Origin: Chloroflexota bacterium
Lineage (GTDB): Bacteria; Chloroflexota; Anaerolineae; Anaerolineales; Villigracilaceae
Assembly (NCBI GenBank): GCA_021414245.1
Contig: JAIOOU010000015.1
Span: 186,001-250,000, forward strand
DNA: 64,000 bases
Direction: 5' to 3'
In this document: positions 1 to 64,000 of the stretch, one piece after another
How the letters are laid out: each line of letters opens with the position of its first letter
Position numbering within the stretch: position 1 is the first letter of the stretch
Position numbers and translations under genes: made by a program
Notes under the pieces: model-generated
What the model was told of the DNA's origin: nothing
Seen by the model: the letters and a program-made list of their open reading frames with translations, nothing else
The model's database searches: none

Positions 1-1202
1 TCACCAACTGGGCCGCGGACGAATTCAAGAAGGACCAAGGCATTGACCTGCGGACGGATAAACAGGCCCTGCAGCGTTTACGGGAAGCCGCGGAGAAGGC
101 CAAGATCGAGCTTTCCACCGTAATGGAAACCGAGATTAACCTGCCTTATATCACCGCCGATGCAAGCGGACCCAAGCACTTGCAGGTCAAACTCACCCGT
201 GCAAAATTCGAGCAAATGACCAACGACCTGCTGGCCCGCTGCCGCAAACCATTCGAAGCCGCCCTCAAGGACGCAGGGCTTTCAGCTGACAAACTCGACG
301 AAGTGGTTTTAGTCGGGGGTTCATCCCGCATGCCGATGGTCCAGGACCTGGTACGCAGCCTGACAAACGGCAAGGATCCAAATAAGGGCGTCAATCCCGA
401 TGAGGTAGTGGCGATCGGCGCCGCGATCCAGGCCGGCGTACTTGGCGGGGATGTCAAGGATATTTTATTGCTGGACGTCACCCCGCTTTCCCTGGGCGTG
501 GAAACCATGGGCAGCGTTATGACCGTGATGATCGAACGCAACACCACCATCCCGGTCCGCAAGACCGAGACCTATTCCACTGCCGCAGATAACCAGACCG
601 CCGTTGACATTCACGTGCTGCAGGGCGAACGGCCAATGGCGAATGACAACATGAGCCTCGGCAGATTCCGACTGGATGGGATCCCGCCGGCTCCACGCGG
701 CATTCCACAGGTGGAAGTCACCTTTGACATCGATGCGAACGGCATCTTAAATGTCACCGCAAAGGATAAAGCCTCCGGCAAGGAACAAAAGGTTACGATC
801 ACCGCCTCCACCAACCTAAACAAGACCGATATTGAGCGCATGGTGCAGGAAGCCCGGCAGAACGAAGCCGCGGACAAACAGCGCCGCGAAGTGATCGAAG
901 TAAAAAACAACGCTGACAACCTCGTCTATCAAACTGAAAAGGCATTACGCGACCTGGGAGACAAGGTCCCGGCTGCGGAACGCAGCTCGATCGAGACCCA
1001 GATCAACGAACTGAAGCAGGCCGCACAGGGCGAGGATATCGCCGGCATCCGGAAGCATACCGAGACCCTGCAAAATGCCTTTCACGCCTTGAGTCAACAG
1101 TTGTACTCACAAGGTCAGCCACAGGCGCAGCCGGAAGGCGGCCCCTCCACTCCGCCGCCTCATGATAATGGTGATGTCATTGACGGTGAAGTAAAGGAAT
1201 AA
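1..1202 (+). CDS. dnaK: Chaperone DnaK (Hsp70), C-terminal part, cut by window start
   Basis: ATP-dependent Hsp70 chaperone that binds unfolded polypeptides in the cytoplasm with DnaJ and GrpE. The frame is open from base 3, with typical DnaK sequence before the first in-window ATG at 123, so the gene starts upstream. Visible are the end of the ATPase domain ([11 protein letters not shown], then the GAAIQAGVL segment), the interdomain linker LLLDVTPLS, the substrate-binding beta domain ([16 protein letters not shown]) and the helical lid, ending in a Gln/Pro/Gly-rich tail with the usual acidic VIDGEVKE finish. dnaJ and grpE are not next to it in the window. A strong terminator follows. Identification is certain; only the 5' part is missing. 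Confidence 0.98.
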
Positions 1203-1210
1203 AAAATATA

Positions 1211-1242
1211 AAACGGGCGACAATGAACATTGTCGCCCGTTT
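1211..1242. terminator. Bidirectional intrinsic terminator after dnaK
   Basis: Perfect 15-bp inverted repeat (AAACGGGCGACAATG and its complement) with a 2-base centre, A-rich on one flank and T-rich on the other. It sits between the convergent dnaK and heme membrane protein genes, so it can serve both strands. Confidence 0.9.
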
Positions 1243-1280
1243 TGCTTTTCGGATGGGGATGAATTTCGAAACAGGGCCGG

Positions 1281-2027
1281 TTATCCCTGAGTCGGACGCG
1301 CTGCCGGGGCGGGAACCGGCTTCCTGTTTTGAGGAAAGAGTCGATCGATCACCACAGATAGAATGCGATAGATCAAAAGAAAAAGCAGACTTCCGGCGGA
1401 TATCCAATAATAGCTTTGAGCCCAGCCTGCGCCGGTGTCTGTGCCGCTGAAAAGGCCATGAAATATCCCCATCAGATACATCAAAAAACTTCCATAATGA
1501 AGAAAGCGCCATGATTTCTGGCCGATGACCGGGCGAACATAAAAGCTGGCTGCCAGGATCGCCCAGGTGTAAAACCCAAGCTGTCCGATGCCGACCCAAA
1601 ACGGACGATAATTCACGGTGCTGAAGGGAATCAACAATTGCAGGGGAGTGAAATTGATGTAATGATCCCCGAGGATTACGACCGCATGAAAAACAACAAA
1701 GGCCAGCCCCAGCAGGCTGACATATTCATGCAAGGCAAAGGCCGCAGGCGCCCCGGGCCACAATCTAGCCATCTTATTGGTGATGCCCAGGCCCAGCGCC
1801 ATGGAAAGCCACAACAGGCTTAAAGACACAAAAGCCGTGGCACGTGATACATACCAATAGGCTTTGGGCGCATCACCGCCCAGAGAGAATGACATGTTGG
1901 GCAGCCAGGAAGGCAGAATCAAGACCGCCACCAGAAGTCCGACCGTCATTGCGACCAGAAACATCAAAAAGGATTGAATGTTTACCGATGACTCATACTC
2001 CACTTGTTCTGAAGAATTTACCGACAT
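1281..2027 (-). CDS. Ferric-reductase-like transmembrane (YedZ/MsrQ-type) heme-binding protein
   Basis: 248-residue polytopic membrane protein with about six hydrophobic segments. Histidines lie in membrane helices (HEYVSLLG, VFHAVVILGDHY, LHYGSFLMYLMGIFHGLF), the arrangement of the ferric reductase-like transmembrane domain family in which paired His ligate b-type heme. It is the last gene of a minus-strand operon. Its Shine-Dalgarno TAAGGAG includes the apbE stop codon, and only 10 bases separate the two, so translation is probably coupled. No cytosolic FAD/NAD-binding domain is attached, so it would need a partner for electrons. Family placement is good; the exact role (quinol oxidation or transmembrane electron transfer) is inference. 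Confidence 0.8.
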   Translation of the reverse strand: MSVNSSEQVEYESSVNIQSFLMFLVAMTVGLLVAVLILPSWLPNMSFSLGGDAPKAYWYVSRATAFVSLSLLWLSMALGLGITNKMARLWPGAPAAFALHEYVSLLGLAFVVFHAVVILGDHYINFTPLQLLIPFSTVNYRPFWVGIGQLGFYTWAILAASFYVRPVIGQKSWRFLHYGSFLMYLMGIFHGLFSGTDTGAGWAQSYYWISAGSLLFLLIYRILSVVIDRLFPQNRKPVPAPAARPTQG

Positions 2028-2037
2028 GATTTACTCC

Positions 2038-2955
2038 TTACAAATATTCGTTGATCCGCTGGCTGTACAGGGCGTGTCCATTCTCAAGGACAAGGATACC
2101 GGCCAGGTCGGGATCCGCTTCGATCCACTTCAGCCCCTCGTCGCCGCCCATGATCAAGACAGCCTTCGCGGCGGCTTCCGCCTCCATGACGGTCGGCGCG
2201 ACCACGCTGACGGTCATGACATCCGTTTCAGCTGGCTGGCCGGTGAATGGGTCAATGATGTGATGACGAAGCCGGCCATTGCGCCTCCAGCGGCGGCGGT
2301 CCCTGCCGGAGGTGGCGACTCCACAGCGTTTCAATTTCAGGACCTCAAAATCTGATACGGACTTAAAGGGATCCGTCACGCCGATTTGCCACGCCTCGCC
2401 ATCCAGGCGGGATCCGCTGACGGCGATGTCACCGGCGGCGTTCATAATGGCCGGTCCATATTTTTGCAACCGTTCCGCTGTCTGGTGCGCCGCCCAGCCT
2501 TTTGCAACCCCGCCAAAATCAAGATGCACTCCTTGCGGCAAACACAAGGTCCGGTTTGTTTCATCCCAGGTCACCACCGAAAGTGGGTTCACGGCCGAAA
2601 GCAGTTGGAGTCCGTGTTGATGTTGATCGCGCGGCAGGTCATCGAAATTCCGGTCATAACCCGCTTCGAGCATGGCATCCAGCACGGTCGGTGTGACCAA
2701 CCCGTTCGTGATGATTTCTGCCGACAAGGCATATTGGAATACGTCCCAAAAGGTCTCGCTGACCTGTACAGGCTGGTCGAATGTCCGGTTGAGTCTCGAA
2801 AGTTCGCTGTCCGAACGGAAGCGGCTGAGAATCTGCTCCCATTCCTCGAACCAGCCCGGGACCTCGTCCAGAATCGCGGGCGGAGAATCCGCATCCGTCT
2901 CCAAAACGGCGAGCATGTCGCCACCCATGGCCCGGAATGCAAATCGGTGCAGCAT
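2038..2955 (-). CDS. apbE: FAD:protein FMN transferase (ApbE family)
   Basis: ApbE enzymes use Mg2+ and FAD to attach FMN covalently to Thr/Ser of target proteins, usually outside the membrane. The 305-residue protein shows family signatures: an early GGDMLAVLE-like segment, LSRFRSDSELSRLN, the flavin-binding DFGGVAKGWA, MNAAGDIAVSG, and the C-terminal HHIIDPFTGQPA followed by the MEAEAAAKAVLIMG helix. No signal peptide or lipobox is visible, unlike many secreted ApbE proteins. The start overlaps the stop of the upstream poly-Gly gene in a TAATG junction. No protein with a recognisable flavinylation motif is encoded next to it, so its substrate is unknown. Confidence 0.93.
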   Translation of the reverse strand: MLHRFAFRAMGGDMLAVLETDADSPPAILDEVPGWFEEWEQILSRFRSDSELSRLNRTFDQPVQVSETFWDVFQYALSAEIITNGLVTPTVLDAMLEAGYDRNFDDLPRDQHQHGLQLLSAVNPLSVVTWDETNRTLCLPQGVHLDFGGVAKGWAAHQTAERLQKYGPAIMNAAGDIAVSGSRLDGEAWQIGVTDPFKSVSDFEVLKLKRCGVATSGRDRRRWRRNGRLRHHIIDPFTGQPAETDVMTVSVVAPTVMEAEAAAKAVLIMGGDEGLKWIEADPDLAGILVLENGHALYSQRINEYL

Positions 2956-3290
2956 TATGATGATTTCGTGGAAGTGACTGCGCCTCCACCACCGCCCCCT
3001 CCGCCTCCACCGCCGCCGCTATTCCCGCCGCTTCGAACGATGACCTGGGTCTGCGGGGCATTTCCACCGAATAATAATTTTGCATCCCCAAGCGGAGTTG
3101 GCTGGACCACAAGCATGGGGACGGCCGTCGGCTCAGGGGTAATCGCAGCCTGTTCCTGAGCACGCTTCGCAGCAGACTCCCGGTCCGGGCCGGCGAACAT
3201 GTTCCAAAATGCCAAAGTCACCGCCATGGAAACCGTGGCGATCACGATCTGAATATCGTTCCAGTTTTTGGAGCCGGGTTTATTAGCCAT
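2955..3290 (-). CDS. Small membrane-anchored protein with poly-glycine tail (unknown function)
   Basis: 111 residues from the chosen ATG at 3290. The frame extends 10 codons upstream without a better ribosome site, and MANKPGSKNW is the natural start. There is one N-terminal hydrophobic segment (about residues 12-34), then an Ala/Gln/Pro region, a short conserved-looking part (AKLLFGGNAPQTQVIVR) and a run of 12 glycines near the C-terminus. It sits between a PepSY-like secreted protein and ApbE in one operon, suggesting a membrane or outside role in the same redox system. No known domain recognised. Function unknown. Confidence 0.75.
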   Translation of the reverse strand: MANKPGSKNWNDIQIVIATVSMAVTLAFWNMFAGPDRESAAKRAQEQAAITPEPTAVPMLVVQPTPLGDAKLLFGGNAPQTQVIVRSGGNSGGGGGGGGGGGGAVTSTKSS

Positions 3291-3319
3291 GACATGCCTG
3301 CCTTTGCAGAAATTGAACA

Positions 3320-3784
3320 CTAATCATCATGTTCTTCATGCTCACCTTCCCCGCCGCGGGGGGCGGAATTATTTTGACCTCCGTTGTTGTTGCCTTTCCT
3401 GGTAACAACCGGCTGATTTACCACGGTGACAGGAATCTTCGAAATGGACAGGATCTGCCCGTCAAAACCGACATAAACAAGGTCACCGGAGGAAAAAGTG
3501 ATCAAATAAACATCCGTGCCGTTGAACTGGGTGATCTCCGCGCTAAACAGGTCTGTGCGGTTGATGACCTGCGAGGCGAGCGCAGCGGCGGCCTCAGGCG
3601 TGATCGGCGCTACTTGCGTGGGGACCGGTGTATTCACGATCTGGACCGCAGTAGGCTGGGCCTGTGCGACCTCAGGAAGAGATGCTGATTTGACAATATT
3701 TTGATAAGCAGATACCACACCGAACATAACGGCAAGCATAAATGTGGTCAGTGCAGCTGAAATAAACAGGGTGCTTTTACGCAT
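3320..3784 (-). CDS. Secreted/membrane-anchored PepSY-like protein (hypothetical)
   Basis: 154 residues from ATG 3784, chosen over the upstream in-frame start because AAAGGAGA lies 8 bases before it. An N-terminal hydrophobic helix (about residues 5-27) is followed by a Pro/Thr linker and a 50-residue region with predicted strands (ITQFNGTDVYLITFSSGDLVYVG) reminiscent of PepSY domains. The tail is Asn/Gly-rich and ends in an acidic His/Glu/Asp cluster (GEHEEHDD) that could bind metal. It is the first gene of the four-gene minus operon ending in the heme membrane protein. The PepSY assignment is a weak similarity judged by eye. Confidence 0.65.
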   Translation of the reverse strand: MRKSTLFISAALTTFMLAVMFGVVSAYQNIVKSASLPEVAQAQPTAVQIVNTPVPTQVAPITPEAAAALASQVINRTDLFSAEITQFNGTDVYLITFSSGDLVYVGFDGQILSISKIPVTVVNQPVVTRKGNNNGGQNNSAPRGGEGEHEEHDD

Positions 3785-3936
3785 GGGACAATCTCCTTTT
3801 ACTATATAAAGGAACAGTCGCATCCGGCGCAAAAAAGTTATTGCCTGCCGCATTAGAAAAATCTTAGAAAACCGGGCTTATTCCCACATTTTATGTCCGA
3901 TTAATTTTTTCTCATGCATGGGAATGCGCAAACATG

Positions 3937-3942
3937 TATAAT
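3937..3942 (+). promoter_or_regulatory. -10 box, probable leaderless promoter of the C39-like peptidase gene
   Basis: Perfect TATAAT inside CATGTATAAT, ending 6 bases before ATG 3949. Transcription would start at or next to the start codon. No clear -35 and no Shine-Dalgarno. Confidence 0.55.
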
Positions 3943-3948
3943 CTTCCC

Positions 3949-5316
3949 ATGAAAAGATCCACAAAAATCAACAAACTCTGGTTAATTCCGCTTGTCCTTC
4001 TACTGGGCATCGGCATTTACTTTATCCCCCCGGTGCACGACCGGCTCTCCACCCGGATGGAACTCCTTCGAACAAGGATCATTTACTTTTTCAAGCCCCC
4101 GAGCGAAGCAGTCTTTCAACCCGGCGAACAAAATCCGCTCACGATGGGGACCGCCCTCGTGGCCGCGCGCACGGAAATTGCCAGGACGATTACACCGCAG
4201 GCCGGCACATCCGCCGAGGGGACTTCGACTCCCACAGCGGGTCCCACGCTGACGCCGACGATCACTTCCACACCTCTGCCTGCCTCTGTTATCCTGCCGG
4301 GCGTGGTTTACGTGGACCAGCACAACCGCTGGAATTATTGCGGCCCCGCGAATCTCACCATGGCGCTTAACTTCTGGGGCTGGAAAGGCAATCGCGACGA
4401 TGTGGCCAAGGTGGTCAAGCCCGGCTCCGGGGACAAGAGCAAGAGTTTCATTGAACAAGGCCTGCCAGACAAGAACGTGATGCCTTATGAACTGGTTGAT
4501 TTTGTCAATGAAGACACCGAATTTCACGCCCTGGTCCGTTACGGCGGCGATCAAAAATTGATCAAGAGCCTGATCGCAGCCGGCTTTCCCGTCATTATTG
4601 AAAAGGGATATTACGAGCGCGATTACACCGGCAAGATCGACTGGCTTGGGCATTATCTGTTTACAACCGGCTATGACGATGCCAAAGGCGCCTTTACCGT
4701 GCAGGACGCCTATCTCAAGCCCGGTAAGAATCTCTTAAGCGATTATGATGACTTTCAGGATGGCTGGCGCTCCTTCAATTACTTGTTCATGGTGGTCTAC
4801 CCCGTGGACCGGGAGAACGATGTGCTGAAGGTGCTCGGTCCCTGGACGGATGAAAGATGGGCAGCCCAACATGCGCTGGATATGGCCGACAGGGAGATCA
4901 CAACCTTGAAGGGCAACAATTTGTTTTTTGCATGGTTCAATAAAGGCACGAGTCATGTGGCCCTGCAGGAATACGTGGATGCCGCCACAGCATATGACAA
5001 AGCCTTTGTCCTGAATGCCAACTGGAACACCACGGAACAGAACCGCCCCTTCCGCATGATGTGGTACCAAACGGGACCGTACTTTGCGTATTTTTATTCG
5101 GCGCGTTATCAGGACGTGATCAGCCTCGCAAACACAACCTTAAATGACACGATTTCGACTCCCACCCTCGAGGAGTCCCTGCTGTGGCGGGGGCGCGCCT
5201 TCTATCAGGTGGGGAACACTCAGGCCGCGGTGGATGATTACCGGGCCGCATTAAAAGTCCACGTGAACTGGGGTCCCGCAGTGCAGGCCCTGCAGGACCT
5301 GGGGTTGCAGCCGTGA
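3949..5316 (+). CDS. C39-like (papain-fold) peptidase with membrane anchor and TPR-like C-terminus
   Basis: 455 residues. One N-terminal membrane segment (about 10-27) is followed by a Thr/Pro linker (residues 80-115) and a peptidase C39_2-type domain with Q124, Cys131 in the NYCGPANL motif, His235 in WLGHYLF and Asp253 in VQDAY as the likely oxyanion/catalytic set. The last 130 residues are helical and repeat-like (DAATAYDKAFVL, AAVDDYRAALKV), resembling TPRs. It is therefore probably an extracytoplasmic cysteine peptidase with a protein-binding tail. ATG 3949 is chosen because the upstream in-frame ATG at 3934 overlaps the TATAAT box. The stop overlaps the sbcD start by 4 bases. Substrate unknown. 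Confidence 0.82.
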   Translation: MKRSTKINKLWLIPLVLLLGIGIYFIPPVHDRLSTRMELLRTRIIYFFKPPSEAVFQPGEQNPLTMGTALVAARTEIARTITPQAGTSAEGTSTPTAGPTLTPTITSTPLPASVILPGVVYVDQHNRWNYCGPANLTMALNFWGWKGNRDDVAKVVKPGSGDKSKSFIEQGLPDKNVMPYELVDFVNEDTEFHALVRYGGDQKLIKSLIAAGFPVIIEKGYYERDYTGKIDWLGHYLFTTGYDDAKGAFTVQDAYLKPGKNLLSDYDDFQDGWRSFNYLFMVVYPVDRENDVLKVLGPWTDERWAAQHALDMADREITTLKGNNLFFAWFNKGTSHVALQEYVDAATAYDKAFVLNANWNTTEQNRPFRMMWYQTGPYFAYFYSARYQDVISLANTTLNDTISTPTLEESLLWRGRAFYQVGNTQAAVDDYRAALKVHVNWGPAVQALQDLGLQP

Positions 5317-6536
5317 AAATATTACACTTTGCCGACGCCCATATTGACATGGCCAATTATGGCCGTCACGATCCTGAAACGGGACTGCCCCTGCGCGTGC
5401 TGGATTTCCTTAAATCACTGGATACCATCGTCGAGGCGGCCGTCTCCGAAAAAGTGGACATGGTCATCTTCGCGGGCGACGCCTACAAGGATCGCTCTCC
5501 CGCCCCCACCTTTCAACGCGAATGGGGCCGGCGCATCATGCGCTTGTCCCAGGCAAAGATCCCGACCTTGTTATTGATCGGCAACCATGATATTTCCCCG
5601 TCCGTCGGGCGTGCACATGCGCTGCAGGAATTTAAAACACTGCGGGTCCCTTATGTGCGCGTGCTCGACCAGCCCTGTTTTCTTAAACCTGAAGATCTTT
5701 GGGGGCTGCCCATTCAAGTGATCGGCATGCCGTGGATCGCGCGTTCGGGGCTGATGGCCGCGACCGGAGAAACCAATTCCAGCGAAGCCTTTTCACGCAT
5801 TGAAGGGAACATCGGGGAATTAATTGAAGGATGGGTGGAAGAGGCCGACCCATCCCTGCCGATCATTCTTACAGCGCATGCCTCCATCGAAGGCGCAAAA
5901 TTCGGCGGCGAGAGACTCGTAATGCTCGGCAACGACCTGGTGCTTTCGGGCAGCCTGGTGAAGAATCCGAGATTCAGTTACGTGGCGATGGGACATATCC
6001 ACAAGCCGCAGGATGTGAATGAAGGTCAACAGCCGCCGGTCGTCTACCCGGGCTCGATCGAGCGTGTGGATTTCGGCGAGGCAAAGGAGGAGCGATTCTT
6101 TGTCATCGTGGAAATTGAAAAAGGAAAAGACACCAAGGTGAACTGGATCCAGCTCAAAGGGGTCAGAAAATTCATCGACCGCCGGACAGTTCTCCGGTCC
6201 AGCGAGAACGTGAACGAGGCCCTTAAAGAAGCCCTGCCCGGTCCGCAGGAAATGTCCGGGGCGATCGTACGGCTGTCGGTGGAATATCCAAGAGAGTGGG
6301 ATGCCTTGATCGATGAAACCGCCTTAAGAAAATATGCCGAGGATGTGTTTGAGTTTCATCTTGTGAAACGTCCGCAAAGCGAGTCCCGCGTGCGCATCGC
6401 CGAGGGACAGGTGGTCAGCAGCCTGAGTCCGCTCGACCTGCTTTCGCAATACTTTGACGCTGCCAAGGTGAAGGATCCGGATGATTTGCTAAACCTGGCA
6501 CAGGGGATCCTGTCTGAAGATACGCTCGATTCCTGA
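5313..6536 (+). CDS. sbcD: DNA repair exonuclease, SbcD/Mre11-type metallophosphoesterase
   Basis: Mre11/SbcD subunits are Mn2+-dependent 3'-5' exo- and endonucleases that process DNA ends with an SbcC/Rad50 ATPase. The 407 residues carry the phosphoesterase motifs in order: FADAHID (residues 6-12), GDAYKDR, GNHD, AHASIEG and MGHIHKPQ. A capping domain follows. The start is GTG in a GTGA overlap with the preceding gene, so translation is coupled. The usual partner sbcC is not next to it: the following gene is an MFS transporter with its own promoter. The assignment is firm for the family; partnership with a distant sbcC is assumed. Confidence 0.9.
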   Translation: MKILHFADAHIDMANYGRHDPETGLPLRVLDFLKSLDTIVEAAVSEKVDMVIFAGDAYKDRSPAPTFQREWGRRIMRLSQAKIPTLLLIGNHDISPSVGRAHALQEFKTLRVPYVRVLDQPCFLKPEDLWGLPIQVIGMPWIARSGLMAATGETNSSEAFSRIEGNIGELIEGWVEEADPSLPIILTAHASIEGAKFGGERLVMLGNDLVLSGSLVKNPRFSYVAMGHIHKPQDVNEGQQPPVVYPGSIERVDFGEAKEERFFVIVEIEKGKDTKVNWIQLKGVRKFIDRRTVLRSSENVNEALKEALPGPQEMSGAIVRLSVEYPREWDALIDETALRKYAEDVFEFHLVKRPQSESRVRIAEGQVVSSLSPLDLLSQYFDAAKVKDPDDLLNLAQGILSEDTLDS

Positions 6537-6539
6537 TAC

Positions 6540-6568
6540 TTGACACCCGGCCCCTCCAACGTGATACT
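6540..6568 (+). promoter_or_regulatory. Sigma-70-type promoter of the MFS transporter gene
   Basis: TTGACA (6540-6545), 17-base spacer, GATACT (6563-6568), 28 bases before ATG 6596. The 9-mer TGATACTTG occurs twice (6534 and 6562), each copy overlapping one promoter element. Confidence 0.6.
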
Positions 6569-6595
6569 TGGGCATCCCACTTGCGCGAGGTCATC

Positions 6596-7879
6596 ATGTC
6601 CAAGGAAAATTCACGCTATCGCTGGTTTGTCGTCGCTATTTTCTTTTTTTTCATGCTTTTGCACCAGACCGACAAGTTAATGATCGGCTCCCTGCAGGTG
6701 CAGATCAGTGAGACCTTCAATCTAAACAACAAACAATGGGGGCTGATCAATTCGGGTGCGCTGATCGTGGCCACCCTGCTCTACCCGATCTGGGGATATT
6801 TATACGACCGCTTCTCGCGCACCAAACTTCTTGCACTCGCATCCTTCATTTGGGGCAGCACCACCTGGCTGAACGCCATCGTGCGCACCTATGGAGGTTT
6901 TCTTTTCACACGCGCATCCACAGGCATCGACGACTCCTCCTATCCTGGTCTGTTCACCCTGATCGCGGACTATTTCGGTCCGAACCTGCGCGGCAAGATC
7001 TACGGTATTTTGCAGCTCGCGCAGCCTCTCGGCTATCTGCTGGGCATGATCCTGGCCCTGATCGTGGCACCGATGCTCGGCAGCTGGCGCGACGTGTTCT
7101 ATATCACCGGTTCGCTGGGACTGGTGCTGGCCGTGCTGATCTATTTCGGCGTGAAGGAAATGCCGCGCGGGCAGGCCGAACCGGAATTCGAGAACATGCC
7201 GGAAATGCAAACCTTTAAATTTTCCTGGGCCGAAGCGAAGGAAATCTTCAAGAAGAAGACCATGTGGTTCGTCTTCCTGCAGGGTTTCGCTGGCGTCTTT
7301 CCCTGGAACGTGATCACCTTCTTCTTCTTCGCCTATCTTGAGAAGGAACGCGGTTACGACGCGAACAGCATCCTCTTCACCATGGCCCCCGTCATTCTGA
7401 TCCTCGCCAGCGGATATTTTGTGGGCGGCGCCCTCGGTGACTATGCCTTCAAACGCACGAACAAAGGCCGCATCATCGTTTCCAGCGCCGGCGTGCTGCT
7501 CGGCGCAATCTTCATGTATTTTGCCATCAACACCCCCATTGAGGCCAAGAATCAATTTTTCATTCTGATGTGCCTGACCGCCCTCTTCATGCCGCTGGCC
7601 TCCGCGAATGTCATTGCGACTGTCTACGACATCACCGTCCCGGAGGTCCGCTCGACCGCGCAGGCCGTGGAATACTTCGTCGAGAACGCGGGCGCGGCCT
7701 TTGCCCCGATCATCACCGGTCTGATTGCCGACGCCTTCGATCTGAAGACTGCCATCCTTTTGATCTGTACTGTGGCCTGGGGATTGTGCTTCTTCTTCTA
7801 TCTCGGCGCAATCTTCACCATCGACAAGGATTCGCAGGATCTGCGCAATCAAATGGCGGATCGCGCAAAATCCATGTAA
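6596..7879 (+). CDS. Major facilitator superfamily transporter
   Basis: 427 residues with about 12 hydrophobic helices. Between helices 2 and 3 is YLYDRFSRTKLLALASFIWG, the MFS loop motif (G/YDRxxRRxxL type). The loop between helices 6 and 7 is long and charged (FSWAEAKEIFKKKTMW). N-terminal features, DKLMIGSLQVQISETFNLNNKQWGLINS, resemble the anion:cation/ACS-type subgroup that moves organic acids, but the substrate cannot be read. ATG 6596 is preferred over TTG 6581 because GAGG sits 5 bases before it. A strong hairpin terminator follows at 7924, inside the start of the next gene. Confidence 0.88.
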   Translation: MSKENSRYRWFVVAIFFFFMLLHQTDKLMIGSLQVQISETFNLNNKQWGLINSGALIVATLLYPIWGYLYDRFSRTKLLALASFIWGSTTWLNAIVRTYGGFLFTRASTGIDDSSYPGLFTLIADYFGPNLRGKIYGILQLAQPLGYLLGMILALIVAPMLGSWRDVFYITGSLGLVLAVLIYFGVKEMPRGQAEPEFENMPEMQTFKFSWAEAKEIFKKKTMWFVFLQGFAGVFPWNVITFFFFAYLEKERGYDANSILFTMAPVILILASGYFVGGALGDYAFKRTNKGRIIVSSAGVLLGAIFMYFAINTPIEAKNQFFILMCLTALFMPLASANVIATVYDITVPEVRSTAQAVEYFVENAGAAFAPIITGLIADAFDLKTAILLICTVAWGLCFFFYLGAIFTIDKDSQDLRNQMADRAKSM

Positions 7880-7891
7880 CAGGGAAATACG

Positions 7892-9637
7892 TTGTTGGAT
7901 AACTATCGAGAAAAAGGCAACTTGACTATAAACAGGAATTTGCATTTCCTGTTTATAGTCTTTTTTCTTGCGGTCTCCATTTTTCTGACATTGGGCAGGG
8001 TGGGAACCGCATTCAAATCCTTCGCGCTGCTAACGCCAGACCTGGGTGTTTACGCCTCTCTAGCCGCCGCCCAGGAACAGCCCGAACTTTTCACCAGGGA
8101 TCCTTTTTTATCCAACCAGGAAAATACCAATAGTTACACCATGGTCCATTTGCCATTGATCAAACTGTTGAAGCGGAGCTTTGGCAATTATGGAACAGCC
8201 TGCGCTTTCCTGCTTGCATTTTTTATTTTCATCCACCTGACCGGATATTACGTGCTGGGCATCACCATTTTCAAGAATCCGTGGGCGGGGATGCTGGTCT
8301 CGCTTCTAATCTCAACGCCGCTGATTACCTATTATGATTTTTGGGGGATCATCCTGGATGCCCTGCCGCGTTTTCTATATCAGGGTTTAATTCCTTTTCT
8401 GTTGGCCCTGTCCATTTTGCACGGAAACAATCCCAAGTGGTGGCCCTGGATCATGGGCGGACTCGGCCTGTTAAATTACGTTCATCCGCTTAGTACACCC
8501 ACCTGGGCGATCTCCTTCATGCTTGCATTGTGGCTGTCCGCACATGACACGGGCTTTTGGAAAAAAGCCCGCATGATGACATTGGCCATCGCAGTTCTGG
8601 TGGTCATCCTGCTGCCTTTCCTGATGAACTATATCGGAAGTACGGTTACAGAAGCCCAAAATGTGGTCCAGTACGATCAAGCCATTACGATTCTGCGGGC
8701 CCGCTTTTCCACAATGTCTTCGCCCAATCCCCTCGTCATCCTGTTGAATTTTTTTGTAAGCAACCGGGGCATACTGCTCAACTTGATCTGGTATTTTGTT
8801 TGCGGGTTGGGGCTTGCCGGCGTAGTCCACGGCCTGACATCCCGAAGACCTTCCAGTGAACATGCCCATATGCTTCAGATTTCCGCATGGATGACAGGCG
8901 TTTTGATCGCGAGCGTGCTGCTGCCCGTCATCGAACAGGCCATATTCGCGCGCTTAAAACAGATCCCGCCTGAATTTGAATTGTTGCGAACACTGCGTTA
9001 CATGATCCCGCTGATATTGCTTTCGGCTTTTTACGCGCTTTGGATGGGCCGGGATTACCTGCAGCAGAGGCTCCCGCCAGATTCAACTCTTCCAACCCGC
9101 CTGCTTGTCGCTGCCAGTCTCGTGCTGGTGATTGCCTGGAGTATATGGGGGCCGACCCAACAGCGTGATTTCCGCCAGGTGGTCCGCCAGAACATCACCT
9201 GTTGGACTCAGGCAAGGATTGTGTGCGACCTGCCGCAAAAAAGCATGGATTTTATCGGGGTGCTGGATGCCGTCCGCGAGAAAACCCCCATTGGAGCGCG
9301 TATTTTTTCCGAGGGACAGGAAGTGGCGGTTCGCTATTATGCTCTGCGTCCATTGGTGTATACCTACAAGGATGGCGCCCCGCTCGCATACACTGATCCC
9401 GGTCAGTTGCTGATCTGGAGCGAACAACATGAGGCCATGGACAAGCTCGCCTTCATTAGAAAATTTCCCTTTCGCAGGAACGGATTCATAAGGGGCATCG
9501 TGGAACTTGCGGAAAAAGCCGGGTCGGAGTATCTTATTCTCGCAGAACCTTACGATTCAAGTTTGTTTTATCCTGATTCGCTTTCCCTGGTTTATTCAAA
9601 CGGAAATTACTCCCTCTACAGCGTCAATCCGGAATAA
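7892..9637 (+). CDS. Polytopic membrane protein, GT-C-like, unknown function
   Basis: 581 residues with roughly 10-12 hydrophobic helices and a soluble C-terminal region (from about residue 430: TCWTQARIVCDLPQ, GARIFSEGQEVAVRYYALRPLVYTYK). The first helix is followed by an acidic loop (LLTPDLGVYASLA) in the place where GT-C glycosyltransferases keep their catalytic acidic motif. The start is TTG 7892 with AGGGAA about 6 bases before; no ATG is available before the first helix. A perfect intrinsic terminator lies over codons 11-25. No family is recognised with certainty; lipid-linked sugar transferase is a guess. Confidence 0.72.
   Translation: MLDNYREKGNLTINRNLHFLFIVFFLAVSIFLTLGRVGTAFKSFALLTPDLGVYASLAAAQEQPELFTRDPFLSNQENTNSYTMVHLPLIKLLKRSFGNYGTACAFLLAFFIFIHLTGYYVLGITIFKNPWAGMLVSLLISTPLITYYDFWGIILDALPRFLYQGLIPFLLALSILHGNNPKWWPWIMGGLGLLNYVHPLSTPTWAISFMLALWLSAHDTGFWKKARMMTLAIAVLVVILLPFLMNYIGSTVTEAQNVVQYDQAITILRARFSTMSSPNPLVILLNFFVSNRGILLNLIWYFVCGLGLAGVVHGLTSRRPSSEHAHMLQISAWMTGVLIASVLLPVIEQAIFARLKQIPPEFELLRTLRYMIPLILLSAFYALWMGRDYLQQRLPPDSTLPTRLLVAASLVLVIAWSIWGPTQQRDFRQVVRQNITCWTQARIVCDLPQKSMDFIGVLDAVREKTPIGARIFSEGQEVAVRYYALRPLVYTYKDGAPLAYTDPGQLLIWSEQHEAMDKLAFIRKFPFRRNGFIRGIVELAEKAGSEYLILAEPYDSSLFYPDSLSLVYSNGNYSLYSVNPE
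7924..7966 (+). terminator. Intrinsic terminator located inside the 5' coding region of the next gene
   Basis: Perfect 15-bp stem (GACTATAAACAGGAA with its complement, 7924-7938 and 7946-7960), 7-base loop and a TTTTTT run (7961-7966). It lies 44 bases after the MFS stop, but also within codons 11-25 of the downstream frame, so it may terminate or attenuate transcription into that gene. Confidence 0.85.
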
Positions 9638-9649
9638 ACAGGGGTTCCC

Positions 9650-10771
9650 ATGCAGATCATACCGGTTGACCTTGGAAACAAAAGGCAGGTGGAGGATTTC
9701 CTCCATTTGCCTTTTTCCATTTACAGGGACACTCCTCAATGGGTGCCCCCTTTGCAAATGGATGAGCGCCTCCGACTTAACCCAAAGAGGTTCCCGTTTT
9801 ACAAACATTCCCGTGCTTCATTTTTTCTCGCGGTCGACTCCGCCCGCGTCATCGGCCGCCTGGCCGTTCTGGACAACCGCCACTACAACGAATACAACCA
9901 GGAGGCCAGCGCATTCTTCTACTTGTTTGAATGTGAGAACAACGTCGAAGCTGCTCATGGATTATTCAACATGGCCTATGAATGGGCGCGCTCGCGCGGG
10001 TTGAACAGAATTCTCGGTCCCAAAGGCTTCACCCCGTTGGACGGCTTCGGCCTGCTGGTTAAAGGCTTCGAACACCGACCCGCCTTTGGATTGCCATACA
10101 ATCCCGCCTATTACATTGATCTGATCGAGGCGCAGGGATTTGTCAAAGCCGGTGAATCCGTTTCAGGCTACCTAGGAACCGGCATTGTTTTTCCAGAGCG
10201 TGTCCACGAACTTGCCGAACGCATCGCCAAACGGCGCGGTTTGCGGATCGCACGTTCCGGCACCCGTGCAGAATTACGCACCCTGATCCCCTACATCAAG
10301 GAACTGTACAACACCTCTCTTGAAGGCACCACGGGCAACACTCCGCTGACCGGCGAGGAGATGAATACGCTCGCCAATCAACTGCTATGGCTCGCAGACC
10401 CGAAGTTAATAAAGCTTGTCATGAAGGATGACAAAGCCGTTGGATTCCTCTTCGCCTACCCGGACGTATCCGCCGCGCTGCAACGGGCCCGCGGCAGATT
10501 GCTTCCCCTGGGCTGGCTGGGTCTACTGCTCGAACGAAAACACACAGACTGGCTCAACATCAACGGCGCCGGCCTGCTGCCAGAATATCGCGGCTCCGGG
10601 GGCACCGCCATCCTGTACAGCGAGATATTCAAGTCGGTCAGAGAATCCGGTCAGTTCAAACATGCCGAGGTGGTCCAGATCGGCGTGGAAAATGAAGCCA
10701 TGCAGCGTGAAATGGAAAACTTCGGAATCGATTTCTACAAGACTCATCGAATCTACCAGCGCGATTTGTAG
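9650..10771 (+). CDS. GNAT-fold acyltransferase-like protein
   Basis: 373 residues. The C-terminal third (LNINGAGLLPEYRGSGGTAILYSEIFKS) has the R/Q-x-x-G-x-G/A acetyl-CoA pyrophosphate-binding motif of GNAT proteins. The N-terminal half (FLAVDSARVIGRLAVLDNRHYNEYN, then GPKGFTPLDGFGLLV) looks like a second, degenerate GNAT-like unit, as in two-domain GNAT relatives. The start ATG has AGGGG upstream, and the gene follows the membrane protein by 12 bases, so they are probably cotranscribed. Substrate unknown. Confidence 0.75.
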   Translation: MQIIPVDLGNKRQVEDFLHLPFSIYRDTPQWVPPLQMDERLRLNPKRFPFYKHSRASFFLAVDSARVIGRLAVLDNRHYNEYNQEASAFFYLFECENNVEAAHGLFNMAYEWARSRGLNRILGPKGFTPLDGFGLLVKGFEHRPAFGLPYNPAYYIDLIEAQGFVKAGESVSGYLGTGIVFPERVHELAERIAKRRGLRIARSGTRAELRTLIPYIKELYNTSLEGTTGNTPLTGEEMNTLANQLLWLADPKLIKLVMKDDKAVGFLFAYPDVSAALQRARGRLLPLGWLGLLLERKHTDWLNINGAGLLPEYRGSGGTAILYSEIFKSVRESGQFKHAEVVQIGVENEAMQREMENFGIDFYKTHRIYQRDL

Positions 10772-10874
10772 AACTTCCGGACCCGACATCAGCAAAAGAG
10801 GGGATAAAAAACATATAGCCCGTGTGACACGAGTGGCATACAATGAAATCAAAACTGCACGCCGGGAGGATCCC

Positions 10875-11711
10875 ATGACCATTATCGTCGCCGACACGAC
10901 CTGCGGGCTGCCCCGCGATCTGCTTGCCCAGCGTGGCATTCCTTTAATTCCCCAGATCGTCATGTTTGGGGAGGAATCCTTTCATGATGACAGGGAAATG
11001 GATACGGCCACCTTTCTGCAAAAGCTCAAGGCGGCCAAAGACCTCCCCAAGACCGCCGCACCGGAGCCGCCCCTCTACTACCCCATTTTCAAACAGGCGC
11101 AGGAACAGGGTGAAGCGGTCATTGTTGTGGCCCCCACCGGCAAGGCCAGCGGAACGGTCCGCTCGGCGCAGACTGCCGCCGCCGAATTCCCGAAAGTGGA
11201 TATCCGTGTGGTGGATACGCTGACAATTTCCTGCAACCTGGCCTCACTGGTCCTGGTGGCGGACGACATGGCCAAGGCCGGCGAATCCGCAGACAGCATC
11301 GTGGCAAAGCTGAACGTCATGATCCCGCGTGGACGGTTGTACTTCCTGGTGGATACCCTGGAATATCTGGCCAAAGGCGGCCGCATCGGCGGAGCAAAGC
11401 GATTGCTGGCGGAGTTGCTGGAGATCAAGCCCATCCTGCAGGTCAAGGATGGGCAGGTCGAATCCTTTGAGCAGCAGCGCACCCGGAAACGTGCCCTTGC
11501 TCGTCTGGTCGAGGTTGTGGCGGAGCAATGCCCGGGCGGCGAATCCGCCCATTTATGCGCCCTGCAGGTCGAGGCACAGCAGGAAGCGGAGTCCCTCGTC
11601 ATGGAACTCAAATCACGGGTCAAGGTCCCGCAAATTCCCATTTATGAATTGCCGCCCGCCATTGTCGTGCATGCCGGACCGCGCGCGATGGGTGTCGGGT
11701 TTTTTATATAG
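10875..11711 (+). CDS. DegV family fatty-acid-binding protein
   Basis: 278 residues from ATG 10875, preceded by GGGAGGA; the frame is open upstream but without coding character. DegV/FakB proteins bind a fatty acid and, with FakA kinase, feed exogenous fatty acids into phospholipids. Motifs: the N-terminal VADTTCGLP (usually D-S-x-x-D/CDLP), VAPTGKASGTVRSAQTAA, VVDTLTISCNLASLVLVA and RLYFLVDTLEYLAKGGRIGGAKRLLAELLEIKPIL, which is the DegV signature. The usual first Ser of the DSxxD motif is Thr here. fakA is not in the window, so its kinase partner is unseen. Confidence 0.9.
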   Translation: MTIIVADTTCGLPRDLLAQRGIPLIPQIVMFGEESFHDDREMDTATFLQKLKAAKDLPKTAAPEPPLYYPIFKQAQEQGEAVIVVAPTGKASGTVRSAQTAAAEFPKVDIRVVDTLTISCNLASLVLVADDMAKAGESADSIVAKLNVMIPRGRLYFLVDTLEYLAKGGRIGGAKRLLAELLEIKPILQVKDGQVESFEQQRTRKRALARLVEVVAEQCPGGESAHLCALQVEAQQEAESLVMELKSRVKVPQIPIYELPPAIVVHAGPRAMGVGFFI

Positions 11712-11713
11712 CC

Positions 11714-11733
11714 TGCGGGCGGGAAGGCCCGCA
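11714..11733 (+). terminator. GC-rich hairpin after degV-family gene
   Basis: TGCGGGC, 6-base loop, GCCCGCA immediately after the DegV stop. No U-run follows at once, so this may be a weak or processing hairpin. Confidence 0.4.
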
Positions 11734-11743
11734 CACGGGGTGG

Positions 11744-11749
11744 TATAAT
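11744..11749 (+). promoter_or_regulatory. -10 box of the yebC promoter
   Basis: TATAAT 34 bases before ATG 11783. The transcript would carry a short leader with a GAGGAG ribosome site. No good -35. Confidence 0.5.
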
Positions 11750-11782
11750 TTTTTCGAATTTAAGATCTTGTGAGGAGTTTTC

Positions 11783-12538
11783 ATGTCAGGTCATTCAAAG
11801 TGGTCCACCATTAAACGAAAGAAAGGCGTCGCGGATGCAAAGCGTGGCGCCATCTTTACGCGGCTCGCCCGTGAGATCGTGATCGCGTCCCGCGAAGGCG
11901 GAAGCGACATCGACAGCAATTTCCGCCTGCGTCTGGCCGTGGATAAGGCCCGTGCGGAAAACATGCCCAAGGATAATATCGAACGCGCCATAAAACGCGG
12001 CGCCGGCGAAGACAAGGACGGTACGGTCTTTGAAGAGATCACCTTTGAAGGCTATGGCCCGCACGGCTCGGCCCTCATGGTGACCTGTGTGACCGATAAC
12101 CGCAACCGCACAGTGCCGGATATGCGGCATGCCTTCAGCAAATACGGCGGCAACATGGCCGAACCCGGCGCAGTGGGCTGGCAATTCGACCGCAAATCCT
12201 ATTTTGCCTTTCCCTCCAGCCAGCTGTCCTTCGACAAGGCCTTTGAACTTGGCATCGTGGTGGGCGCGGACGATGTGGTTGATGGGGAGGACACAATCGA
12301 AATTTACGGTCCAGTTGAATCCTTCAAGACCATTGCCGATGCCCTGCATCAGGTCCATGTTCATCCCGACGAGGCCGGCTTGCGCATGATCGCCAAGCAG
12401 GAGATCGAACTCGATGTGGAATCCACCTTGAAATTCATGAAGATGGTCGAAGCTATCGAGGAACTCGACGATGTGCAGGATGTCTTCCACAACGTCAAAG
12501 TTTCAGACGAAGCCCTGGCTGCCCTCGAAGCCGCCTAA
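11783..12538 (+). CDS. yebC: YebC/PmpR family protein (TACO1-like)
   Basis: 251 residues, the usual family length. The N-terminus MSGHSKWSTIKRKKG and the following KDNIERAIKRGAGE are the family hallmarks. YebC-type proteins act as DNA-binding regulators or, as shown for some members, as ribosome-associated factors helping translate difficult proline stretches; which applies here cannot be told. GAGGAG precedes the ATG. The gene leads directly into ruvC and ruvA, a very common bacterial order that supports the assignment. Confidence 0.96.
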   Translation: MSGHSKWSTIKRKKGVADAKRGAIFTRLAREIVIASREGGSDIDSNFRLRLAVDKARAENMPKDNIERAIKRGAGEDKDGTVFEEITFEGYGPHGSALMVTCVTDNRNRTVPDMRHAFSKYGGNMAEPGAVGWQFDRKSYFAFPSSQLSFDKAFELGIVVGADDVVDGEDTIEIYGPVESFKTIADALHQVHVHPDEAGLRMIAKQEIELDVESTLKFMKMVEAIEELDDVQDVFHNVKVSDEALAALEAA

Positions 12539-12552
12539 ATATCATCATTCAG

Positions 12553-12581
12553 GCAGGGACACGGCGACGCTGTGTCCCTGC
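12553..12581 (+). terminator. Hairpin between yebC and ruvC
   Basis: GCAGGGACAC and GTGTCCCTGC form a 10-bp stem, extendable by two pairs. Only a weak AU-rich tail follows, so it is possibly a partial terminator. Confidence 0.4.
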
Positions 12582-12590
12582 AATATTTAA

Positions 12591-13073
12591 ATGACACTCG
12601 CCCTCGGAATTGACCCCGGCACCGCCACCACCGGCTATGGACTCGTACGCCTCACGCGTGACGGGGAACTGGTCGCTGTTTCCTATGGCATTCTCTCCAC
12701 TCCAAAAGAATCCACACCGGGCGCTCGCCTTGAAATGCTCTTCGACCAGCTCAACGACCTGCTCAAGGAATACAAACCCGATACCGCGGCCGTGGAAAAA
12801 TTATTCTTTCAATCCAATGTCAAAACCGCCATCGCGGTGGGGCAGGCGCGCGGTGTGATCATGCTTTGCATCCAAAAGGCGGGCATCGAACCCTTTGAAT
12901 ACACCCCCAATGAAGTTAAACAGGCCGTGGCCGGATACGGTTCCGCCGACAAGCGACAGGTGCAGGACATGGTGCGCGCCTTGCTCCAGCTGGAAAAGAT
13001 CCCCAAACCCGATGACGCCGCCGACGCCCTGGCCATTGCCATCACGCATTTGAACACGAAAAGATATGAATAA
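12591..13073 (+). CDS. ruvC: Crossover junction endodeoxyribonuclease RuvC
   Basis: 160 residues, full length. RuvC resolves Holliday junctions made during recombination with the RuvAB branch-migration motor. Visible are the first catalytic Asp in ALGIDPGTATTGYG, the Glu in AVEKLFFQSN, VGQARGVIM, and the C-terminal DDAADALAIAITH acidic pair, together completing the RNase H-like metal site. There is no Shine-Dalgarno before ATG 12591, which is preceded by AATATTTAA. Followed by ruvA; ruvB is not in the window. Confidence 0.96.
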   Translation: MTLALGIDPGTATTGYGLVRLTRDGELVAVSYGILSTPKESTPGARLEMLFDQLNDLLKEYKPDTAAVEKLFFQSNVKTAIAVGQARGVIMLCIQKAGIEPFEYTPNEVKQAVAGYGSADKRQVQDMVRALLQLEKIPKPDDAADALAIAITHLNTKRYE

Positions 13074-13109
13074 CCCGAGGCTGATCGTGATCGGTCTTCA
13101 CGTTTACGG

Positions 13110-13115
13110 TAAAAT
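13110..13115 (+). promoter_or_regulatory. -10 box, probable leaderless promoter of ruvA
   Basis: TAAAAT ending 6 bases before ATG 13122. No ribosome-binding site lies between, so the transcript would start at the start codon. Confidence 0.5.
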
Positions 13116-13121
13116 ACAGGC

Positions 13122-13697
13122 ATGATAGCAACCCTGCGTGGAGAGATCTCCCAGATCGAAGACAATGCACTGATCATTGAAGTCGGCGGTGTGGGATTGA
13201 GAGTCTTCGTCCCTGCGCCTTTGCGAGGACAAGCCAAGGCCGGCGAAGCCGTATTCCTGTTCACGCACCTGGTCGTGCGTGAAGATGCACTCATCCTATA
13301 TGGGTTTGAATCCCAGGGTGACCGGGAACTCTTCAACATTTTACTGGGTGTCGACGGAGTCGGTCCCAAAGTGGCCCTGTCGGTTCTGTCCACCATGACC
13401 CTGGATGCGATCCAGCGCGCCGTCTTTGCCGAGGACCCCGATCTCTTGAGCCGCGTACCCGGGGTGGGCAAGAAGACGGCACAAAAAATGGCGCTGCATC
13501 TCAAGGACAAACTCAAACCCGTGGACTCGCTTTCCAAACTCGCCTCCATCTCGGATACCGACAGCGAAGTCATTGCCGCCCTGACCGCGCTGGGATATTC
13601 GGTCGTGGAAGCCCAGGCCGCCCTCCAGTCCATTCCCAAGGATGCACCGGATGACACGGGCGAACGATTAAGGCTGGCGCTGGGATATTTTGGATAA
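13122..13697 (+). CDS. ruvA: Holliday junction branch migration complex subunit RuvA
   Basis: 191 residues, normal length. The N-terminal OB-fold (MIATLRGEISQIEDNALIIEVGGVGLRV) is followed by two helix-hairpin-helix motifs (LLGVDGVGPKVALSVL and LLSRVPGVGKKTAQKMALHLKDKL) that grip junction DNA. The C-terminal domain III (about residues 143-191) binds RuvB. ruvB does not follow; a membrane protein does. The start codon has no Shine-Dalgarno but a TAAAAT box six bases upstream. Confidence 0.96.
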   Translation: MIATLRGEISQIEDNALIIEVGGVGLRVFVPAPLRGQAKAGEAVFLFTHLVVREDALILYGFESQGDRELFNILLGVDGVGPKVALSVLSTMTLDAIQRAVFAEDPDLLSRVPGVGKKTAQKMALHLKDKLKPVDSLSKLASISDTDSEVIAALTALGYSVVEAQAALQSIPKDAPDDTGERLRLALGYFG

Positions 13698-13735
13698 CAA
13701 ATTGTTTTGATGTGAAAAATCCAGGAACTATTTTG

Positions 13736-15781
13736 ATGACCAAATTAAAGACATTTATCCATTCCCGCTGGTTTCCCCTTGCTGCATTATTCCTGATCTC
13801 AGCCCTAGTTTATCTTCCCAAGATCAGCCAATTTTCCTATTATCGCGATGATTGGTATTACATGTATGACGGGCACATCGCCGGCCCTTCGATCTTCAAT
13901 GAAATGTTCCAGGCAGACCGCCCCGCTCGCGGACTTTTTTTTGGCCTTTATTTTTCCCTTTTTCAGACAGACCCATTCCCTTATGCTGTGGGAGCCTACT
14001 TTTGGCGGGTGGCAAGCGCCATCGGTGCCCACTGGCTGTTGAGCCTTCTCTTTCCCAATAGAACCAAAAACAATCTGTTCATGGCAATACTGGTTTTGAT
14101 CTACCCTGGTTATCTTTGGTGGGTGGCGGGAATTGAATATCAGCCAATGATTGCCAGTTTTTGCCTGCAAGTATTTTCCATTGCTCTTTCCCTGAAATCG
14201 CTGACCTCGGAAGACAAATCCGTCAAGATCATGCATGCCCTGCTAGCGATTGTCACTGGCTGGCTGTATTTATTATTGGTGGATTATGCGATCGGCATGG
14301 AAGTTTTCCGCTTTATATGCATTTATATTCTTTCATCCCGAAACAGCCTTGATACAATATTTAAGAGGATCAAAAACAGCCTGCATGCCGGATGGTGGAA
14401 CCTACTCATCCCACTGGGATATTTATCATGGCGGATCTTCTTTTTCAACAGCGAAAGAAAAGCCACCGACATCGGACTGCAAATGGGACAGTTATTCTCT
14501 TCCCCGCTCACCGGCGCCTGGTGGTTTATCCGAGGGGTGCAAAGTTTTCTAAATGTCAGCCTGCTGGCTTGGACTGAACCGTTCAACAGGAGTTTTTTTG
14601 AGCTTCGTCTTCAGGAAATGATGATCGGCCTGACCCTGGCCTCTTTTACTGTGGGAATCTTTCTTATCATCAACTTCCTGCATTCACTGCCCGTCCACAA
14701 TCCCAATGAAGAAATCTCGGCGGATGCAAGGATCTGGGTAAAAGAGGGCCTTCTGATCGGTTATGTCGGAGTCCTGGCAGGGATCTTACCGGTCATTATC
14801 GCAAATCGATATATCACTTTTGATCGCTTTTCCCATTATGCATTGCCTGCCTCATTGCCCGCATCGATCCTGATTGCCGTTGTGATCTTGAAGATCCCTT
14901 CCGAAAGATTTCGCGCCGGCATATTTTCCCTTGTTCTGTTCCTTGCAACTCTAACCCATTATTCTATTGCAACACAGGCCGTGAACGAGGAAAGAGCCAT
15001 TCAAGATTTTTGGTGGCAGGTGACCTGGCGCGCTCCAAACATCCGGGAAAACACCTCGCTGATGGTGAACTACCCTTCTATAGAATATGGCGAAGATTAC
15101 GAGATTGTTTCGGGTCCGGCCAATTTCATTTATTATGACGAGCAACTGCCCCCAAATGGGCTTGTCCGCTATCCCATTTCGGCAATTTCAATGACCTCGG
15201 AAGGCTTCAACAACATCCTCGCCGGAAAATTGAGTGCGGAGAGAATTGTACGAAGCCACACATTTTTACTGGATTATGGAAATATTCTTGTGATGAGCCA
15301 GCCATCAGCATCGTCGTGCGTGCATGTGGTCGACGCCACCTGGAGAGAGGTCTCGGTCTCAGAGCTAAATGGCATCTCCCTCTCCTCGCCACAGTCTAAA
15401 ATTAATAATGTGGAAGTAAATGTCCCTGGCCATATACCGCCTGCCTCCCTATTTGGGTCGGAACCTGAACATGATTGGTGTTTTTACTATCAGAAGGCCA
15501 CCCTGGCGCGCCAGTTGGAAGATTGGGTCCAGATCGCCGATCTGGGGAAACAGGCTGCGAAGGCAGAACTGCACCCGAACGATCAGATCGAATTGATGCC
15601 TTTCCTGCAATCCGCGGCCATGCTTGGAGATGAGAAAACGGTCAAGCAAATATCAACACGCGTCAACACCGAGCTGTTATACAAACAGCAAGCTTGTTTT
15701 AACCTGAATGCCATGGATCTGACACCTGAGATGCAAAGTTATACAAGCGATCTGTTTTGCAGCACTACGCTAAACCAATGA
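13736..15781 (+). CDS. Large polytopic membrane protein, GT-C-like, unknown function
   Basis: About 681 residues from ATG 13736, chosen because AGGA lies 9 bases before it; GTG 13712 in frame is the alternative. A first helix (PLAALFLISALVYLP) is followed by YYRDDWYYMYDGH, an acidic DD motif placed as in GT-C fold glycosyltransferases. About ten more helices follow, then a soluble C-terminal part from about residue 430 with four cysteines. It shares its general plan with four other membrane proteins in this window. The stop is 12 bases from the convergent stop of the next membrane protein gene. Substrate unknown. Confidence 0.7.
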   Translation: MTKLKTFIHSRWFPLAALFLISALVYLPKISQFSYYRDDWYYMYDGHIAGPSIFNEMFQADRPARGLFFGLYFSLFQTDPFPYAVGAYFWRVASAIGAHWLLSLLFPNRTKNNLFMAILVLIYPGYLWWVAGIEYQPMIASFCLQVFSIALSLKSLTSEDKSVKIMHALLAIVTGWLYLLLVDYAIGMEVFRFICIYILSSRNSLDTIFKRIKNSLHAGWWNLLIPLGYLSWRIFFFNSERKATDIGLQMGQLFSSPLTGAWWFIRGVQSFLNVSLLAWTEPFNRSFFELRLQEMMIGLTLASFTVGIFLIINFLHSLPVHNPNEEISADARIWVKEGLLIGYVGVLAGILPVIIANRYITFDRFSHYALPASLPASILIAVVILKIPSERFRAGIFSLVLFLATLTHYSIATQAVNEERAIQDFWWQVTWRAPNIRENTSLMVNYPSIEYGEDYEIVSGPANFIYYDEQLPPNGLVRYPISAISMTSEGFNNILAGKLSAERIVRSHTFLLDYGNILVMSQPSASSCVHVVDATWREVSVSELNGISLSSPQSKINNVEVNVPGHIPPASLFGSEPEHDWCFYYQKATLARQLEDWVQIADLGKQAAKAELHPNDQIELMPFLQSAAMLGDEKTVKQISTRVNTELLYKQQACFNLNAMDLTPEMQSYTSDLFCSTTLNQ

Positions 15782-15793
15782 CCTGACCCCGAT

Positions 15794-17371
15794 TCAGGGT
15801 TGGCGCAGGCGATAGACTGTCCGGCTTCCCACCTTTGCATCTACATAATAGTTTTCGGTCACAAACTCGTAGAACTCATCCAAATTATCTGGAGGGTAGA
15901 TCCATCCGTATCCTACAGCGGCTTGCGCGGCGCGTTTCTCGCTGTCGATGGGGAGCACCATATGCCAGTCCATATCCACGATCAGGGCAGGAGGATTATT
16001 TTTAATATCCTCCAAAAACCGGGCATTGATTTGCTGGGATATGTTAGACCTGATGAAGAGCGGATAAAACAAATATGCACTGGGCGATTCGCGATTTGAC
16101 ATGAAATTTTCGCCGGGCCACACCCCCCAAAAGAGGACCTTGTCGCCGGGGTTAGAATGGTTTTCAACGTAAGTAGAGATCCGCGAGCGAACCTCGGCCC
16201 CAAGAGTATCCCGCCTAGCCAGACGATTTAGTGCTTTTTGGTATTCTGCGGCCCGCCCGTCTGCCAGAAAGAAAATGATTGTCAAAAAGAGAGCCATCCC
16301 ATTCGAAATCAAACCCCAAAGTTGATTTTCCCGCCTTTGAACCGGGATGTTGGCAGTTAAGAAATGAATCGTCAACCCGCCTAGCAGACTCATAAAAGGC
16401 AGCCAATTAATAAAGTAATGCGGATAGTTGCGCCTAGCAGGGTCGCTCAGAAAAATGGCCAGTGGCCACCCAAGCAGAAGAAAAGCATAAATAGGGAAAA
16501 AAGCGTCCTTTTTCAGCGCACGGAATCCGGCAAGAATATAACCCGCCACGGCAATCCATGAGATCGCACCAAAAATAGTAAAGCCCGTCATCAAAGGCGA
16601 ACTGGAAGAAATGGATGTGCTGCTGTAAGCCATATTATAGAAAATGGATGCTTCCAGCAGGTCCTGGAAGAGTCCCTGTGACCAAAAATAATAACCGGTG
16701 ATCAACATGGGCGGCAGGGCGCCTGCCATCAGCCAAAAGATCTGGATGGACACAGACTTGATATCGCGTTGTAAAAGCCGCAGTAAAAGCAGGACCAGGA
16801 TCACGGCCATTTCAGTGAGGGCATTGTTTGGGCGAAACAAAAAACTGAAACTAAATACGACCCCAAGCAAAATATTGGGAATCCGCCGATGGGGGGTTTT
16901 AATTAAATTAAGAAAAAGCATGATTGAAAAAAAATGCAACGGGAGAGGATATTCCTCGGTAAAATTACCCCCTTGAAGAGTAATGTCAAGACCCGCAAGC
17001 CAAAGAAAAGTTCCCCCCAGTGCGGGCCAGGTGCCCCAAAGCTTCTTCAGAATAGAATACGAAAACAGAATCGCCGTGACTAACGATACATATTCAACGA
17101 TCCACACCCCCCAACGCGAACCCCGCCCAATCCATAAACCGACTGCATTCAAATAAAATATGGCGGGGGGTTTGCTTTCCCACGCATCCCGATATGGAAG
17201 CCTGCCATGGGTAATTTGATCGCCTATATAAATATAAAACCCGTAATCACGGGAGGGAAGGCGTGTTCCCGGGTTGGATTGAACCAAAACCGTGAGCGTC
17301 AGTAGTGCAAACAAACCATAAAGAAGAATTTGCGAAAATACGGGAATCAAGGGTCTTTTTTGAGCTGCCAT
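15794..17371 (-). CDS. Glycosyltransferase family 39-like (ArnT/PMT-type) membrane protein
   Basis: About 525 residues with around ten helices. After the first helix comes SRDYGFYIYIGDQITHGRLPYRDAW followed by ESKPPAIFYLNA, the typical PMT/ArnT pattern (acidic residue in loop 1, then PYRDxWxxKPP). The reaction would be transfer of a sugar from a polyprenyl-phosphate donor outside the membrane. The start is uncertain: ATG 17371, ATG 17389, ATG 17395 and GTG 17425 are all in frame and none has a good ribosome site. The 5' end faces proC, so the two genes share a divergent intergenic region. Confidence 0.78.
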   Translation of the reverse strand: MAAQKRPLIPVFSQILLYGLFALLTLTVLVQSNPGTRLPSRDYGFYIYIGDQITHGRLPYRDAWESKPPAIFYLNAVGLWIGRGSRWGVWIVEYVSLVTAILFSYSILKKLWGTWPALGGTFLWLAGLDITLQGGNFTEEYPLPLHFFSIMLFLNLIKTPHRRIPNILLGVVFSFSFLFRPNNALTEMAVILVLLLLRLLQRDIKSVSIQIFWLMAGALPPMLITGYYFWSQGLFQDLLEASIFYNMAYSSTSISSSSPLMTGFTIFGAISWIAVAGYILAGFRALKKDAFFPIYAFLLLGWPLAIFLSDPARRNYPHYFINWLPFMSLLGGLTIHFLTANIPVQRRENQLWGLISNGMALFLTIIFFLADGRAAEYQKALNRLARRDTLGAEVRSRISTYVENHSNPGDKVLFWGVWPGENFMSNRESPSAYLFYPLFIRSNISQQINARFLEDIKNNPPALIVDMDWHMVLPIDSEKRAAQAAVGYGWIYPPDNLDEFYEFVTENYYVDAKVGSRTVYRLRQP

Positions 17372-17434
17372 AGACCAGAAGTTTACCATTAGCATTATTA
17401 AAATTGAAGCGTGCAGTTTTAACACTCAAGCATG

Positions 17435-17440
17435 TATAAT
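17435..17440 (+). promoter_or_regulatory. -10 box of the proC promoter
   Basis: TATAAT in the decamer CATGTATAAT, identical to the one at 3933. Twenty bases before ATG 17460, with GGAGGC as ribosome site. Confidence 0.6.
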
Positions 17441-17459
17441 GCCTCACACGGAGGCGCAT

Positions 17460-18311
17460 ATGCCAAACAAAACCATTGCTTTCATTGGTCCCGGTGTCAT
17501 GGCGGAAGCCATGATTGCGGGATTGCTGCGTCAAAAGCTTGCGGATCCGAAAAATATCATTGCCTCCGGTCCGCGCGAAGAACGCGGCGCAGAACTGCAC
17601 AAGAAATATGGCATCAAAGTCACAACGGATAACGGTTCCGCAGTGCATGAAGCGGATGTAGTGGTGCTCTCTGTCAAGCCGCAGCGCTTGAGCGAGGTGA
17701 TGAAGGGGCTCAAAGGCATCTGCAACGACGCACTGGTCCTGTCCATTATCGCCGGCGCGACCATAAAAAAGATCGGTACGGGCTTAAAACACAAATCCAT
17801 TGTGCGCTCCATGCCGAATACTCCGGGACAGATCGGCGAGGGCATTACCGTTTGGACGGCTTCGAAGGACGTCAGCGGTGAACAACAGAACATGGCACGG
17901 TCCATTTTGAGCGCCTTGGGGGAGGAGGTCTTTGCGGAAGACGAGAGCTATCTCGATATGGCTACCGCCCTCTCCGGATCCGGCCCTGCCTATGTTTTTC
18001 TGTTCACCGAGGCTTTAATTGATGCCGGGGTTCACATGGGATTTCCGCGGCGCATCGCGGAGCAACTGGTCCTGCAAACCATCAAAGGGTCGGCATCCTA
18101 CTATCAGAGCACCAGCCGGCACCCAGCCACGTTGCGAAATCAAGTCACCTCTCCGGGAGGGACCTCCGCCGAGGCTTTGTATTATTTGGAAAAGGCCGGC
18201 TTCCGCACCGCGATCTCGCGCGCAGTTTGGGCGGCGTATCAACGGTCACTGGAATTGGGCAGGGAAAAGCCCGGACACATTCCGGATGTGAGCGACGAGG
18301 AAGAAAAATAG
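17460..18311 (+). CDS. proC: Pyrroline-5-carboxylate reductase
   Basis: 283 residues. Catalyses the last step of proline synthesis, NAD(P)H reduction of pyrroline-5-carboxylate, in the cytoplasm. The N-terminal Rossmann motif is AFIGPGVMAEAMIAGLL, followed by VVLSVKPQ, RSMPNTPGQIGEG, DMATALSGSGPAYVFLFTEALIDAGV and the C-terminal TSPGGTSAEALYYLE signature. ATG 17460 is preferred over the in-frame ATG 17439 because GGAGGC precedes it and 17439 overlaps the TATAAT box. Ends at a perfect 21-bp terminator. Confidence 0.95.
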   Translation: MPNKTIAFIGPGVMAEAMIAGLLRQKLADPKNIIASGPREERGAELHKKYGIKVTTDNGSAVHEADVVVLSVKPQRLSEVMKGLKGICNDALVLSIIAGATIKKIGTGLKHKSIVRSMPNTPGQIGEGITVWTASKDVSGEQQNMARSILSALGEEVFAEDESYLDMATALSGSGPAYVFLFTEALIDAGVHMGFPRRIAEQLVLQTIKGSASYYQSTSRHPATLRNQVTSPGGTSAEALYYLEKAGFRTAISRAVWAAYQRSLELGREKPGHIPDVSDEEEK

Positions 18312-18326
18312 ATTCGCAAAGGAATC

Positions 18327-18372
18327 AATATAAATCAAAAGAGCCTGGCATCAGGCTCTTTTGATTTATATT
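18327..18372. terminator. Bidirectional intrinsic terminator between proC and hydrolase
   Basis: Perfect 21-bp inverted repeat with a GCAT loop; A/T-rich outer arms allow termination on both strands of this convergent pair. Confidence 0.92.
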
Positions 18373-18375
18373 CAA

Positions 18376-19182
18376 CTAGCTCTTCAAGAACCTGAGGACC
18401 TGGGCGTGAATCTCAGTAGACTGCAAGGCTCCGCGGTGACCCAAACCATTGGTTTCAATGTATTGCGCATCCGTCCACGCATTGGCAATGGCGCGGCTGT
18501 CTTCCACCGGGGTGACATTATCGGACCGGTCATGGAACATCAGGGCCGGGATGCGGATCTGCGATACAAGCGATTCGTTCACGATCGCATCCAGCACATC
18601 CCTCCCAAAGTTTTCGGAGATCATATTGCGCAGGCCATCCATGACCTCGTCCGGTAAATTTGCCAGCATTTGAAAACGCGGGAGGGAATCCAAAAGCCGG
18701 TTGAAAGCGCCGAAATATACCAGCCTGGAAGGAGGTGGAAGATTTCGTTTGACGAGCGCATAAGAAGTGATCAAAGTCCCAAAGGAATGGGCAATGACCG
18801 CATCAAAGCGTCGTTCACGCTGCAAAATCAAATCCATGCTGGGTGCAATTTCAAGGATATTGGTCGTCTTTCCGTCTGACTCACCATGAGCAGGCTGATC
18901 ATAGGCAACGACCCGATATCCGGCGGACAAGAGTGGTTCGACAAAGCCCGTCATTTGCGCGCGTGCGCCGCCCCAGCCATGCATCAACAAAACAGCGGGG
19001 CCGTCCCCACCCCAGGTGGTGACCGCCAACTCACCTCCATCAAACGGGACCCGATAATTATTTCCACGTTCAATGATCTCGCGGTCCGTGGATTTCACTT
19101 CATATTGTGATGGACTGAAGAATGCCTGATAGACCCTTTTTATGATCGCTTGAGACTTTGCTGCAGTTTCTAAAGTTGACAT
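18376..19182 (-). CDS. Alpha/beta hydrolase
   Basis: 268 residues. Alpha/beta-hydrolase features: oxyanion segment LLMHGWGGARAQM, YDQPAHGES, nucleophile elbow AHSFGT with Ser as nucleophile, Asp in MFHDRSDNVTP and His in GLGHRGAL. It is an esterase- or lipase-like enzyme, probably cytoplasmic since no signal peptide is seen. AGGAGAA lies 4 bases before the ATG. A palindrome closely matching the tetR operator lies between this gene and tetR, so the regulator probably controls it. The natural substrate is unknown; many TetR-linked hydrolases act on small xenobiotic esters. Confidence 0.88.
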   Translation of the reverse strand: MSTLETAAKSQAIIKRVYQAFFSPSQYEVKSTDREIIERGNNYRVPFDGGELAVTTWGGDGPAVLLMHGWGGARAQMTGFVEPLLSAGYRVVAYDQPAHGESDGKTTNILEIAPSMDLILQRERRFDAVIAHSFGTLITSYALVKRNLPPPSRLVYFGAFNRLLDSLPRFQMLANLPDEVMDGLRNMISENFGRDVLDAIVNESLVSQIRIPALMFHDRSDNVTPVEDSRAIANAWTDAQYIETNGLGHRGALQSTEIHAQVLRFLKS

Positions 19183-19203
19183 GGGTTCTCCTGTTAAAAA
19201 TTT

Positions 19204-19221
19204 ACTTACTACCTGGTAAGT
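19204..19221. promoter_or_regulatory. Second TetR operator, upstream of the hydrolase gene
   Basis: ACTTACTACCTGGTAAGT, an 18-base imperfect palindrome sharing the ACTTAC...GTAAGT arms with the site at 19823-19840. A TAAATT sequence flanks it where the other site has its -10 box. Confidence 0.75.
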
Positions 19222-19238
19222 TTTTATGGTAAAAAAAA

Positions 19239-19811
19239 TTACACGATCAAATCCAGCTTCATCTGTTCCACGACATCACGGAATTTTTTGGTTCCCAGGG
19301 CGCGTGCCATCTGCAAGGCGCCCTGCAAGGTGGACAGGATCAAGGCGGCTTTATTTGCGGGATCGCCGTTGAATTGAAATGCGTCCGCGTCCCTGCCCTC
19401 TGCCAACGTGGCTTCCAACCAGTCGAGCAATTCCTTGTGCAGGATCTGGACCTCCTCCTGCAATCCACCCGGAATTGAATTGAACTCGACTTCCATTGAC
19501 CCAACCAGACACACCTTGCCTTTGTCCGCGCGCATGGACGAGTAAATGCCAAAGAACCAATCCAATTTTTCGCGGGAGGGAAGATCCTTGACACGGGCAT
19601 TATTGGTCCAGAGCTTGAACCGGTCGCGATAATGTTGGATGACTGCACGTCCCAGATCCTCTTTTGTGGGGAAGTGATAATGGATGGCGGCATTCTTTAC
19701 GCCCAATTCAGATGCGATGTGTGCATAGCTAAAGCCGTTGAAGCCCTTATCCTGCAACAGGGACTCTGCCAAATTCAAAATCGTACGTTTGGAGTTCTCA
19801 ATTTTCACCAT
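19239..19811 (-). CDS. TetR/AcrR family transcriptional regulator
   Basis: 190 residues. The N-terminal DNA-binding domain (residues 1-58) has the TetR helix-turn-helix: KRTILNLAESLLQDKGFNGFS, HIASELGVKNAAIHYHFPTKEDL. The C-terminal ligand domain resembles the TetR_C subfamily with KVCLVGSMEVEF, common in YxaF/LmrA-like repressors. The promoter, with an operator in its spacer, places the transcription start almost on ATG 19811, so the mRNA would be leaderless. It is likely autorepressed and likely controls the downstream hydrolase. Ligand unknown. Confidence 0.92.
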   Translation of the reverse strand: MVKIENSKRTILNLAESLLQDKGFNGFSYAHIASELGVKNAAIHYHFPTKEDLGRAVIQHYRDRFKLWTNNARVKDLPSREKLDWFFGIYSSMRADKGKVCLVGSMEVEFNSIPGGLQEEVQILHKELLDWLEATLAEGRDADAFQFNGDPANKAALILSTLQGALQMARALGTKKFRDVVEQMKLDLIV

Positions 19812-19817
19812 TGGGGG

Positions 19818-19846
19818 ATTTTACTTACTAGTTAGTAAGTTGTCAA
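19818..19846 (-). promoter_or_regulatory. tetR promoter with operator filling the spacer
   Basis: On the minus strand: TTGACA (19846-19841), 17-base spacer, TAAAAT (19823-19818), six bases, ATG. The spacer is the palindrome ACTTACTAACTAGTAAGT (19840-19823, minus strand), overlapping the -10 by one base. A bound dimer would block RNA polymerase. Confidence 0.85.
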
Positions 19847-19981
19847 GAGAAAATCACATTATTCTACAGCGGCAATTCCCCCACCTGGAACGAACAATAC
19901 CAATATATTTAATTTCGAATAAAAACCAGCCGATGTACGTATATATCATGCAGGGCAACAACCTGAGAGGAATATCCGGCA

Positions 19982-20566
19982 GTGGCCATCGTTTTTCAAG
20001 TGAATGAGATAGAGCTTGTCACCAAGGCACAGGGCGGCGACCGAAACGCATTCAGCGAATTGGTCGGCATCCATGCCCGGGGGGTATTGAACGTTATCTT
20101 CCGCATATGCGGTGATGCCCAAATCGCAGAAGACGCCGCCCAGGAGACATTCATCCGTGCCTGGTCAAATCTGGGCTCCTTCCGTACGGACCGCGAATCA
20201 TCGCTGCGCAACTGGCTGTATCGCATCGCGCTCAATACTGCAACGGACATGCTGCGCAAGGAGAAGCGCATCCTGCCCGGAGCCGTGGAGGATCTCCATC
20301 TGGCTGATCCACAACCCGGGCCGGAGAGTCTCTTAGTACAGGCAGAACGGACCGCCCAGGTGAAAGACGCGATCTCATCCCTGCCAGACGCCAGCCGGGC
20401 AGTGCTGGTACTGAAGGAATATGAGCAACTTTCCTATCGAGAGATTGCAGAGACCCTCGATATCCCAATCGGAACCGTCATGTCACGTTTGAATTACGCC
20501 CGTCGTTTACTAAAGGAAAAACTTCATGGACAAAAGGCTGTGTTAATGGAGGCTGAACATGTCTAA
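19982..20566 (+). CDS. ECF-type RNA polymerase sigma factor
   Basis: 194 residues. Sigma region 2 (residues about 25-95: DAAQETFIRAWSNLGSFR, LRNWLYRIALNTATDMLRKEKR) and region 4 (SLPDASRAVLVLKEYEQLSYREIAETLDIPIGTVMSRLNYARRLLKE) with little between, the ECF layout. It directs transcription of a small regulon and is usually held by a membrane anti-sigma factor, here the next gene, which overlaps by 8 bases. The start is GTG 19982 with AGAGGAA some 11 bases upstream; an in-frame GTG six codons later is possible. A GGAAC at 19887 could be an autoregulated -35, but no matching -10 is clear. Confidence 0.93.
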   Translation: MAIVFQVNEIELVTKAQGGDRNAFSELVGIHARGVLNVIFRICGDAQIAEDAAQETFIRAWSNLGSFRTDRESSLRNWLYRIALNTATDMLRKEKRILPGAVEDLHLADPQPGPESLLVQAERTAQVKDAISSLPDASRAVLVLKEYEQLSYREIAETLDIPIGTVMSRLNYARRLLKEKLHGQKAVLMEAEHV

Positions 20567-21146
20567 CCACATGACAGAATGGTTGAATGCGTATCTGGAT
20601 GGGGAGTTGAAGGGCGGACGGCTTCACCAGATGGAGACTCATCTTGCCGGTTGCCTTGAATGCCAGGCGGAATTGCAGTCCATGCAGAATCTTTCAAGTT
20701 TGTTGCATGAAGTACCTGCACCTGAATTTATGTCGCCGGATAGATTTGCAGCGCAGATCAGCCTGCGTCTTCCACACGAACATCCTCCAGTATTGAAACG
20801 CAAAGCACAGGAAGTGGGATGGTGGATGATTCCGGTCAGTCTGATGATGCTTTGGCTCTTCCTAAACACTTCAATATTGGTCAGTGAGGTGGTCTCGACT
20901 GCAAATGGGTTCGGTTTGTTGAGCGGCGTTCCCGCCTGGGTAGTGACAAATCCATCCGCTGGAGCAATTTGGACCGGGACACTTGGAGAATTCGGGCTTC
21001 TCAGCGGAAACAGCCTGCAATGGGCTGAATTCACGGAAGCCTTCACGAGAAGTAGATTGCCTCAGATCATCTGGCAGGCGGCGATCGCCCTGTTGTATCT
21101 GAGTTGGATTGCGATCTGGTGGGCGCGCCACAGGCCTCGGGAGTAG
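20559..21146 (+). CDS. Zinc-finger anti-sigma factor (membrane)
   Basis: 195 residues. The N-terminal zf-HC2 domain has LNAYLDGEL followed by H-x3-C-x2-C (residues 28-35, METHLAGCLEC), the zinc-binding anti-sigma signature. Hydrophobic segments near residues 88-108 and 165-190 anchor it in the membrane. It overlaps the sigma gene by 8 bases, so the two are translationally coupled and almost surely a cognate pair. The signal that releases sigma is not visible. No site-1 protease gene is adjacent. Confidence 0.9.
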   Translation: MSNHMTEWLNAYLDGELKGGRLHQMETHLAGCLECQAELQSMQNLSSLLHEVPAPEFMSPDRFAAQISLRLPHEHPPVLKRKAQEVGWWMIPVSLMMLWLFLNTSILVSEVVSTANGFGLLSGVPAWVVTNPSAGAIWTGTLGEFGLLSGNSLQWAEFTEAFTRSRLPQIIWQAAIALLYLSWIAIWWARHRPRE

Positions 21147-21217
21147 GGCCAACTCCTCGAAGGCTGAAGCAGGCCCACGGTCAAATTTGAACGAACAACA
21201 TAGAAAGAAGGAAAAAA

Positions 21218-22336
21218 ATGGATCCCACTAAAATCTTAAAACGCGCCTGGCACATTCTTTGGAGTTATCGAGCCTTATGGGTCTTTGGGCTGATCCTGGC
21301 CATGGCTGGAGCAGGCTCGCACGGAAACAGCTCGAACAGCAGCTCCCGATATGAAACCGACCCACATCGCAGCCAGCAGCAACTCCCCCAGGACATGCGT
21401 GAAGCATTCCAACAAGCCGGACAGGAAATGCAGAGACTCTTCGATCAGGGCCTGCCTGAAGCTGGAATTTCGAAAGAGGATTTAACAACCATCCTCTGGA
21501 TCGCAGTCATCTTCGTGGTATTCAGCCTGATATTGGGAATTGCCCTGGCAATCGCCCGATACGTGTCTGAGACTGCCGTCATCCGCATGGTGGATGAGTA
21601 CGAAAAGACCGGCTCAAAACTGACCGTCCGGCAGGGTTTCCGCCTGGGTTGGTCGCGTACCTCCTGGCGCCTGTTCCTGATCAACCTGCTCGTGAATCTT
21701 CCACTAATTCTTACCATGGTGTTGCTTCTTGGGGTTGGAATCGCGGTCTTCCTAACCCTGTCTCAGGGTAGTGAGCCGCCTGCAATGTTCATCATTGTCA
21801 GTTCGATCGGATTCCTCTTCCTGGTCATTTTTGTGGTCGCCATCCTGAGCATGTTCCTGCAATTGCTTAGACAGTTCTTCTGGCGGATCTGTGTACTGGA
21901 AGATGCCCCGGTGGGCGAGTCACTGCGCCGCGGATTCCAGCTGGCGCGCGAGAATTGGAAGAATGTAGGAATGATGTGGCTGGTGATGATCGGACTCGGG
22001 ATCGCCTGGGCGATCGTGTCCATTATCGCCATCATCCTGACCCTGCCGGTGGTTTTGGTCACAAGTGTGGCGGGCGCCCTTGTGGCGGCAATTCCCGCCC
22101 TGCTGACAGGCGGACTGACCAGCCTCTTCCTGAACGGCTGGCTGCCGTGGATCGTCGGAGTTCTCTTTGTGCTTCCACTGTTCTTCACGATCGCATTTTC
22201 CCCCTGGCTCCTGCTTGGCAGCTGGCAGACGGTCTTCGCCTCCACCGTGTGGACTTTGGTCTATCGTGAATTAAAAGCACTGCCCGCATTGACCCTGCAG
22301 GGCGGAAATGCTCCAGCACAATCCACGACAGGTTGA
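21218..22336 (+). CDS. Polytopic membrane protein downstream of the sigma/anti-sigma pair
   Basis: 372 residues with about seven helices. The N-terminus (MDPTKILKRAWHILWSYRALWVFGLILAM) and the repeated pattern of helices with charged loops (RQGFRLGWSRTSWRLF, RRGFQLARENWKNVGMMWL) resemble the glycerophosphodiester phosphodiesterase membrane-domain/DUF975-like group. Good AAGAAGGA ribosome site. It lies 71 bases after the anti-sigma gene on the same strand and before a terminator, so it is probably part of the ECF operon and perhaps a target or helper in envelope stress. No catalytic motif seen. Confidence 0.72.
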   Translation: MDPTKILKRAWHILWSYRALWVFGLILAMAGAGSHGNSSNSSSRYETDPHRSQQQLPQDMREAFQQAGQEMQRLFDQGLPEAGISKEDLTTILWIAVIFVVFSLILGIALAIARYVSETAVIRMVDEYEKTGSKLTVRQGFRLGWSRTSWRLFLINLLVNLPLILTMVLLLGVGIAVFLTLSQGSEPPAMFIIVSSIGFLFLVIFVVAILSMFLQLLRQFFWRICVLEDAPVGESLRRGFQLARENWKNVGMMWLVMIGLGIAWAIVSIIAIILTLPVVLVTSVAGALVAAIPALLTGGLTSLFLNGWLPWIVGVLFVLPLFFTIAFSPWLLLGSWQTVFASTVWTLVYRELKALPALTLQGGNAPAQSTTG

Positions 22337-22365
22337 TCTGTATTAGATTTTTGAAATACACTATA

Positions 22366-22398
22366 AAACAAGGGCGACCTAAACAGTCGTCCTTGTTT
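22366..22398. terminator. Bidirectional intrinsic terminator
   Basis: 13-bp stem with one G-T pair (AAACAAGGGCGAC and GTCGTCCTTGTTT), 7-base loop and TTTTT run, between the convergent membrane protein and ABC exporter genes. Confidence 0.88.
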
Positions 22399-22426
22399 TT
22401 ACATAGATTTAAAAGGAACAGACAGC

Positions 22427-24424
22427 TTACACCCGTTCTCCTCGAAACTGCGTCTCATACAATTGACTATATAGCCCGCCTGTTGCGATCAACTCATCGT
22501 GCGTGCCGCGCTCGACGATCCGGCCCCGATCCATAACCAGAATCAGGTCGGCGGCCAGAATGGTGCTCAGGCGATGGGCAATCACAATGGATGTCCTGCC
22601 TGCCATGACGCGTTTCAGCGCATCTTGAATCAGGGATTCGGATTCGCTGTCGAGGGAACTGGTGGCTTCATCCAGCACCAAAATGCGCGGATTTTTCAAA
22701 ATCACCCTGGCCAGGGCCACACGTTGTTTTTCGCCGCCGCTCAGCCGGTAGCCGCGCTCCCCCACAATCGTGTCGTACGTATCCGGCAGGCCCATCACGA
22801 AGTCGTGGATGTTGGCGGCGCGCGCGGCGGCTTCGATCTCGGACTGGGTGGCGTCCATTTTCGCATATGTTAGATTCGTGCGGATGGTATCGTGGAAGAG
22901 ATGCGTCTCCTGCGTGACCATGCCGATCGCGGCGGCCAGTGAGTCAAGGGTCACATCGCGCAGGTCATGCCCGTCAATACGAATGACTCCGCCCGACGGG
23001 TCGTACAGGCGCGGAATCAGATAGGTCAGGGTGGTTTTTCCGGCGCCGGATGGGCCGACCAGCGCGATCAACTGTCCGGGCTTGGCGGTAAAGGTGATTC
23101 CCTCCAAAGCGACCTCGCGTGCCTGGGATGTTGAAGCAGGTTCGGATGAGTCGGACCCGCTTCCTTCCTCGGGACGACTGCCCGCTGCCATCTGGCCGTT
23201 CCTCCCTTTTACAGCAGCCTGCGGACCTTCGTCTGCGGACTTCTTTCCACCGGACATGACCGCGGTCACATCCGCCATGCTGCCATAGCGTTTGACGGTG
23301 CTCAGTAAAATATTTTCGTTGATCGAATATTTGAAATCAATATTCTCAAAGGCAAGCTCGCCCTTTACATCGTGCAGCACGAGCGCATCCTTTTTCTCTT
23401 CGATATCGTGCGGCAGGTCGATGATCTCGAAGACCCGTTCAAACGAAACCATGCTGGTGGAGAATTCAACCGGCGCGCCCGCGAGCCCCTGCATGGCACC
23501 GTACAAGGTGCCAAGATAGGAGCCAAAGGCCACAATGGTGCCGACCGTGAATTTATTCTGAATAACGAGCAGGCCGCCGAAGCCGTAGACCAGGGCCGTG
23601 CCCACCGCGCTGACCAGACCGATCATGACGAAGAACGAGGAACCGATCACGGAGCGTTGAATGCCCATGTCGCGCACACGGGCCGCGCGCTCCCGAAAGC
23701 GTTCGCCCTCTTCATGGGTGCGTCCGAATAATTTCACCAACAATGCGCCGCCGATGTTGAGGGTTTCGTTCATGTGCGCGTTCATTTGCGCATTGACATC
23801 CATGGCTTCGCGGGCAATGGTACGCAGACGGTCCCCAAGCCTGCGTGCGATCAGGTAGAACAGGGGCAGGACGAAAATACTGCCAAGGGTCAATCTCCAT
23901 TCCAATGAAAGCATGACGATCAGGATGGCCAGACCCTCGATCAAATTGGTGACGATATTGACAATGGTGTTGCTGATGGCATTTTGCGCGCCGACCACGT
24001 CGTTGTTGAGGCGGCTCATCAACTCTCCGACCTTGGTATTGGTAAAGAACCGCAGGGACATGCGCTGCAGGCGGGTGAAGAGCGCCACACGCAGGTCATA
24101 GATCACGCCTTCGCCGACGGTCACGTTCAATTTGCGCTGAATCACGCTGATGCCCCCGTTCAGCAGGGGCACGAAGAGCAGGGCCAGGGCGAACAGGCCC
24201 AGTTTGTTCTGGTCCTTGCCGGGCAGGATCGTGTCGATCAGCTGACGAAAGATCAGCGGGGAAACCACGCTGAGCGCCGAACTGGCCAGAATGGTCAACA
24301 ACATCCCGCCGATGTGACTCCAATATGGTTTTGCATATTGAAGCACACGCAATAAGAGTTCCTTTGTAACCTTGGGCTTTTCGTCGCCCGAACGCATCGC
24401 CATGAACCAGCCGCCACCATGCAT
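22427..24424 (-). CDS. ABC exporter, fused membrane and ATPase domains (MsbA/MdlB-like)
   Basis: 665 residues. Six-helix exporter domain (about 25-330), then the nucleotide-binding domain with Walker A GPSGAGKTT, LSGGEKQRVALARV signature, Walker B ILVLDEATSSLD and the IAHRLS switch. It probably works as a dimer exporting lipid or drug. Oddity: between strand 1 of the ATPase (ELAFENIDFKYSI) and EVALEGITF there are about 70 extra residues, including a low-complexity Gly/Ser/Ala/Gln/Glu stretch, where homologues have about 10. The ATPase core is intact. The promoter TTGACC-N18-TATAAC lies upstream and AAAGGA precedes the ATG. Substrate unknown. Confidence 0.9.
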   Translation of the reverse strand: MHGGGWFMAMRSGDEKPKVTKELLLRVLQYAKPYWSHIGGMLLTILASSALSVVSPLIFRQLIDTILPGKDQNKLGLFALALLFVPLLNGGISVIQRKLNVTVGEGVIYDLRVALFTRLQRMSLRFFTNTKVGELMSRLNNDVVGAQNAISNTIVNIVTNLIEGLAILIVMLSLEWRLTLGSIFVLPLFYLIARRLGDRLRTIAREAMDVNAQMNAHMNETLNIGGALLVKLFGRTHEEGERFRERAARVRDMGIQRSVIGSSFFVMIGLVSAVGTALVYGFGGLLVIQNKFTVGTIVAFGSYLGTLYGAMQGLAGAPVEFSTSMVSFERVFEIIDLPHDIEEKKDALVLHDVKGELAFENIDFKYSINENILLSTVKRYGSMADVTAVMSGGKKSADEGPQAAVKGRNGQMAAGSRPEEGSGSDSSEPASTSQAREVALEGITFTAKPGQLIALVGPSGAGKTTLTYLIPRLYDPSGGVIRIDGHDLRDVTLDSLAAAIGMVTQETHLFHDTIRTNLTYAKMDATQSEIEAAARAANIHDFVMGLPDTYDTIVGERGYRLSGGEKQRVALARVILKNPRILVLDEATSSLDSESESLIQDALKRVMAGRTSIVIAHRLSTILAADLILVMDRGRIVERGTHDELIATGGLYSQLYETQFRGERV

Positions 24425-24463
24425 GTGTGTAATCCTTTAATTGCTTAGTTTTATCGTCCGGTA

Positions 24464-24493
24464 GTTATAAGGCTATCCGGGTGATTCGGTCAA
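24464..24493 (-). promoter_or_regulatory. Promoter of the ABC exporter gene
   Basis: Minus strand TTGACC (24493-24488), 18-base spacer, TATAAC (24469-24464), about 40 bases before the ATG. Confidence 0.5.
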
Positions 24494-24550
24494 CTGGAGG
24501 AAAGGGGAGGTTAATGAAAGTCTATGATGAAACGGCCCGGCGGGCGGTGC

Positions 24551-24556
24551 TATAAT
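24551..24556 (+). promoter_or_regulatory. -10 box upstream of the DUF1801 gene
   Basis: TATAAT 18 bases before ATG 24575, with GGGAG in the very short leader. Confidence 0.5.
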
Positions 24557-24574
24557 ATTTTTGGGAGTAACAGC

Positions 24575-24964
24575 ATGCTTCCAATTCATCATATCGAAAA
24601 CTTCCTTAAGTTCACGCCGCCACACCTGCAGGAGGTCGTGCTGGAATTGCGGAACATCATTGCCGGGATCGTACCTGATGCAGTGGAAGTGGTCCGCTGG
24701 GGAGGGTTAAGTTATTTTCATGCAGGGCGCGGGGGGATTGTCAGTGCCGGCATCTGTCAGATCGGGCTCCACAAGGATCACGTCCGCCTAGCTTTCATCC
24801 ATGGCGCATTTTTGCCCGACCCCCGCCACCTTCTGGAAGGAATGCCAAAATACAAGCGTTTTATCAGGCTTGAATCCTATAACGATGCACCCTGGGATGA
24901 TTTGAAGGAGCTGATCTCCGCCTCCTCAAAACTCGATCCGCGCTCGATAAAGGCACAAGGCTGA
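24575..24964 (+). CDS. DUF1801 domain protein
   Basis: 129 residues from ATG 24575, chosen for GGGAG seven bases upstream; the frame opens further back at 24524 across the TATAAT box. The pattern of an N-terminal helix (HLQEVVLELRNIIAGIVPDAVEVVRWGGLSYFHAG), then GICQIGLHKDHVRLAFIHGAFLPDP and a final lysine-rich part (GMPKYKRFIRL) matches DUF1801/YdhG-like proteins, which are small cytoplasmic proteins of unknown biochemical role. Followed 7 bases later by the nuclease-like gene. Confidence 0.82.
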   Translation: MLPIHHIENFLKFTPPHLQEVVLELRNIIAGIVPDAVEVVRWGGLSYFHAGRGGIVSAGICQIGLHKDHVRLAFIHGAFLPDPRHLLEGMPKYKRFIRLESYNDAPWDDLKELISASSKLDPRSIKAQG

Positions 24965-24971
24965 GGAGCAC

Positions 24972-25565
24972 ATGAGCGGGGAGGTCATCGTTTCCCTCGG
25001 CCTGGAAGACGTGAAATGGGCCATGGAGTCTGCGCGAATATCCATCGAGAAATGGTCGGTCCGCGAGGGTTATTACGATAACCGTTTTGCCTCTCATTTA
25101 AAAGGGAAATTGGGTGAGCTGGCGGTTGAAAAATTTTTGCTTGAAAAGGGGTTCGAACTGGATTCGCATTTCCGCTTTCCGGAGCGTGAAAACCTGTGCG
25201 ACATTGTTGTAAAGATCAGGAAATACACCAATGTCCGCAGGCTTGAGATCAAGACCTGGAGCGCAAGTTACTGGAAAGATCTTGGCCGCTGTGTCTCCGT
25301 GGCTCAATATCCGGATCTGATAAAAAAAGCCGACCTGATCCTCTGGTGCACAGTCGACTTGCTGGAGATACAGGAATTGCTTAAGATCCCAACACCTGTT
25401 TCCGCATCCCTGATGGGTTGGTCCGTCATATCTGAGATATCCAGGTCACCCATCAAATCCACCGGAACCGGCGGGATGCGGAAAGTAAAAAATCATCAAC
25501 TGGCCGAAACTGACCTGCATCCCATTCAAACATTTCTGCAAGACGGCATGAAGCCTGCAAAATAA
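24972..25565 (+). CDS. Putative PD-(D/E)XK-fold nuclease-like protein
   Basis: 197 residues. Glu49 (KGKLGELAVEKFLLEKGF), Asp77 (CDIVVK) and the ExK pair Glu92/Lys94 (RLEIKTW) have the order and spacing of a restriction-endonuclease-like core: a helix with Glu, then a beta-hairpin carrying D and ExK. After that, YWKDLGRCVSVAQYPDLIKKADLILWCTV fits the later core strand. There is no helicase, methylase or other partner nearby; it sits between a DUF1801 gene and a diguanylate cyclase. GAGGAG precedes the ATG. The fold call rests on visible motifs only; the activity and target are unknown. Confidence 0.65.
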   Translation: MSGEVIVSLGLEDVKWAMESARISIEKWSVREGYYDNRFASHLKGKLGELAVEKFLLEKGFELDSHFRFPERENLCDIVVKIRKYTNVRRLEIKTWSASYWKDLGRCVSVAQYPDLIKKADLILWCTVDLLEIQELLKIPTPVSASLMGWSVISEISRSPIKSTGTGGMRKVKNHQLAETDLHPIQTFLQDGMKPAK

Positions 25566-25620
25566 GGCGCAAGCACCTGCCAAATCCGGGTGATGTACAA
25601 TAAGGGGCAAGGACCATTCG

Positions 25621-27174
25621 GTGACACCTCCCAACACCTCCTACAGCGCATTGTTACTGATCGCAGGCACGCTTGGCTTGTTTGTTGCGATTCTGATCCT
25701 TCAAACCCGGCGGGCCGCAACCGGCGCGCTGGCATTGATCATCCTGCTGCTCGCGCTGGCCTGGTGGGATATTACCTACGGCATCTTCTGGGCCGGTGCG
25801 CCGGGACCCACCAAATATTTCTGGCTTGACATCACCTATGTCGGCGCTGTCAGCGTGCCCGCGGCCCTGTTCATCTTCACTCTTCATTTGACGAATCAAC
25901 AGGATTGGCTCAAGCGACCCCTGGCGGCTTTTATTTACATCGAACCGGTCCTGGTCCTGGCCGCGCTCTTTACCGACCCCTATCATGGACTCTTCTTTGC
26001 AGGCAAACGGGTGGAAAATAGCGCGCTCATTCTGGACGCCGGGCCTGTTTTCTGGCTCAATGTTGCCTATTCCTATTCCCTGATATTCTTCTCCACATTC
26101 CTGATCGTGCGTGCCTACCTGCGTTCATCAGGAATATACCGAAAGCAAATAGGCATCATACTGGCGGGGGTTGCCTTTACCTGGTTGAACAGCATTATCT
26201 TTGTACTGGGATTGAATCCGCTGCCGGGTGCCGATAATACGCCCTTCTCATTCACCGTCACCGCGTTGACATTTGCCTTCGCCGTCAGCAGATATCACCT
26301 GCTGGATCTGATTCCGGTTGCACGCGACAGCCTGATCGAAAAAATGGCGGACGGGGTGCTGGTCATCGATCCCCAAAACCGCATCGTGGATATGAATCCC
26401 GCCGCACAGAATTTGTTGAACATCAACACAAACCTGCTTGGCCAGTCCGTGGAACAGGCGCTCCGAAAATGGTCTCAATACCAAAAGGATTCACCCGATT
26501 TTATCCAGTTGCAAACCGAAATTGAACTGGGCGGAAGGCCCAAAAAACATGTGGACATGCAGATCACGCCCATACTGGACGGCAAGGGCAAAAAGCTTCT
26601 TGGGCGCCTGATCATTTTGCACGATATCAGCAAACTTAAACGGGTCCAAAGCGAGCTGCATCATCTTGCCAACAGCGACTCCCTGACCGGCGCCATCAAC
26701 CGCGGTCATTTCATGGAACTGGCTGCAGGGGAGATCGAAAGGGCGGTTCGATACAAAAGAAAACTGTCCCTGGTGCTTATGGACTTGGATGTCTTTAAAA
26801 AGATAAACGACACCCATGGTCATGCAAGCGGTGATCAGGCCCTGATCACCTTGAAGGAGATGTGCACACAGGGTATAAGACCCATGGATATTTTTGCCAG
26901 GCTGGGCGGGGAGGAGTTCGCCCTGCTCATGCCCGAAACCCCGCAGAAAAAAGCGGCCTTTCTTGCCGAGCGATTAAGGGCGCGCATCGAAGCGACCACC
27001 ATTAAAACCGACACGTCCGCATTCAAGGTCACCATCAGCATGGGGGTTACGGAATTCGGCAGCAGGGATTCCGACAGCCTGGAAGGACTGCTCCATCGGG
27101 CGGACCGCGCCCTCTACAAGGCCAAGGCAAAAGGACGGAACAAGGTCGTCATTTGGGATGCCAGGATGGGATAA
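25621..27174 (+). CDS. Diguanylate cyclase with 7TM sensor (7TMR-HK N-terminal type) and PAS domain
   Basis: 517 residues: seven-helix N-terminal membrane region (about 1-225) of the type seen on histidine kinases and GGDEF proteins, PAS domain (about 240-340, GVLVIDPQNRIVDMNPAAQNLL) and a GGDEF domain with an active-site GGEEF at 429-433. It makes cyclic di-GMP from two GTP in response to a membrane or PAS signal. The start is GTG 25621 with GGGGCAAGGA upstream and TACAAT at 25596-25601 as probable -10. Followed by a terminator. No EAL domain. Confidence 0.92.
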   Translation: MTPPNTSYSALLLIAGTLGLFVAILILQTRRAATGALALIILLLALAWWDITYGIFWAGAPGPTKYFWLDITYVGAVSVPAALFIFTLHLTNQQDWLKRPLAAFIYIEPVLVLAALFTDPYHGLFFAGKRVENSALILDAGPVFWLNVAYSYSLIFFSTFLIVRAYLRSSGIYRKQIGIILAGVAFTWLNSIIFVLGLNPLPGADNTPFSFTVTALTFAFAVSRYHLLDLIPVARDSLIEKMADGVLVIDPQNRIVDMNPAAQNLLNINTNLLGQSVEQALRKWSQYQKDSPDFIQLQTEIELGGRPKKHVDMQITPILDGKGKKLLGRLIILHDISKLKRVQSELHHLANSDSLTGAINRGHFMELAAGEIERAVRYKRKLSLVLMDLDVFKKINDTHGHASGDQALITLKEMCTQGIRPMDIFARLGGEEFALLMPETPQKKAAFLAERLRARIEATTIKTDTSAFKVTISMGVTEFGSRDSDSLEGLLHRADRALYKAKAKGRNKVVIWDARMG

Positions 27175-27236
27175 ACGATTCAAGAGGGGGTCGAAGTGGA
27201 AATGGGATAAACAAGGCGCGTGTCGGGCAATTAACA

Positions 27237-27266
27237 AAAAGGGATCGAAAAAAAACGGTCCCTTTT
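27237..27266 (+). terminator. Intrinsic terminator after the diguanylate cyclase
   Basis: AAAAGGGATCG, A8 loop, CGGTCCCTTTT: 11 pairs including a T-G pair, with the T-run provided by the right arm. Confidence 0.75.
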
Positions 27267-27341
27267 GCATACACGGCCGCAGAACTGCGACTTCATCCCA
27301 TCTGATAAAATCGTCTAAATGCTTCAAGAGGAGAAATCATT

Positions 27342-27689
27342 GTGACAAAGAATACGCCAAACAAGACACCGGTCAGGATCGCAGCGGTCATCACCATGAT
27401 CCTGCTTTTTTTTGTTGCAGTTTTGTCCGTTTTGTTGGAAATGGTCGCCTTGAATGGCGCCAGCGAAAAGCAGGGAATGTTCGCAATCGGCACCTCCCTG
27501 CTTTGCAACGGTTTGGGAATCGTTCTGTTCGGCTTGTTTTCAGGCTGGTTTACCAAATTCGTCATGGCCAGATTCAACTGGAATCCGACTCTTGCTGTTG
27601 TGATCGCAGTAGCGGCAGGCGTAATCATTGGCTCGGCCGCATCGCTTTTATCCCTTATGCTCTCCATCCCCCTTGCCGGAATCCAATAA
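27342..27689 (+). CDS. Small three-helix membrane protein, unknown
   Basis: 115 residues, GTG start at 27342 with a strong AGAGGAGAAA site. Three hydrophobic segments (about 12-36, 48-70, 82-112). No family recognised. It lies 47 bases before another membrane protein gene on the same strand, perhaps cotranscribed. Confidence 0.68.
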   Translation: MTKNTPNKTPVRIAAVITMILLFFVAVLSVLLEMVALNGASEKQGMFAIGTSLLCNGLGIVLFGLFSGWFTKFVMARFNWNPTLAVVIAVAAGVIIGSAASLLSLMLSIPLAGIQ

Positions 27690-27736
27690 TTTTTTAATGA
27701 CGAGACATAAAATCCATACATGAGCGAGAACAAATT

Positions 27737-29107
27737 ATGAAAAAGAGCCGGTGGTCTTCACCAGAAAACAGGGTTCAGGTTGTCATTTTGGCGATTCTTG
27801 CCCTGACGATCATCATCAGGATCATGGCGCAGGGCGATCCACGCCTATCCATAGCCAACGATGATACTGCATCATATATATCGTCTTCAGAGGCCCCCTT
27901 GTCCTCCAGGGAGGCGTTTAGTGGCCGACGGCTTTTTACAACAAATCTGGTTTATCAAGTTCTAAAACCTGACCAGGGATACAAGATCATCGTCAATGGA
28001 AGCATCGACACGACCAAAAGACGGGTACAACCCAGTTTTGTAAAAATCGTTCTGCTTCAATTCATTGTGTCAATTGCATCCTGGAGCGTGCTGACACTTT
28101 CAATCACGAATCGCATCAAAAACCCTCTGACAAAAATCCTGACGGCAATGATGATCTCCACATTCGCTTTTGTCCCGCAAATAGCGGATTGGGACAGCAT
28201 TCTGACATCCGAATCATTAAGTTTTTCCCTGCTGGCCCTGCAAACCGGGCTTTTGATCGAACTCGCATTCCGATTTGCAAAGGAAACCAGGCCCACCCTG
28301 TCCACAAGCCTGCTCACAGCCCTGTGGCTGGCCGTTGTTTTTTTCTGGACCTTTCTAAAGGACGCACATTTATACGAGATCCTGATTCTTTTGATCATGA
28401 TCACTGGAATAATGGCAACCGGCAAATTTAGAAAATCAGGTGGAGTTTTTATAATCCTGGCGATCCTGTCTGGTTTTTTTCTGCTCGGGTGGATGTCCTC
28501 GGGAAACAGCGAGCGCACCAAAATTCAAATGATGAACGTTTACAAATCAGACCTCCTGCCCGATCCCGCGCGGGTCAAGCTGATGCAATCCAATGGAATG
28601 CCCGATCCCAAATCACCGGCATTTGACGACTGGTTTCCTGCGAACGCAAAAACCGCCTACATAAAATTCCTTGTTTTCCATCCTGGATACATCCTGACAA
28701 ACTATCTTCAGGATACGCCATATGCCTTCTCCGAAAATACACAGGCGTACTTCAACACCCGTCCGCCATCTTCATTGCGAAAGTCATTGATGTCAACAGG
28801 TAATCTGCTGCACCTGGAAAACCCAATTCCCATGCTCGCAAGCTGCCTGCTCCTTTTGGGCATCCTTTTTATGGCATATAAAGACCGGTCAACCGAATCG
28901 ATCGTATGGAGCTGGCTGGCTGGCTGGATGTTCCTGTCCGCGTGCGTCAACATGTTTGTCAATATTTTCGGGGATGTACTTGCACTGCCAAGGCATGCCC
29001 TGGTCGCCACTACCCTGTTCAGGTTGTTCATGTGGATCATCCCTCTTGTTCTTGCCGATCGGTTCATTTCCTCACCAAGGAGACAGCTTCAAGCAAAAGA
29101 GGCCTGA
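27737..29107 (+). CDS. Polytopic membrane protein, GT-C-like, unknown
   Basis: 456 residues with about 9 helices. After the first helix, an acidic SIANDDTASYISSSEAP loop and later PRLSI/RRLFTTNLVYQVL recall GT-C proteins, where loop 1 carries the catalytic acidic residues. A second extracytoplasmic stretch (about 260-325) follows. The tail is basic. A weak AGCGAG site precedes the ATG. It is one of five similar-plan proteins in the window. Specific function not recognised. Confidence 0.68.
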   Translation: MKKSRWSSPENRVQVVILAILALTIIIRIMAQGDPRLSIANDDTASYISSSEAPLSSREAFSGRRLFTTNLVYQVLKPDQGYKIIVNGSIDTTKRRVQPSFVKIVLLQFIVSIASWSVLTLSITNRIKNPLTKILTAMMISTFAFVPQIADWDSILTSESLSFSLLALQTGLLIELAFRFAKETRPTLSTSLLTALWLAVVFFWTFLKDAHLYEILILLIMITGIMATGKFRKSGGVFIILAILSGFFLLGWMSSGNSERTKIQMMNVYKSDLLPDPARVKLMQSNGMPDPKSPAFDDWFPANAKTAYIKFLVFHPGYILTNYLQDTPYAFSENTQAYFNTRPPSSLRKSLMSTGNLLHLENPIPMLASCLLLLGILFMAYKDRSTESIVWSWLAGWMFLSACVNMFVNIFGDVLALPRHALVATTLFRLFMWIIPLVLADRFISSPRRQLQAKEA

Positions 29108-29125
29108 CCGGAAAGAAAGGAACCG

Positions 29126-29482
29126 ATGCAAATTATAAATATTGCTCAAAAACTCAGCCTTTTCAACGAACATTGGAGCCCGCGTATTGTTGGGGAAATG
29201 AATGACATGCATGTTAAGCTGGCAAAATTACACGGCGAGTTTGTCTGGCACCAACATGAGAACGAGGATGAATTGTTTTTGATCCTAAAGGGAAGGCTGC
29301 TTATCAAACTTCGCGACAGGGATGTCATTTTGAACGAAGGGGAGTTCACCATTATTCCAAAAGGTGTGGAACACTGCCCCGTTGCCGAGGAGGAGGTTCA
29401 CGTGCTGCTGCTGGAGCCGAAGTCAACGATCAACACCGGGGACCAGTCCGGTGAAAGGACGGTGGAAGCCAAATGGATCTGA
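29126..29482 (+). CDS. Cupin domain protein
   Basis: 118 residues. Single cupin: motif 1 VWHQHENEDELFLILKGRLLIKL supplies two His and a Glu, and motif 2 EGEFTIIPKGVEHCPVAEEEVHVLLL supplies the third His, completing a likely metal site. Small cytoplasmic cupins of this kind (mannose-6-phosphate isomerase-like) have diverse or unknown roles. Good GAAAGGAA ribosome site. The stop overlaps a possible small frame starting at 29473. Confidence 0.88.
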   Translation: MQIINIAQKLSLFNEHWSPRIVGEMNDMHVKLAKLHGEFVWHQHENEDELFLILKGRLLIKLRDRDVILNEGEFTIIPKGVEHCPVAEEEVHVLLLEPKSTINTGDQSGERTVEAKWI

Positions 29483-29625
29483 TCGCGATCCTTGTGGGGC
29501 GGGCAGGCTGCGCACAATATCAAAAGGACAAGACTGAGGAAACCTTGCAGCGACATCTGCATGCCCTCATTGTCATTCGCGCACGGGTTGACCTGGAAGC
29601 GGGGTTGAAGAATTTATTAAGTTAA
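29473..29625 (+). CDS. Possible 50-residue small protein
   Basis: An ATG at 29473 overlaps the cupin stop by 10 bases and is preceded by GGTGGAAG. The frame runs 50 codons to TAA 29625: it begins MDLIAILVGR, has a charged middle (QKDKTEETLQRH) and ends in a hydrophobic/amphipathic part (LEAGLKNLLS). No family recognised. It may be a real coupled small gene, a degenerate remnant or chance. Confidence 0.3.
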   Translation: MDLIAILVGRAGCAQYQKDKTEETLQRHLHALIVIRARVDLEAGLKNLLS

Positions 29626-29633
29626 TAAGGCAA

Positions 29634-29662
29634 TTGATAAAAAAGAAAATATGTTCTATAAT
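29634..29662 (+). promoter_or_regulatory. Sigma-70-type promoter upstream of the DUF4287 gene
   Basis: TTGATA (29634-29639), 17-base spacer, TATAAT (29657-29662): near-consensus. Leader about 43 bases with an AAGGAG site before ATG 29712. Confidence 0.82.
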
Positions 29663-29711
29663 TGGGACATTACCATTGCCACCCTGACTTTGGCGTTAAG
29701 GAGATTGTCTT

Positions 29712-29936
29712 ATGAGCAGCCTCGATCAAGCCGTTCAAACCCAGATCAACAACATTCAAAAGAAGAGAGGCAGATCTCTTGCCGAACTTGCCGCCATGGC
29801 GAAGAAAAGCGGACTTGCCAAACATGGCGGGTTGCGCAGCATGTTCAAGGAAAAGCTTGGCCTGGGGCATGGAGATGCAAATGCGCTGGTACATGCCATT
29901 TTCCAATCCGATGGCGCACGCGCGATCAGAAGATGA
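29712..29936 (+). CDS. DUF4287 domain protein, N-terminal half of a split DUF4287-DUF5655 gene
   Basis: 74 residues: SSLDQAVQTQINNIQKKRG, SLAELAAMAKKSGLAKHGG and LKEKLGLGHGDANAL-like sequence match DUF4287, which is normally the N-terminal domain of a protein of roughly 190 residues ending in DUF5655. Here the frame stops at TGA 29934 just after SDGARAIRR, and the DUF5655 half continues in the next frame. The promoter and AAGGAG are excellent, so this half is expressed. Function of the family is unknown. Confidence 0.8.
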   Translation: MSSLDQAVQTQINNIQKKRGRSLAELAAMAKKSGLAKHGGLRSMFKEKLGLGHGDANALVHAIFQSDGARAIRR

Positions 29937-30270
29937 CATCCTGAATGAACTTTATTCAGGATCAAAAGCAGGCTTCCGTTCCCTTCATGAAAAGCTGATC
30001 AAGCAGATCCATCAATTTGGGGATTTCGAAACCGTCCCGAAAAAAGGCTATGTTAGCCTGCGGCGAAAGAAACAATTTGCGATGATCGGGCCCAAAACCA
30101 GCACACGTTTCGAAGTGGGCATTAACGCAAAGGATTTAAAGAAGAGTGCCCGTTTGCTGGAACAGCCCACAGGAAGCATGAGCAATTACATTGTTAATAT
30201 CAACGAGGCGCGCGAGATCGACTCACAGCTGGTCTCGTGGCTCAAATCCGCATTCGAAGGAGCAGGATAA
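29911..30270 (+). CDS. DUF5655 domain protein, C-terminal half of the split gene
   Basis: 119 residues from ATG 29911: DDILNELYSGSKAGFRSLHEKL, then KKGYVSLRRKKQFAMIGPKT and FEVGINAKDLKKSARLL match DUF5655. In homologues this is continuous with the upstream DUF4287 domain. The frame is +1 relative to that one and overlaps it by 26 bases. ATG 29911 could allow coupled translation of a separate protein, since the overlap is typical of stop/restart, but it has no ribosome site of its own. Either a natural split or a frameshift (mutation or sequence error). Confidence 0.75.
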   Translation: MAHARSEDDILNELYSGSKAGFRSLHEKLIKQIHQFGDFETVPKKGYVSLRRKKQFAMIGPKTSTRFEVGINAKDLKKSARLLEQPTGSMSNYIVNINEAREIDSQLVSWLKSAFEGAG

Positions 30271-30273
30271 ACC

Positions 30274-30747
30274 ATGGAAAAGATGATCAAGCAGGAGGAT
30301 TTTCTGAATAATTTATTTGCCTTGCTCGAAGAGACCTTCGAGAAGCCGCGCGGCATTTATCTGGATAAAGACACGGCTCTTTTTCAGACGCTCGAAACTG
30401 TTTCTTCTCAAGAGGCATCCATTCCAGTCGGCGGCAAGTGCGCCTCACTAGCGGCCCAGGTTGCCCACGTGACTTTTTACCTTGAAGTGCTCGAACGCTA
30501 TGTGGTCAATCAAGACTCCAGTCCGGCAGATTGGGGCGAGATCTGGCGCACGGTGGAAAAGGTCACGCCGGATGAATGGGAAACACTTAAGGGCAAATTG
30601 AACGACGCATACAACCGCATCACAAAAATGCTCCACGACAATGAGGTATGGAATGACGATTCGATGGGAGGCTCCCTGGCGATCGTGGTTCATACCGCAT
30701 ATCACTTAGGGGAGATCCGGCAGGCGTTGTGCGTATTGAAGAAATAA
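30274..30747 (+). CDS. DinB-like four-helix protein
   Basis: 157 residues. His in LAAQVAHVTFYLEVLERY and the H-x3-H pair in VVHTAYHLGEIRQAL correspond to the three-His metal site of the DinB/YfiT superfamily, enzymes that include thiol S-transferases and many of unknown role. It begins 3 bases after the DUF5655 stop, hence same transcript; an in-frame ATG at 30283 is also possible. Confidence 0.82.
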   Translation: MEKMIKQEDFLNNLFALLEETFEKPRGIYLDKDTALFQTLETVSSQEASIPVGGKCASLAAQVAHVTFYLEVLERYVVNQDSSPADWGEIWRTVEKVTPDEWETLKGKLNDAYNRITKMLHDNEVWNDDSMGGSLAIVVHTAYHLGEIRQALCVLKK

Positions 30748-30748
30748 C

Positions 30749-31111
30749 ATGATGAAATGGATCATTGTGATTCTGGTCATCCTGAATGCAAGCTGGATGT
30801 TTGCTGACGGGCTGCGGGCCCTTCTGATCGGCGATTATGTCACGCCATCCAGCGGCCCGCATGCAGGTCAGCTGGGTCCGTGGGCTGCCCTCGTAAAAGC
30901 CGCCGGCATCGAACCCCGCTCCACTTTTATGAAAGCGGCCTTTGTCTTCTATGGAGCCTCATCATTGATCGTTGCCGCCGGGTTTGGACTGGACCAGCCC
31001 TGGGGGCGCAATCTGTTGAGCGTCGTTGCCATGTTGGGGTTGTGGTACCTCCCGCTTGGGACCGCTGCAAACATAATTACTTTGATCCTGTTATTTCTGA
31101 TAAGGAGTTAA
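30749..31111 (+). CDS. Small membrane protein, unknown
   Basis: 120 residues with four hydrophobic segments (1-20, 43-52 weak, 62-82, 90-117). The N-terminal WMFADGLRALLIGDYVTPSSGPHAGQLGPW loop is distinctive but I do not recognise a named family. It starts directly after the DinB-like stop (1-base gap), so it is part of the same operon. Confidence 0.75.
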   Translation: MMKWIIVILVILNASWMFADGLRALLIGDYVTPSSGPHAGQLGPWAALVKAAGIEPRSTFMKAAFVFYGASSLIVAAGFGLDQPWGRNLLSVVAMLGLWYLPLGTAANIITLILLFLIRS

Positions 31112-31113
31112 GC

Positions 31114-31347
31114 ATGCCTGCACGTCCCCGCCATGAAATGCCTGATTTTTTCCAAAACGCCCTGCATGCGCGCGGGTTGATGACTGCCTATCTTGCCCGT
31201 CCACCCTACCAGCAGAACGACTACATAGGCTCGCTTCGCGTCACACGTGCAAGGCTCGAGACCACAAGGCAGAAACGGCTCAACCAAATGCTGGATGAAC
31301 TGGAACGCGGGGATGTTTATATGAAAATGAAATGGAATGGTACTTAG
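31114..31347 (+). CDS. YdeI/OmpD-associated (OmdA) family protein
   Basis: 77 residues from ATG 31114 with TAAGGAG upstream. MPDFFQNALHARGLMTAYLARPPYQQNDYI, then ARLETTRQKRLNQMLDELERG match the helical C-terminal module of the YdeI/OmpD-associated family, which also exists as short stand-alone proteins. Two bases separate it from the preceding membrane protein. Biochemical role unknown. Confidence 0.82.
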   Translation: MPARPRHEMPDFFQNALHARGLMTAYLARPPYQQNDYIGSLRVTRARLETTRQKRLNQMLDELERGDVYMKMKWNGT

Positions 31348-31374
31348 CCGGGCCTTCCGCCCGGTTTGCTTTTA
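31346..31374 (+). terminator. Intrinsic terminator after the YdeI-like gene
   Basis: AGCCGGGC, CTTCC loop, GCCCGGTT followed by TGCTTTT; overlaps the stop codon of the gene. Confidence 0.75.
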
Positions 31375-31391
31375 TATGGCAAAATAGAGCC

Positions 31392-32093
31392 ATGACTCAA
31401 AAAGACATCATTCAAAGAACTGCCGAATACATCAAACAGGAATTCAGCGACGATCCCTCCGGCCATGACTGGTGGCATATATACCGTGTCTGGAAAAACG
31501 CCGCCGCCATTTGCAGACAGGAAAAAGCCGACGCCTTCATTGTTGAGCTCGCTGCCCTCCTGCACGATCTGGACGACTGGAAATTCAATGAAAACGGGGA
31601 TGAAACCCCGCATCGTGCCAAAGCCTGGATGAATCAATGCGGCGTGGATTCGCAAGTGAATGAACAGGTCTGTGAGATCATCATGCATATCTCCTACAAG
31701 GGCGCGCGGGTCGAAAACAAAATGAAGAGCCTGGAAGGGTTTATTGTGCAGGACGCCGACCGGCTGGATGCCATCGGCGCAATTGGCATCGGGCGCGCCT
31801 TTGCCTATGGCGGCTACAGGAACAGGCCGATGTATGATCCGGAATCATCCAATCAAATGCATGCCAGTTTCGAGGAATACAAGAACAGCAAAAGCGCCAC
31901 AATCAATCATTTTTATGAAAAACTGCTTTTACTCAGGGACAGAATGAACACCCCGGCAGCAAAAAGAATGGCGGAAGGGCGCCATGAGGTGATGCTCCGC
32001 TTTCTCGATCAATTCATGAGCGAATGGGAAGGCCGGGATACAGGTGACGGTTACCTGACCAGCTCAAACACCAGTGAAGTCTCCGATTCGTAG
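31392..32093 (+). CDS. HD domain metal-dependent phosphohydrolase
   Basis: 233 residues. GHDWWHIYRVWKNA supplies the first His, LAALLHDLDDWKF the HD dyad, and later IVQDADRLDAIGAIGIGRAFAYGG the final Asp: the YedJ/PF01966 pattern of HD phosphohydrolases acting on nucleotides or related phosphoesters. A CAAAAT box lies six bases before ATG 31392 with no Shine-Dalgarno. The 3' end overlaps the convergent membrane protein gene by 43 bases. Substrate unknown. Confidence 0.9.
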   Translation: MTQKDIIQRTAEYIKQEFSDDPSGHDWWHIYRVWKNAAAICRQEKADAFIVELAALLHDLDDWKFNENGDETPHRAKAWMNQCGVDSQVNEQVCEIIMHISYKGARVENKMKSLEGFIVQDADRLDAIGAIGIGRAFAYGGYRNRPMYDPESSNQMHASFEEYKNSKSATINHFYEKLLLLRDRMNTPAAKRMAEGRHEVMLRFLDQFMSEWEGRDTGDGYLTSSNTSEVSDS

Positions 32094-33595
32094 TCAAGCA
32101 CATACAACCTCGAGGCACGAGCCGAGACGGCCAGGCTGCGGAGCGAATCTGCCAGGTCACTTTTGTCCTCCACGGATGGAATGGCCACGATCAAATAATC
32201 GTAATTGACGCCGTTCCGGGCGCTCCATTCGTGAACACAATCCACATCCGGACAATGTTGGAAGTCAGTTAATTGTTCATACCAGGGGAAGAATTTCCCC
32301 TGCAGAGTCCATTCCAAACCCTGCAGGGTGGTCACGCTGTGCTGTTCCGTCAACGCAGGGAACCATTCCTGGGCCGGGTCTGACATGGAAAATTCGCGTC
32401 CTGTCGCAAGTAAAAAGTTTTTATTCCCGTCCACATGAGACTTGACCCAATCGATCATCTGGAGGTCACCCGTCTTCAAGCTAGTATTGACCAGTTGAAA
32501 ATCAGAGATGCTGGCGGCAAGAATGAAATAAAACAACACACCGAAAACAAGGGTCCGACTTCCACGCTTCATCAGAATGATTTCGCCGCTTTCAGCCTGC
32601 ATTCCACTCACCCACCCGGACAGGATCAGCAAACCGGTTCCCGCCAGCATGGATTCGGCCAGCAAGGCAACGCCATCCCCGCCACGCGTATCGATCAGGT
32701 AGGCAAGCAGAATCCACACAATGAAAAAGAAATTCCTGCGTTTGAATGAATCCCAAAGGCCGATATAAAAGAAAATCAAAGCTGGAAGAGCCAGGTAATT
32801 CCCCGGCCCGTGCAATTTAAGCACGATCAGGTAAAAATCAAGAGTCCGTTGGCTGGTTTGGCCGGCAGAGAGCAGGGGGGCCAATCCGTACCGTGACAGG
32901 ATGGTCAGCCACCAGGGCGCAGTCAGGAGTGCAACGCCCAAACCCACCCAAAACGCAGACAGCATCCCGCGTTTGTTGCGTCCGTAAAAAATAAAAATGA
33001 GCGCGCCGCCCAACACGGCATGCAAGGCCGTCTGCGGATGGCTCAAGACCGCACCCGCACCGAACAGGATGGTCAAGATCAGGCTTTTCAGCGAATATCC
33101 CTTAAATAGTTGAACAGCCTGCCACAGCATCAACAACAGGAACAAAATGCCGAAGGAACGTGTGATCCCGCCGCCCATCACCTGCCAGACAAATGCGCGT
33201 GAGGACAGTGCATAAACCAGCACCGCCAGCGCAGCCGATGCGCGTGACTGTAAAATCTCCCCGGCTAATTTGTAAAAGGCCAGGATCGCAATGGTGTTCA
33301 CAAAGGCCGGGAGCCAGAGCAGAATCTGCATAACCGGCACGGACAAAAGATCTGAAAGGCTGGCTGCAAAATAAAACCCGAGCGGAGGATAGGCATATGG
33401 GATGCGGGACAGGTTATAGGCGGTAAATTGAGGCAGAAGGTAATGGTTCGCCTTCAGATCAACGATCATGGTGTAAAACAGGCCGCCGTCGTTAAGCGGA
33501 AATCCATTTGTGATCACAGGCCAGAATCGCACGACCGCCCCAAAAAGCAGTGCGGCAAAAAGCAGCAGCGCGGGCCAATCCAGTTTACGATTCAT
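32051..33595 (-). CDS. Polytopic membrane protein, GT-C-like, unknown
   Basis: 514 residues with about 11 helices. After helix 1 comes FPLNDGGLFYTMIVDL, an acidic loop as in GT-C transferases, then YNLSRIPYAYPPLGFYFA, resembling the PYxxPPLxxY pattern of the PMT group. The C-terminal extracytoplasmic part (from about 380) contains CPDVDCVHEW. It starts 7 bases after marC on the same strand, so the two are one operon, and it ends inside the convergent HD gene. Sugar donor and acceptor unknown. Confidence 0.73.
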   Translation of the reverse strand: MNRKLDWPALLLFAALLFGAVVRFWPVITNGFPLNDGGLFYTMIVDLKANHYLLPQFTAYNLSRIPYAYPPLGFYFAASLSDLLSVPVMQILLWLPAFVNTIAILAFYKLAGEILQSRASAALAVLVYALSSRAFVWQVMGGGITRSFGILFLLLMLWQAVQLFKGYSLKSLILTILFGAGAVLSHPQTALHAVLGGALIFIFYGRNKRGMLSAFWVGLGVALLTAPWWLTILSRYGLAPLLSAGQTSQRTLDFYLIVLKLHGPGNYLALPALIFFYIGLWDSFKRRNFFFIVWILLAYLIDTRGGDGVALLAESMLAGTGLLILSGWVSGMQAESGEIILMKRGSRTLVFGVLFYFILAASISDFQLVNTSLKTGDLQMIDWVKSHVDGNKNFLLATGREFSMSDPAQEWFPALTEQHSVTTLQGLEWTLQGKFFPWYEQLTDFQHCPDVDCVHEWSARNGVNYDYLIVAIPSVEDKSDLADSLRSLAVSARASRLYVLDYESETSLVFELVR

Positions 33596-33602
33596 GCACG
33601 CC

Positions 33603-34247
33603 TCACTGTATCCTGAAAATCCCGCGCAGGATCGGGGTCAATCCACTGAAGAAGAATTCCACGGCAATCACCATCACGATCAAACCCATTAAACGCAGCA
33701 TGACCTTGTTGCCGTTCTCGCCGATGAGATGAGTCACCTGTTTCGCGCCAAGCAGCAGGGCGAAGGTGAGTGCGATCATCAGAAAGATCACCCCCAACAC
33801 GATCCCCGACTCAACCGGTGACTTCGATTCGTTCATCAGGAGGATCGACGTGGTAATGGCACCCGGTCCGCAGATGATGGGAATAGCCAGGGGCGTGATG
33901 GAGATGTCGTTGATGTATTCGTGATTCGTTTCGTCATCGAACTGGGTGCGGGTCAGGCGTGCCTGCAGCATTTCGTAGCCCATGAAAAAGAAGATCACCC
34001 CGCCCACCACCCGGAGACTGTTCACTGAAATCGAAAAGAAACGGAAGATCCACTGGCCGGTCAACGCAAAGGCAAGCAGGATGACCAGGGCCGTGAAACT
34101 GGCCTTGCGCGCCACGCGCTGGGATTCCTGCGGCGAAAGCTTCGCCGTCATGGCGGTAAAGACCGGGATCACGCCGATGGGATTGACCATGGTGAACATG
34201 GAGATAAAACTGAGCAGAGCGAATTCAAAAAGGGGCGAAGCAGACAT
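33603..34247 (-). CDS. MarC family integral membrane protein
   Basis: 214 residues from ATG 34247, chosen for AGGAG four bases upstream. Six helices with the MarC/YhgN hallmarks: LLSFISMFTMVNPIGVIPVFTAMT, FRVVGGVIFFFMGYEML-like and ITPLAIPIICGPGAITTSILL. MarC proteins are inner-membrane proteins of unsettled function, once wrongly linked to multiple antibiotic resistance. Followed closely by the GT-C-like gene. Confidence 0.92.
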   Translation of the reverse strand: MSASPLFEFALLSFISMFTMVNPIGVIPVFTAMTAKLSPQESQRVARKASFTALVILLAFALTGQWIFRFFSISVNSLRVVGGVIFFFMGYEMLQARLTRTQFDDETNHEYINDISITPLAIPIICGPGAITTSILLMNESKSPVESGIVLGVIFLMIALTFALLLGAKQVTHLIGENGNKVMLRLMGLIVMVIAVEFFFSGLTPILRGIFRIQ

Positions 34248-34361
34248 GGAACTCCTGGCAGGCGGCTGCAAATAGCAACGGGATCAACATGGATTTTAAT
34301 GCCTTTATCCGATTCAACAGGAGCGGGTTTGCACGGTTAAGCGCGGGGGCTTTTCAAGGCC

Positions 34362-34389
34362 TTGACAGCCCTTCGATTCCGCGGATAAT
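34362..34389 (+). promoter_or_regulatory. Strong promoter of the pheST T-box operon
   Basis: TTGACA (34362-34367), 16-base spacer, GATAAT (34384-34389). The predicted start is about 34396, just before the T-box stem I. Confidence 0.85.
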
Positions 34390-34401
34390 TACGTCAATAA
34401 A

Positions 34402-34656
34402 GGCTGTGACAGAGGAAAGTAACCCGGCGGAAGCCGCCAGAGATGCGCAATGAAGTGCTGAAAGTTGCGCTCGACAGAATCCGGTTGAAGTTCCCTCCTG
34501 AGCCGTTCAGGTGAATGGTCTCCTAGTAGTCTGAACCGTATTCCCAGCGTTATCCGGGAAGCTGATGAATGTCGGCGCAAAGTGAATTGCTCACGCAATT
34601 AATTTGGGTGGTACCACGGGAATTTCCTCCCGTCCCATTGTGGACGGGAGGTTTTT
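34402..34656 (+). promoter_or_regulatory. T-box riboswitch, tRNA-Phe specific, controlling pheST
   Basis: Stem I base: GGCT (34402) pairs AGCC (34501), and GAGG (34412) pairs CCTC (34494). The specifier loop has AGTA on the 5' side (34418-34421) and GAA then TTC on the 3' side (TTC 34491-34493, a Phe codon), capped by CCGG pairs. A GTTCAG/CTGAAC stem follows. The conserved T-box GGGTGGTACCACGGG lies at 34606-34620, then a 10-bp terminator (34626-34651) with TTTTT. Uncharged tRNA-Phe would favour the antiterminator and expression of Phe-tRNA synthetase. The stretch 34248-34361 ahead of it shows nothing but background. Confidence 0.9.
34626..34656 (+). terminator. T-box-controlled intrinsic terminator
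   Basis: CCTCCCGTCC, 6-base loop, GGACGGGAGG, then TTTTT. Its left arm would compete with the antiterminator formed with the T-box sequence just upstream. Confidence 0.92.
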
Positions 34657-34718
34657 GTTTGTATAGGTTCCGTTGTGAGGGCGATTATCCTCGCAATGAC
34701 GGAAAATTTGGAGGTTAT

Positions 34719-35777
34719 ATGTTGGATAAATTGAACGAGATCGAAAAAACCGCACTGGAAAGTCTGTCGTCCATCCGTGACCAGGCTGCCCTGGACGCCT
34801 GGCGCGTTGCCAATGTGGGCCGCAGTTCACCGCTGATGCAGGTCTTTGCCGAATTCGGGAAACTCTCCAAGGAGGAGAAACCAGTGATCGGCGTGGCTGC
34901 GAACCGCGTCAAGGTCGCGTTGGAATCCGCTTTGGAGGAAAAGACCCAGGCCGTGAAAAATGCCGCGCTGGCGAAATCGCTCGAAGAGGAGAAACTGGAT
35001 GTGACCCTGCCCGGGCGTGAAATCAAGGTCGGGCGCCTGCATCCATCCACTCAGCAGCTTCGCCATGTGCTGGCGATCCTGGCGGAGATGGGTTTTCAAG
35101 TGTACACCTCGCGCGAGGTGGAGACGGATGAATATAACTTCCAATTATTAAACTTCCCGCCGCATCACCCCGCGCGTGACATGCAGGATACCATTTATGT
35201 GGAGGCAGGCGAGCGCGGCGATAATCCAATCATGCTTCGGACACAGACGTCACCGGGGCAAATCCGCGCCATGCGTGAATATTCCGCAAGGAATCCCAAC
35301 AACCCGCCGCCGATCCGGATCGCGTCTCCGGGGATGTGTTTCCGACATGAGCAGATCACGGCCCGTTCCGAAATCCAATTCAACCAGGTCGAGGGATTGG
35401 CGGTCGGCAAGAACATCACCTTCGCGGATTTAAAGGGCACGATCGCGGATTTTGTCCGGCGCATGTTCGGGGAAGGCGCAAGACTTCGTTTCCGCGCTTC
35501 CTATTTCCCGTTCACGGAACCCTCCGCAGAAGTGGATGTGGAATGTTTCGTATGCGGAGGCAAGGGTTGCCAGGTCTGCAAGAATTCCGGCTGGCTTGAG
35601 ATCCTCGGCTGCGGCATGGTCCATCCGAATGTTCTGCAAAACGGCGGCTACGACCCGAAGGTCTACTCCGGCTTCGCCTGGGGCATGGGACCCGAACGCC
35701 AGTTGATGCTCCGGAACAAGATCAACGATATTCGGTATTTCTGGGGCAACGACACCCGCTTTTTGGAGCAGTTCTAA
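34719..35777 (+). CDS. pheS: Phenylalanine--tRNA ligase subunit alpha
   Basis: 352 residues from ATG 34719 with GGAGG; the upstream open frame is leader RNA. The N-terminal coiled-coil arm (about 1-85) binds tRNA, followed by the class II catalytic core: motif 1 region HPARDMQDTIYV, motif 2 IRIASPGMCFRHEQITARSEIQFNQVEGLAV, phenylalanine pocket, and motif 3 GFAWGMGPERQLML. A four-Cys cluster CFVCGGKGCQVC, present in a subset of bacterial PheS, may bind zinc. Works as an alpha2-beta2 enzyme with PheT in the cytoplasm. Confidence 0.97.
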   Translation: MLDKLNEIEKTALESLSSIRDQAALDAWRVANVGRSSPLMQVFAEFGKLSKEEKPVIGVAANRVKVALESALEEKTQAVKNAALAKSLEEEKLDVTLPGREIKVGRLHPSTQQLRHVLAILAEMGFQVYTSREVETDEYNFQLLNFPPHHPARDMQDTIYVEAGERGDNPIMLRTQTSPGQIRAMREYSARNPNNPPPIRIASPGMCFRHEQITARSEIQFNQVEGLAVGKNITFADLKGTIADFVRRMFGEGARLRFRASYFPFTEPSAEVDVECFVCGGKGCQVCKNSGWLEILGCGMVHPNVLQNGGYDPKVYSGFAWGMGPERQLMLRNKINDIRYFWGNDTRFLEQF

Positions 35778-35836
35778 AAACGTTTCAGCGCGAAGAACGC
35801 CAAGGTTCCTCCGCAGCAAATCAAAGGAAGTGAATT

Positions 35837-38437
35837 ATGAAGTTACCAATTTCATGGCTGAAAGATTTCATTGATCTGGACGGGCTGACCGTTGAGGACA
35901 TTGCCCGTAAATTAACCCTCGCCGGTCTGGAAGTGGACGAGATCCTGTATGCCGGACTTGAAATGCCCGTCTACAAGGACGGCGAAAAGCACGAGTTCAA
36001 GACCAACGGCCTCGCCTGGGATAAGGAAAAAATTGTTGTGGCGGAGATCCGCGAGGTAAAGGCACATCCCAACGCCGATAAACTGACCCTGCTCGACCTG
36101 TTCGACGGGAAGCAGGAACAGATGGTGCTGACGGGTGCGCCGAACATCTTCCATTTGAAAGGCACAGGCAGGCTCGAAAAACCCATCAAAGTGGCGTATG
36201 CCAAGGAAGGCTCCACGCTCTATGATGGACATGCCGAAGGCCTGCAGTTAATGACCCTCAAGCGCGCCAAGATCCGCGGCGTGGATTCGTATTCGATGGT
36301 CTGCTCCGAAAAGGAACTCGGCATCACCGACGAAAGCGACGGCATCATCCTGCTCGATGATGATGCGCCGGTGGGCATGCCCCTCGCAGACTATATCGGT
36401 GACGCGGTCCTCGACATCAGCATCCTGCCCAACATGGCCCGCAATGCGAACGTGATCGGCATCGCACGCGAGCTGGCTGCGCTGACCGGACGTACGCTCA
36501 AACAACCGCAGATCGAACTCAAGACCTCCGGGGAATCCGTGGAAAGCTCCGTGGCGATTGAGATCAGCAATCCCGAACTCAACCCGCGTTTCGTGCTGGG
36601 ACTGATTCGCAACGTGGAGATCAAGCCCAGCCCGTACCAGATCCAGCGCAGGTTGAAACTCGCGGGCGTGCGTGCCATCAACAACATCGTGGACGCGACC
36701 AATTACGCCATGATCGAACTGGGCGAACCCCTGCATGCCTTTGATTACGACATCCTCAAGCAGCGCGCAGGGAAAAAGAAGATCAAGATCATCACCCGTG
36801 CTGCAAAAGACGGCGAAAAGCTCACCACCCTGGATGGAGTCGAACGCAAACTGACTTCCATGAATGTACTGGTCTGTGATGAAAAGGGGTCGCTTTCCCT
36901 GGCCGGGGTGATGGGCGGCTCCGAATCCGAAGTGTATGATGCCTCGAAGGAGGTTCTGGATGCAAAAGGCATCGAACCAAAAGACGGCGAAATGACGCAG
37001 GGAAAGATCACCTCGCGCGGCAGGAGCACGGTCAACGTGCTGCTGGAAGGCGCGGCCTGGAATTTCATCAACATCCGCCGCACAGCCAAACAGCATAATC
37101 TGCCCTCGGAAGCATCCTTCCGTTTCTCGCGCGGCGTGCATCCCGCACTGGCAGAGACAGGCGTGATGCGCGGCCTGCAATATATGGCCGCCTGGGCCAA
37201 CGGTGTCGTCGCCCCGGGCCTTGTGGATGCATATCCGCTCAAGCCGAAGGATTCAGTGGTGGAAGTCACGCCAAAGGATGTGAAGCGCCTGCTCGGCATT
37301 GACTTGACCGCCGAAGAGGTCTCCGCGCTTCTGCAAAAACTGGAATTCAAAACCGAGATCACCAAAAGCGGACTGCGCGTCACGGCCCCCGCCCACCGCA
37401 TGGACATCGACGAGGGCATGGTCGGCCTTGCAGATGTCCTCGAAGAGGTGGCCCGCTCGTATGGCTTCGATAACATCCCAACCACCGCCATTGCCGACGC
37501 ACTGCCTCCGCAGGTTGGCAATCCTGTCCATGAGTGGGAAGAGCATCTGCGCAATTTGCTCGTGGCCGCTGGTCTGCAGGAAGTCGTCACTTATCGAATG
37601 ACTTCGCCCGAACGCGAAAGCCGCGTAACGAAGCATGATGAGTATGTGCGCATCGCAAACCCGATCGCGCCGGAACGAAGCGTGCTGCGCCGAAGTCTGC
37701 TTTCCTCCGTCCTGGAGGTCGCCGAGAAGAACGCGCGCGCGGAATCCGTTGCCATGTTCGAAGTGGGCCCGATCTTCGAACCGGTCAAAAACGACCTGCC
37801 GAACGAACCACGCAGGCTCGCCATCGTGATGACGGGTGCCCGGATCGTATCCGCCTGGGATGTAAAGGACTCGCCCCGCTTCGATTTCTTCGACTTGAAG
37901 GGACGCATCGAACTCCTTTTGGCCGGCCTCCGTTTCACAGACATTGTCTACGCGGAAACAGTCTCTCAACCACACCTGCACCCGGGCAAATCGGCCGAGG
38001 TGAAAGTAAATGGACAGGTTGTCGGCGTATTCGGTGAATTGCATCCACTCGCAAAGGAAAAGTACGAGTTCGGCGAAGCGCCTGTCATCGTGGCCGAGTT
38101 CAACCTTGAGAAGCTGCGCGGAGCAAATCCCTCCTACGGCATCACGCCCGTCTCCGAGTTCCCGCCCATATATGAGGATATCGCCCTCATCCTGGATGAA
38201 TCAGTGGCCGCCTCCACCGTCGAAGCATTGATCAGGCAGACGGGTGGAAAGACCGTGACCGATGTCCGGCTGTTCGATGTCTATCGCGATGAAAAGATCG
38301 GAGCCGGCAAAAAGTCCCTGGCATACAGTCTGACCTACCAGGCAGAGAAAACGCTGACGGATGCCGAAGCCGCCGCGATCCGCAACAAGATTGTTAAACG
38401 GCTTGAAAATGCCCTTGGGGCAAAGCTGCGAAGCTGA
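35837..38437 (+). CDS. pheT: Phenylalanine--tRNA ligase subunit beta
   Basis: 866 residues, longer than the usual 790-800. The N-terminal tRNA-binding OB domain (about 40-165: IVVAEIREVKAHPNADKLTLL), B3/B4 editing domain (LAGVMGGSESEVYDAS), B5 domain, catalytic-like core and C-terminal anticodon-binding FDX-ACB domain (SEFPPIYEDIALILDESVAASTVEALIR). The extra length includes about 27 residues inserted in the editing domain after the EVYDAS motif. The start has AAAGGAAG. Sixty bases after pheS, in the T-box operon. Ends at a perfect terminator. Confidence 0.97.
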   Translation: MKLPISWLKDFIDLDGLTVEDIARKLTLAGLEVDEILYAGLEMPVYKDGEKHEFKTNGLAWDKEKIVVAEIREVKAHPNADKLTLLDLFDGKQEQMVLTGAPNIFHLKGTGRLEKPIKVAYAKEGSTLYDGHAEGLQLMTLKRAKIRGVDSYSMVCSEKELGITDESDGIILLDDDAPVGMPLADYIGDAVLDISILPNMARNANVIGIARELAALTGRTLKQPQIELKTSGESVESSVAIEISNPELNPRFVLGLIRNVEIKPSPYQIQRRLKLAGVRAINNIVDATNYAMIELGEPLHAFDYDILKQRAGKKKIKIITRAAKDGEKLTTLDGVERKLTSMNVLVCDEKGSLSLAGVMGGSESEVYDASKEVLDAKGIEPKDGEMTQGKITSRGRSTVNVLLEGAAWNFINIRRTAKQHNLPSEASFRFSRGVHPALAETGVMRGLQYMAAWANGVVAPGLVDAYPLKPKDSVVEVTPKDVKRLLGIDLTAEEVSALLQKLEFKTEITKSGLRVTAPAHRMDIDEGMVGLADVLEEVARSYGFDNIPTTAIADALPPQVGNPVHEWEEHLRNLLVAAGLQEVVTYRMTSPERESRVTKHDEYVRIANPIAPERSVLRRSLLSSVLEVAEKNARAESVAMFEVGPIFEPVKNDLPNEPRRLAIVMTGARIVSAWDVKDSPRFDFFDLKGRIELLLAGLRFTDIVYAETVSQPHLHPGKSAEVKVNGQVVGVFGELHPLAKEKYEFGEAPVIVAEFNLEKLRGANPSYGITPVSEFPPIYEDIALILDESVAASTVEALIRQTGGKTVTDVRLFDVYRDEKIGAGKKSLAYSLTYQAEKTLTDAEAAAIRNKIVKRLENALGAKLRS

Positions 38438-38443
38438 TAGTAC

Positions 38444-38478
38444 AAACGGGATGCAAAAAGAACTTGCATCCCGTTTTT
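38444..38478 (+). terminator. Intrinsic terminator of pheST
   Basis: Perfect 13-bp stem (AAACGGGATGCAA and complement), 7-base loop, TTTTT tail. Confidence 0.93.
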
Positions 38479-38525
38479 ATTCCATGTATACTGACGGCAG
38501 TCAATTCAACAAAGGAGAAAAGAGT

Positions 38526-38792
38526 ATGGATACAAAAACAAAAGGTATTGTTGCCACGATTGCGTCGGTTGTTTTATGCGGCTGTCCGGGTCTGTTCATT
38601 TGTCTGTTCGGGGCGTTGACCGCCAGCGGGAATGGGACATTTAATGAGCAGAGCCTGTCACCGACGGTCGGTTTTGTACTGATCTGCCTGTCATTGATCT
38701 TCATCGTAATCCCCATCGCCGTGGGCTTCTTCATGCTGCGCAAAAAACCGGAAGCACCCGCCGGCAGCGAACCACTTCCGCCGGCTTCTTAG
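38526..38792 (+). CDS. Small two-helix membrane protein, unknown
   Basis: 88 residues from ATG 38526 with AAAGGAGA. Two hydrophobic segments (about 8-32 and 47-71) with a cysteine pair CGCPG in the first, then a KKPEAPAG tail. A TATACT box at 38487-38492 (in CATGTATACT) is its probable -10. Flanked by two terminators, so it is its own transcription unit. No family recognised. Confidence 0.72.
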   Translation: MDTKTKGIVATIASVVLCGCPGLFICLFGALTASGNGTFNEQSLSPTVGFVLICLSLIFIVIPIAVGFFMLRKKPEAPAGSEPLPPAS

Positions 38793-38802
38793 AATTCTTA
38801 AT

Positions 38803-38842
38803 ATAAAACATCCCCCGAACTCAAAATCGGGGGATGTTTTAT
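38803..38842. terminator. Bidirectional intrinsic terminator
   Basis: Perfect 16-bp inverted repeat around ACATCCCCCGA with 8-base loop; between convergent genes. Confidence 0.92.
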
Positions 38843-38858
38843 ATTTGGGAGACACGTA

Positions 38859-39503
38859 TTAATTGACCACGATCGTCAACCGCATTGTACAGAACTCGGT
38901 TTTTCCGGTTTTAATTTTCCATGTGGTCTTGTAGGTGCCGGGTTCCGAAGGCGCCCTCATGGCCACCACGATCTCTGTGCCACCGTCGGGCGGAATGGAA
39001 TGATCCAGATCATAGATCGCCGCCTTATGCAGCTTGTCTCCATTGATATAGCGATAATCCGCACTCTCTGAACTCCAGGCTTTCTGGCCAATGTTCTTCA
39101 CCGTCCAGCGTGCCTCAAAATCCGCGCCCCGGGCAAAGACCGAGTTATCAGCCGGCGTTTGCGAATCAACGCGGCAATCATAGTCCAGGTCCGACCTTTG
39201 CACGACCGGAGTATTGGAAGGTACGGTGGGAGTGGCAAGAATGAAGATAAAGGTTGGAGAAGGTGTGTCCGTGACCGTGGCCGTTGGCGGCGGGGTAAAG
39301 GTGGGTGTGAATGTGGGCGGCAGCATCTGTGCCGTTTGCGTTGCAGCCGAATTTGCCGTCAAGGCAATGACGGTATTGATGGCGTTGGGGTCAAAGGCCG
39401 GGACAGGTGCGGAAGTCGGAGCAGGACCAAATGCTGGCACAGCACAGGCCAGAATGACCAGCACCGCCAACACTCCACACGATACTCGAGCTACCCGGGA
39501 CAT
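38859..39503 (-). CDS. Lipoprotein with NBR1-like Ig domain
   Basis: 214 residues. Signal peptide with lipobox VILAC (Cys20), then a long Thr/Pro linker (about 60-100) and a C-terminal Ig-like domain of the NBR1 type: ADNSVFARGADFEARWTVKNIGQKAWSSES, TYKTTWKIKTGKTEFCTMRLTIVV. In bacteria such domains occur in secreted, probably cell-surface adhesion or scaffold proteins. Two cysteines in the domain may form a disulfide. GAGGAG precedes the ATG. Follows a sister lipoprotein gene by 24 bases. Binding partner unknown. Confidence 0.82.
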   Translation of the reverse strand: MSRVARVSCGVLAVLVILACAVPAFGPAPTSAPVPAFDPNAINTVIALTANSAATQTAQMLPPTFTPTFTPPPTATVTDTPSPTFIFILATPTVPSNTPVVQRSDLDYDCRVDSQTPADNSVFARGADFEARWTVKNIGQKAWSSESADYRYINGDKLHKAAIYDLDHSIPPDGGTEIVVAMRAPSEPGTYKTTWKIKTGKTEFCTMRLTIVVN

Positions 39504-39527
39504 ATCACACTCTCCTCAACAAATCCA

Positions 39528-40220
39528 CTAAGGCTGTGAGCCAGGGACCACCACCTTGATCGCAACGTAGGGAGTGCAAAAATGAGTGCCGTTATTCAGC
39601 GACCAGGTCATGACGAATATTTTTCCGCTGTTCTTGGGGGCCACATTCGGTGCGGTGATTTCAACCAGCAGCGTGATGGTTTCACCCGGTTTGACGACCT
39701 GATTGGTTCCCATGCCATGCACGGAGGACATATCGTCACCCCGGAAATACTCAAATTCCCAATCCGCGCCCCAGGTGGCAGTGCCGGTATTCTTGATCGT
39801 CCAGGTCTTATCAAACGAATCACCCGGCTTGAAGACGGCGCCATCATAAGGTTTTTCAGCCACGACTGCACATGAATATTTGGAGGAGGTGTTGCTGCCG
39901 CCACCGCCGCCCCCTCCTCCGCCGCCACCACTGGACGGGGTATTCAACACAAGCGGCGTAACCGTGGGAACCACCGGAGTGAGTGTCGGAAAGGAAAGAG
40001 GAATGTCGGTCGGCGTGGGTCCGATCGGGGTGGGCGAGGCGTTTTGGGCAACGGCGGTCAGAGTCAACGCAACAGCTTGATCGATCAGGTGCTGCTGGGT
40101 CGCAATTGCCGCTGCAACCGCTGTATTAATCTGATCCTGCGCCTGTTCAGGAGTCTGGCCGGGCAGACAGGCTCCCAGCAGGACAGCGAGAACGGTCATG
40201 ACAATCAATGTTTTTTTCAT
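39528..40220 (-). CDS. Lipoprotein with poly-Gly linker and NBR1-like Ig domain
   Basis: 230 residues. Lipobox VLLGAC (Cys18), a helical QAQDQINTAVAAAIATQQHL segment, Thr/Pro linker, a run of 11 glycines and an NBR1-like Ig domain (about 115-230: YDGAVFKPGDSFDKTWTIKNTGTATWGADW, SGKIFVMTWSLNNGTHFC). It is a paralogue of the next gene downstream; both keep the paired cysteines. AAGGAGATG precedes the start. Probably anchored outside the membrane; the ligand is unknown. Confidence 0.82.
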   Translation of the reverse strand: MKKTLIVMTVLAVLLGACLPGQTPEQAQDQINTAVAAAIATQQHLIDQAVALTLTAVAQNASPTPIGPTPTDIPLSFPTLTPVVPTVTPLVLNTPSSGGGGGGGGGGGSNTSSKYSCAVVAEKPYDGAVFKPGDSFDKTWTIKNTGTATWGADWEFEYFRGDDMSSVHGMGTNQVVKPGETITLLVEITAPNVAPKNSGKIFVMTWSLNNGTHFCTPYVAIKVVVPGSQP

Positions 40221-40250
40221 TTCATCTCCTTCACTAACTCTTAATAATAA

Positions 40251-40291
40251 GGCCCCAAGGGTTTCAGGTGAGATGCTGCATCTTTGGGGCC
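40251..40291 (-). terminator. Possible terminator after kamA
   Basis: GGCCCCAA and TTGGGGCC arms around a 25-base loop containing a small GATGCAGCATC hairpin; on the minus strand an A/T-rich TTATTATT tail follows. Long loop, so moderate belief. Confidence 0.45.
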
Positions 40292-40302
40292 CTTTGCTCC
40301 AT

Positions 40303-41637
40303 TTATTTATTCAGGTCGCCCGAGCCGATCCCGAGCGGCTTCCATTTATTTTCGTCCTTCAACCGATGTTGAAGACCATCACGATTGTGCAATTCGTCAA
40401 AATGTTCGGGCTTGATGAACATTTCCTCGCCGTCCAGCAGTCCTGTGAGACCGGTCTGGCCGGGTTCCGGTCGTTTGCTTTGGCAAAACTTGCAGGTCTT
40501 CGGGTCATGAGACTTGTATTCGGTCGGCTCTTCGTACGTGGTCACATAGCCTTCGTAATTGCGCACAATGACTTTGTGGTCGGACATGCTCAACATGTAA
40601 TTGGGCATGACCGGAATCTTACCACCGCCACCGGGTGCATCCACGATGAATTGCGGGACGGCATATCCCGAGGTATGCCCACGCAGGCCTTCAATGATCT
40701 CGATGCCTTTTGCGACCGGGGTGCGGAAATGGCCCGAGCCTTCGACCAGGTCGCATTGATAGAGATAGTACGGACGAACACGGATGCGGGTCAGCTTCTG
40801 CACCAGTTCACGCTGCATGTGGACACAGTCGTTCACGCCCGCCAGCAGAACGGATTGGTTTCCAAGAGGAATGCCCGCACGGGACATCCGGTCGCAGGCT
40901 TCGGCAAGTTCCTTGGTGATCTCATTCGGATGATTGACGTGAATATTCAGCCAGAGAGGATGGAACTTCGCGAGCATGTCGCATAATTCCTGGGTGATGC
41001 GCATGGGCATGAAAACGGGCACACGCGATCCAATGCGGACGATCTCGATGTGCGGGATCTCGCGCAGGCGGGTCAACAATTCCTCCAGGATCTTGGGAGC
41101 CAGTACGAGCGGATCGCCGCCGGAGAGGAGCACATCGCGAACCTGCGGCGTGCGTTTGAGATAATCGATCTGCAGCTCAAAATCCTGGCGATTAAAGGTC
41201 TGGCCCGGATCACCCACAATTCGGGAGCGGGTGCAATACCGACAGTATGAAGCACACTGGGTCGTTACGAGCATAAGCACCCTGTCAGGATAGCGATGGA
41301 CCAGGCCCGGCACGGGAGAGTGGCGGTCCTCCGCGAGGGAGTCCTCCATCATGGAGGTAAAGGCATTCATTTCCTCTGAAACGGGGATGATCTGCTTGCG
41401 GACGGGATCGTTCGGGTCCTCGGGATCGATCAGGGAAATAAAATAGGGCGTCACATCGACACGGAACAGGCCCTGTGTCTGCAGCGCCTTGCGCTCGCTC
41501 TCGGTGAGACTCAGGACTTTTTCAATATCTTCCACGCTGTTCAGGCGGTGGCTTAATTGCCAGCGCCAGTCGTTCCATTTTTCATCAGGAACATCCGCGT
41601 ATATGGGGGCACGCTTGGAAATAATAGGGGTGGGCAT
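40303..41637 (-). CDS. kamA: L-lysine 2,3-aminomutase (radical SAM, PLP)
   Basis: 444 residues. Interconverts L-lysine and L-beta-lysine using S-adenosylmethionine, a 4Fe-4S cluster and PLP. The radical SAM motif is C128-x3-C132-x2-C135. PLP lysine is K340 in the PGGGGK motif; D296 and D333 match the two substrate-binding aspartates of the clostridial enzyme (D293, D330, with PLP K337), all shifted by three. C271 and the TCKFC tail fit its zinc site. These features favour true lysine aminomutase over the short EF-P enzyme EpmB. CGGAGGA precedes the start. No beta-lysine acetyltransferase (ablB) is adjacent. Confidence 0.93.
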   Translation of the reverse strand: MPTPIISKRAPIYADVPDEKWNDWRWQLSHRLNSVEDIEKVLSLTESERKALQTQGLFRVDVTPYFISLIDPEDPNDPVRKQIIPVSEEMNAFTSMMEDSLAEDRHSPVPGLVHRYPDRVLMLVTTQCASYCRYCTRSRIVGDPGQTFNRQDFELQIDYLKRTPQVRDVLLSGGDPLVLAPKILEELLTRLREIPHIEIVRIGSRVPVFMPMRITQELCDMLAKFHPLWLNIHVNHPNEITKELAEACDRMSRAGIPLGNQSVLLAGVNDCVHMQRELVQKLTRIRVRPYYLYQCDLVEGSGHFRTPVAKGIEIIEGLRGHTSGYAVPQFIVDAPGGGGKIPVMPNYMLSMSDHKVIVRNYEGYVTTYEEPTEYKSHDPKTCKFCQSKRPEPGQTGLTGLLDGEEMFIKPEHFDELHNRDGLQHRLKDENKWKPLGIGSGDLNK

Positions 41638-41823
41638 TTTTCCTCCGAAATTTTTTATGGTTAAAAGCTAAAAGCGCATCTATCGTGCGCAAATGGAGGG
41701 TCATGATCAGGCCGAAAAAATCCGGCAAACTTGAGATACATCTTTAACATTGTAAAAGCAAACAGAAAGCGGGTCAATGTCATTATTTTTAGAGAGTACA
41801 ATTGGGGGAGGCAAGGAGAAAAT

Positions 41824-42717
41824 ATGACCGTTGAAGGTACTCATAACCTGTGGGGGGACTTACACCGCCCGGATTTCACTCCAAAACAGGCGGATTTCAG
41901 CGTGCTCGGCCTTCCGTATGATGGACTGGCCAGCGCCCGAAAAGGAGCGGCGCTTGCCCCTGAACGCCTGCGCTACTGGTCACGCCATTTGACCCCCTTT
42001 AGTGAAGACCGGACCCGTCTGAAGGATATGACCATCTGTGATCTGGGGGATATTCCGATCAACGACCCCGCTCTGGACTATGTGCTGGTACGCCAAAAGG
42101 TGGCCTCCCTGCCCAACATCCCAATTTTGCTGGGCGGCGATCACTCCGTCAGCATCCCGATCCTTCAGGGTCAGCGCGAACGCTACGCGGGGCAACGCCT
42201 CGGGATTTTATGGATCGATGCTCATCCGGATCTGTGCGATGAATTCGACGGCTCACGCCTGTCCCATGCCTCGGTCATGCGGCGCGCACTTGAGGCGGGA
42301 ATTGAACCCCACGATGTCTGCATGGTGGGCGTGCGTTCCTGGGAGGATCAGGAGATCGACCTGATCGAAAACAGCGGCATCCATGTCTACACCGCGGCGG
42401 ATGTTGCCGAGCGCGGAATGCGAAAGGTTGCCGACAGCGTTCGCAACATCCTGAACGATTGCGACGTGATCCATATTTCCCTCGATATTGACTGCCTCGA
42501 CCCCTCCGCCGCACCCGGCACCGGCATTCCCGAATTCGGCGGATTGACTTCGCGCGATGTTTTAACCCTGCTGAAATCCATGCAGGGTCTGCCGCTGGCC
42601 GGCCTGGATGTGGTTGAGATCGCGCCCCCGCTTGACCCCTCGGAAGCCACGGTCTTTGCTGGCCTAAAAATCATCATGGAGTTCATCGCGGTCATTGCAC
42701 GTGACAGGCAAAAATAA
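41824..42717 (+). CDS. speB: Agmatinase/arginase family ureohydrolase
   Basis: 297 residues from ATG 41824 with AAGGAGAA; TACAAT at 41797 is a possible -10. Binuclear manganese ligands are all present: H107 in GGDHS, D132/H134/D136 in IDAHPDL, D221/D223 in LDIDCLDP. Agmatinases split agmatine into putrescine and urea; the family also includes arginase, formiminoglutamase and guanidine-base hydrolases, so the substrate is not certain. It is the first gene of a run of closely packed genes continuing into the ole-like cluster, and lies opposite kamA. Confidence 0.85.
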   Translation: MTVEGTHNLWGDLHRPDFTPKQADFSVLGLPYDGLASARKGAALAPERLRYWSRHLTPFSEDRTRLKDMTICDLGDIPINDPALDYVLVRQKVASLPNIPILLGGDHSVSIPILQGQRERYAGQRLGILWIDAHPDLCDEFDGSRLSHASVMRRALEAGIEPHDVCMVGVRSWEDQEIDLIENSGIHVYTAADVAERGMRKVADSVRNILNDCDVIHISLDIDCLDPSAAPGTGIPEFGGLTSRDVLTLLKSMQGLPLAGLDVVEIAPPLDPSEATVFAGLKIIMEFIAVIARDRQK

Positions 42718-42725
42718 GGTTCATT

Positions 42726-43031
42726 ATGGAAATCAAACTGGACGAACTTAAAATTACAAACAACGAAGCCGAAAGGCGTTTTGAGGTTTCGGTAAATGGA
42801 CTGCCATCCAAGCTGGATTACATTCTGGACAAGGACACTTTTGTCATCACCCACGTGGGCGTGCATCCCGATCTGCGCGGAATGGGTCTGGCGGGGAAAT
42901 TGACCGAGGTCAGTCTTGAATTTGCAAAAGCAAGATCCCTGAGGGTCATCCCGATGTGTTCCTATGCGGCAGCATATATTCGCAGAAATCCAAAATATGC
43001 TGACCTGATAAAGGCCCACCCGGAAGCATGA
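42726..43031 (+). CDS. Small GNAT-family N-acetyltransferase (YjdJ/COG2388 type)
   Basis: 101 residues. FVITHVGVHPDLRGMGLAGKLTE carries the acetyl-CoA pyrophosphate loop (R/Q-x-x-G-x-G/A) and IPMCSYAAAYIRRNPKYADL the C-terminal signature of the small one-domain GNAT group. Nine bases after the agmatinase-like gene, and its stop overlaps the OleC-like start by 4 bases, so it is cotranscribed with both. Acceptor substrate unknown. Confidence 0.88.
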   Translation: MEIKLDELKITNNEAERRFEVSVNGLPSKLDYILDKDTFVITHVGVHPDLRGMGLAGKLTEVSLEFAKARSLRVIPMCSYAAAYIRRNPKYADLIKAHPEA

Positions 43032-44602
43032 GCCCGGCAATCTGGAATAAATTCCAAGACAACGCCATCCGTCATCCGTCCAAAGCTGCGTTAATCTATT
43101 TTCAACAAGGGACCTGGAAAACGGTCACATATGGCCAATTGCTCAGGTCAAGCCAGCGCTTCGTCTCCGGACTTTCAGCCTGTCACCTGACCTCAGGCAT
43201 GCGCGCCGCCTTGATGACTCCACCCTCAGCCGACTTCTTCGCCCTGGCTCTGGCCATGCTCAACCTGGGCATCGTTCCGGTGATTTTTGACCCGGCCATC
43301 GGGCTAAAAAAAGCGGGGGAATGTCTCAACGAATCCCAACCTGAGATTTTTATCGGCAATCCGGTCACTCACACCTTGCGGATCATTTTCGGCTGGGGAC
43401 GGGGTTCGGTCAAGCACAACCTATCCATCGGCAAAATTCTTAACTCTTCAACGCAGGCCGCCCCCAGCGCGGACCGTGCTCCACAGCCCACAGACCCCGC
43501 CGCAGTCATCTACACCAGTGGCAGCACGGGTCTTCCCAAAGGCGCGCTGTATACCCGGGCAAATTTTGAAGCCCAGTTGAAGATGCTGAAGAACACCTTC
43601 AACATTACCGAGGATGAGATCGACCTGCCGGCCTTTCCACTCTATGCACTGATCGATGTTCTGCTCGGCGTCACCTCCGTCATTCCCGACATCACTTTCC
43701 CCGTTCCCAAAAACATAGACTCCGCACGGACCTTGTCCGCCATTCAGGAATATAAAGTCACGAACACCTTTGCCTCGCCTGTCGTATTGGACAAGCTTGC
43801 AAGCTATGGCGTGCCGCACAACATCAAACTTCCCAGCCTCAAACGGGTCATTACCGCCGGAGCGCCCGCAACCATTCAGCTGCAGGCACGCTTTCGAAAA
43901 CTCCTAAATGACAACACAGGACTTTTCGGGATTTACGGCGCCACGGAGACCCTTCCCATCGCAAAAGTGGAGAGCCGCGAGATATTCTCATTGAAGGAGA
44001 AAACTGGACGGGGCGCAGGGATCTGCCTGGGGAGACCCGTTGAAAACGTGAAAATCCGCATCATCAAGATCACGGATGAGCCCATCGGGGAATGGCGGGA
44101 TTCGCTGACAGTTGGATCCAATGTCGTCGGCGAGATCACAGTTCAAAGTCCGGCCACGACGCGCAGATACATCCGGCGCGAAGATGCGAATCGTTTATCC
44201 AAGATCAAGGACGGGGATGAGGTCATCCACCGCATGGGAGATGTGGGATACTTTGATGAACAGGGCCGCCTGTGGTACTGCGGCCGCAAATCCCATCGTG
44301 TGATCACACAGGAGCATGTCCTGTTTACGGAACAGATCGAGGGCATCTTCAATGCCCATCCGCTGGTCCATCGCAGCGCGCTGGTGGGCGTGGATGAAAA
44401 GCCCGTTTTATGGGTGGAGCTCGAACAAAAGGCGGCTCAAGAAAAGGTAAAGGGTGAATTGATGAAGCTGGCAAAAGACCACGCTCAGGCATCCAAAATA
44501 AAATCTTTTCTTTTCATGAAAAGGTTTCCAACCGACGTACGGCACAACTCCAAGATCATTCGCGAGGAATTAACCTTGATCACAAAAAGGAGATTGACAT
44601 GA
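43028..44602 (+). CDS. oleC: OleC-like beta-lactone synthetase (AMP-dependent synthetase family)
   Basis: 524 residues. OleC adenylates a beta-hydroxy acid and closes it to a beta-lactone. ANL family motifs: P-loop IYTSGSTGLPKGA (161-173), GIYGATETLP (301-310), HRMGDVGYFD (401-410) and CGRKSHRV (418-425). The last two, and the order ICLGRPVENVKIRII then EITVQSPATTRRY, are much closer to OleC than to ordinary acyl-CoA ligases. The start overlaps the GNAT stop (ATGA) and the stop overlaps the OleD-like start (ATGA). Sequence recognition is by eye; fatty acyl-CoA/AMP ligase is the alternative. Confidence 0.83.
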   Translation: MSPAIWNKFQDNAIRHPSKAALIYFQQGTWKTVTYGQLLRSSQRFVSGLSACHLTSGMRAALMTPPSADFFALALAMLNLGIVPVIFDPAIGLKKAGECLNESQPEIFIGNPVTHTLRIIFGWGRGSVKHNLSIGKILNSSTQAAPSADRAPQPTDPAAVIYTSGSTGLPKGALYTRANFEAQLKMLKNTFNITEDEIDLPAFPLYALIDVLLGVTSVIPDITFPVPKNIDSARTLSAIQEYKVTNTFASPVVLDKLASYGVPHNIKLPSLKRVITAGAPATIQLQARFRKLLNDNTGLFGIYGATETLPIAKVESREIFSLKEKTGRGAGICLGRPVENVKIRIIKITDEPIGEWRDSLTVGSNVVGEITVQSPATTRRYIRREDANRLSKIKDGDEVIHRMGDVGYFDEQGRLWYCGRKSHRVITQEHVLFTEQIEGIFNAHPLVHRSALVGVDEKPVLWVELEQKAAQEKVKGELMKLAKDHAQASKIKSFLFMKRFPTDVRHNSKIIREELTLITKRRLT

Positions 44603-45603
44603 AAGCTCTGGTCACCGGCGGGACCGGATTCCTTGGCGGGGCGCTCGCCCGCAGACTTCAGCGCCTGGGCTGGGAGGTCACAGCACTGGGCCGCAACGCC
44701 TCCAAAATAGAGGAGCTGAAAAGCGGGGGAATTCACGCACGGTCACTGGACTTGAAAAATCAGGAGGCGATGGCGGACGCCTGCCGCGATCAGGAGATCG
44801 TCTTTCACTGCGCCGCACTGCCTTCCCCCTGGGGTAATTTCGAGGCCTTTTATCAGGCAAACGTGATTGGAACCCGCAATGTCATTCGCGGATGTGAGCG
44901 GCACAAGGTCAAACGCCTGGTGTATGTCTCCACGCCCAGTATTTATTTTGATTACACCTCCCGAACCAATGTCAGGGAAACCGATCCGCTGCCTGAGCCG
45001 GTCAGCAATTACGCGGCTACGAAGATCCTTGCCGAGCAGGAACTTGACCAGGCCTTCGAGAAGGGACTGGCAACCATCGCGATCCGTCCGCGCGCGCTGT
45101 TTGGACCGGGCGATACCGTCATCTTTCCGCGCCTGATCCCGCGCCTGCAATCAGGCAGGCTGCCCATTTTGGGCGACGCAGAGAATGTCGTTGACCTCAC
45201 GTATATCGATAACGTCGTGGATGCGCTTCTGTTGTGTGCGGAATCGCCTGATAGTACGCTTGGAAAAAAATACAACATCTCGAATGGCGAGCCCATCAAG
45301 ATCTGGAAGCTGGTTGAGCGCATTTGCACGGAATTGAATTTGCCGCAGCCAAAGCGCAAGATCTCCTTCAGGACCGCATACGCGGCCGCGAGCGTGCTGG
45401 AGATGCTCTACACGCTCATCCCGACCCATCCAGAGCCACCCCTCACGCGCATCTCCGTCAGCATGATGGCCAACAGCACCACCCTGGATATCACGGCCGC
45501 AAAACAGGAACTCGGGTACCAACCCAAAGTTTCCGTGGATGAAGGCTTTGATAAATTCATGCAATGGTGGAAGAAAGCAAATCAAGGCCGCGAAAAACCA
45601 TGA
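44599..45603 (+). CDS. oleD: OleD-like NAD(P)-dependent 2-alkyl-3-ketoacid reductase (extended SDR)
   Basis: 334 residues. Extended short-chain dehydrogenase: NAD(P) motif VTGGTGFLGG (5-14), FHCAALPSPWGNFEAF, catalytic Ser in YVSTPSIYF (about S111-S114), Tyr138 and Lys142 in NYAATK. In the ole pathway OleD reduces the 2-alkyl-3-keto acid made by OleA to the beta-hydroxy acid used by OleC. The position directly after oleC with a 4-base overlap supports that role; as a lone gene it would be called an NAD-dependent epimerase/dehydratase. The next gene overlaps by 4 bases. Confidence 0.8.
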   Translation: MKALVTGGTGFLGGALARRLQRLGWEVTALGRNASKIEELKSGGIHARSLDLKNQEAMADACRDQEIVFHCAALPSPWGNFEAFYQANVIGTRNVIRGCERHKVKRLVYVSTPSIYFDYTSRTNVRETDPLPEPVSNYAATKILAEQELDQAFEKGLATIAIRPRALFGPGDTVIFPRLIPRLQSGRLPILGDAENVVDLTYIDNVVDALLLCAESPDSTLGKKYNISNGEPIKIWKLVERICTELNLPQPKRKISFRTAYAAASVLEMLYTLIPTHPEPPLTRISVSMMANSTTLDITAAKQELGYQPKVSVDEGFDKFMQWWKKANQGREKP

Positions 45604-46460
45604 AGATCAACATCCTCCACGCAGGCTACTGTACGGCCCCCGAGCACATCGCCATTCATGGCGGACGCTGGCGCAGCATTCACTTTCCGGCCATGTTCGC
45701 GCTGCTGCAACACCCGCGCTTCGGTCTAATGCTTTTTGACACGGGCTATTCCCAGCGCTTCTTCGATGAGACCCGGAAATTCCCAAAACGGTTTTACCGC
45801 TGGATGACCCCGGTCAGCCTGCATGAGGAGGACCTGGTAGTCAATCAACTCACGAACTTTGGGATCCGGCCCGCGGACATTTCCCACGTCTTCATCTCCC
45901 ACTTCCACGCGGACCACATCGCCTCCCTCCCCGATCTGGCCCGCTCCCGTTACGTGTATATGCCCCACGCTTTTGCACATCTCCGCACTTCACCTCCCTC
46001 CCAGGATATGAAACACGCCTTCCTGCGCGGACTGATCCCATCGGATTTTGATTCGCGCTCGCAAGTTGTCGATATGACCAGGCCCATTCTGCTCTCAAAC
46101 GAATATGCGCCCTTCAAAACCGGATTTGACCTGTTGGGGGACGGGTCGATCTTGGGTGTGGAACTTCCGGGACATGCCCATGGCCAAATGGGGCTCTTCG
46201 TCCGCGACGAAAACGGGAAACTATTTTTCTTTGTAGCGGATGCCGCCTGGCTGAAGCAAGCCATCATCGAGAACCGTCCCCCGCACAGGATCGCCAACCT
46301 GATTTTTTCAGACCCACAAGCCTATCGCGAGACTCTCGGGGAACTGCACACCTATCATCTTACCCATCCGGACACACAGGTGATCCCATCGCATTGCGAT
46401 GAGACCATCCGATCCCATGAAACCATACAGCGGCAAAATCCAAATGCAGCCCGGCGTTGA
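45600..46460 (+). CDS. Metallo-beta-lactamase-fold hydrolase
   Basis: 286 residues from ATG 45600, which overlaps the OleD-like stop. The metal site is complete: H101-x-H103-x-D105-H106 (SHFHADHIA), a later His in LPGHAHGQMG, Asp in FVADAAW and a terminal His in IPSHCDET. MBL enzymes open lactones, thioesters and similar bonds; the AHL-lactonase type looks similar. In this operon it stands where OleB (an alpha/beta hydrolase) would be expected, so it may act on a beta-lactone or thioester intermediate; that is inference. Cytoplasmic, no signal peptide. Confidence 0.85.
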   Translation: MKINILHAGYCTAPEHIAIHGGRWRSIHFPAMFALLQHPRFGLMLFDTGYSQRFFDETRKFPKRFYRWMTPVSLHEEDLVVNQLTNFGIRPADISHVFISHFHADHIASLPDLARSRYVYMPHAFAHLRTSPPSQDMKHAFLRGLIPSDFDSRSQVVDMTRPILLSNEYAPFKTGFDLLGDGSILGVELPGHAHGQMGLFVRDENGKLFFFVADAAWLKQAIIENRPPHRIANLIFSDPQAYRETLGELHTYHLTHPDTQVIPSHCDETIRSHETIQRQNPNAARR

Positions 46461-47586
46461 GCTTTTTACCCGCGAAAACATTCATTCCCTGAGCTGGCCC
46501 GCCACACTCGATGGAGAGTATGCGCGCAATTATCTCCTGCCGATGATGATGAATGGTCCCGAAATGTACATCAAAAATGTACACAACACCCGGTTGATGA
46601 TCGCCAGAGTGGACGATGTCATCATCCCCCTCAGCCTGTCAGATTTTCACCCGCAGAACACCTACACCGTATCCCCATACAGTCACTACGTCTCCTATGG
46701 CGGATATGAAGAAGTAAAACACCTCAACAACCCGCTTCTTGAAGCATTCATCAGAGCGATCATGCACCCAGTCGCCCGGTACTTCCGCAGCGCGGACCTC
46801 GACAAGGTCGTATACGTTAACAATTACCTGCTTTCGACGAATCTATATCCGTCAGTAAGCAGCGGGCAGCTGTCGGTGTTGAGTGAAGCGCTGCCGGGCT
46901 GGTTCCCCGACCGGGCCATCGTGTTCAGATCCATCGACGCAAGGAAAAATCCGCAGCTGCTGGACATCCTGAATCAAAAGGAATATGAGCCGGTGTTGAG
47001 TCGGCAGGTCTGGTATATGGATCCGCAGGAGGCCAGCCATACCCGACAATACAAGGAGGATGTACGCGTGCTTCGGAAACACGGGTATCAGATCGTGGAC
47101 GGGGCGGGACTTTCGGACGACGAACTCGCACGTTGTCTGGATCTATACAATCTGTTGTATCTGGAAAAATATTCCTTTTACAATCCGCAGTTCACGCTTG
47201 AATTCATGAAACTCGCACGCGACCGGGAGATCCTGCATTTGCGCGCGTTGAAACGCAATGGAAGGATCAATGCGGTCATGGGATTCTTCGTCCGCAACGG
47301 CGCAATGACCCAGCCTCTCTTCGGTTATGACACCAGCCTTCCGCAGGAAGAGGGACTCTACCGTTTACTAACATTGATCACCTTGCAGGAGGGCCTGCTG
47401 CGAAATCTGCTCGTGCATGCCAGCGGAGGTGTGGGAAAATTCAAAAAGGTGCGCGGCGGGAGGTCTGTGATTGAGTACAATGCCGTATTCTCGAAACACC
47501 TGCCCGTGCGGCGGCGGAGGCCCTGGCAATTGATCCGGGCAATTTCAAGCTATGCGATCCCATATTTTCAGAAGATGGATTTTTAA
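46417..47586 (+). CDS. GNAT-like acyltransferase of the ole-like operon
   Basis: About 390 residues. The C-terminal half (LARDREILHLRALKRNGRINAVMGFFVRNGAMTQPL, then YRLLTLITLQEGLLRN) resembles GNAT/FemAB-like acyl-CoA N-acyltransferase folds, with a soluble N-terminal half of unknown fold. The start is uncertain (46399, 46417 or 46444); all overlap the MBL gene by 17-62 bases and none has a clear ribosome site, so it is translationally coupled. It is in the middle of the cluster, so it probably modifies or transfers the product, perhaps onto an amine. No strong family match recognised. Confidence 0.7.
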   Translation: MKPYSGKIQMQPGVELFTRENIHSLSWPATLDGEYARNYLLPMMMNGPEMYIKNVHNTRLMIARVDDVIIPLSLSDFHPQNTYTVSPYSHYVSYGGYEEVKHLNNPLLEAFIRAIMHPVARYFRSADLDKVVYVNNYLLSTNLYPSVSSGQLSVLSEALPGWFPDRAIVFRSIDARKNPQLLDILNQKEYEPVLSRQVWYMDPQEASHTRQYKEDVRVLRKHGYQIVDGAGLSDDELARCLDLYNLLYLEKYSFYNPQFTLEFMKLARDREILHLRALKRNGRINAVMGFFVRNGAMTQPLFGYDTSLPQEEGLYRLLTLITLQEGLLRNLLVHASGGVGKFKKVRGGRSVIEYNAVFSKHLPVRRRRPWQLIRAISSYAIPYFQKMDF

Positions 47587-47610
47587 GCATGTTGAATTTC
47601 AGGAGATATT

Positions 47611-48606
47611 ATGCAAGTTAACTTACCTTTAAAAATCATCGGGCTGGGACGATATCTGCCAAAGCGCATCGTTCCGAGCTCGGAACTTGAAACCATGTGC
47701 GGGGTCCCGGCCGGCTGGGTGGAACGACGCAACGGCGTGCGTGAGCGCAGATGGGTGACCGATGAGACTTCCTCGTTCATGTCCGCGCAGGCGGCACGCG
47801 AAGCCCTGCAGGAGGCGAAACTAAAACCGAATCAGATCGATCTGATCATCAATGCTTCAGGCACCGGCGAACAGGCCATCCCGGATACAGGCGCGTTGAT
47901 CCAGCGTCAACTCGGGCTGGGGAATTCGGGCATTCCAGCCATGACCGTGCATACCACCTGCCTGAGTTTCGTGGCGGGCATGGATGTGGCTGCAAATTTT
48001 CTGCAGACCGGAAGATACAAAAACATTTTGATCGCAAGCTGTGACATCGCCTCGTGCGGCATCAACCCGAAGGAACCGGAATCCGCGTCGCTGGTCGGGG
48101 ATGCGGCGGCGGCCGTGGTGGTGACCCGTTCCACGGACGGCGATCGATCCATGGTCCACCACGCGCATTTCAAGACCTACGGCGAGGGGGCCTATCTGAC
48201 CGCGATCATGGGCGGAGGTTCGGCACATCATCCGCGCTTCCAAGGCCATAAACCCGAGGACGACCTCTTCCACATGGATGGCCCCGCCGTACTGCGCATG
48301 GTGCGCGGGATCGCCGCGGATTTCCTGGAGGAACTGTATCCCGGACTTTCAAAAAGTCTGGTGGACATCGACGTGGTCGTGCCGCATCAAGCCAGCAAGG
48401 TCGGCTTGTTAATGCTCGAACGCTTTGGCTGGCCCGGCAAAAAGATCATGAGCACCCTCGAAACCCTGGGAAATTGCGTGGCCGCCTCCATTCCCGCGAC
48501 GCTCTACCAGGCTGTACGGGACGGCAATATTCAGCGCGGCCAAAAAGTACTCATCGCCGGTACCGGAGCGGGACTATCCATTGGCGGACTGGTATTAACG
48601 TTTTGA
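47611..48606 (+). CDS. oleA: OleA / KAS III-like condensing enzyme (thiolase superfamily)
   Basis: 331 residues. Cys117 (HTTCLSF), His259 (VPHQAS) and Asn288 (GNCVAASIP) form the KAS III catalytic triad. The Cys-to-His distance of 142 equals that of Xanthomonas OleA (C143, H285) and exceeds that of FabH (C112, H244). OleA joins two acyl-CoAs head to head to a 2-alkyl-3-keto acid; KAS III starts fatty acid synthesis. Membership in an operon with OleC- and OleD-like genes favours OleA. AGGAGAT precedes the ATG. A role in a different condensation, for example with an ACP, is possible. Confidence 0.78.
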   Translation: MQVNLPLKIIGLGRYLPKRIVPSSELETMCGVPAGWVERRNGVRERRWVTDETSSFMSAQAAREALQEAKLKPNQIDLIINASGTGEQAIPDTGALIQRQLGLGNSGIPAMTVHTTCLSFVAGMDVAANFLQTGRYKNILIASCDIASCGINPKEPESASLVGDAAAAVVVTRSTDGDRSMVHHAHFKTYGEGAYLTAIMGGGSAHHPRFQGHKPEDDLFHMDGPAVLRMVRGIAADFLEELYPGLSKSLVDIDVVVPHQASKVGLLMLERFGWPGKKIMSTLETLGNCVAASIPATLYQAVRDGNIQRGQKVLIAGTGAGLSIGGLVLTF

Positions 48607-48657
48607 TGTCATTGCGGGCATGTTATTTCGCACAATCTCCTGATATGATAAAAGGAT

Positions 48658-49845
48658 ATGGCTAGGATCCTCCTGACCGGTGGGCGCGCGCCCGCCACGC
48701 TTGAACTTGCCCGCGCATTCCACCGCGCAGGTCACACCATTTTCATGGCGGAGAGTTTGCGTGGACATTTGTCCCGGCCAAGCAATGTGATCAAAAGGAA
48801 TTTCCTGGTGCCGCCGCCGCGCCAGCAACCGGTCAATTTCATCAATGCACTCAAGGCCATCATCGTTGAAAATAAAATAGACATGCTCGTCCCGACCTGC
48901 GAGGAAGTCTTCTATGTGGCCATGGGCCGTGAAAAGCTGCCCTGTTTGGTCTTTGTCGACAGCATCAACAAGTTGAACGATCTTCACAACAAATGGAATT
49001 TCGTGGTCAATGCCGTCGGGCATGAACTGTTCATTCCCGAGACCATGCTGATCAAAAATCAGGATGACCTGCTGCATGCCTATTCCCAGTGGCGCCAGCT
49101 GGTCATCAAGCCTGTCTACTCGCGCTTCGCCACGCGGACCCTGATCCGGCCCACGCTTAAACAGGCCATGTCCACCCTGAAGTTCAACACGAAATCCGCA
49201 TGGATCGCGCAGGAATATATCCAGGGAAACCAGATCTGCACCTACAGCATCTGCCTGAACGGGCGCATCACCGCGCATGCAGCCTATCCCTCCACCTTCA
49301 CTGCGGGACAGGGCGCGGCGATTGCCTTTAAATCCGTCAACCGTCCCGAGATCTTCAAATGGATCAAGACCTTCGTGGAAAAGAATTCCTTTACCGGCCA
49401 GATCGCATTTGACTTTATTGAGGCGCCGGACGGTCTGTTGTATGCGCTTGAATGCAATCCCCGCACCACCAGCGGCGCACACCTGCTCGCCTCGCATCCC
49501 AACTTCTTTGAAGCCTTCATCAACCCGAACATCCTGAGCATCCTTCCCCAAAAAAACCATTCCGCCATGCTGGGCACCGCAATGATTTCCTATGGGCTGG
49601 TCGACGCCTTCAAGAGAAAAAAACTCCGCGACTGGTTTATGACCTTTCTGACCAGCAAGGATGTCATCTTTGATATCCGCGACCCCCTGCCCTATCTGCT
49701 TCAATTCAGGGGCATTTGGACATATCTGATGCTCGCGCGTGCGCAGAAGATCACCGCATTGGAAGCTTCCACGTTCGATATAGAGTGGAATGGGGAGAGT
49801 GTGGATTTCGAGGAGAAAACCTCGCCACGATCAGCACAAACATAA
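48658..49845 (+). CDS. ATP-grasp domain ligase
   Basis: 395 residues. The N-terminal Rossmann-like preATP-grasp part (RILLTGGRAPATLELARAFHRAGH) is followed by the ATP-grasp core: LVIKPVYSRFATRTLI, IAQEYIQGNQICTYSICLNGRI and the metal-binding IAFDFIEAPDGLLYALECNPRTTSG. Such enzymes form an amide or ester from a carboxylate through an acyl phosphate. It is the last gene of the ole-like run, 52 bases after oleA, with its own TATGAT box eight bases before the ATG and no good Shine-Dalgarno. It could join an amine to the pathway product. Substrates unknown. Confidence 0.85.
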   Translation: MARILLTGGRAPATLELARAFHRAGHTIFMAESLRGHLSRPSNVIKRNFLVPPPRQQPVNFINALKAIIVENKIDMLVPTCEEVFYVAMGREKLPCLVFVDSINKLNDLHNKWNFVVNAVGHELFIPETMLIKNQDDLLHAYSQWRQLVIKPVYSRFATRTLIRPTLKQAMSTLKFNTKSAWIAQEYIQGNQICTYSICLNGRITAHAAYPSTFTAGQGAAIAFKSVNRPEIFKWIKTFVEKNSFTGQIAFDFIEAPDGLLYALECNPRTTSGAHLLASHPNFFEAFINPNILSILPQKNHSAMLGTAMISYGLVDAFKRKKLRDWFMTFLTSKDVIFDIRDPLPYLLQFRGIWTYLMLARAQKITALEASTFDIEWNGESVDFEEKTSPRSAQT

Positions 49846-49860
49846 GATATCAGAAAACAA

Positions 49861-49895
49861 AAAAGAACACATCCTGAATGGATGTGTTCTTTTTT
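49861..49895. terminator. Bidirectional intrinsic terminator
   Basis: Perfect 14-bp inverted repeat (AAAAGAACACATCC and complement), 5-base loop, T-run; serves the ATP-grasp gene on plus and the tRNA-Ser(GCU) gene on minus. Confidence 0.93.
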
Positions 49896-49896
49896 G

Positions 49897-49988
49897 TGGC
49901 GGGGAGGGCGGGATTCGAACCCGCGACCGGTTTTAAAGCCGGCACTCACTTAGCAGGCGAGCCCATTCAGCCACTCTGGCACCTCCCC
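49897..49988 (-). tRNA. tRNA-Ser (anticodon GCU)
   Basis: 92 bases with encoded CCA. Acceptor GGGGAGG pairs CCTCCCC, the anticodon loop CTGCTAA reads AGC/AGU, the long variable arm contains GCCGGCTTTAAAACCGGT, and the T-arm is GCGGGTTCGAATCCCGC. All arms fit a class II tRNA. Confidence 0.96.
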
Positions 49989-50069
49989 AGTTTTTTGTAG
50001 TAGCGACTTTTATTCTGCGGCGAGTCGCACAAGGACAGTTGCTAAAGCTGTCACTACGGATATTTCGCC

Positions 50070-50157
50070 TGGCGGAGGGGGTGGGATTCGAACCCACGTT
50101 GGTGTGACCCAAACATGTTTTCAAGACATGCGCCATCGGCCGCTCGGCCACCCCTCC
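50070..50157 (-). tRNA. tRNA-Ser (anticodon UGA)
   Basis: 88 bases with encoded CCA. Acceptor GGAGGGG pairs CCCCTCC, the anticodon loop CTTGAAA reads UCN codons, the long variable arm contains TTGGGTCACACCAA, and the T-arm is GTGGGTTCGAATCCCAC. It lies 81 bases upstream of tRNA-Ser(GCU) on the same strand. The rest of 49846-50221 holds only terminator and promoter. Confidence 0.96.
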
Positions 50158-50185
50158 AGGCGAAAGCGATTTTACCATATATCAA

Positions 50186-50213
50186 TTGGCGGGGTGCTTT
50201 TCACCGCTATAAT
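50186..50213 (+). promoter_or_regulatory. Probable leaderless promoter of the FAD oxidoreductase gene
   Basis: TTGGCG (50186-50191), 16-base spacer, TATAAT (50208-50213), then only eight bases to ATG 50222; no ribosome-binding site. Confidence 0.65.
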
Positions 50214-50221
50214 CAACCTCA

Positions 50222-51733
50222 ATGGGACAACAAACGAAATATGATGTCATTGTCATTGGAGCGGGGATCGCCGGGCTGACTGCCGCGCTGCATCTGGTCG
50301 AACGCGGATTAAAGCCGTTGATCCTCGAAGCGGATGAACGCGTGGGCGGGCGTCTTTCAGGCGGGGAGGAAATAAAGATAAAGGACTGGAGCTTTCCCTC
50401 CGAACATGGCGTGCATGGCATCTGGTCCTCGTATGTGAATCTCAGGCACATGTTGAAACGGCACGGGGTCGTTTCGGAATTCGTCCCGGCCCGCGACGAG
50501 CAGTGGATCTATCGTACCGGCAATTCGGTGCGGCGCGTCCCGATCGGCAGGATGATCCGCGGAAGCATCATCCCCGCGCCTTTTCATTACATCCAGCTTT
50601 TCTTTTCAGCGCGCTTTTGGGGCATGTTAACCCTGCGCGACCTTTTATCGATCTTCAATGTCTGGTCCGTGCTGGTGATGGCCCTCGGCATTGACCCGTT
50701 TGTCGAGGACCAGCCGCTCGAAGGCTTGACCTTCGGAAAGGCGCTCAAAAACTGGGGACCTGCATTTCGTTCGCTATTCTTTGGTCTGACCCGAAACGGC
50801 CTGGCCACCGACCCCGACCAGGTCCCACTGGCGGGCTTCCTCGCCTTCCTGCGCTTCTACACGCTCATGCGCCGCGATGCCTGGGCATTTGAGTACCTTC
50901 CGGAAGGCGGCGGCCCGGTCTGCGAAAAACTATCCGCGAAGATCCTGGGACTCGGAGGCGAGATCAAATTCAAGTCCCGGGTGATGCGGATGGAAAAGAA
51001 TGGGGGTTGGATCGCACACTGGGAGCAGGATGGACTCCCCGGCAGTGACCATGCCCCCTTCATCATCCTCGCTTCTGACTCACCCGCAGCGGGCTCGATC
51101 ATCAAGAACAGCTTCCCTGCGGACAAATTCTTCTTCCCGCACGGGCTCGGCCACGCGGTGATCCGTTTGTGGTTTGACATCCAGCCCAGGCGCGGACCGG
51201 AGTCCGGCATGTTCAGCGGCGACTTCATCATGCATAATTTTTTCTGGCTGGAGAAAATTTACACGCCCTATAAACAATGGCACGAACAGACCGGCGGCTC
51301 GTGCATCGAGGTGCATGTCTACGGACCGCGCGAGGCGCTGGCCCAGCCGGATGCGATCCTGATCACCAATGTCATCACGGACCTGTACCGCGCCTTCCCC
51401 GAATTGAAAGGGCACTTGATCGTGCCGTATTTGCAGCGCAACGCAGCCACACACACCCTGCCGGAGATCGGCGCGCGCGGCACACATCTTGGGATCGAGA
51501 CACCCTGGGAAAATTTTTACTGCGCGGGAGATTGGGTGCGTCACGAAACGCCCGCCTTCTTTTTGGAACGCGCCTGTGTGACTGGCATGGAAGCCGCCAA
51601 TCGCGTGCTGACCGCGCGCGGATCGGAAACATGGGACATCAAATCCTCCCCGCCGCCTGAAGCGCTGGCCGCCTGGATCGAGAATTTGATGATGAAGGGT
51701 AGGAGGAATAGAAGGAAGAGGAGAATTATATAG
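50222..51733 (+). CDS. FAD-dependent oxidoreductase (amine oxidase / phytoene desaturase-like)
   Basis: 503 residues. The N-terminal dinucleotide-binding motif VIVIGAGIAGLTAALHL is followed by the ADERVGGRL segment (residues about 9-46), then FPSEHGVHGIW. The C-terminal FAD closure is WENFYCAGDWVRHETPAFFLERACVTGMEAANRVL. It belongs to the flavin amine oxidase/carotenoid desaturase superfamily, which dehydrogenates or isomerises amines and isoprenoids. No carotenoid gene is nearby to fix the substrate. A strong terminator follows. The C-terminus is very basic (KGRRNRRKRR), perhaps for membrane surface contact. Confidence 0.85.
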   Translation: MGQQTKYDVIVIGAGIAGLTAALHLVERGLKPLILEADERVGGRLSGGEEIKIKDWSFPSEHGVHGIWSSYVNLRHMLKRHGVVSEFVPARDEQWIYRTGNSVRRVPIGRMIRGSIIPAPFHYIQLFFSARFWGMLTLRDLLSIFNVWSVLVMALGIDPFVEDQPLEGLTFGKALKNWGPAFRSLFFGLTRNGLATDPDQVPLAGFLAFLRFYTLMRRDAWAFEYLPEGGGPVCEKLSAKILGLGGEIKFKSRVMRMEKNGGWIAHWEQDGLPGSDHAPFIILASDSPAAGSIIKNSFPADKFFFPHGLGHAVIRLWFDIQPRRGPESGMFSGDFIMHNFFWLEKIYTPYKQWHEQTGGSCIEVHVYGPREALAQPDAILITNVITDLYRAFPELKGHLIVPYLQRNAATHTLPEIGARGTHLGIETPWENFYCAGDWVRHETPAFFLERACVTGMEAANRVLTARGSETWDIKSSPPPEALAAWIENLMMKGRRNRRKRRII

Positions 51734-51770
51734 GAGCAGGATTTCTCTGCTATTGCTTTTTGAGCAAACC

Positions 51771-51803
51771 AAGAGACAATCACCTTTAAGGTGACTGTCT
51801 CTT
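51771..51803. terminator. Bidirectional intrinsic terminator
   Basis: 14-bp stem with one A-C mismatch (AAGAGACAATCACC vs GGTGACTGTCTCTT), 5-base loop, TTTT tail; between convergent genes. Confidence 0.88.
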
Positions 51804-51810
51804 TTATAAA

Positions 51811-52989
51811 CTAAATCACGCCCAATTTCTTCCCCACGGTCTTGAACGCTTCCAACCCTTTGTTCAGATCATCCTTGCTGTGGGAGGCAGAGATCATTAC
51901 CCTGATCCTGGCCTTGCCCTGCGGCACGGTCGGGAAGCCAAGCGCCATGGCGAAGACGCCCGCTTCGAACAACTCACGGCTGAACTGCTGAGCCAGCGGA
52001 GCCTCCCCAAGCATGACAGGAGTGATGGGGGTTTCACTCACGCCGGTATTGAATCCCAGGGTCTTCATTTCGGCCTTGAAGTATTTGGCATTCTCCCAAA
52101 GTTTGTCCACCAGCTGCGTGGAATCTTCGAGCACATCCACCGCCGCGAGGCAGGCCGCCGCATCCGGCACGGTCACCGCGGACGAGAACAGGAACGGGCG
52201 CCCGCGCTGGCGCAGCCAGTCAATGATGACGGCCTTGCCCGCGACGATCCCGCCGACCACTCCAAAGGCTTTGGACATGGTGCCCACTTCCACATCCACT
52301 TTTCCATGCAGGCCGAAGTGATCGACGATGCCGCGCCCGCCCTTGCCGAGCACGCCTTCGCCGTGCGCATCGTCCACCATCAACAGAATATCGTATTTCT
52401 TTGCCACATCGTAAATATCGGGCAGGGGCGCAATGTCACCATCCATGCTGAAGACACCGTCGGTCACGATCAACGCGCGCCGGTATTGACTCAAGTTCGC
52501 CTTGATCTGCTCCTCCAACGACTTCACATCGTTGTGCTCATAGGGAATGATCTTCGCGCCGGACAGCCGCGCACCGTCAATGATCGAGGCGTGATTTAAT
52601 CTGTCGGAAAAAATCACATCTTCCTTTCCAACCAATACAGGAATGGTGGCCAGATTGGCGGTAAAGCCCGATTGAAAGGTGATCGCGGCTTCCACACCCT
52701 TGAATTGCGCCAGGCGCTTTTCGAGTTCAACATGCAGGGACATGGTCCCGGCGATGGTGCGCACCGCCGCGGGGCCTACGCCCATCTCATCGAGGGATTT
52801 CTTGGCCGCAGCAACCAATGCGGGATGATTTGCCAGGCCCAGATAATTGTTCGAGCAAAAATTCAAAACCTTTTTTCCGTCCACGGTCAACCAGGCCCCC
52901 TGCGGCGAGCTGATGGTGCGGATGTTGTTGTACAGTCCCTGTGATTTCAGGGCATCGATCTCTTGCTGGATCCAATCAGTTTTCGACAT
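51811..52989 (-). CDS. kbl: Glycine C-acetyltransferase (2-amino-3-ketobutyrate CoA ligase)
   Basis: 392 residues, PLP-dependent alpha-oxoamine synthase. Kbl splits 2-amino-3-ketobutyrate with CoA to glycine and acetyl-CoA in threonine breakdown. PLP lysine is K240 (VGTMSKAFG); [21 protein letters not shown] and [17 protein letters not shown] are family motifs. AAGGAGAT precedes the start; a TATAAT on the minus strand (53024-53019) is the likely -10. The partner threonine dehydrogenase tdh is not adjacent, so a related role (KAPA synthase-type BioF, serine palmitoyltransferase) is less likely but not excluded. Confidence 0.88.
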
Positions 52990-53034
52990 GTGATCTCCTT
53001 GGTCAAGAATACAAAGCCATTATAGCGACAGAAT

Positions 53035-53071
53035 AAAAAAATGGACATCATGAATTCATCATGACATCCAT
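53035..53071 (-). terminator. Intrinsic terminator after the XPB-N-like gene
   Basis: Minus strand: 13-bp stem (ATGGATGTCATGA with TCATGATGTCCAT, two G-U pairs), 5-base loop, T6 run. Confidence 0.85.
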
Positions 53072-53073
53072 AC

Positions 53074-54696
53074 TCATTCGGGCGGCAGGTTCAGCATTTT
53101 CACCTCGGCCAGCAGCCCCAGCTCCGCCAGGGCCGCCAGAACTTTTTGGATGGCACCTTCCCTGACCACCACTGCGGTCGGGCTTAACAGCTCTCCCAAA
53201 AATTTTCCCGCCCTGGACTTGCGCATCTCCTCCACAATCTCGGGCCTGCTGACTCTTAGCACCAACAGACTCTCCACCCGGGCTTCGGTGCCATGCGTCT
53301 CCCATTGTTTGAGCGCCTTTACCAGCGCAGGCGGGACGGTCTCATGGGTGTGTTTCACCAGCAACGCCAGAAGCTGCTCAGCTTTCAGCCCCTGCTGCCT
53401 GGCTTGTGAGAGGGATTGGGCCGTCACCCGGTATCCATAATCATCCGGTTTTTCATCATCCCATTCGCAAAAGCGCGAGATCTGATAACGCACGGCTCTT
53501 GAAAAGAAACGGGGCACTGTGATCTTCCCATTCGAAGCAACCGTAAGCTTTCCCTTTTCATCCTTCTTTTCGATGACAGGTGAAAGGCGAAAGGCGGTCA
53601 CCAGACCGTTCTGCTCTGCGCAGGCCAAATCAGCCATGCCCAGCCAGTGCAGGGTCCGGATGAAATAGCGGATGAGCGCGCCGTCCACCTGGTCCCAATA
53701 TGCGAAACCGCGCAGATATTGCCCATCGGATTCACGCTTAATGAACCAGGAGTCATAGTCTCCGGCGGGGCGTTGATAATCCGGGAATTTTTCCTTGACC
53801 GCCCGGATAAAGGCCGGCAGGCTCCACCATTTTCCGGAAGGAATTGCGTCCGTCAGATCCATCAGGAATTCGCGCGTGACCAGCGGTTGATTCTTCCACT
53901 CGCCTTCACAAAGAATGCCGGGCACCAGGCGTAATTCGTCAAAGGTTTGCGAGGATTGCCATGCATTCACGAGCAGTTTCAAGGCATCCACCCGTGACGC
54001 TTCCAAAAATGTTTTTACAGCTTCGGCCTGGGGGGTATTTTTTCTAACGAGGCCGGCTGCTTCCATCAACTGTTGGAGTGCAGGAGCCTGCTCCTGCCTG
54101 TCCAATGGCAGGCCGTTGGACTCCAGATTTAATCGCAAGGCAGCAAGATAGGTCGTCGCATCATCAAGGATATGATCGGAAGCAGGCATCTCAAACGCCT
54201 TTTCCAGCGGAGTTGCGGGACGTCCAAGCGGCTCATTCCTCACCGCGGGCATTTCCCCATCCGTTTCAAGTTTAATTAATTCATACAGATCGTCCGGGAT
54301 ATAGGCAAATTCCTGTGCGCCTTTATCCGCGTTGAAGAAGGCTTTGGCAAGCAGGCTGCGATAAAAAAGAGTTTCGGCCGGCGAGACCGTTTTCAGATGC
54401 GGGCGTTCCCGGTCACGCCGGGCCTCGCCCATTTCCCGGATCTCGCCAAACTTTCGTGCGAAGGAAACCCATTCCATTTTGCCACCCGACTCCACCAGGG
54501 CGAACAGGGCGGCGCGTGCATCGGCCGGGAGAATGTCAATGGTCTCGCGCACAGGCTCAGGGTCCAGCACTGAAGCGGACAACTCCTGGGCGGCGGGATC
54601 CACTTCGCCGGATTCAAGTTTAAGGCCCCACAATCCGGCCACGATGCGGAGATGTCCAAGATCGTATTTGAGCAGGGTGCGATAAAGATCAGGCAT
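53074..54696 (-). CDS. Helicase-associated, XPB/Ssl2 N-terminal-like domain protein
   Basis: 540 residues. The C-terminal 150 residues (YRVTAQSLSQARQQGLKAEQLLALLVKH, then VPPALVKALKQWETHG and LLSPTAVVVREGAIQKVLAALAELGLL) match the bacterial XPB/Ssl2 N-terminal or helicase C-terminal-3 domain, normally found with or beside a DEAD-like XPB helicase. Here it stands alone: no Walker motifs and no helicase gene next to it. The N-terminal part is helical and of unknown fold. It may be a separate accessory subunit in DNA repair or transcription-coupled work. Confidence 0.75.
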   Translation of the reverse strand: MPDLYRTLLKYDLGHLRIVAGLWGLKLESGEVDPAAQELSASVLDPEPVRETIDILPADARAALFALVESGGKMEWVSFARKFGEIREMGEARRDRERPHLKTVSPAETLFYRSLLAKAFFNADKGAQEFAYIPDDLYELIKLETDGEMPAVRNEPLGRPATPLEKAFEMPASDHILDDATTYLAALRLNLESNGLPLDRQEQAPALQQLMEAAGLVRKNTPQAEAVKTFLEASRVDALKLLVNAWQSSQTFDELRLVPGILCEGEWKNQPLVTREFLMDLTDAIPSGKWWSLPAFIRAVKEKFPDYQRPAGDYDSWFIKRESDGQYLRGFAYWDQVDGALIRYFIRTLHWLGMADLACAEQNGLVTAFRLSPVIEKKDEKGKLTVASNGKITVPRFFSRAVRYQISRFCEWDDEKPDDYGYRVTAQSLSQARQQGLKAEQLLALLVKHTHETVPPALVKALKQWETHGTEARVESLLVLRVSRPEIVEEMRKSRAGKFLGELLSPTAVVVREGAIQKVLAALAELGLLAEVKMLNLPPE

Positions 54697-54796
54697 GAGA
54701 TGGGTTTAAAGGAAAACAGATAGACGGGTGCGCGTATTGTACCTGTCTATCTGTTTGGATGTCCACAGTTTACGGCTTTAGTGCAGGTTGTTCTGC

Positions 54797-56632
54797 CTAA
54801 ACATATTTTTCGCGCAGGACGGAGGAAATATAGTCCATGCTGGCAACGACGATTGCAATGGCGATCATCTGGGTGCTGGCGGCGCGGTAGTTAAGCAGGT
54901 TGATGTTCTGCTGGAGCAAAAAGCCGATTCCGCCGCCGCCCACAAACCCGATGATCGTGGACATGCGCACGTTGATGTCCCAGCGGTACATGGTATACGA
55001 GATGTAGGGCGGAATGATCTGCGGGATGACACCGTAGATGATCGTCTGCAGGCGATTGGCTCCCGTGGCTTGAATGGCCTCGAGCGGACCGGGCATAATG
55101 CTTTCGACCTGTTCGGAATACAACTTCGCCAGACTGACGATGGTATGCAGGCCAAGCGCCATCATGCCGGCAAATGGGCCGATGCCAACTGCTATGACGA
55201 AAACGATCGCCATGACCAGCGCTTCCACGGAGCGCAGGGCATTCAGAATGGTGCGGGTAATGCTATAGATCAGCATGCCGGTTGGAAGAGTATCTTTTGG
55301 CTTTGTAAATCCTGCCAGTAGAAGGCCCAAGCCGGCGCCCGTCAGAATGGGACCCCAAAAAGTATACTCAATGCGGCCGATCTGATAGAACCACTCCAGC
55401 ATCCAGCCGATCAGCCCGAAGACCGTGGCGCCTGCAACCGCTCCCAAAACAAAATTAATGACCTTGACCCGTTCAGCCGGGTTTTTCTCGGCGGCGCGTT
55501 GACCGATCTGTCCGAGAAAACTTCCCAGCGCGCCGCCTGTGGCAAGTGCGCCCAAAGCGGGTGTAATGATGCGCAGGATATCGCTCACCTGATACAGAAA
55601 GGCTGCCAAAAAGCCAAAGGCGCCCATGCCTTTTTCCATGCTTAAGCTGAGGCTGCTGGCCAGGCCGGCCAATTGGAAGAAACCATAAAATGCGAGCAGG
55701 ATCACAACGAACAAAACCAGAATGCGTGCCAGACGTTTGGAAGATGACGGGACGCTGATCTCCTCCTGCGGCAGGGCCCAGCGGAAGCCAAACCAGCACG
55801 CAATCGGAACCAGGATCACACTGACCAGGCTGACCGCCAGGTTATCAGATAAGGGAATGCTGAATCTGCCGATCCCGTTGACGATGTAATAGCCAAGTCC
55901 CATGCCGATCGGCCAGCCCAACACAGAAAGGGCCGCACTGGTCAACGGGCTGCGGACGGATTTCATCAGATTGCGGGCGGCGAGAAAACTGATCGGGAAG
56001 GCAAGAAAGGTTCCGGCGGTCGTGGCCAGCAGGGCCATGAATACCGTCTCAATGATCTTGTCCCAGGTGTCTTTTGCGTTTTGGGTAAAATGCGGCGCGC
56101 CAATATTCTCGCTGATGGTCACGCGGATATATTGGGGCGCGTTACTGGTGCGTTCGGGGATCAGGAACGGGGCCGTAAAATGTCCATCCCCATCGGTTGT
56201 AATGGATTCGCGGCCAAGTTCCACAATATTGGCCGGGTCATTCCCGGGCACGAATCGGATCGGACCTCCGGCATTGGCGGGAAAATTGAAACCCTCCACC
56301 AGAACCGTTTCGCCGGGATTCGCGCAGGCGGGTTCGATCGTGAGATAAGTTCTGGCGTTGTCCGCTTTGGGCAGGTTGGAGAGTTCATCAGCTGCAGGGC
56401 ACGGAATATACAAAGGCGCATTGACGATGACCTGTTCCTGCTCATAACCGATGATGTCTGGCTGCGCCAGGGTGCGGGTGACACGCGTCAGGCTTTCCTG
56501 GCGCCTTTCACTCCGCAATTCCTGGAGATCGACCTTGGTGACATCAAAACCATATGCATAAATGAATAAACCCAGCAAAACAGCCAGGCCGATCTGAATG
56601 GATTTCCAGGGTGATGATTTTTTATTATTCAT
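54797..56632 (-). CDS. phnE: Phosphonate/phosphite ABC transporter permease PhnE with extra N-terminal extracytoplasmic region
   Basis: 611 residues, more than twice the usual PhnE length of about 270. After a first helix (about 12-30) comes an outside domain (about 35-190) with cysteines and an IPT/Ig-like section (ACANPGETVLVEGFNFPANAGGPIRFVPGNDP). Around residue 200 the permease begins (TVFMALLATTAGTFLAFPISFLAARNL); a membrane insertion interrupts it before the EAA-type loop (GANRLQTIIYGVIPQIIPPYISYTMYRWD). Three bases after phnC on the same strand. The permease role is clear; the extra domains may dock the binding protein. Confidence 0.88.
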   Translation of the reverse strand: MNNKKSSPWKSIQIGLAVLLGLFIYAYGFDVTKVDLQELRSERRQESLTRVTRTLAQPDIIGYEQEQVIVNAPLYIPCPAADELSNLPKADNARTYLTIEPACANPGETVLVEGFNFPANAGGPIRFVPGNDPANIVELGRESITTDGDGHFTAPFLIPERTSNAPQYIRVTISENIGAPHFTQNAKDTWDKIIETVFMALLATTAGTFLAFPISFLAARNLMKSVRSPLTSAALSVLGWPIGMGLGYYIVNGIGRFSIPLSDNLAVSLVSVILVPIACWFGFRWALPQEEISVPSSSKRLARILVLFVVILLAFYGFFQLAGLASSLSLSMEKGMGAFGFLAAFLYQVSDILRIITPALGALATGGALGSFLGQIGQRAAEKNPAERVKVINFVLGAVAGATVFGLIGWMLEWFYQIGRIEYTFWGPILTGAGLGLLLAGFTKPKDTLPTGMLIYSITRTILNALRSVEALVMAIVFVIAVGIGPFAGMMALGLHTIVSLAKLYSEQVESIMPGPLEAIQATGANRLQTIIYGVIPQIIPPYISYTMYRWDINVRMSTIIGFVGGGGIGFLLQQNINLLNYRAASTQMIAIAIVVASMDYISSVLREKYV

Positions 56633-56635
56633 GGC

Positions 56636-57388
56636 TTACCCAACCCGCTCGGCATCGCGCCCGTAAATATCCTTGAATTTTTTATCATCGATATCGCGGG
56701 GGTGACCTTCAAAGACAAGCTGGCCCTGGTTGAGGGCGATCACGCGATCTGCATAACGATGCACCAGATCGAGGAAGTGCAAACTGCACAGGACTGTCAC
56801 TCCATCCGTCTTGTTGATCTCTTCGAGATGTTTCATGATGCTGTGCGCAAGGACGGGGTCCAGGCTGGCGACCGGTTCATCGGCCAGGATCATGTTCGGG
56901 TCCTGCATAAGCGCGCGCGCGATCCCCACCCGCTGCTGCTGGCCGCCGCTTAATTCGTCCGCGCGGTGATCAGCCTTGTCGGCGATCCCCACCCGTTCAA
57001 GTTGTTTTACCGCTTTTTCCAGATCCTCCCTGGGAAAACGGTTCAACAGGCTCCAGGCTGGGTTGACATAACCCAGCCGCCCGGCCAGCACATTGGTGAT
57101 GACCTTGGACCGGTGCACCAGGTTGAAATGCTGAAATACCATGCCGATCTTGCGCCGGATGCGCCGCATTTCCTCCGGGGAGGCGGCGGTGATATCCTCA
57201 CCATCCCATAAAATTTGACCGGCGGTCGGGTCGATCAAACGGTTGATGCAGCGCAACAATGTTGATTTCCCGGATCCGCTCAAACCAATCACGGCCAGGA
57301 ATTGCCCTTTGGGGACTTCAAAGGAGACATTATCCAGCGCCTTGACCCCCCCTTCATAGATTTTGGTTAGATTTTTTACCTGGAGCAT
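56636..57388 (-). CDS. phnC: Phosphonate/phosphite ABC transporter ATP-binding protein PhnC
   Basis: 250 residues from ATG 57388; the frame extends 73 codons upstream without coding character or ribosome site. Walker [11 protein letters not shown]-loop FQHFNL, signature [15 protein letters not shown], Walker [14 protein letters not shown], and the PhnC-typical start [22 protein letters not shown] with [10 protein letters not shown]. Powers PhnE for import of phosphonate-type compounds bound by PhnD. Gene order D-C-E is a known arrangement. No C-P lyase or phosphite dehydrogenase genes are in the window. Confidence 0.94.
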
Positions 57389-57475
57389 GGCGGTCTCTCG
57401 CAATCTTGTAAAAGATGTTGTACCTTGTGCTTTCCCCCCAATTATAAAGAATAAAAAGAATTTTAGATAAAGGCG

Positions 57476-57509
57476 ATTTCGGGCAGGGGGTGTTCTCCCT
57501 GCCCGAAAT
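57476..57509 (-). terminator. Hairpin between phnD and phnC
   Basis: Perfect 13-bp stem (ATTTCGGGCAGGG and complement), 8-base loop. No strong U-run follows on the minus strand, so it probably stabilises the phnD message or partly terminates, giving more binding protein than transporter. Confidence 0.65.
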
Positions 57510-57530
57510 GTTACTGCAATTTGAAAAATA

Positions 57531-58652
57531 TTATTTGGGAGCCTGATAGCCTGTAGCGGCGACCATGGCACGAACCATGTCGTACTCTGAGTCGGAGGCA
57601 GGTGCAATACCCGACCAGCCGTAGAAGTCGGCGCTGCCGATGGAAGTACCCCAAGCTTCAGTCCCTGCGAACGCTACGAGAGCCGCTTCAATTTGGGCGC
57701 GCACGTCAGCCGGGAAATCCGGTCCGAAGGAAAGCGTATCGTTGGGAATGGCCTGAGAGACCGCGAGGATGCGGACTTTTTGCACTACATCCGGTGCTTC
57801 CACACGGATGTTGGCTCGGGCATCCAAAATGCGGTAACCGTCGCACAGGAGTTTCTTGCCGTCCGCGTCGGGGGCACAGTTCGGAATGGATTCCGCGGGG
57901 ATCTCATATTGATCCAGGCTGGTGATCTTGCCTGCGAGATAGTCATCATAGCTGAAGATGGATTTGCCTTCCGGGTTCAGCGGCACACTGTAGAAGACAG
58001 TACCAAAATCCACTTCTCCATTATAGACTGCGGTGACAGTCTGGTTATGACCACCGGTCTGAACCTGCTCGCCAGGGGTGATGCCGGCAGCTGCCAATTC
58101 AACCGTCGGGACCATGTAACCAGAGGTCGAGCCCTGATCGCCGTAGCCCCAGGTTGCGCCTTCCAGGTCAGCCAGAGTCTGGAATTTGCTGTCGCGTGCT
58201 ACGATATATTCAGCCCAATAAACCGGATAACCGAAGCGAATGGCTTTGAAAGCCACATCGACACCGCACAACTGACTGGCGAGAGCATAGCCAAGGCCGG
58301 GGATGAAGGCCATGGTGTCTGAAGGAGATGCGCACATTTCCTCGATGGTCGCGGCATAGGAAGTCGGAACGGTCACTTCGAAGGTAAGGCCGGTTGCCTG
58401 ATTAAGGGCATCCGCCATGACCTGTCCGCCGGTGACGATAATGTTCGCGTCCACGGATGGGACGAACAGAACCTTGATCGGGTGTTCAGGTGAACCAACA
58501 GCGGGAGCGGCAGGTTCGGTGGCGGGAGCTTCCGTGGCAACAGGAGCCTCGGTGGCGGCAGGAACCGCGGTGGCGGCGGAGCCACAAGCTGACAACAGCA
58601 TCGATGCAGCAACGATGAGAGTCAACAGGACGAACACGAAACGTTTATTCAT
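57531..58652 (-). CDS. phnD: Phosphate/phosphite/phosphonate ABC transporter substrate-binding lipoprotein PhnD
   Basis: 373 residues from ATG 58652, with GAGGAGA 4 bases upstream; the frame runs further back without support. Lipobox LLSAC (Cys22), then a Thr/Ala/Pro linker and the PhnD fold: IKVLFVPSVDANIIVTGGQVMADAL, SDTMAFIPGLGYALA, ATWGYGDQGSTSGYMVPT and ALVAFAGTEAWG. It captures the anion outside the membrane for PhnCE. The ligand (alkylphosphonate, phosphite or another oxyanion) is not readable. Its promoter contains palindromes. Confidence 0.92.
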   Translation of the reverse strand: MNKRFVFVLLTLIVAASMLLSACGSAATAVPAATEAPVATEAPATEPAAPAVGSPEHPIKVLFVPSVDANIIVTGGQVMADALNQATGLTFEVTVPTSYAATIEEMCASPSDTMAFIPGLGYALASQLCGVDVAFKAIRFGYPVYWAEYIVARDSKFQTLADLEGATWGYGDQGSTSGYMVPTVELAAAGITPGEQVQTGGHNQTVTAVYNGEVDFGTVFYSVPLNPEGKSIFSYDDYLAGKITSLDQYEIPAESIPNCAPDADGKKLLCDGYRILDARANIRVEAPDVVQKVRILAVSQAIPNDTLSFGPDFPADVRAQIEAALVAFAGTEAWGTSIGSADFYGWSGIAPASDSEYDMVRAMVAATGYQAPK

Positions 58653-58713
58653 ATCTTCTCCTCTATAAAAAGATGCACGAGTTACGGGGCGCATATCACC
58701 CCTGTCATAAAGA

Positions 58714-58751
58714 TAATATCCTAAAACATTTGTACAAACAAGTACGCTTGT
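58714..58751 (-). promoter_or_regulatory. phnD promoter with overlapping palindromes
   Basis: Minus strand TTGTTT (58741-58736), 16-base spacer, TATTAT (58719-58714). The perfect palindrome TTTGTACAAA (58729-58738) overlaps the -35, and ACAAG-TACG-CTTGT (58738-58751) adjoins it. Likely operator for an unseen regulator. Confidence 0.5.
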
Positions 58752-58841
58752 CTTAAAAAATGGTTACTCTTTTCACTATATTTTTCCGTCAAAGAATTAT
58801 GATGAAAACGAATCAACTGGAGGCTGCCTTGTTCAATTCTC

Positions 58842-58884
58842 AAAACAAAAGACATCCCGTTTCCAACGGGATGTCTTTTGTTTT
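58842..58884. terminator. Intrinsic terminator of the lipid kinase gene
   Basis: Perfect 20-bp inverted repeat (AAAACAAAAGACATCCCGTT and complement) with a 3-base loop; overlaps the stop codon of the minus-strand gene. Confidence 0.93.
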
Positions 58885-59806
58885 ATCCTTTTACAACCTT
58901 TAATGCGTTTGGCAATATTTCAAAATTCACCCGGCGCAGGTTACTGCCAAAACTGGTAAATATCTCGCCGTCGGCGTGGATATAAAGCGGGCGGTCCGAG
59001 GAGAGGTTGAATTTCGTGAATTCCCCCATGCGGATCTGCTTGAAACGCATGTGCGTACCCTTCATGAATTCCGGCACCAGTCGAAACATCATGGCACGCG
59101 AGACCTTTTTCACGGTGACGAACTCCATCCTGCCATCGTCATTTTTGGATCCGGGGGAAAGCATAAAGCCGCCGCCCTCCCGCGGACCGTTGCACAAGGT
59201 AACCATCAGAACACTCTCCTCCCATTTTTCCGAATCCGTTTCTATTTGCACTTTGGCCGGGTTATGGTTAAGAAAGATGGTTTGAATGACCGCGGTAAGA
59301 TACATGAGAAAGCCCTTGACGACAGGCAGTTTATGCGAACGAATGGTCACGACGGCATCGAAACCGATGCCGAGAGTATTATCAAAATATTCCCTGCGGC
59401 CATGCTCATCAGTCATTAAACCAATGTCAATTCCTTTGACGTTTTCAGCCTTGAGCGCATGGGCAAGCGCGTGAGCCGCCTTTTGAGTGAGCCCCATCGA
59501 ATACGCAAAATCGTTTCCCGAGCCAATCGGCACAATCCCCATCGCGGGTCGTTTATTTTCCGGGACCTGCATCAGGCCGTTCATCACTTCATGAACCGTG
59601 CCGTCTCCACCCATGGCCACCACCAGATCGCAGCCCTCTTCCGCAGCCTGTCGGGCAAGTTCAATCGCGTGCGTGGGGTAAACCGTTCCGCTCCAGGTAA
59701 GTTCGCCTTCAAACTCCTGTGCAATCGGACGCAGGTCATTGGCAGTTTTCCAGGCACGTCCCATGTCTGCCATGGGGTTAAGGATGAGCTTTACTTTGCG
59801 CGGCAT
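58883..59806 (-). CDS. Diacylglycerol/lipid kinase family protein (YegS/DgkB-like)
   Basis: 307 residues. Catalytic domain N-terminus KLILNPMADMGRA, ATP-site AMGGDGTVHEVMNGLM, IVPIGSGNDFAYSMGL and C-terminal DGRMEFVTVKKVSR and YIHADGEIF, all signatures of the diacylglycerol kinase catalytic family. It phosphorylates diacylglycerol or a related lipid (sphingoid or undecaprenol-type); the exact lipid is not certain. The stop codon lies within the terminator stem. It follows the GAF-GGDEF gene on the same strand by 107 bases. Confidence 0.92.
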   Translation of the reverse strand: MPRKVKLILNPMADMGRAWKTANDLRPIAQEFEGELTWSGTVYPTHAIELARQAAEEGCDLVVAMGGDGTVHEVMNGLMQVPENKRPAMGIVPIGSGNDFAYSMGLTQKAAHALAHALKAENVKGIDIGLMTDEHGRREYFDNTLGIGFDAVVTIRSHKLPVVKGFLMYLTAVIQTIFLNHNPAKVQIETDSEKWEESVLMVTLCNGPREGGGFMLSPGSKNDDGRMEFVTVKKVSRAMMFRLVPEFMKGTHMRFKQIRMGEFTKFNLSSDRPLYIHADGEIFTSFGSNLRRVNFEILPNALKVVKG

Positions 59807-59913
59807 GTTGGCTCCTGAGTTTGGATGTATACCAGTACAACCCGGACGGGTTTATTTGGTTGCAAAAACACCGCAGCAATACAGCCCGGGCGCGTGTTTT
59901 TATTTGACCGGAT

Positions 59914-61176
59914 CTATTCTTTTCGCGGAACTGTAATGGGATCCAGGTCCCCGGTCGCACCCCTGGCAATGCTAAAGGAACCCCGGTGATGTTTCTTGGC
60001 CTGATACAGGGCCGCATCGGCCGCGCGCAAGAGATCGCTCGCGTTTCTGGAATGAACCGGGTAGACAGCCACGCCGGCAGTAATGCCCAGCTTGATCCCG
60101 CCCGCTCCCGGAATGGGGGGAGTAAATCCCCGCACCAGATCAATGACCTTCTGGGTCACCCGATGGGCAACATCCTGGTTGGCCTCGCGAATGATCAGGG
60201 TCAGTTCGTCGCCACCGTAACGCGCAAGAAAATCCGTCGGACGGATGTTTTCGGCCAGATAGTTAAAGAGGGAACGCAGAATCTCATCCCCAATGACATG
60301 TCCATAGGTATCGTTCACAGATTTGAATCCGTCCAGGTCCATCATGACCACGGAAAATCCGGAGGACATTCTGATCGCATGCCGGATATCCTCCTGAAGG
60401 CGTTCATCCAGGGCGCGGCGATTGGGCAAACCTGTCACGCTATCCGTGTTGGCCTGTTCGGTCATTTGTTTATGCAAACGGGCATTGGAGATGGCCACAA
60501 CGGCCTGGTCGGACAGTAGTCCCAGCAAACGCAATTCAGCCCTGGAGAATCCCCCGATCGTGGTTCGGGAAAGGTTCATGACACCCACCAGGCTGTTATT
60601 GAACACCAGCGGGATTCCAATGATCGAACCCTCCACGGCTGAATCCGACCCTTTATATAACGGGTTGTTGATCATGTCTTCAATAATGATCTGTTGTCTG
60701 TATTTCGCCACCGCCTGGGTCAGGGCATCCACCTGAGGCATGGTGATTGGTTTGTTTCGTTCCCCGCTTGAAGTGAGGGAAGCGCCAAAATCCAGTTTCC
60801 CCTGCGCATATAGAAAAATGTGCGCCTCCCTGGCATGTTTCACGAGTCTCATGGCCTCGGTCACAATGGCATCCAGCACGGTTTGATGATCAAGGCTGGA
60901 GGTCAGGTTCAGGCTGAGCTTCTTCAAGGCATCGAGTTCGTCCGCCTGCTGCTTCACCATGGTCATCAGGGAATGTTTGGAAATGATCTCCTGGGTGAAG
61001 GTTTTCACCTGATTGGATTTTTCGCGTGGATAAGGGGAGGATTCCGCGGCTTCAATAAGGACCTGAATCAATTTAATGATCCCCTCCTTTTCCTCGGATG
61101 GAATCGAAGCATCATTATTAATAATTTCCCAGGCCCGCTGGAAAACCCCGCTTTGATCTTCGCTCTTATTGTTCAT
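59914..61176 (-). CDS. GAF domain diguanylate cyclase
   Basis: 420 residues, no membrane helix. An N-terminal helical region (1-90), a GAF domain (about 95-235, IVTEAMRLVKHAREAHIFLY, VVGSIIGIPLVFNNSLVGVMNL-like) and a GGDEF domain (about 240-410) whose active-site loop reads GGDEL (321-325) rather than GGDEF. The catalytic Asp/Glu are kept, so activity is likely. VTGLPNRRALDERL and DLDGFKSVNDTYGHVIGDEIL are typical. A soluble sensor making cyclic di-GMP, distinct from the membrane one at 25621. Confidence 0.92.
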   Translation of the reverse strand: MNNKSEDQSGVFQRAWEIINNDASIPSEEKEGIIKLIQVLIEAAESSPYPREKSNQVKTFTQEIISKHSLMTMVKQQADELDALKKLSLNLTSSLDHQTVLDAIVTEAMRLVKHAREAHIFLYAQGKLDFGASLTSSGERNKPITMPQVDALTQAVAKYRQQIIIEDMINNPLYKGSDSAVEGSIIGIPLVFNNSLVGVMNLSRTTIGGFSRAELRLLGLLSDQAVVAISNARLHKQMTEQANTDSVTGLPNRRALDERLQEDIRHAIRMSSGFSVVMMDLDGFKSVNDTYGHVIGDEILRSLFNYLAENIRPTDFLARYGGDELTLIIREANQDVAHRVTQKVIDLVRGFTPPIPGAGGIKLGITAGVAVYPVHSRNASDLLRAADAALYQAKKHHRGSFSIARGATGDLDPITVPRKE

Positions 61177-61260
61177 ATCAGCCCTATGATCATTCCCTTG
61201 AGAGGGAACGATGACGCGATGGCAACCTTAAACCCGAATCTGGGTAATTATATGGCTTTT

Positions 61261-61288
61261 TTGGCTTAAAACCGGATTGTGTTAGAAT
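61261..61288 (+). promoter_or_regulatory. Promoter of the DprE2/DprE1-like pair
   Basis: TTGGCT (61261-61266), 16-base spacer, TAGAAT (61283-61288), about 30 bases before GTG 61319. Confidence 0.5.
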
Positions 61289-61318
61289 GACACACATACT
61301 CTTTTAATGAGGTTTCCC

Positions 61319-62107
61319 GTGTCTGACTCACCCAAACCTGCTCAAGCCACCCCATTGAATCCACGCCGGCGGGGAATCATCATCGGCGCATCGGAGGGTA
61401 TGGGGGCCGCCCTGGCCCGCAAATTGGCCAAGGAAGGCTACACTCTGGCACTCGTTGCGCGCCGAAAAGATAAACTCGCGGCTTTGTGTGCAGAGATCAA
61501 TGCCTCCGCAAAGGAAATTCGGGCATTGGCGTATGTGCACGACGTTGCAAACTATCACGAAGCCCCCATTCTGCTCCTCAAAATGGTCGCAGACCTGGGC
61601 GGACTGGATACGGTCATTTTCATGGCCGGCGTGAACTTTCCACCCGGTTTGAACAATTATAACTTCGAAGGCGATCGAAAAATGATCGAAGTGAACGTCA
61701 TCGGCGCCATGGCCTGGCTCAACCCGGTGGCCGAAATGTTCCAAAACGCAAAGGCAGGCCAGATCGTGGGCATTTCCTCCGTGGCCGGTGACCGGGGCCG
61801 CATTGGCAATCCCGGCTATAACACCTCCAAGGCTGCGCTCACCACCTATCTAGAAGCGCTTCGCAACCGGCTGACCCGCCACGGGGTGAACGTTTTGACC
61901 ATCAAACCCGGCTTCGTAAAAACAGAAATGATGAAGGCCGCGCAGGGCGCCACACCTTTTGCCATCGAACCTGAAAAAGCCGCGGACGACATCCATAAAG
62001 CCATGCACAAACGCAAACAGGTCGTGTACACGGCCTCCATCTGGCGCTGGATCATGCTGCTGATCCAGCACATCCCTTCGATCATTTTCCGCCGAATGTC
62101 CTTCTAG
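61319..62107 (+). CDS. Short-chain dehydrogenase, DprE2-like
   Basis: 262 residues from GTG 61319, preceded by TGAGG at the right distance; ATG 61307 is the alternative but overlaps that site. Classical SDR: IIIGASEGMGAALARKLAKEG cofactor motif, Asp and Asn positions (YVHDVAN, MAGVNF), Ser in GISSVAG and the YNTSKAA catalytic Tyr/Lys. The C-terminus has a hydrophobic segment (IWRWIMLLIQHIPSIIF), as in DprE2, which reduces the 2-keto sugar lipid made by DprE1. The following gene is DprE1-like, which supports the pairing. Confidence 0.82.
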   Translation: MSDSPKPAQATPLNPRRRGIIIGASEGMGAALARKLAKEGYTLALVARRKDKLAALCAEINASAKEIRALAYVHDVANYHEAPILLLKMVADLGGLDTVIFMAGVNFPPGLNNYNFEGDRKMIEVNVIGAMAWLNPVAEMFQNAKAGQIVGISSVAGDRGRIGNPGYNTSKAALTTYLEALRNRLTRHGVNVLTIKPGFVKTEMMKAAQGATPFAIEPEKAADDIHKAMHKRKQVVYTASIWRWIMLLIQHIPSIIFRRMSF

Positions 62108-62165
62108 GAAACACTCCACCATTTGTTCGGAGGCCCTGGCCTCCATCGAACAGAAAACAAACAAC

Positions 62166-63569
62166 ATGAACCCACCTGATCAACTGCTGAATAAATTCAC
62201 CCTCCTTGAAAATTTTGGCCATTCCCTTAAGGCCTCTTCGTATTGCATTCAACCCAAAACATCGGAAGAGATTTATGAGACCTTTCAACTGGCAAGGAAA
62301 AAAGGCCTCAGCGTCAGCACACGCGGCGGCGGACGCAGCTACAACGACGCCGCCCTGAACGGCGGCGGCATGATGCTGGACATGTCGGCGATGAAGCGGA
62401 TCACCGAATGGGATTCAACGACCGGCGTGGTGCGATGTGAACCCGGTGTCACACTCCAAAAATTGTGGGAGCAGGTCCTGCCCGACGGCTGGTGGCCTCC
62501 GGTGGTCTCCGGAACAATGTTCACCACACTGGGCGGATGCCTGTCAGCGAACATCCATGGAAAAAACAATTTTCGAATGGGGCCGATTGGCGAGCACGTA
62601 CTCGAATTCAGCGCGGTGCTGCCGACAGGCGCCGAAATCACGTGCTCTCCAAAAAAGAACGCGGATCTGTTTTACGCGATGATCAGCGGACTTGGCATGC
62701 TGGGTGTTTTCACCTCCATCCAATTGCAGATGAAAAAAATGCATTCGGGTTTGATCGAAGTGCATGCATGGCCCACGCGCACCGTGAAGGAACAACTCTC
62801 GTTGATCGAAGACAACGCGCCGAAATACGATTACATTGTAGGCTGGCTGGATACCATCACCATCGGTCATGGACAAATCCATGCCGCTAATTATTTGCCG
62901 GAAGGGGAGGATCCCGATCCGCAAAAGACCATGCGGCTTGAAAATCAGAATCTGCCCGGCCGCCTGTTTGGCGTGATGCCAAAATCGATCCTGCATTATT
63001 TCATGACACCCTTTGTGAACAATCTCGGCTGGTGGGGAGTCAACACCGCGAAATATATCGCCAGTTTGCGGAAACACACATTTCGCCAGCCTCACGCCGC
63101 CTTTCACTTTCTTCTGGATTATGTTCCGGATTGGGAACGTTCCGCCGGCCGAGGCGGATTGATCCAGTACCAATCCTTCCTGCCGAAGGAACGCGCGCTT
63201 CCAGCCTGGACCGAGATGCTGACTCTCGCCAAAAAGCAGGGACTCCCCTCCTACCTCGGCGTCACCAAACGTCACCGCCCCGATAAATTCCTGCTGACCC
63301 ACGCCGTGGATGGCTTCTCCCTCGCCCTGGATTTCAAGGTGACCGCCGGCAACCGGGCAAAATTACATAAAATTCTGCAGGAGTATGACCGCATCGTTAT
63401 TGCAAACGGCGGACGTTTCTATTTTGCAAAAAACAGCGAGACTTCCGCTGAAACCGCAAAGGCCTTTCTGGGTGAAGAGACCATTGCAAAATACAAAAAA
63501 TTAAAGAAACGCTGTGATCCGAACGGGCTCCTGGAATCAGATTTGTATCGCAGAATATTTGGAGAATAA
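62166..63569 (+). CDS. FAD-binding oxidoreductase, DprE1-like
   Basis: 467 residues, VAO-type FAD oxidase. STRGGGRSYNDAALNGGGMMLDM, CEPGVTLQKLWE, GGCLSANIHGKNNF (H131, K133, N134) and GRFYFAKNSETSAETAKAF align well with decaprenylphosphoryl-ribose oxidase DprE1 of mycobacteria, including the IHGKN motif. DprE1 and DprE2 turn polyprenyl-phosphoryl ribose into the arabinose form used for cell-wall arabinan. Fifty-eight bases after the SDR partner. A related sugar-lipid epimerisation is likely; the substrate is inferred. Confidence 0.82.
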   Translation: MNPPDQLLNKFTLLENFGHSLKASSYCIQPKTSEEIYETFQLARKKGLSVSTRGGGRSYNDAALNGGGMMLDMSAMKRITEWDSTTGVVRCEPGVTLQKLWEQVLPDGWWPPVVSGTMFTTLGGCLSANIHGKNNFRMGPIGEHVLEFSAVLPTGAEITCSPKKNADLFYAMISGLGMLGVFTSIQLQMKKMHSGLIEVHAWPTRTVKEQLSLIEDNAPKYDYIVGWLDTITIGHGQIHAANYLPEGEDPDPQKTMRLENQNLPGRLFGVMPKSILHYFMTPFVNNLGWWGVNTAKYIASLRKHTFRQPHAAFHFLLDYVPDWERSAGRGGLIQYQSFLPKERALPAWTEMLTLAKKQGLPSYLGVTKRHRPDKFLLTHAVDGFSLALDFKVTAGNRAKLHKILQEYDRIVIANGGRFYFAKNSETSAETAKAFLGEETIAKYKKLKKRCDPNGLLESDLYRRIFGE

Positions 63570-63570
63570 C

Positions 63571-63599
63571 ATACAGGGCGGGATGATCCCGCCCTGTAT
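63571..63599 (+). terminator. Intrinsic terminator after the DprE1-like gene
   Basis: Perfect 13-bp stem (ATACAGGGCGGGA and complement) with a 3-base loop and AATTTA tail. The right arm overlaps the TATAAT box (63597-63602) in front of lipB. Confidence 0.75.
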
Positions 63600-63610
63600 A
63601 ATTTAATGCC

Positions 63611-64000
63611 ATGAACTTTATTGTTGAGGACCTCGGGTTGATCGAATACGAAAAGGCCTGGAAACTACAGGATCGATATGCGGCGGAGATCGCGGACGGC
63701 AGCCGCCCGCCGACATTGCTTTTATTGGAGCACCCGCACGTTTATACATTTGGCCGAAAAGGCCATGCTGAAAACCTGCTGTGGGGTGAGGAACAGTTAA
63801 AGCAAAAGAGGATTTCGATTCACTGGGTGGACCGCGGCGGCGATGTCACCTACCACGGGCCGGGACAATTGGTGGGGTATCCATTACTGCCATTGGGGAA
63901 AATAAATACTGACAACAAACTACCGCAAGCAGATTATGTGGGGTATATCCGCAGATTGGAGAAAACTCTGATCGTGGCGTTGGCGCGGCTCGGCGTGGTG
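63611..64000 (+). CDS. lipB: Lipoyl(octanoyl) transferase LipB, cut by window end
   Basis: The first 130 codons are in the window. LipB moves octanoyl from acyl-carrier protein to lipoyl domains, the first step of lipoate synthesis. Visible: LLLLEHPHVYTFGRKGHAENLL and the active-site region VDRGGDVTYHGPGQLVGYPLLPL, which is diagnostic; the catalytic Cys lies further on, outside the window. TATAAT at 63597-63602 is eight bases before ATG 63611, with no Shine-Dalgarno. Confidence 0.94.
   Translation, partial: MNFIVEDLGLIEYEKAWKLQDRYAAEIADGSRPPTLLLLEHPHVYTFGRKGHAENLLWGEEQLKQKRISIHWVDRGGDVTYHGPGQLVGYPLLPLGKINTDNKLPQADYVGYIRRLEKTLIVALARLGVV

Follow-up and report, generated by a model that had tools for sequence, protein, structure and literature searches.

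A recurrent six-gene cassette of Chloroflexota, related to the ole pathway, with a possible role in making aminoacylated lipids

What is made by an operon in which an OleC-type ligase and an OleD-like reductase are encoded beside a metallo-beta-lactamase-fold (MBL) hydrolase, a GNAT-like transferase, a KAS III-type condensing enzyme and an ATP-grasp ligase? Six such genes lie in the 64,000-nucleotide stretch of Chloroflexota DNA analyzed here (the window). The original prediction described them as an ole-like operon without oleB, which may give either a beta-lactone or a product in which the opened lactone is joined to an amine or amino acid. To our knowledge, no product is known for any of these clusters, and we found no description of the cluster or its product in the open-licence literature.

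Layout and recurrence of the gene set

All six genes appear in the ORF list as real, intact and closely packed plus-strand reading frames (Table 1), and catalytic motifs are retained in all six window proteins and in nearly all of their relatives. The gaps between successive ORFs as called are -4, -40, -62, +24 and +51, and a yjdJ-like gene upstream adjoins the cassette with a gap of -4. The MBL and GNAT-like ORFs as called span 45564-46460 and 46399-47586; N-termini of relatives (MKINILHAGYC... and MQP.ELFTREN..., respectively) indicate the starts at 45600, which gives a 4-base ATGA overlap, and 46444. Residue numbers of the GNAT-like protein, hereafter GN2, are counted from 46399.

Table 1. 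Features of the cassette and of its downstream flank, in window coordinates.
Feature	Position	Strand	Basis
ANL adenylate-forming enzyme, OleC/PRK09274 family, 524 aa	43028..44602	+	NF006754
OleD-like extended SDR reductase, 334 aa	44599..45603	+	NF042422, YxxxK
MBL-fold hydrolase, AHL-lactonase-like	45600..46460	+	PF00753, AttM-type, HxHxDH
Double-GNAT (Fem/MprF-like) transferase, GN2	46444..47586	+	AlphaFold2 model, fold neighbors, Phe-Lys
KAS III-type condensing enzyme, 331 aa; Cys117, His259, Asn288	47611..48606	+	PDB matches, residues, tree
ATP-grasp ligase, 395 aa	48658..49845	+	NF005315, model, ECNPR
18-pair hairpin with A- and T-runs	49857..49897		terminator consensus scan

The hairpin separates the cassette from a convergent tRNA-Ser gene and is likely a two-way terminator. 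Terminator-like sites number 15 against 10.0 (sd 3.2) in shuffles, and this stem is by far the longest listed; the promoter scan found no excess (6 sites against 6.0 in shuffles). Two downstream features were considered as parts of the cassette and rejected. The pair of tRNA-Ser genes also precedes the FAD and Kbl genes in a cassette-free genome (G046) and was found in only 7 of 40 loci scanned, and the FAD oxidoreductase at 50222, used as a query, is present in none of 80 loci that carry the GNAT-like gene. The upstream speB-like and yjdJ-like genes were also set aside: they adjoin the cassette in just a few loci of Anaerolineae.

Those 80 loci, the best 80 of 257, were fetched by the GNAT-like gene, so that the other five genes are what is tested; the gene-order profiles were made from the same loci, which favors detection. 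The identical six-gene order occurs in 22 of the 80 (Chloroflexota); a further 13 (Bacillota) show a second order that differs by one swapped gene. Among 301 Chloroflexota genomes drawn, 10 encode the GNAT-like protein, 28 the KAS and 9 both (Fisher p 1.3e-9); three fetched loci (L086, L098 and L103) probably represent the same genomes as G018, G269 and G064. The KAS was present in 19 of 20 genomes probed, which comprised 11 of the 18 GN2-only loci and 9 others, and in 14 of the 15 whose fetched GNAT locus was without it. It lies elsewhere in the genome for 10 of the 11 GN2-only loci and within the locus for 5 of the 9 others. OleC does not adjoin the other genes in some Anaerolineae loci (L082, L088, L093, L094, L095, L105 and L107). 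Flanks differ among the four relatives examined; flank genes named by eye in relatives include ETF, LacI-type and MFS genes.

Varying flanks in carriers might suggest genes that are unrelated and adjacent by accident, but the same six genes recur in two fixed orders in several phyla, and KAS and GNAT-like genes co-occur genome-wide. A constant order in 22 of 80 loci amid variable flanks, together with that co-occurrence, leads us to reject chance adjacency, the probability of which is practically negligible. The six genes belong together as a unit, and the co-occurrence in relatives on which the original prediction had made itself depend was found.

Comparison with ole enzymes

The condensing enzyme, termed OleA-like in the original prediction, is of the KAS III type (NF005541, 351 bits, below the cut-off of 402), and its best PDB matches are CorB (1.1e-94) and MxnB (8.2e-94), followed by a FabH-named structure (1.1e-49) and OleA 3fk5 (4e-17). 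The OleA pattern EPxx[AS]x(14,18)DxxNACL, with its catalytic Glu117 (PMC7158056), is matched by none of 73 KAS rows, 55 of them cassette rows including the window, and is fitted by three Chloroflexota OleA proteins used as a positive control. The residue before the proline is Ile in the window (AIPDT), and the remaining cassette rows and the module rows have either Ile or Leu there; CorB and MxnB have Val at the OleA Glu position. Lipstatin-type rows retain the Glu (FEPSF and VEPAI in the LstA/LstB-like proteins) and lack the whole pattern. The window KAS is ~25% identical to Chloroflexota OleA, and in a tree of rows other than CorB and MxnB the cassette proteins form a separate clade, split 97/92 from the LstA/OleA type. 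On these grounds we rejected an OleA identity.

CorB and MxnB, by far the nearest solved relatives, share with the cassette KAS both Cys-His-Asn and an aliphatic residue in place of the OleA Glu, and they give alpha-pyrones. The cassette enzyme might likewise join two beta-ketoacyl chains into a product that lactonises to an alpha-pyrone or related polyketide-like ring. CorB and MxnB serve polyketide clusters, however, whereas the operon holds no PKS gene and has a reductase and ligases instead; moreover, alpha-pyrone formation by such a KAS needs no reductase, ligase or ATP-grasp enzyme (PMC4901931). We regard this route as quite improbable.

The predicted OleD-like protein is present (NF042422, 287 bits against a cut-off of 580), with YxxxK in 48 of 48 rows and YAATK in the window, though in the tree it falls outside the starred group of ole and lst OleD proteins (95/90), and again outside when that group joins eight Chloroflexota F390-module reductases (99/97). 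Because the KAS is not OleA-like, the designation of the cassette as an ole-like operon is not upheld, and the placement of the reductase speaks against it as well.

The ligase scores 566 bits against NF006754 (cut-off 478) and, with the other scores below theirs, is the only cassette protein above an NCBIfam cut-off; it remains below two OleC equivalog cut-offs (496/900 and 487/850 bits). The A3 and YG.TE motifs are found in all 28 OleC-type rows. In the ANL tree, which leaves out rows L172, L177 and L176, 13 OleC rows from cassettes make up a clade with 99/99 support, apart from three FadD-type ligases of the same genome, and this starred clade lies in the part of the tree that holds ole and lst OleC. 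The placement of the two enzymes, by which the original prediction could have been refuted, gave a mixed picture: the KAS belongs with neither FabH nor OleA, and the ligase is of the OleC type rather than a plain acyl-CoA ligase. The predicted OleC-type protein stands.

An F390-synthetase-like enzyme (TIGR02304) takes the ANL slot in sister clusters, scoring 390-563 bits in the four tested against a cut-off of 251.9, and occurs together with OleC in none of the 80 loci; the genome of the window has no TIGR02304 match. Since KAS and OleC-type genes lie at separate places in several Chloroflexota genomes (G024, G061, G214, G222, G246, G260 and G267), this exclusion is valid for loci, not genomes. 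OleC looks like a late substitute in the ANL slot.

No OleB alpha/beta-hydrolase was found among the cassette genes by family search, in keeping with the original prediction, nor an OleB ortholog in the genome (98.25% complete). The comparison covered 20 of its 29 hydrolase loci, including the best match (L184), and a single OleB was also searched against the entire genome; 10 of the 29 Abhydrolase_1 matches, L184 not among them, were compared with NCBIfam as well. Four OleB proteins from Chloroflexota share 64-78% identity over about 282 residues, but nothing compared in this genome exceeds 39% identity to them across some 100 residues, or 25% across 278 (best 74 bits). A hydrolase-AMP ligase fusion of the same genome (L171, 827 aa) was rejected as an OleBC protein since its ligase half is FadD-type; by eye no oleA- or oleD-like ORF stands beside it, and the genome's only two ACP_syn_III matches lie elsewhere.

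These results bear on the beta-lactone reading, in which two acyl-CoAs would be joined, reduced and closed to a lactone that either persists or, once the MBL enzyme has opened it, is linked to an amine. The OleC-type ligase apart from FadD, the OleD-like reductase and the lack of a detected OleB ortholog all agree with it, and oleACD clusters without oleB are known (PMC7064751). In-phylum oleABCD clusters (L238, L239 and L241) resemble the cassette in placing a thiolase-superfamily condensing enzyme beside an OleC-type ligase and an OleD-like SDR; the cassette differs in having no OleB, a KAS without the OleA Glu or pattern, and additional MBL, double-GNAT and ATP-grasp genes. Lipstatin-like clusters (L207 and L208), as oleACD beta-lactone clusters, share the absence of oleB and the OleC-type and OleD-like proteins, but have Glu-bearing LstA/LstB-like proteins, an NRPS and a formyltransferase, none of which the cassette has. 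Against a beta-lactone product stand the KAS, which lacks the Glu of LstA/LstB-like proteins and of pattern-matching OleA, the position of the reductase, and the different ANL family in the OleC slot of sister clusters, which weakens the reading; we judge it unlikely. The cassette is not an ole operon, though it is related to the ole pathway.

GN2, the MBL hydrolase and the ATP-grasp ligase

At 1e-3 GN2 matches nothing in Pfam, FemAB included, or in NCBIfam; a PDB search with its sequence yielded no entry with E of 10 or below, and one with its profile four unrelated entries (best E 0.19). Its AlphaFold2 model (pLDDT 92.3) has a double-GNAT fold. The nearest PDB entry is the aminoacyl-tRNA-dependent streptothricin-type peptide synthase Sbb17 (Z 18.7, rmsd 3.3, 257 aligned), and other aminoacyl-tRNA-dependent folds follow (FemX 6snr, Z 16.7; MprF, Z 16.2). 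Tandem GNATs independent of tRNA match lower (VipF 14.4, MAB_4324 14.1, mycothiol synthase 13.6). F348-K349 is invariant in 57 of 57 GN2 rows, with FK..RG in 78 of 79. A Phe-Lys pair also occurs in aminoacyl-tRNA-dependent transferases, the Lys329 of DhpH-C being preceded by Phe328 (PMC12945691); the catalytic lysines compared were FemX Lys305 and DhpH-C Lys329. hhalign aligns the GN2 Phe-Lys with the FemAB 'RFK' in a weak match (probability 1.1%, P 0.049), and the DhpH-C Asn325, four residues before the Lys, corresponds to Val345 in GN2.

GN2 shares the double-GNAT fold with FemABX, MprF and streptothricin Sba18-type transferases, has a Phe-Lys motif that may correspond to theirs, and differs in its 10-13% identity to Fem-like transferases in the fold matches and in having no Pfam FemAB match. 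The tRNA-independent matches, the weak FemAB alignment and the unmatched DhpH-C Asn argue against tRNA dependence; on fold neighbors and motif, a candidate aminoacyl-tRNA-dependent transferase is nonetheless the best reading. In place of the peptidoglycan precursor of the Fem type, it probably acts on an acid or alcohol of lipid nature.

The ATP-grasp ligase (NF005315, 394 bits, below the cut-off of 406) has ECNPR in 51 of 51 rows. The nearest folds to its model (pLDDT 91.5) are GAR synthetase, PurK, PylC, L-amino acid ligases and biotin carboxylase, a generic match that points to no particular substrate. Fold matches of GN2 and this ligase appear to place the predicted amide-forming or amino-acid-adding step on firmer ground.

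The MBL protein (PF00753; AHL-lactonase AttM type, 72 bits, below the cut-off of 390) carries HxHxDH in 51 of 51 rows. MBL-fold thioesterases are established, and a PQS-like signal pathway would use the same three enzyme types: an ANL enzyme activating a starter acid, a KAS III extending it and an MBL thioesterase, as in PqsA, PqsD/PqsBC and PqsE. Such a pathway leaves the OleD-like, GNAT and ATP-grasp genes without a role. Furthermore, no additional gene family common to most of the 80 loci was found, so no conserved receptor or regulator accompanies the cassette, and we hold a signal of this kind to be very unlikely.

A four-gene core and a proposed pathway

The KAS, OleD-like and MBL proteins of the cassette have kin in a four-gene core completed by TIGR02304; the cassette differs from this core in its OleC-type ligase and in having GN2 and ATP-grasp genes in the same operon. 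Of 5,426 E. coli genomes, 671 (about one in eight) carry the core together with other lipid genes; there it adjoins PAP2 phosphatase, sterol-desaturase-family and acyl-CoA desaturase genes. It lies next to a glycosyltransferase gene in one Chloroflexota family, and with GNAT, Rieske and divergent ATP-grasp genes in Rhizobium. We found no published function for it in the open-licence literature. GNAT and ATP-grasp genes do not always adjoin the core, and relatives of the KAS are found in its absence (Priestia, L062-L064), so the products on which the modules act may be separable. On a stretch of a Pseudomonas amygdali megaplasmid, genes for a KAS, an SDR and an MBL protein accompany unnamed ones, and no F390-like gene is annotated there.

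We tentatively favor, at somewhat less than even confidence, a single dedicated and patchily distributed pathway to an aminoacylated lipid, for which we infer all substrates and the order of steps. The CorB/MxnB-related KAS would load an acyl chain on Cys117 and, without a catalytic Glu, join it to another acyl thioester, probably a beta-keto one. The OleD-like SDR would reduce the keto group, and the MBL enzyme, as a thioesterase or lactonase, would release the carrier-bound acid. An ANL enzyme, of the OleC type here and F390-synthetase-like in sister clusters, would adenylate this acid and hand it on directly or via a beta-lactone. The double-GNAT transferase could then add an amino acid from aminoacyl-tRNA, and the ATP-grasp ligase form a further amide or ester bond.

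A lipid pathway is suggested by the conserved gene sets in several phyla, the co-occurrence of KAS and GNAT-like genes, the retained catalytic motifs, the use of one of two ANL families at one slot, the fold and Phe-Lys of GN2, and the core beside lipid-tailoring genes. Loci without OleC, the generic ATP-grasp fold, and the separate occurrence of the core and of KAS relatives argue against it. With still less assurance, we propose that the product may belong to an undescribed class of lipids, in which chains that a CorB-like KAS has linked would be reduced to a branched beta-hydroxy (mycolate-like) acid, to which a tRNA-dependent Fem-like transferase and the ATP-grasp ligase would attach amino acids. 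Transfer would have carried the pathway into Chloroflexota, Bacillota and plasmids of the Rhizobium type, and roughly one in eight complete E. coli genomes would have the four-gene core alongside different tailoring genes.

If this is true, numerous sequenced bacteria have in common a pathway to a lipid or lipo-amino acid, the product of which is unreported in the open-licence literature, and a tRNA-dependent transferase in such a cluster would be an unexpected route to aminoacylated lipids. The interchange of OleC-type and F390-type enzymes at one step allows the purpose of OleC chemistry outside olefin synthesis to be tested directly, and the four-gene core in E. coli brings the question within reach of ordinary genetics.

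A conserved six-gene cassette

The cassette lies in a 3.87-Mb genome (98.25% complete; window on contig 14), and adjacent genes within it overlap or are separated by 51 bases or less. Most of the loci with the closest gene matches bear Anaerolineales or Chloroflexi titles. As originally predicted, the six genes belong together, and we regard it as nearly certain that they form one unit. Four relatives from the same family retain the order OleC-OleD-MBL-GN2-KAS-ATP-grasp between varying flanking genes, so that the cassette looks accessory and transferable (the MBL gene of one, G080, is absent from the ORF calls of this comparison and present in its locus L004). GN2, a double-GNAT protein without a Pfam family, occurs in 5 of the 17 listed genomes of the family, and the identical five carry KAS and OleC over the cut-off. 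Surveys of 301 genomes of the phylum, drawn in the same kind of way, detect GN2 in 10 and KAS (E <= 1e-60) in 28; nine of the ten GN2-bearing genomes hold KAS (Fisher p = 1.3e-9), the exception (G272) being 85% complete.

A strong hairpin separates the cassette from a convergent tRNA-Ser gene. The tRNA-Ser pair to which this gene belongs also adjoins the cassette in G080 and G018, as well as at 7 of 40 scanned loci, one of which is probably from G018; it precedes an FAD gene in G046, which has no cassette; we read it as a fixed landmark or an insertion spot. The speB-like gene, yjdJ-like gene and cassette are also closely spaced at three further loci (L074, L078, L079).

Scanning the GN2 alignment against one genome per species returned 257 relatives. 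Among the best 80 of these loci, profile detection finds the exact order of the window at 22 and the order KAS-ATPgrasp-OleD-MBL-X-GN2 at 13, X standing for an F390-synthetase-related protein (TIGR02304); 26 show a partial set, several interrupted by contig ends, 18 show GN2 alone, and none has OleC together with X near GN2. The X-bearing full sets of these 80 include Paenibacillus, Cohnella, Brevibacillus and Anaerosolibacter, and the partial sets include Anabaena and two more cyanobacterial records. One more locus, from an Anaerolineales MAG (L111), carries a full X-type set of six genes, arranged in a third order. KAS is held by 19 of 20 GN2 genomes probed, and lies elsewhere in 14 of 15 whose fetched locus was without it (41-59% identity). 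At many Paenibacillus loci (L115, L118, L119 and others) GN2 lies apart from the rest of the set, in a different neighborhood that these loci share (families 7-10); all nine such genomes probed have a KAS relative elsewhere (41-43% identity).

Of 20 further KAS loci in Chloroflexota, 10 have the complete four-gene core KAS-OleD-MBL-TIGR02304 (the F390-module), three (L062-L064) have KAS alone, and several end at contig edges. This core also occurs in Paracoccus, Ketogulonicigenium and E. coli, and in Rhizobium sp. BT03, there with a 'CoF synthetase' and accompanied by GNAT, Rieske and divergent ATP-grasp genes. The E. coli cluster, queried as the seven-gene stretch of the plasmid record L183 with matches over 80% or more of its length, is present in 671 of the 5,426 complete E. 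coli genomes and is chromosomal at 671 of 673 places; in one chromosome examined it lies between narI and tRNA-Tyr/purU. Because its KAS and OleD-like sequences sit on long branches, its kinship to the other clusters is less sure. In open-licence PubMed Central we came across no account of either the six-gene set or the core.

Coordinates of the cassette, its surroundings and comparison loci (L-numbers, fetched loci)
Feature	Location	Strand	Details
Six-gene cassette	43028-49845	+	OleC-type ANL, OleD-like SDR, MBL-fold hydrolase, GN2, KAS III, ATP-grasp ligase (ORF listing; Pfam/NCBIfam families)
speB-like (agmatinase/arginase family) and yjdJ-like GNAT genes	41731-43031		Lead into cassette; gaps 8 and -4 bases
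tRNA-Ser(gct)/tRNA-Ser(tga) pair	49897-50157		Adjoins cassette
E. coli cluster	L183:7977-14858; L209:2001-8882		KAS III, SDR, MBL, F390-synthetase-related, PAP2 phosphatase, sterol-desaturase family, acyl-CoA desaturase
Classical oleABCD operons, other Chloroflexota	L238:3675-10416; L239:3456-10435; L241:5951-10823		In-phylum controls
Rhizobium sp. BT03 plasmid	L270:6007-12984		KAS, SDR, MBL, 'CoF synthetase', GNAT, Rieske protein, divergent ATP-grasp gene
Chloroflexota family f33	L067:5669-11799		OleD-MBL-F390-glycosyltransferase-KAS-SDR; glycosyltransferase in the place GN2 has in other clusters
Priestia megaterium plasmid	L180:7998-11626		38%-identical KAS, then acyl carrier protein and MMPL transporter; without core genes
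Rhodococcus qingshengii plasmid, lipstatin-like	L207:4009-12676		KAS III, hypothetical in LstB place, OleC-type, OleD-like, NRPS, formyltransferase
Hydrolase-ligase fusion, own genome	L171:595-3075		827 aa

The condensing enzyme and its Ole-like partners

A PDB sequence search places the KAS of the window closest to CorB (1.1e-94) and to 4v2p (8.2e-94; entry title just 'ketosynthase'), which we take to be MxnB; the next chain, named FabH, scores 1.1e-49, and 3fk5, named '3-oxoacyl-synthase III' and presumably OleA, scores 4e-17. The enzyme retains Cys117, His259 and Asn288. A passage in PMC4578411 describes a glutamate supplied by the partner subunit in OleA and the photopyrone enzyme PpyS, replaced by valine in MxnB and CorB. 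At this position the alignment gives the KAS of the window an equally aliphatic residue, Ile, directly before Pro, and every other cassette and module KAS Ile or Leu, whereas lipstatin-like LstA and LstB have Glu. The OleA pattern as worded in a passage of PMC7158056 has no match among the 73 rows in the KAS alignment; it does match OleA of the three classical oleABCD operons. In a tree of cassette, F390-module, Priestia, FabH, OleA and LstA sequences, with CorB and MxnB left out, the cassette, module and one Priestia KAS form a single well-supported clade (97/97), separate from FabH as well as from the OleA-plus-LstA sequences. Judged by sequence, then, the cassette condensing enzyme is not OleA; of the original label 'OleA/KAS III-like', the OleA half falls, and the tree gives no placement with FabH either.

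For the ligase the original label, OleC-like, fits the tree: the 13 cassette OleC sequences form a well-supported clade in the ole/lipstatin OleC region, well removed from the three FadD-type ligases included from the same genome. The OleD-like sequences belong neither to the well-supported group of ole and lipstatin OleD nor to the larger group that this one forms with eight Chloroflexota F390-module reductases; the OleD of the window is 45-53% identical to Bacillota F390-cluster reductases versus 34-38% to ole OleD. Since the KAS of the F390-bearing L111 groups with the cassette sequences (support 100/99), OleC probably took the place of an F390-like enzyme among this subset of Chloroflexota. 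TIGR02304 has no match in the genome of the window, and the two families can coexist in one genome at separate places (e.g., G214). Their interchange indicates that the step of OleC is one another ANL enzyme can also do, namely carboxylic acid activation, which may or may not lead to a beta-lactone.

The lack of OleB noted for the operon appears to extend to the genome. A whole-genome search with one OleB, and direct comparison at 20 of the 29 Abhydrolase_1 matches, yielded no ortholog: the best hydrolase is 25% identical along 278 residues, or 39% along some 100, versus 64-78% among four Chloroflexota OleB proteins. No OleB-named NCBIfam model was matched by the 10 of 29 Abhydrolase_1 proteins run, from a library that may hold no such model. 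A fusion of an alpha/beta hydrolase with a FadD-type acyl-CoA ligase resembles OleBC in plan only.

GN2, the ATP-grasp ligase and a candidate pathway

The AlphaFold2 model of GN2 (57-row alignment, mean pLDDT 92.3) has as its nearest folds the aminoacyl-tRNA-dependent peptide synthases Sbb17 (Z 18.7) and Sba18 (Z 18.5), followed by FemX (16.7) and MprF (16.2); VipF (14.4), MAB_4324 (14.1), mycothiol synthase (13.6) and N-myristoyltransferase (12.9) rank lower, and Foldseek returns the same aminoacyl-tRNA-dependent group on top. GN2 is probably a tRNA-dependent enzyme. F348-K349 is invariant across the 57 rows, and the motif FK..RG is present in 78 of 79 sequences. The FemX (1ne9) alignment runs up to residue 379 of the model and 335 of the chain; by arithmetic rather than superposition, K349 and the catalytic Lys305 of FemX each lie 30 residues short of that end. 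Profile alignment to 15 Chloroflexota FemAB proteins also pairs RFK with KFK, at a probability of just 1.1%, and 46 of the 57 members give weak hits (E up to 1) to Pfam Acetyltransf_6.

The model of the ATP-grasp protein (41 rows, pLDDT 91.5) resembles GAR synthetase, PurK, PylC, L-amino acid ligases and biotin carboxylase, and all 51 sequences carry the ECNPR motif; the usual reading of such a protein would be a carboxylate-amine ligase.

A pathway may be sketched in which KAS would join two chains, the SDR reduce the joined product, the MBL enzyme release it and the ANL enzyme activate it, after which GN2 would deliver an amino acid from tRNA and the ATP-grasp ligase form a second bond. This whole reading, in which each of the six genes serves once, is tentative, its chance falling slightly short of even. 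Lipid genes adjoin the core in other bacteria, namely the PAP2 phosphatase, sterol-desaturase-family and acyl-CoA desaturase genes of E. coli, and one Chloroflexota family has a glycosyltransferase and an SDR beside it; these lipid-gene neighbors support a lipid as the product of the pathway.
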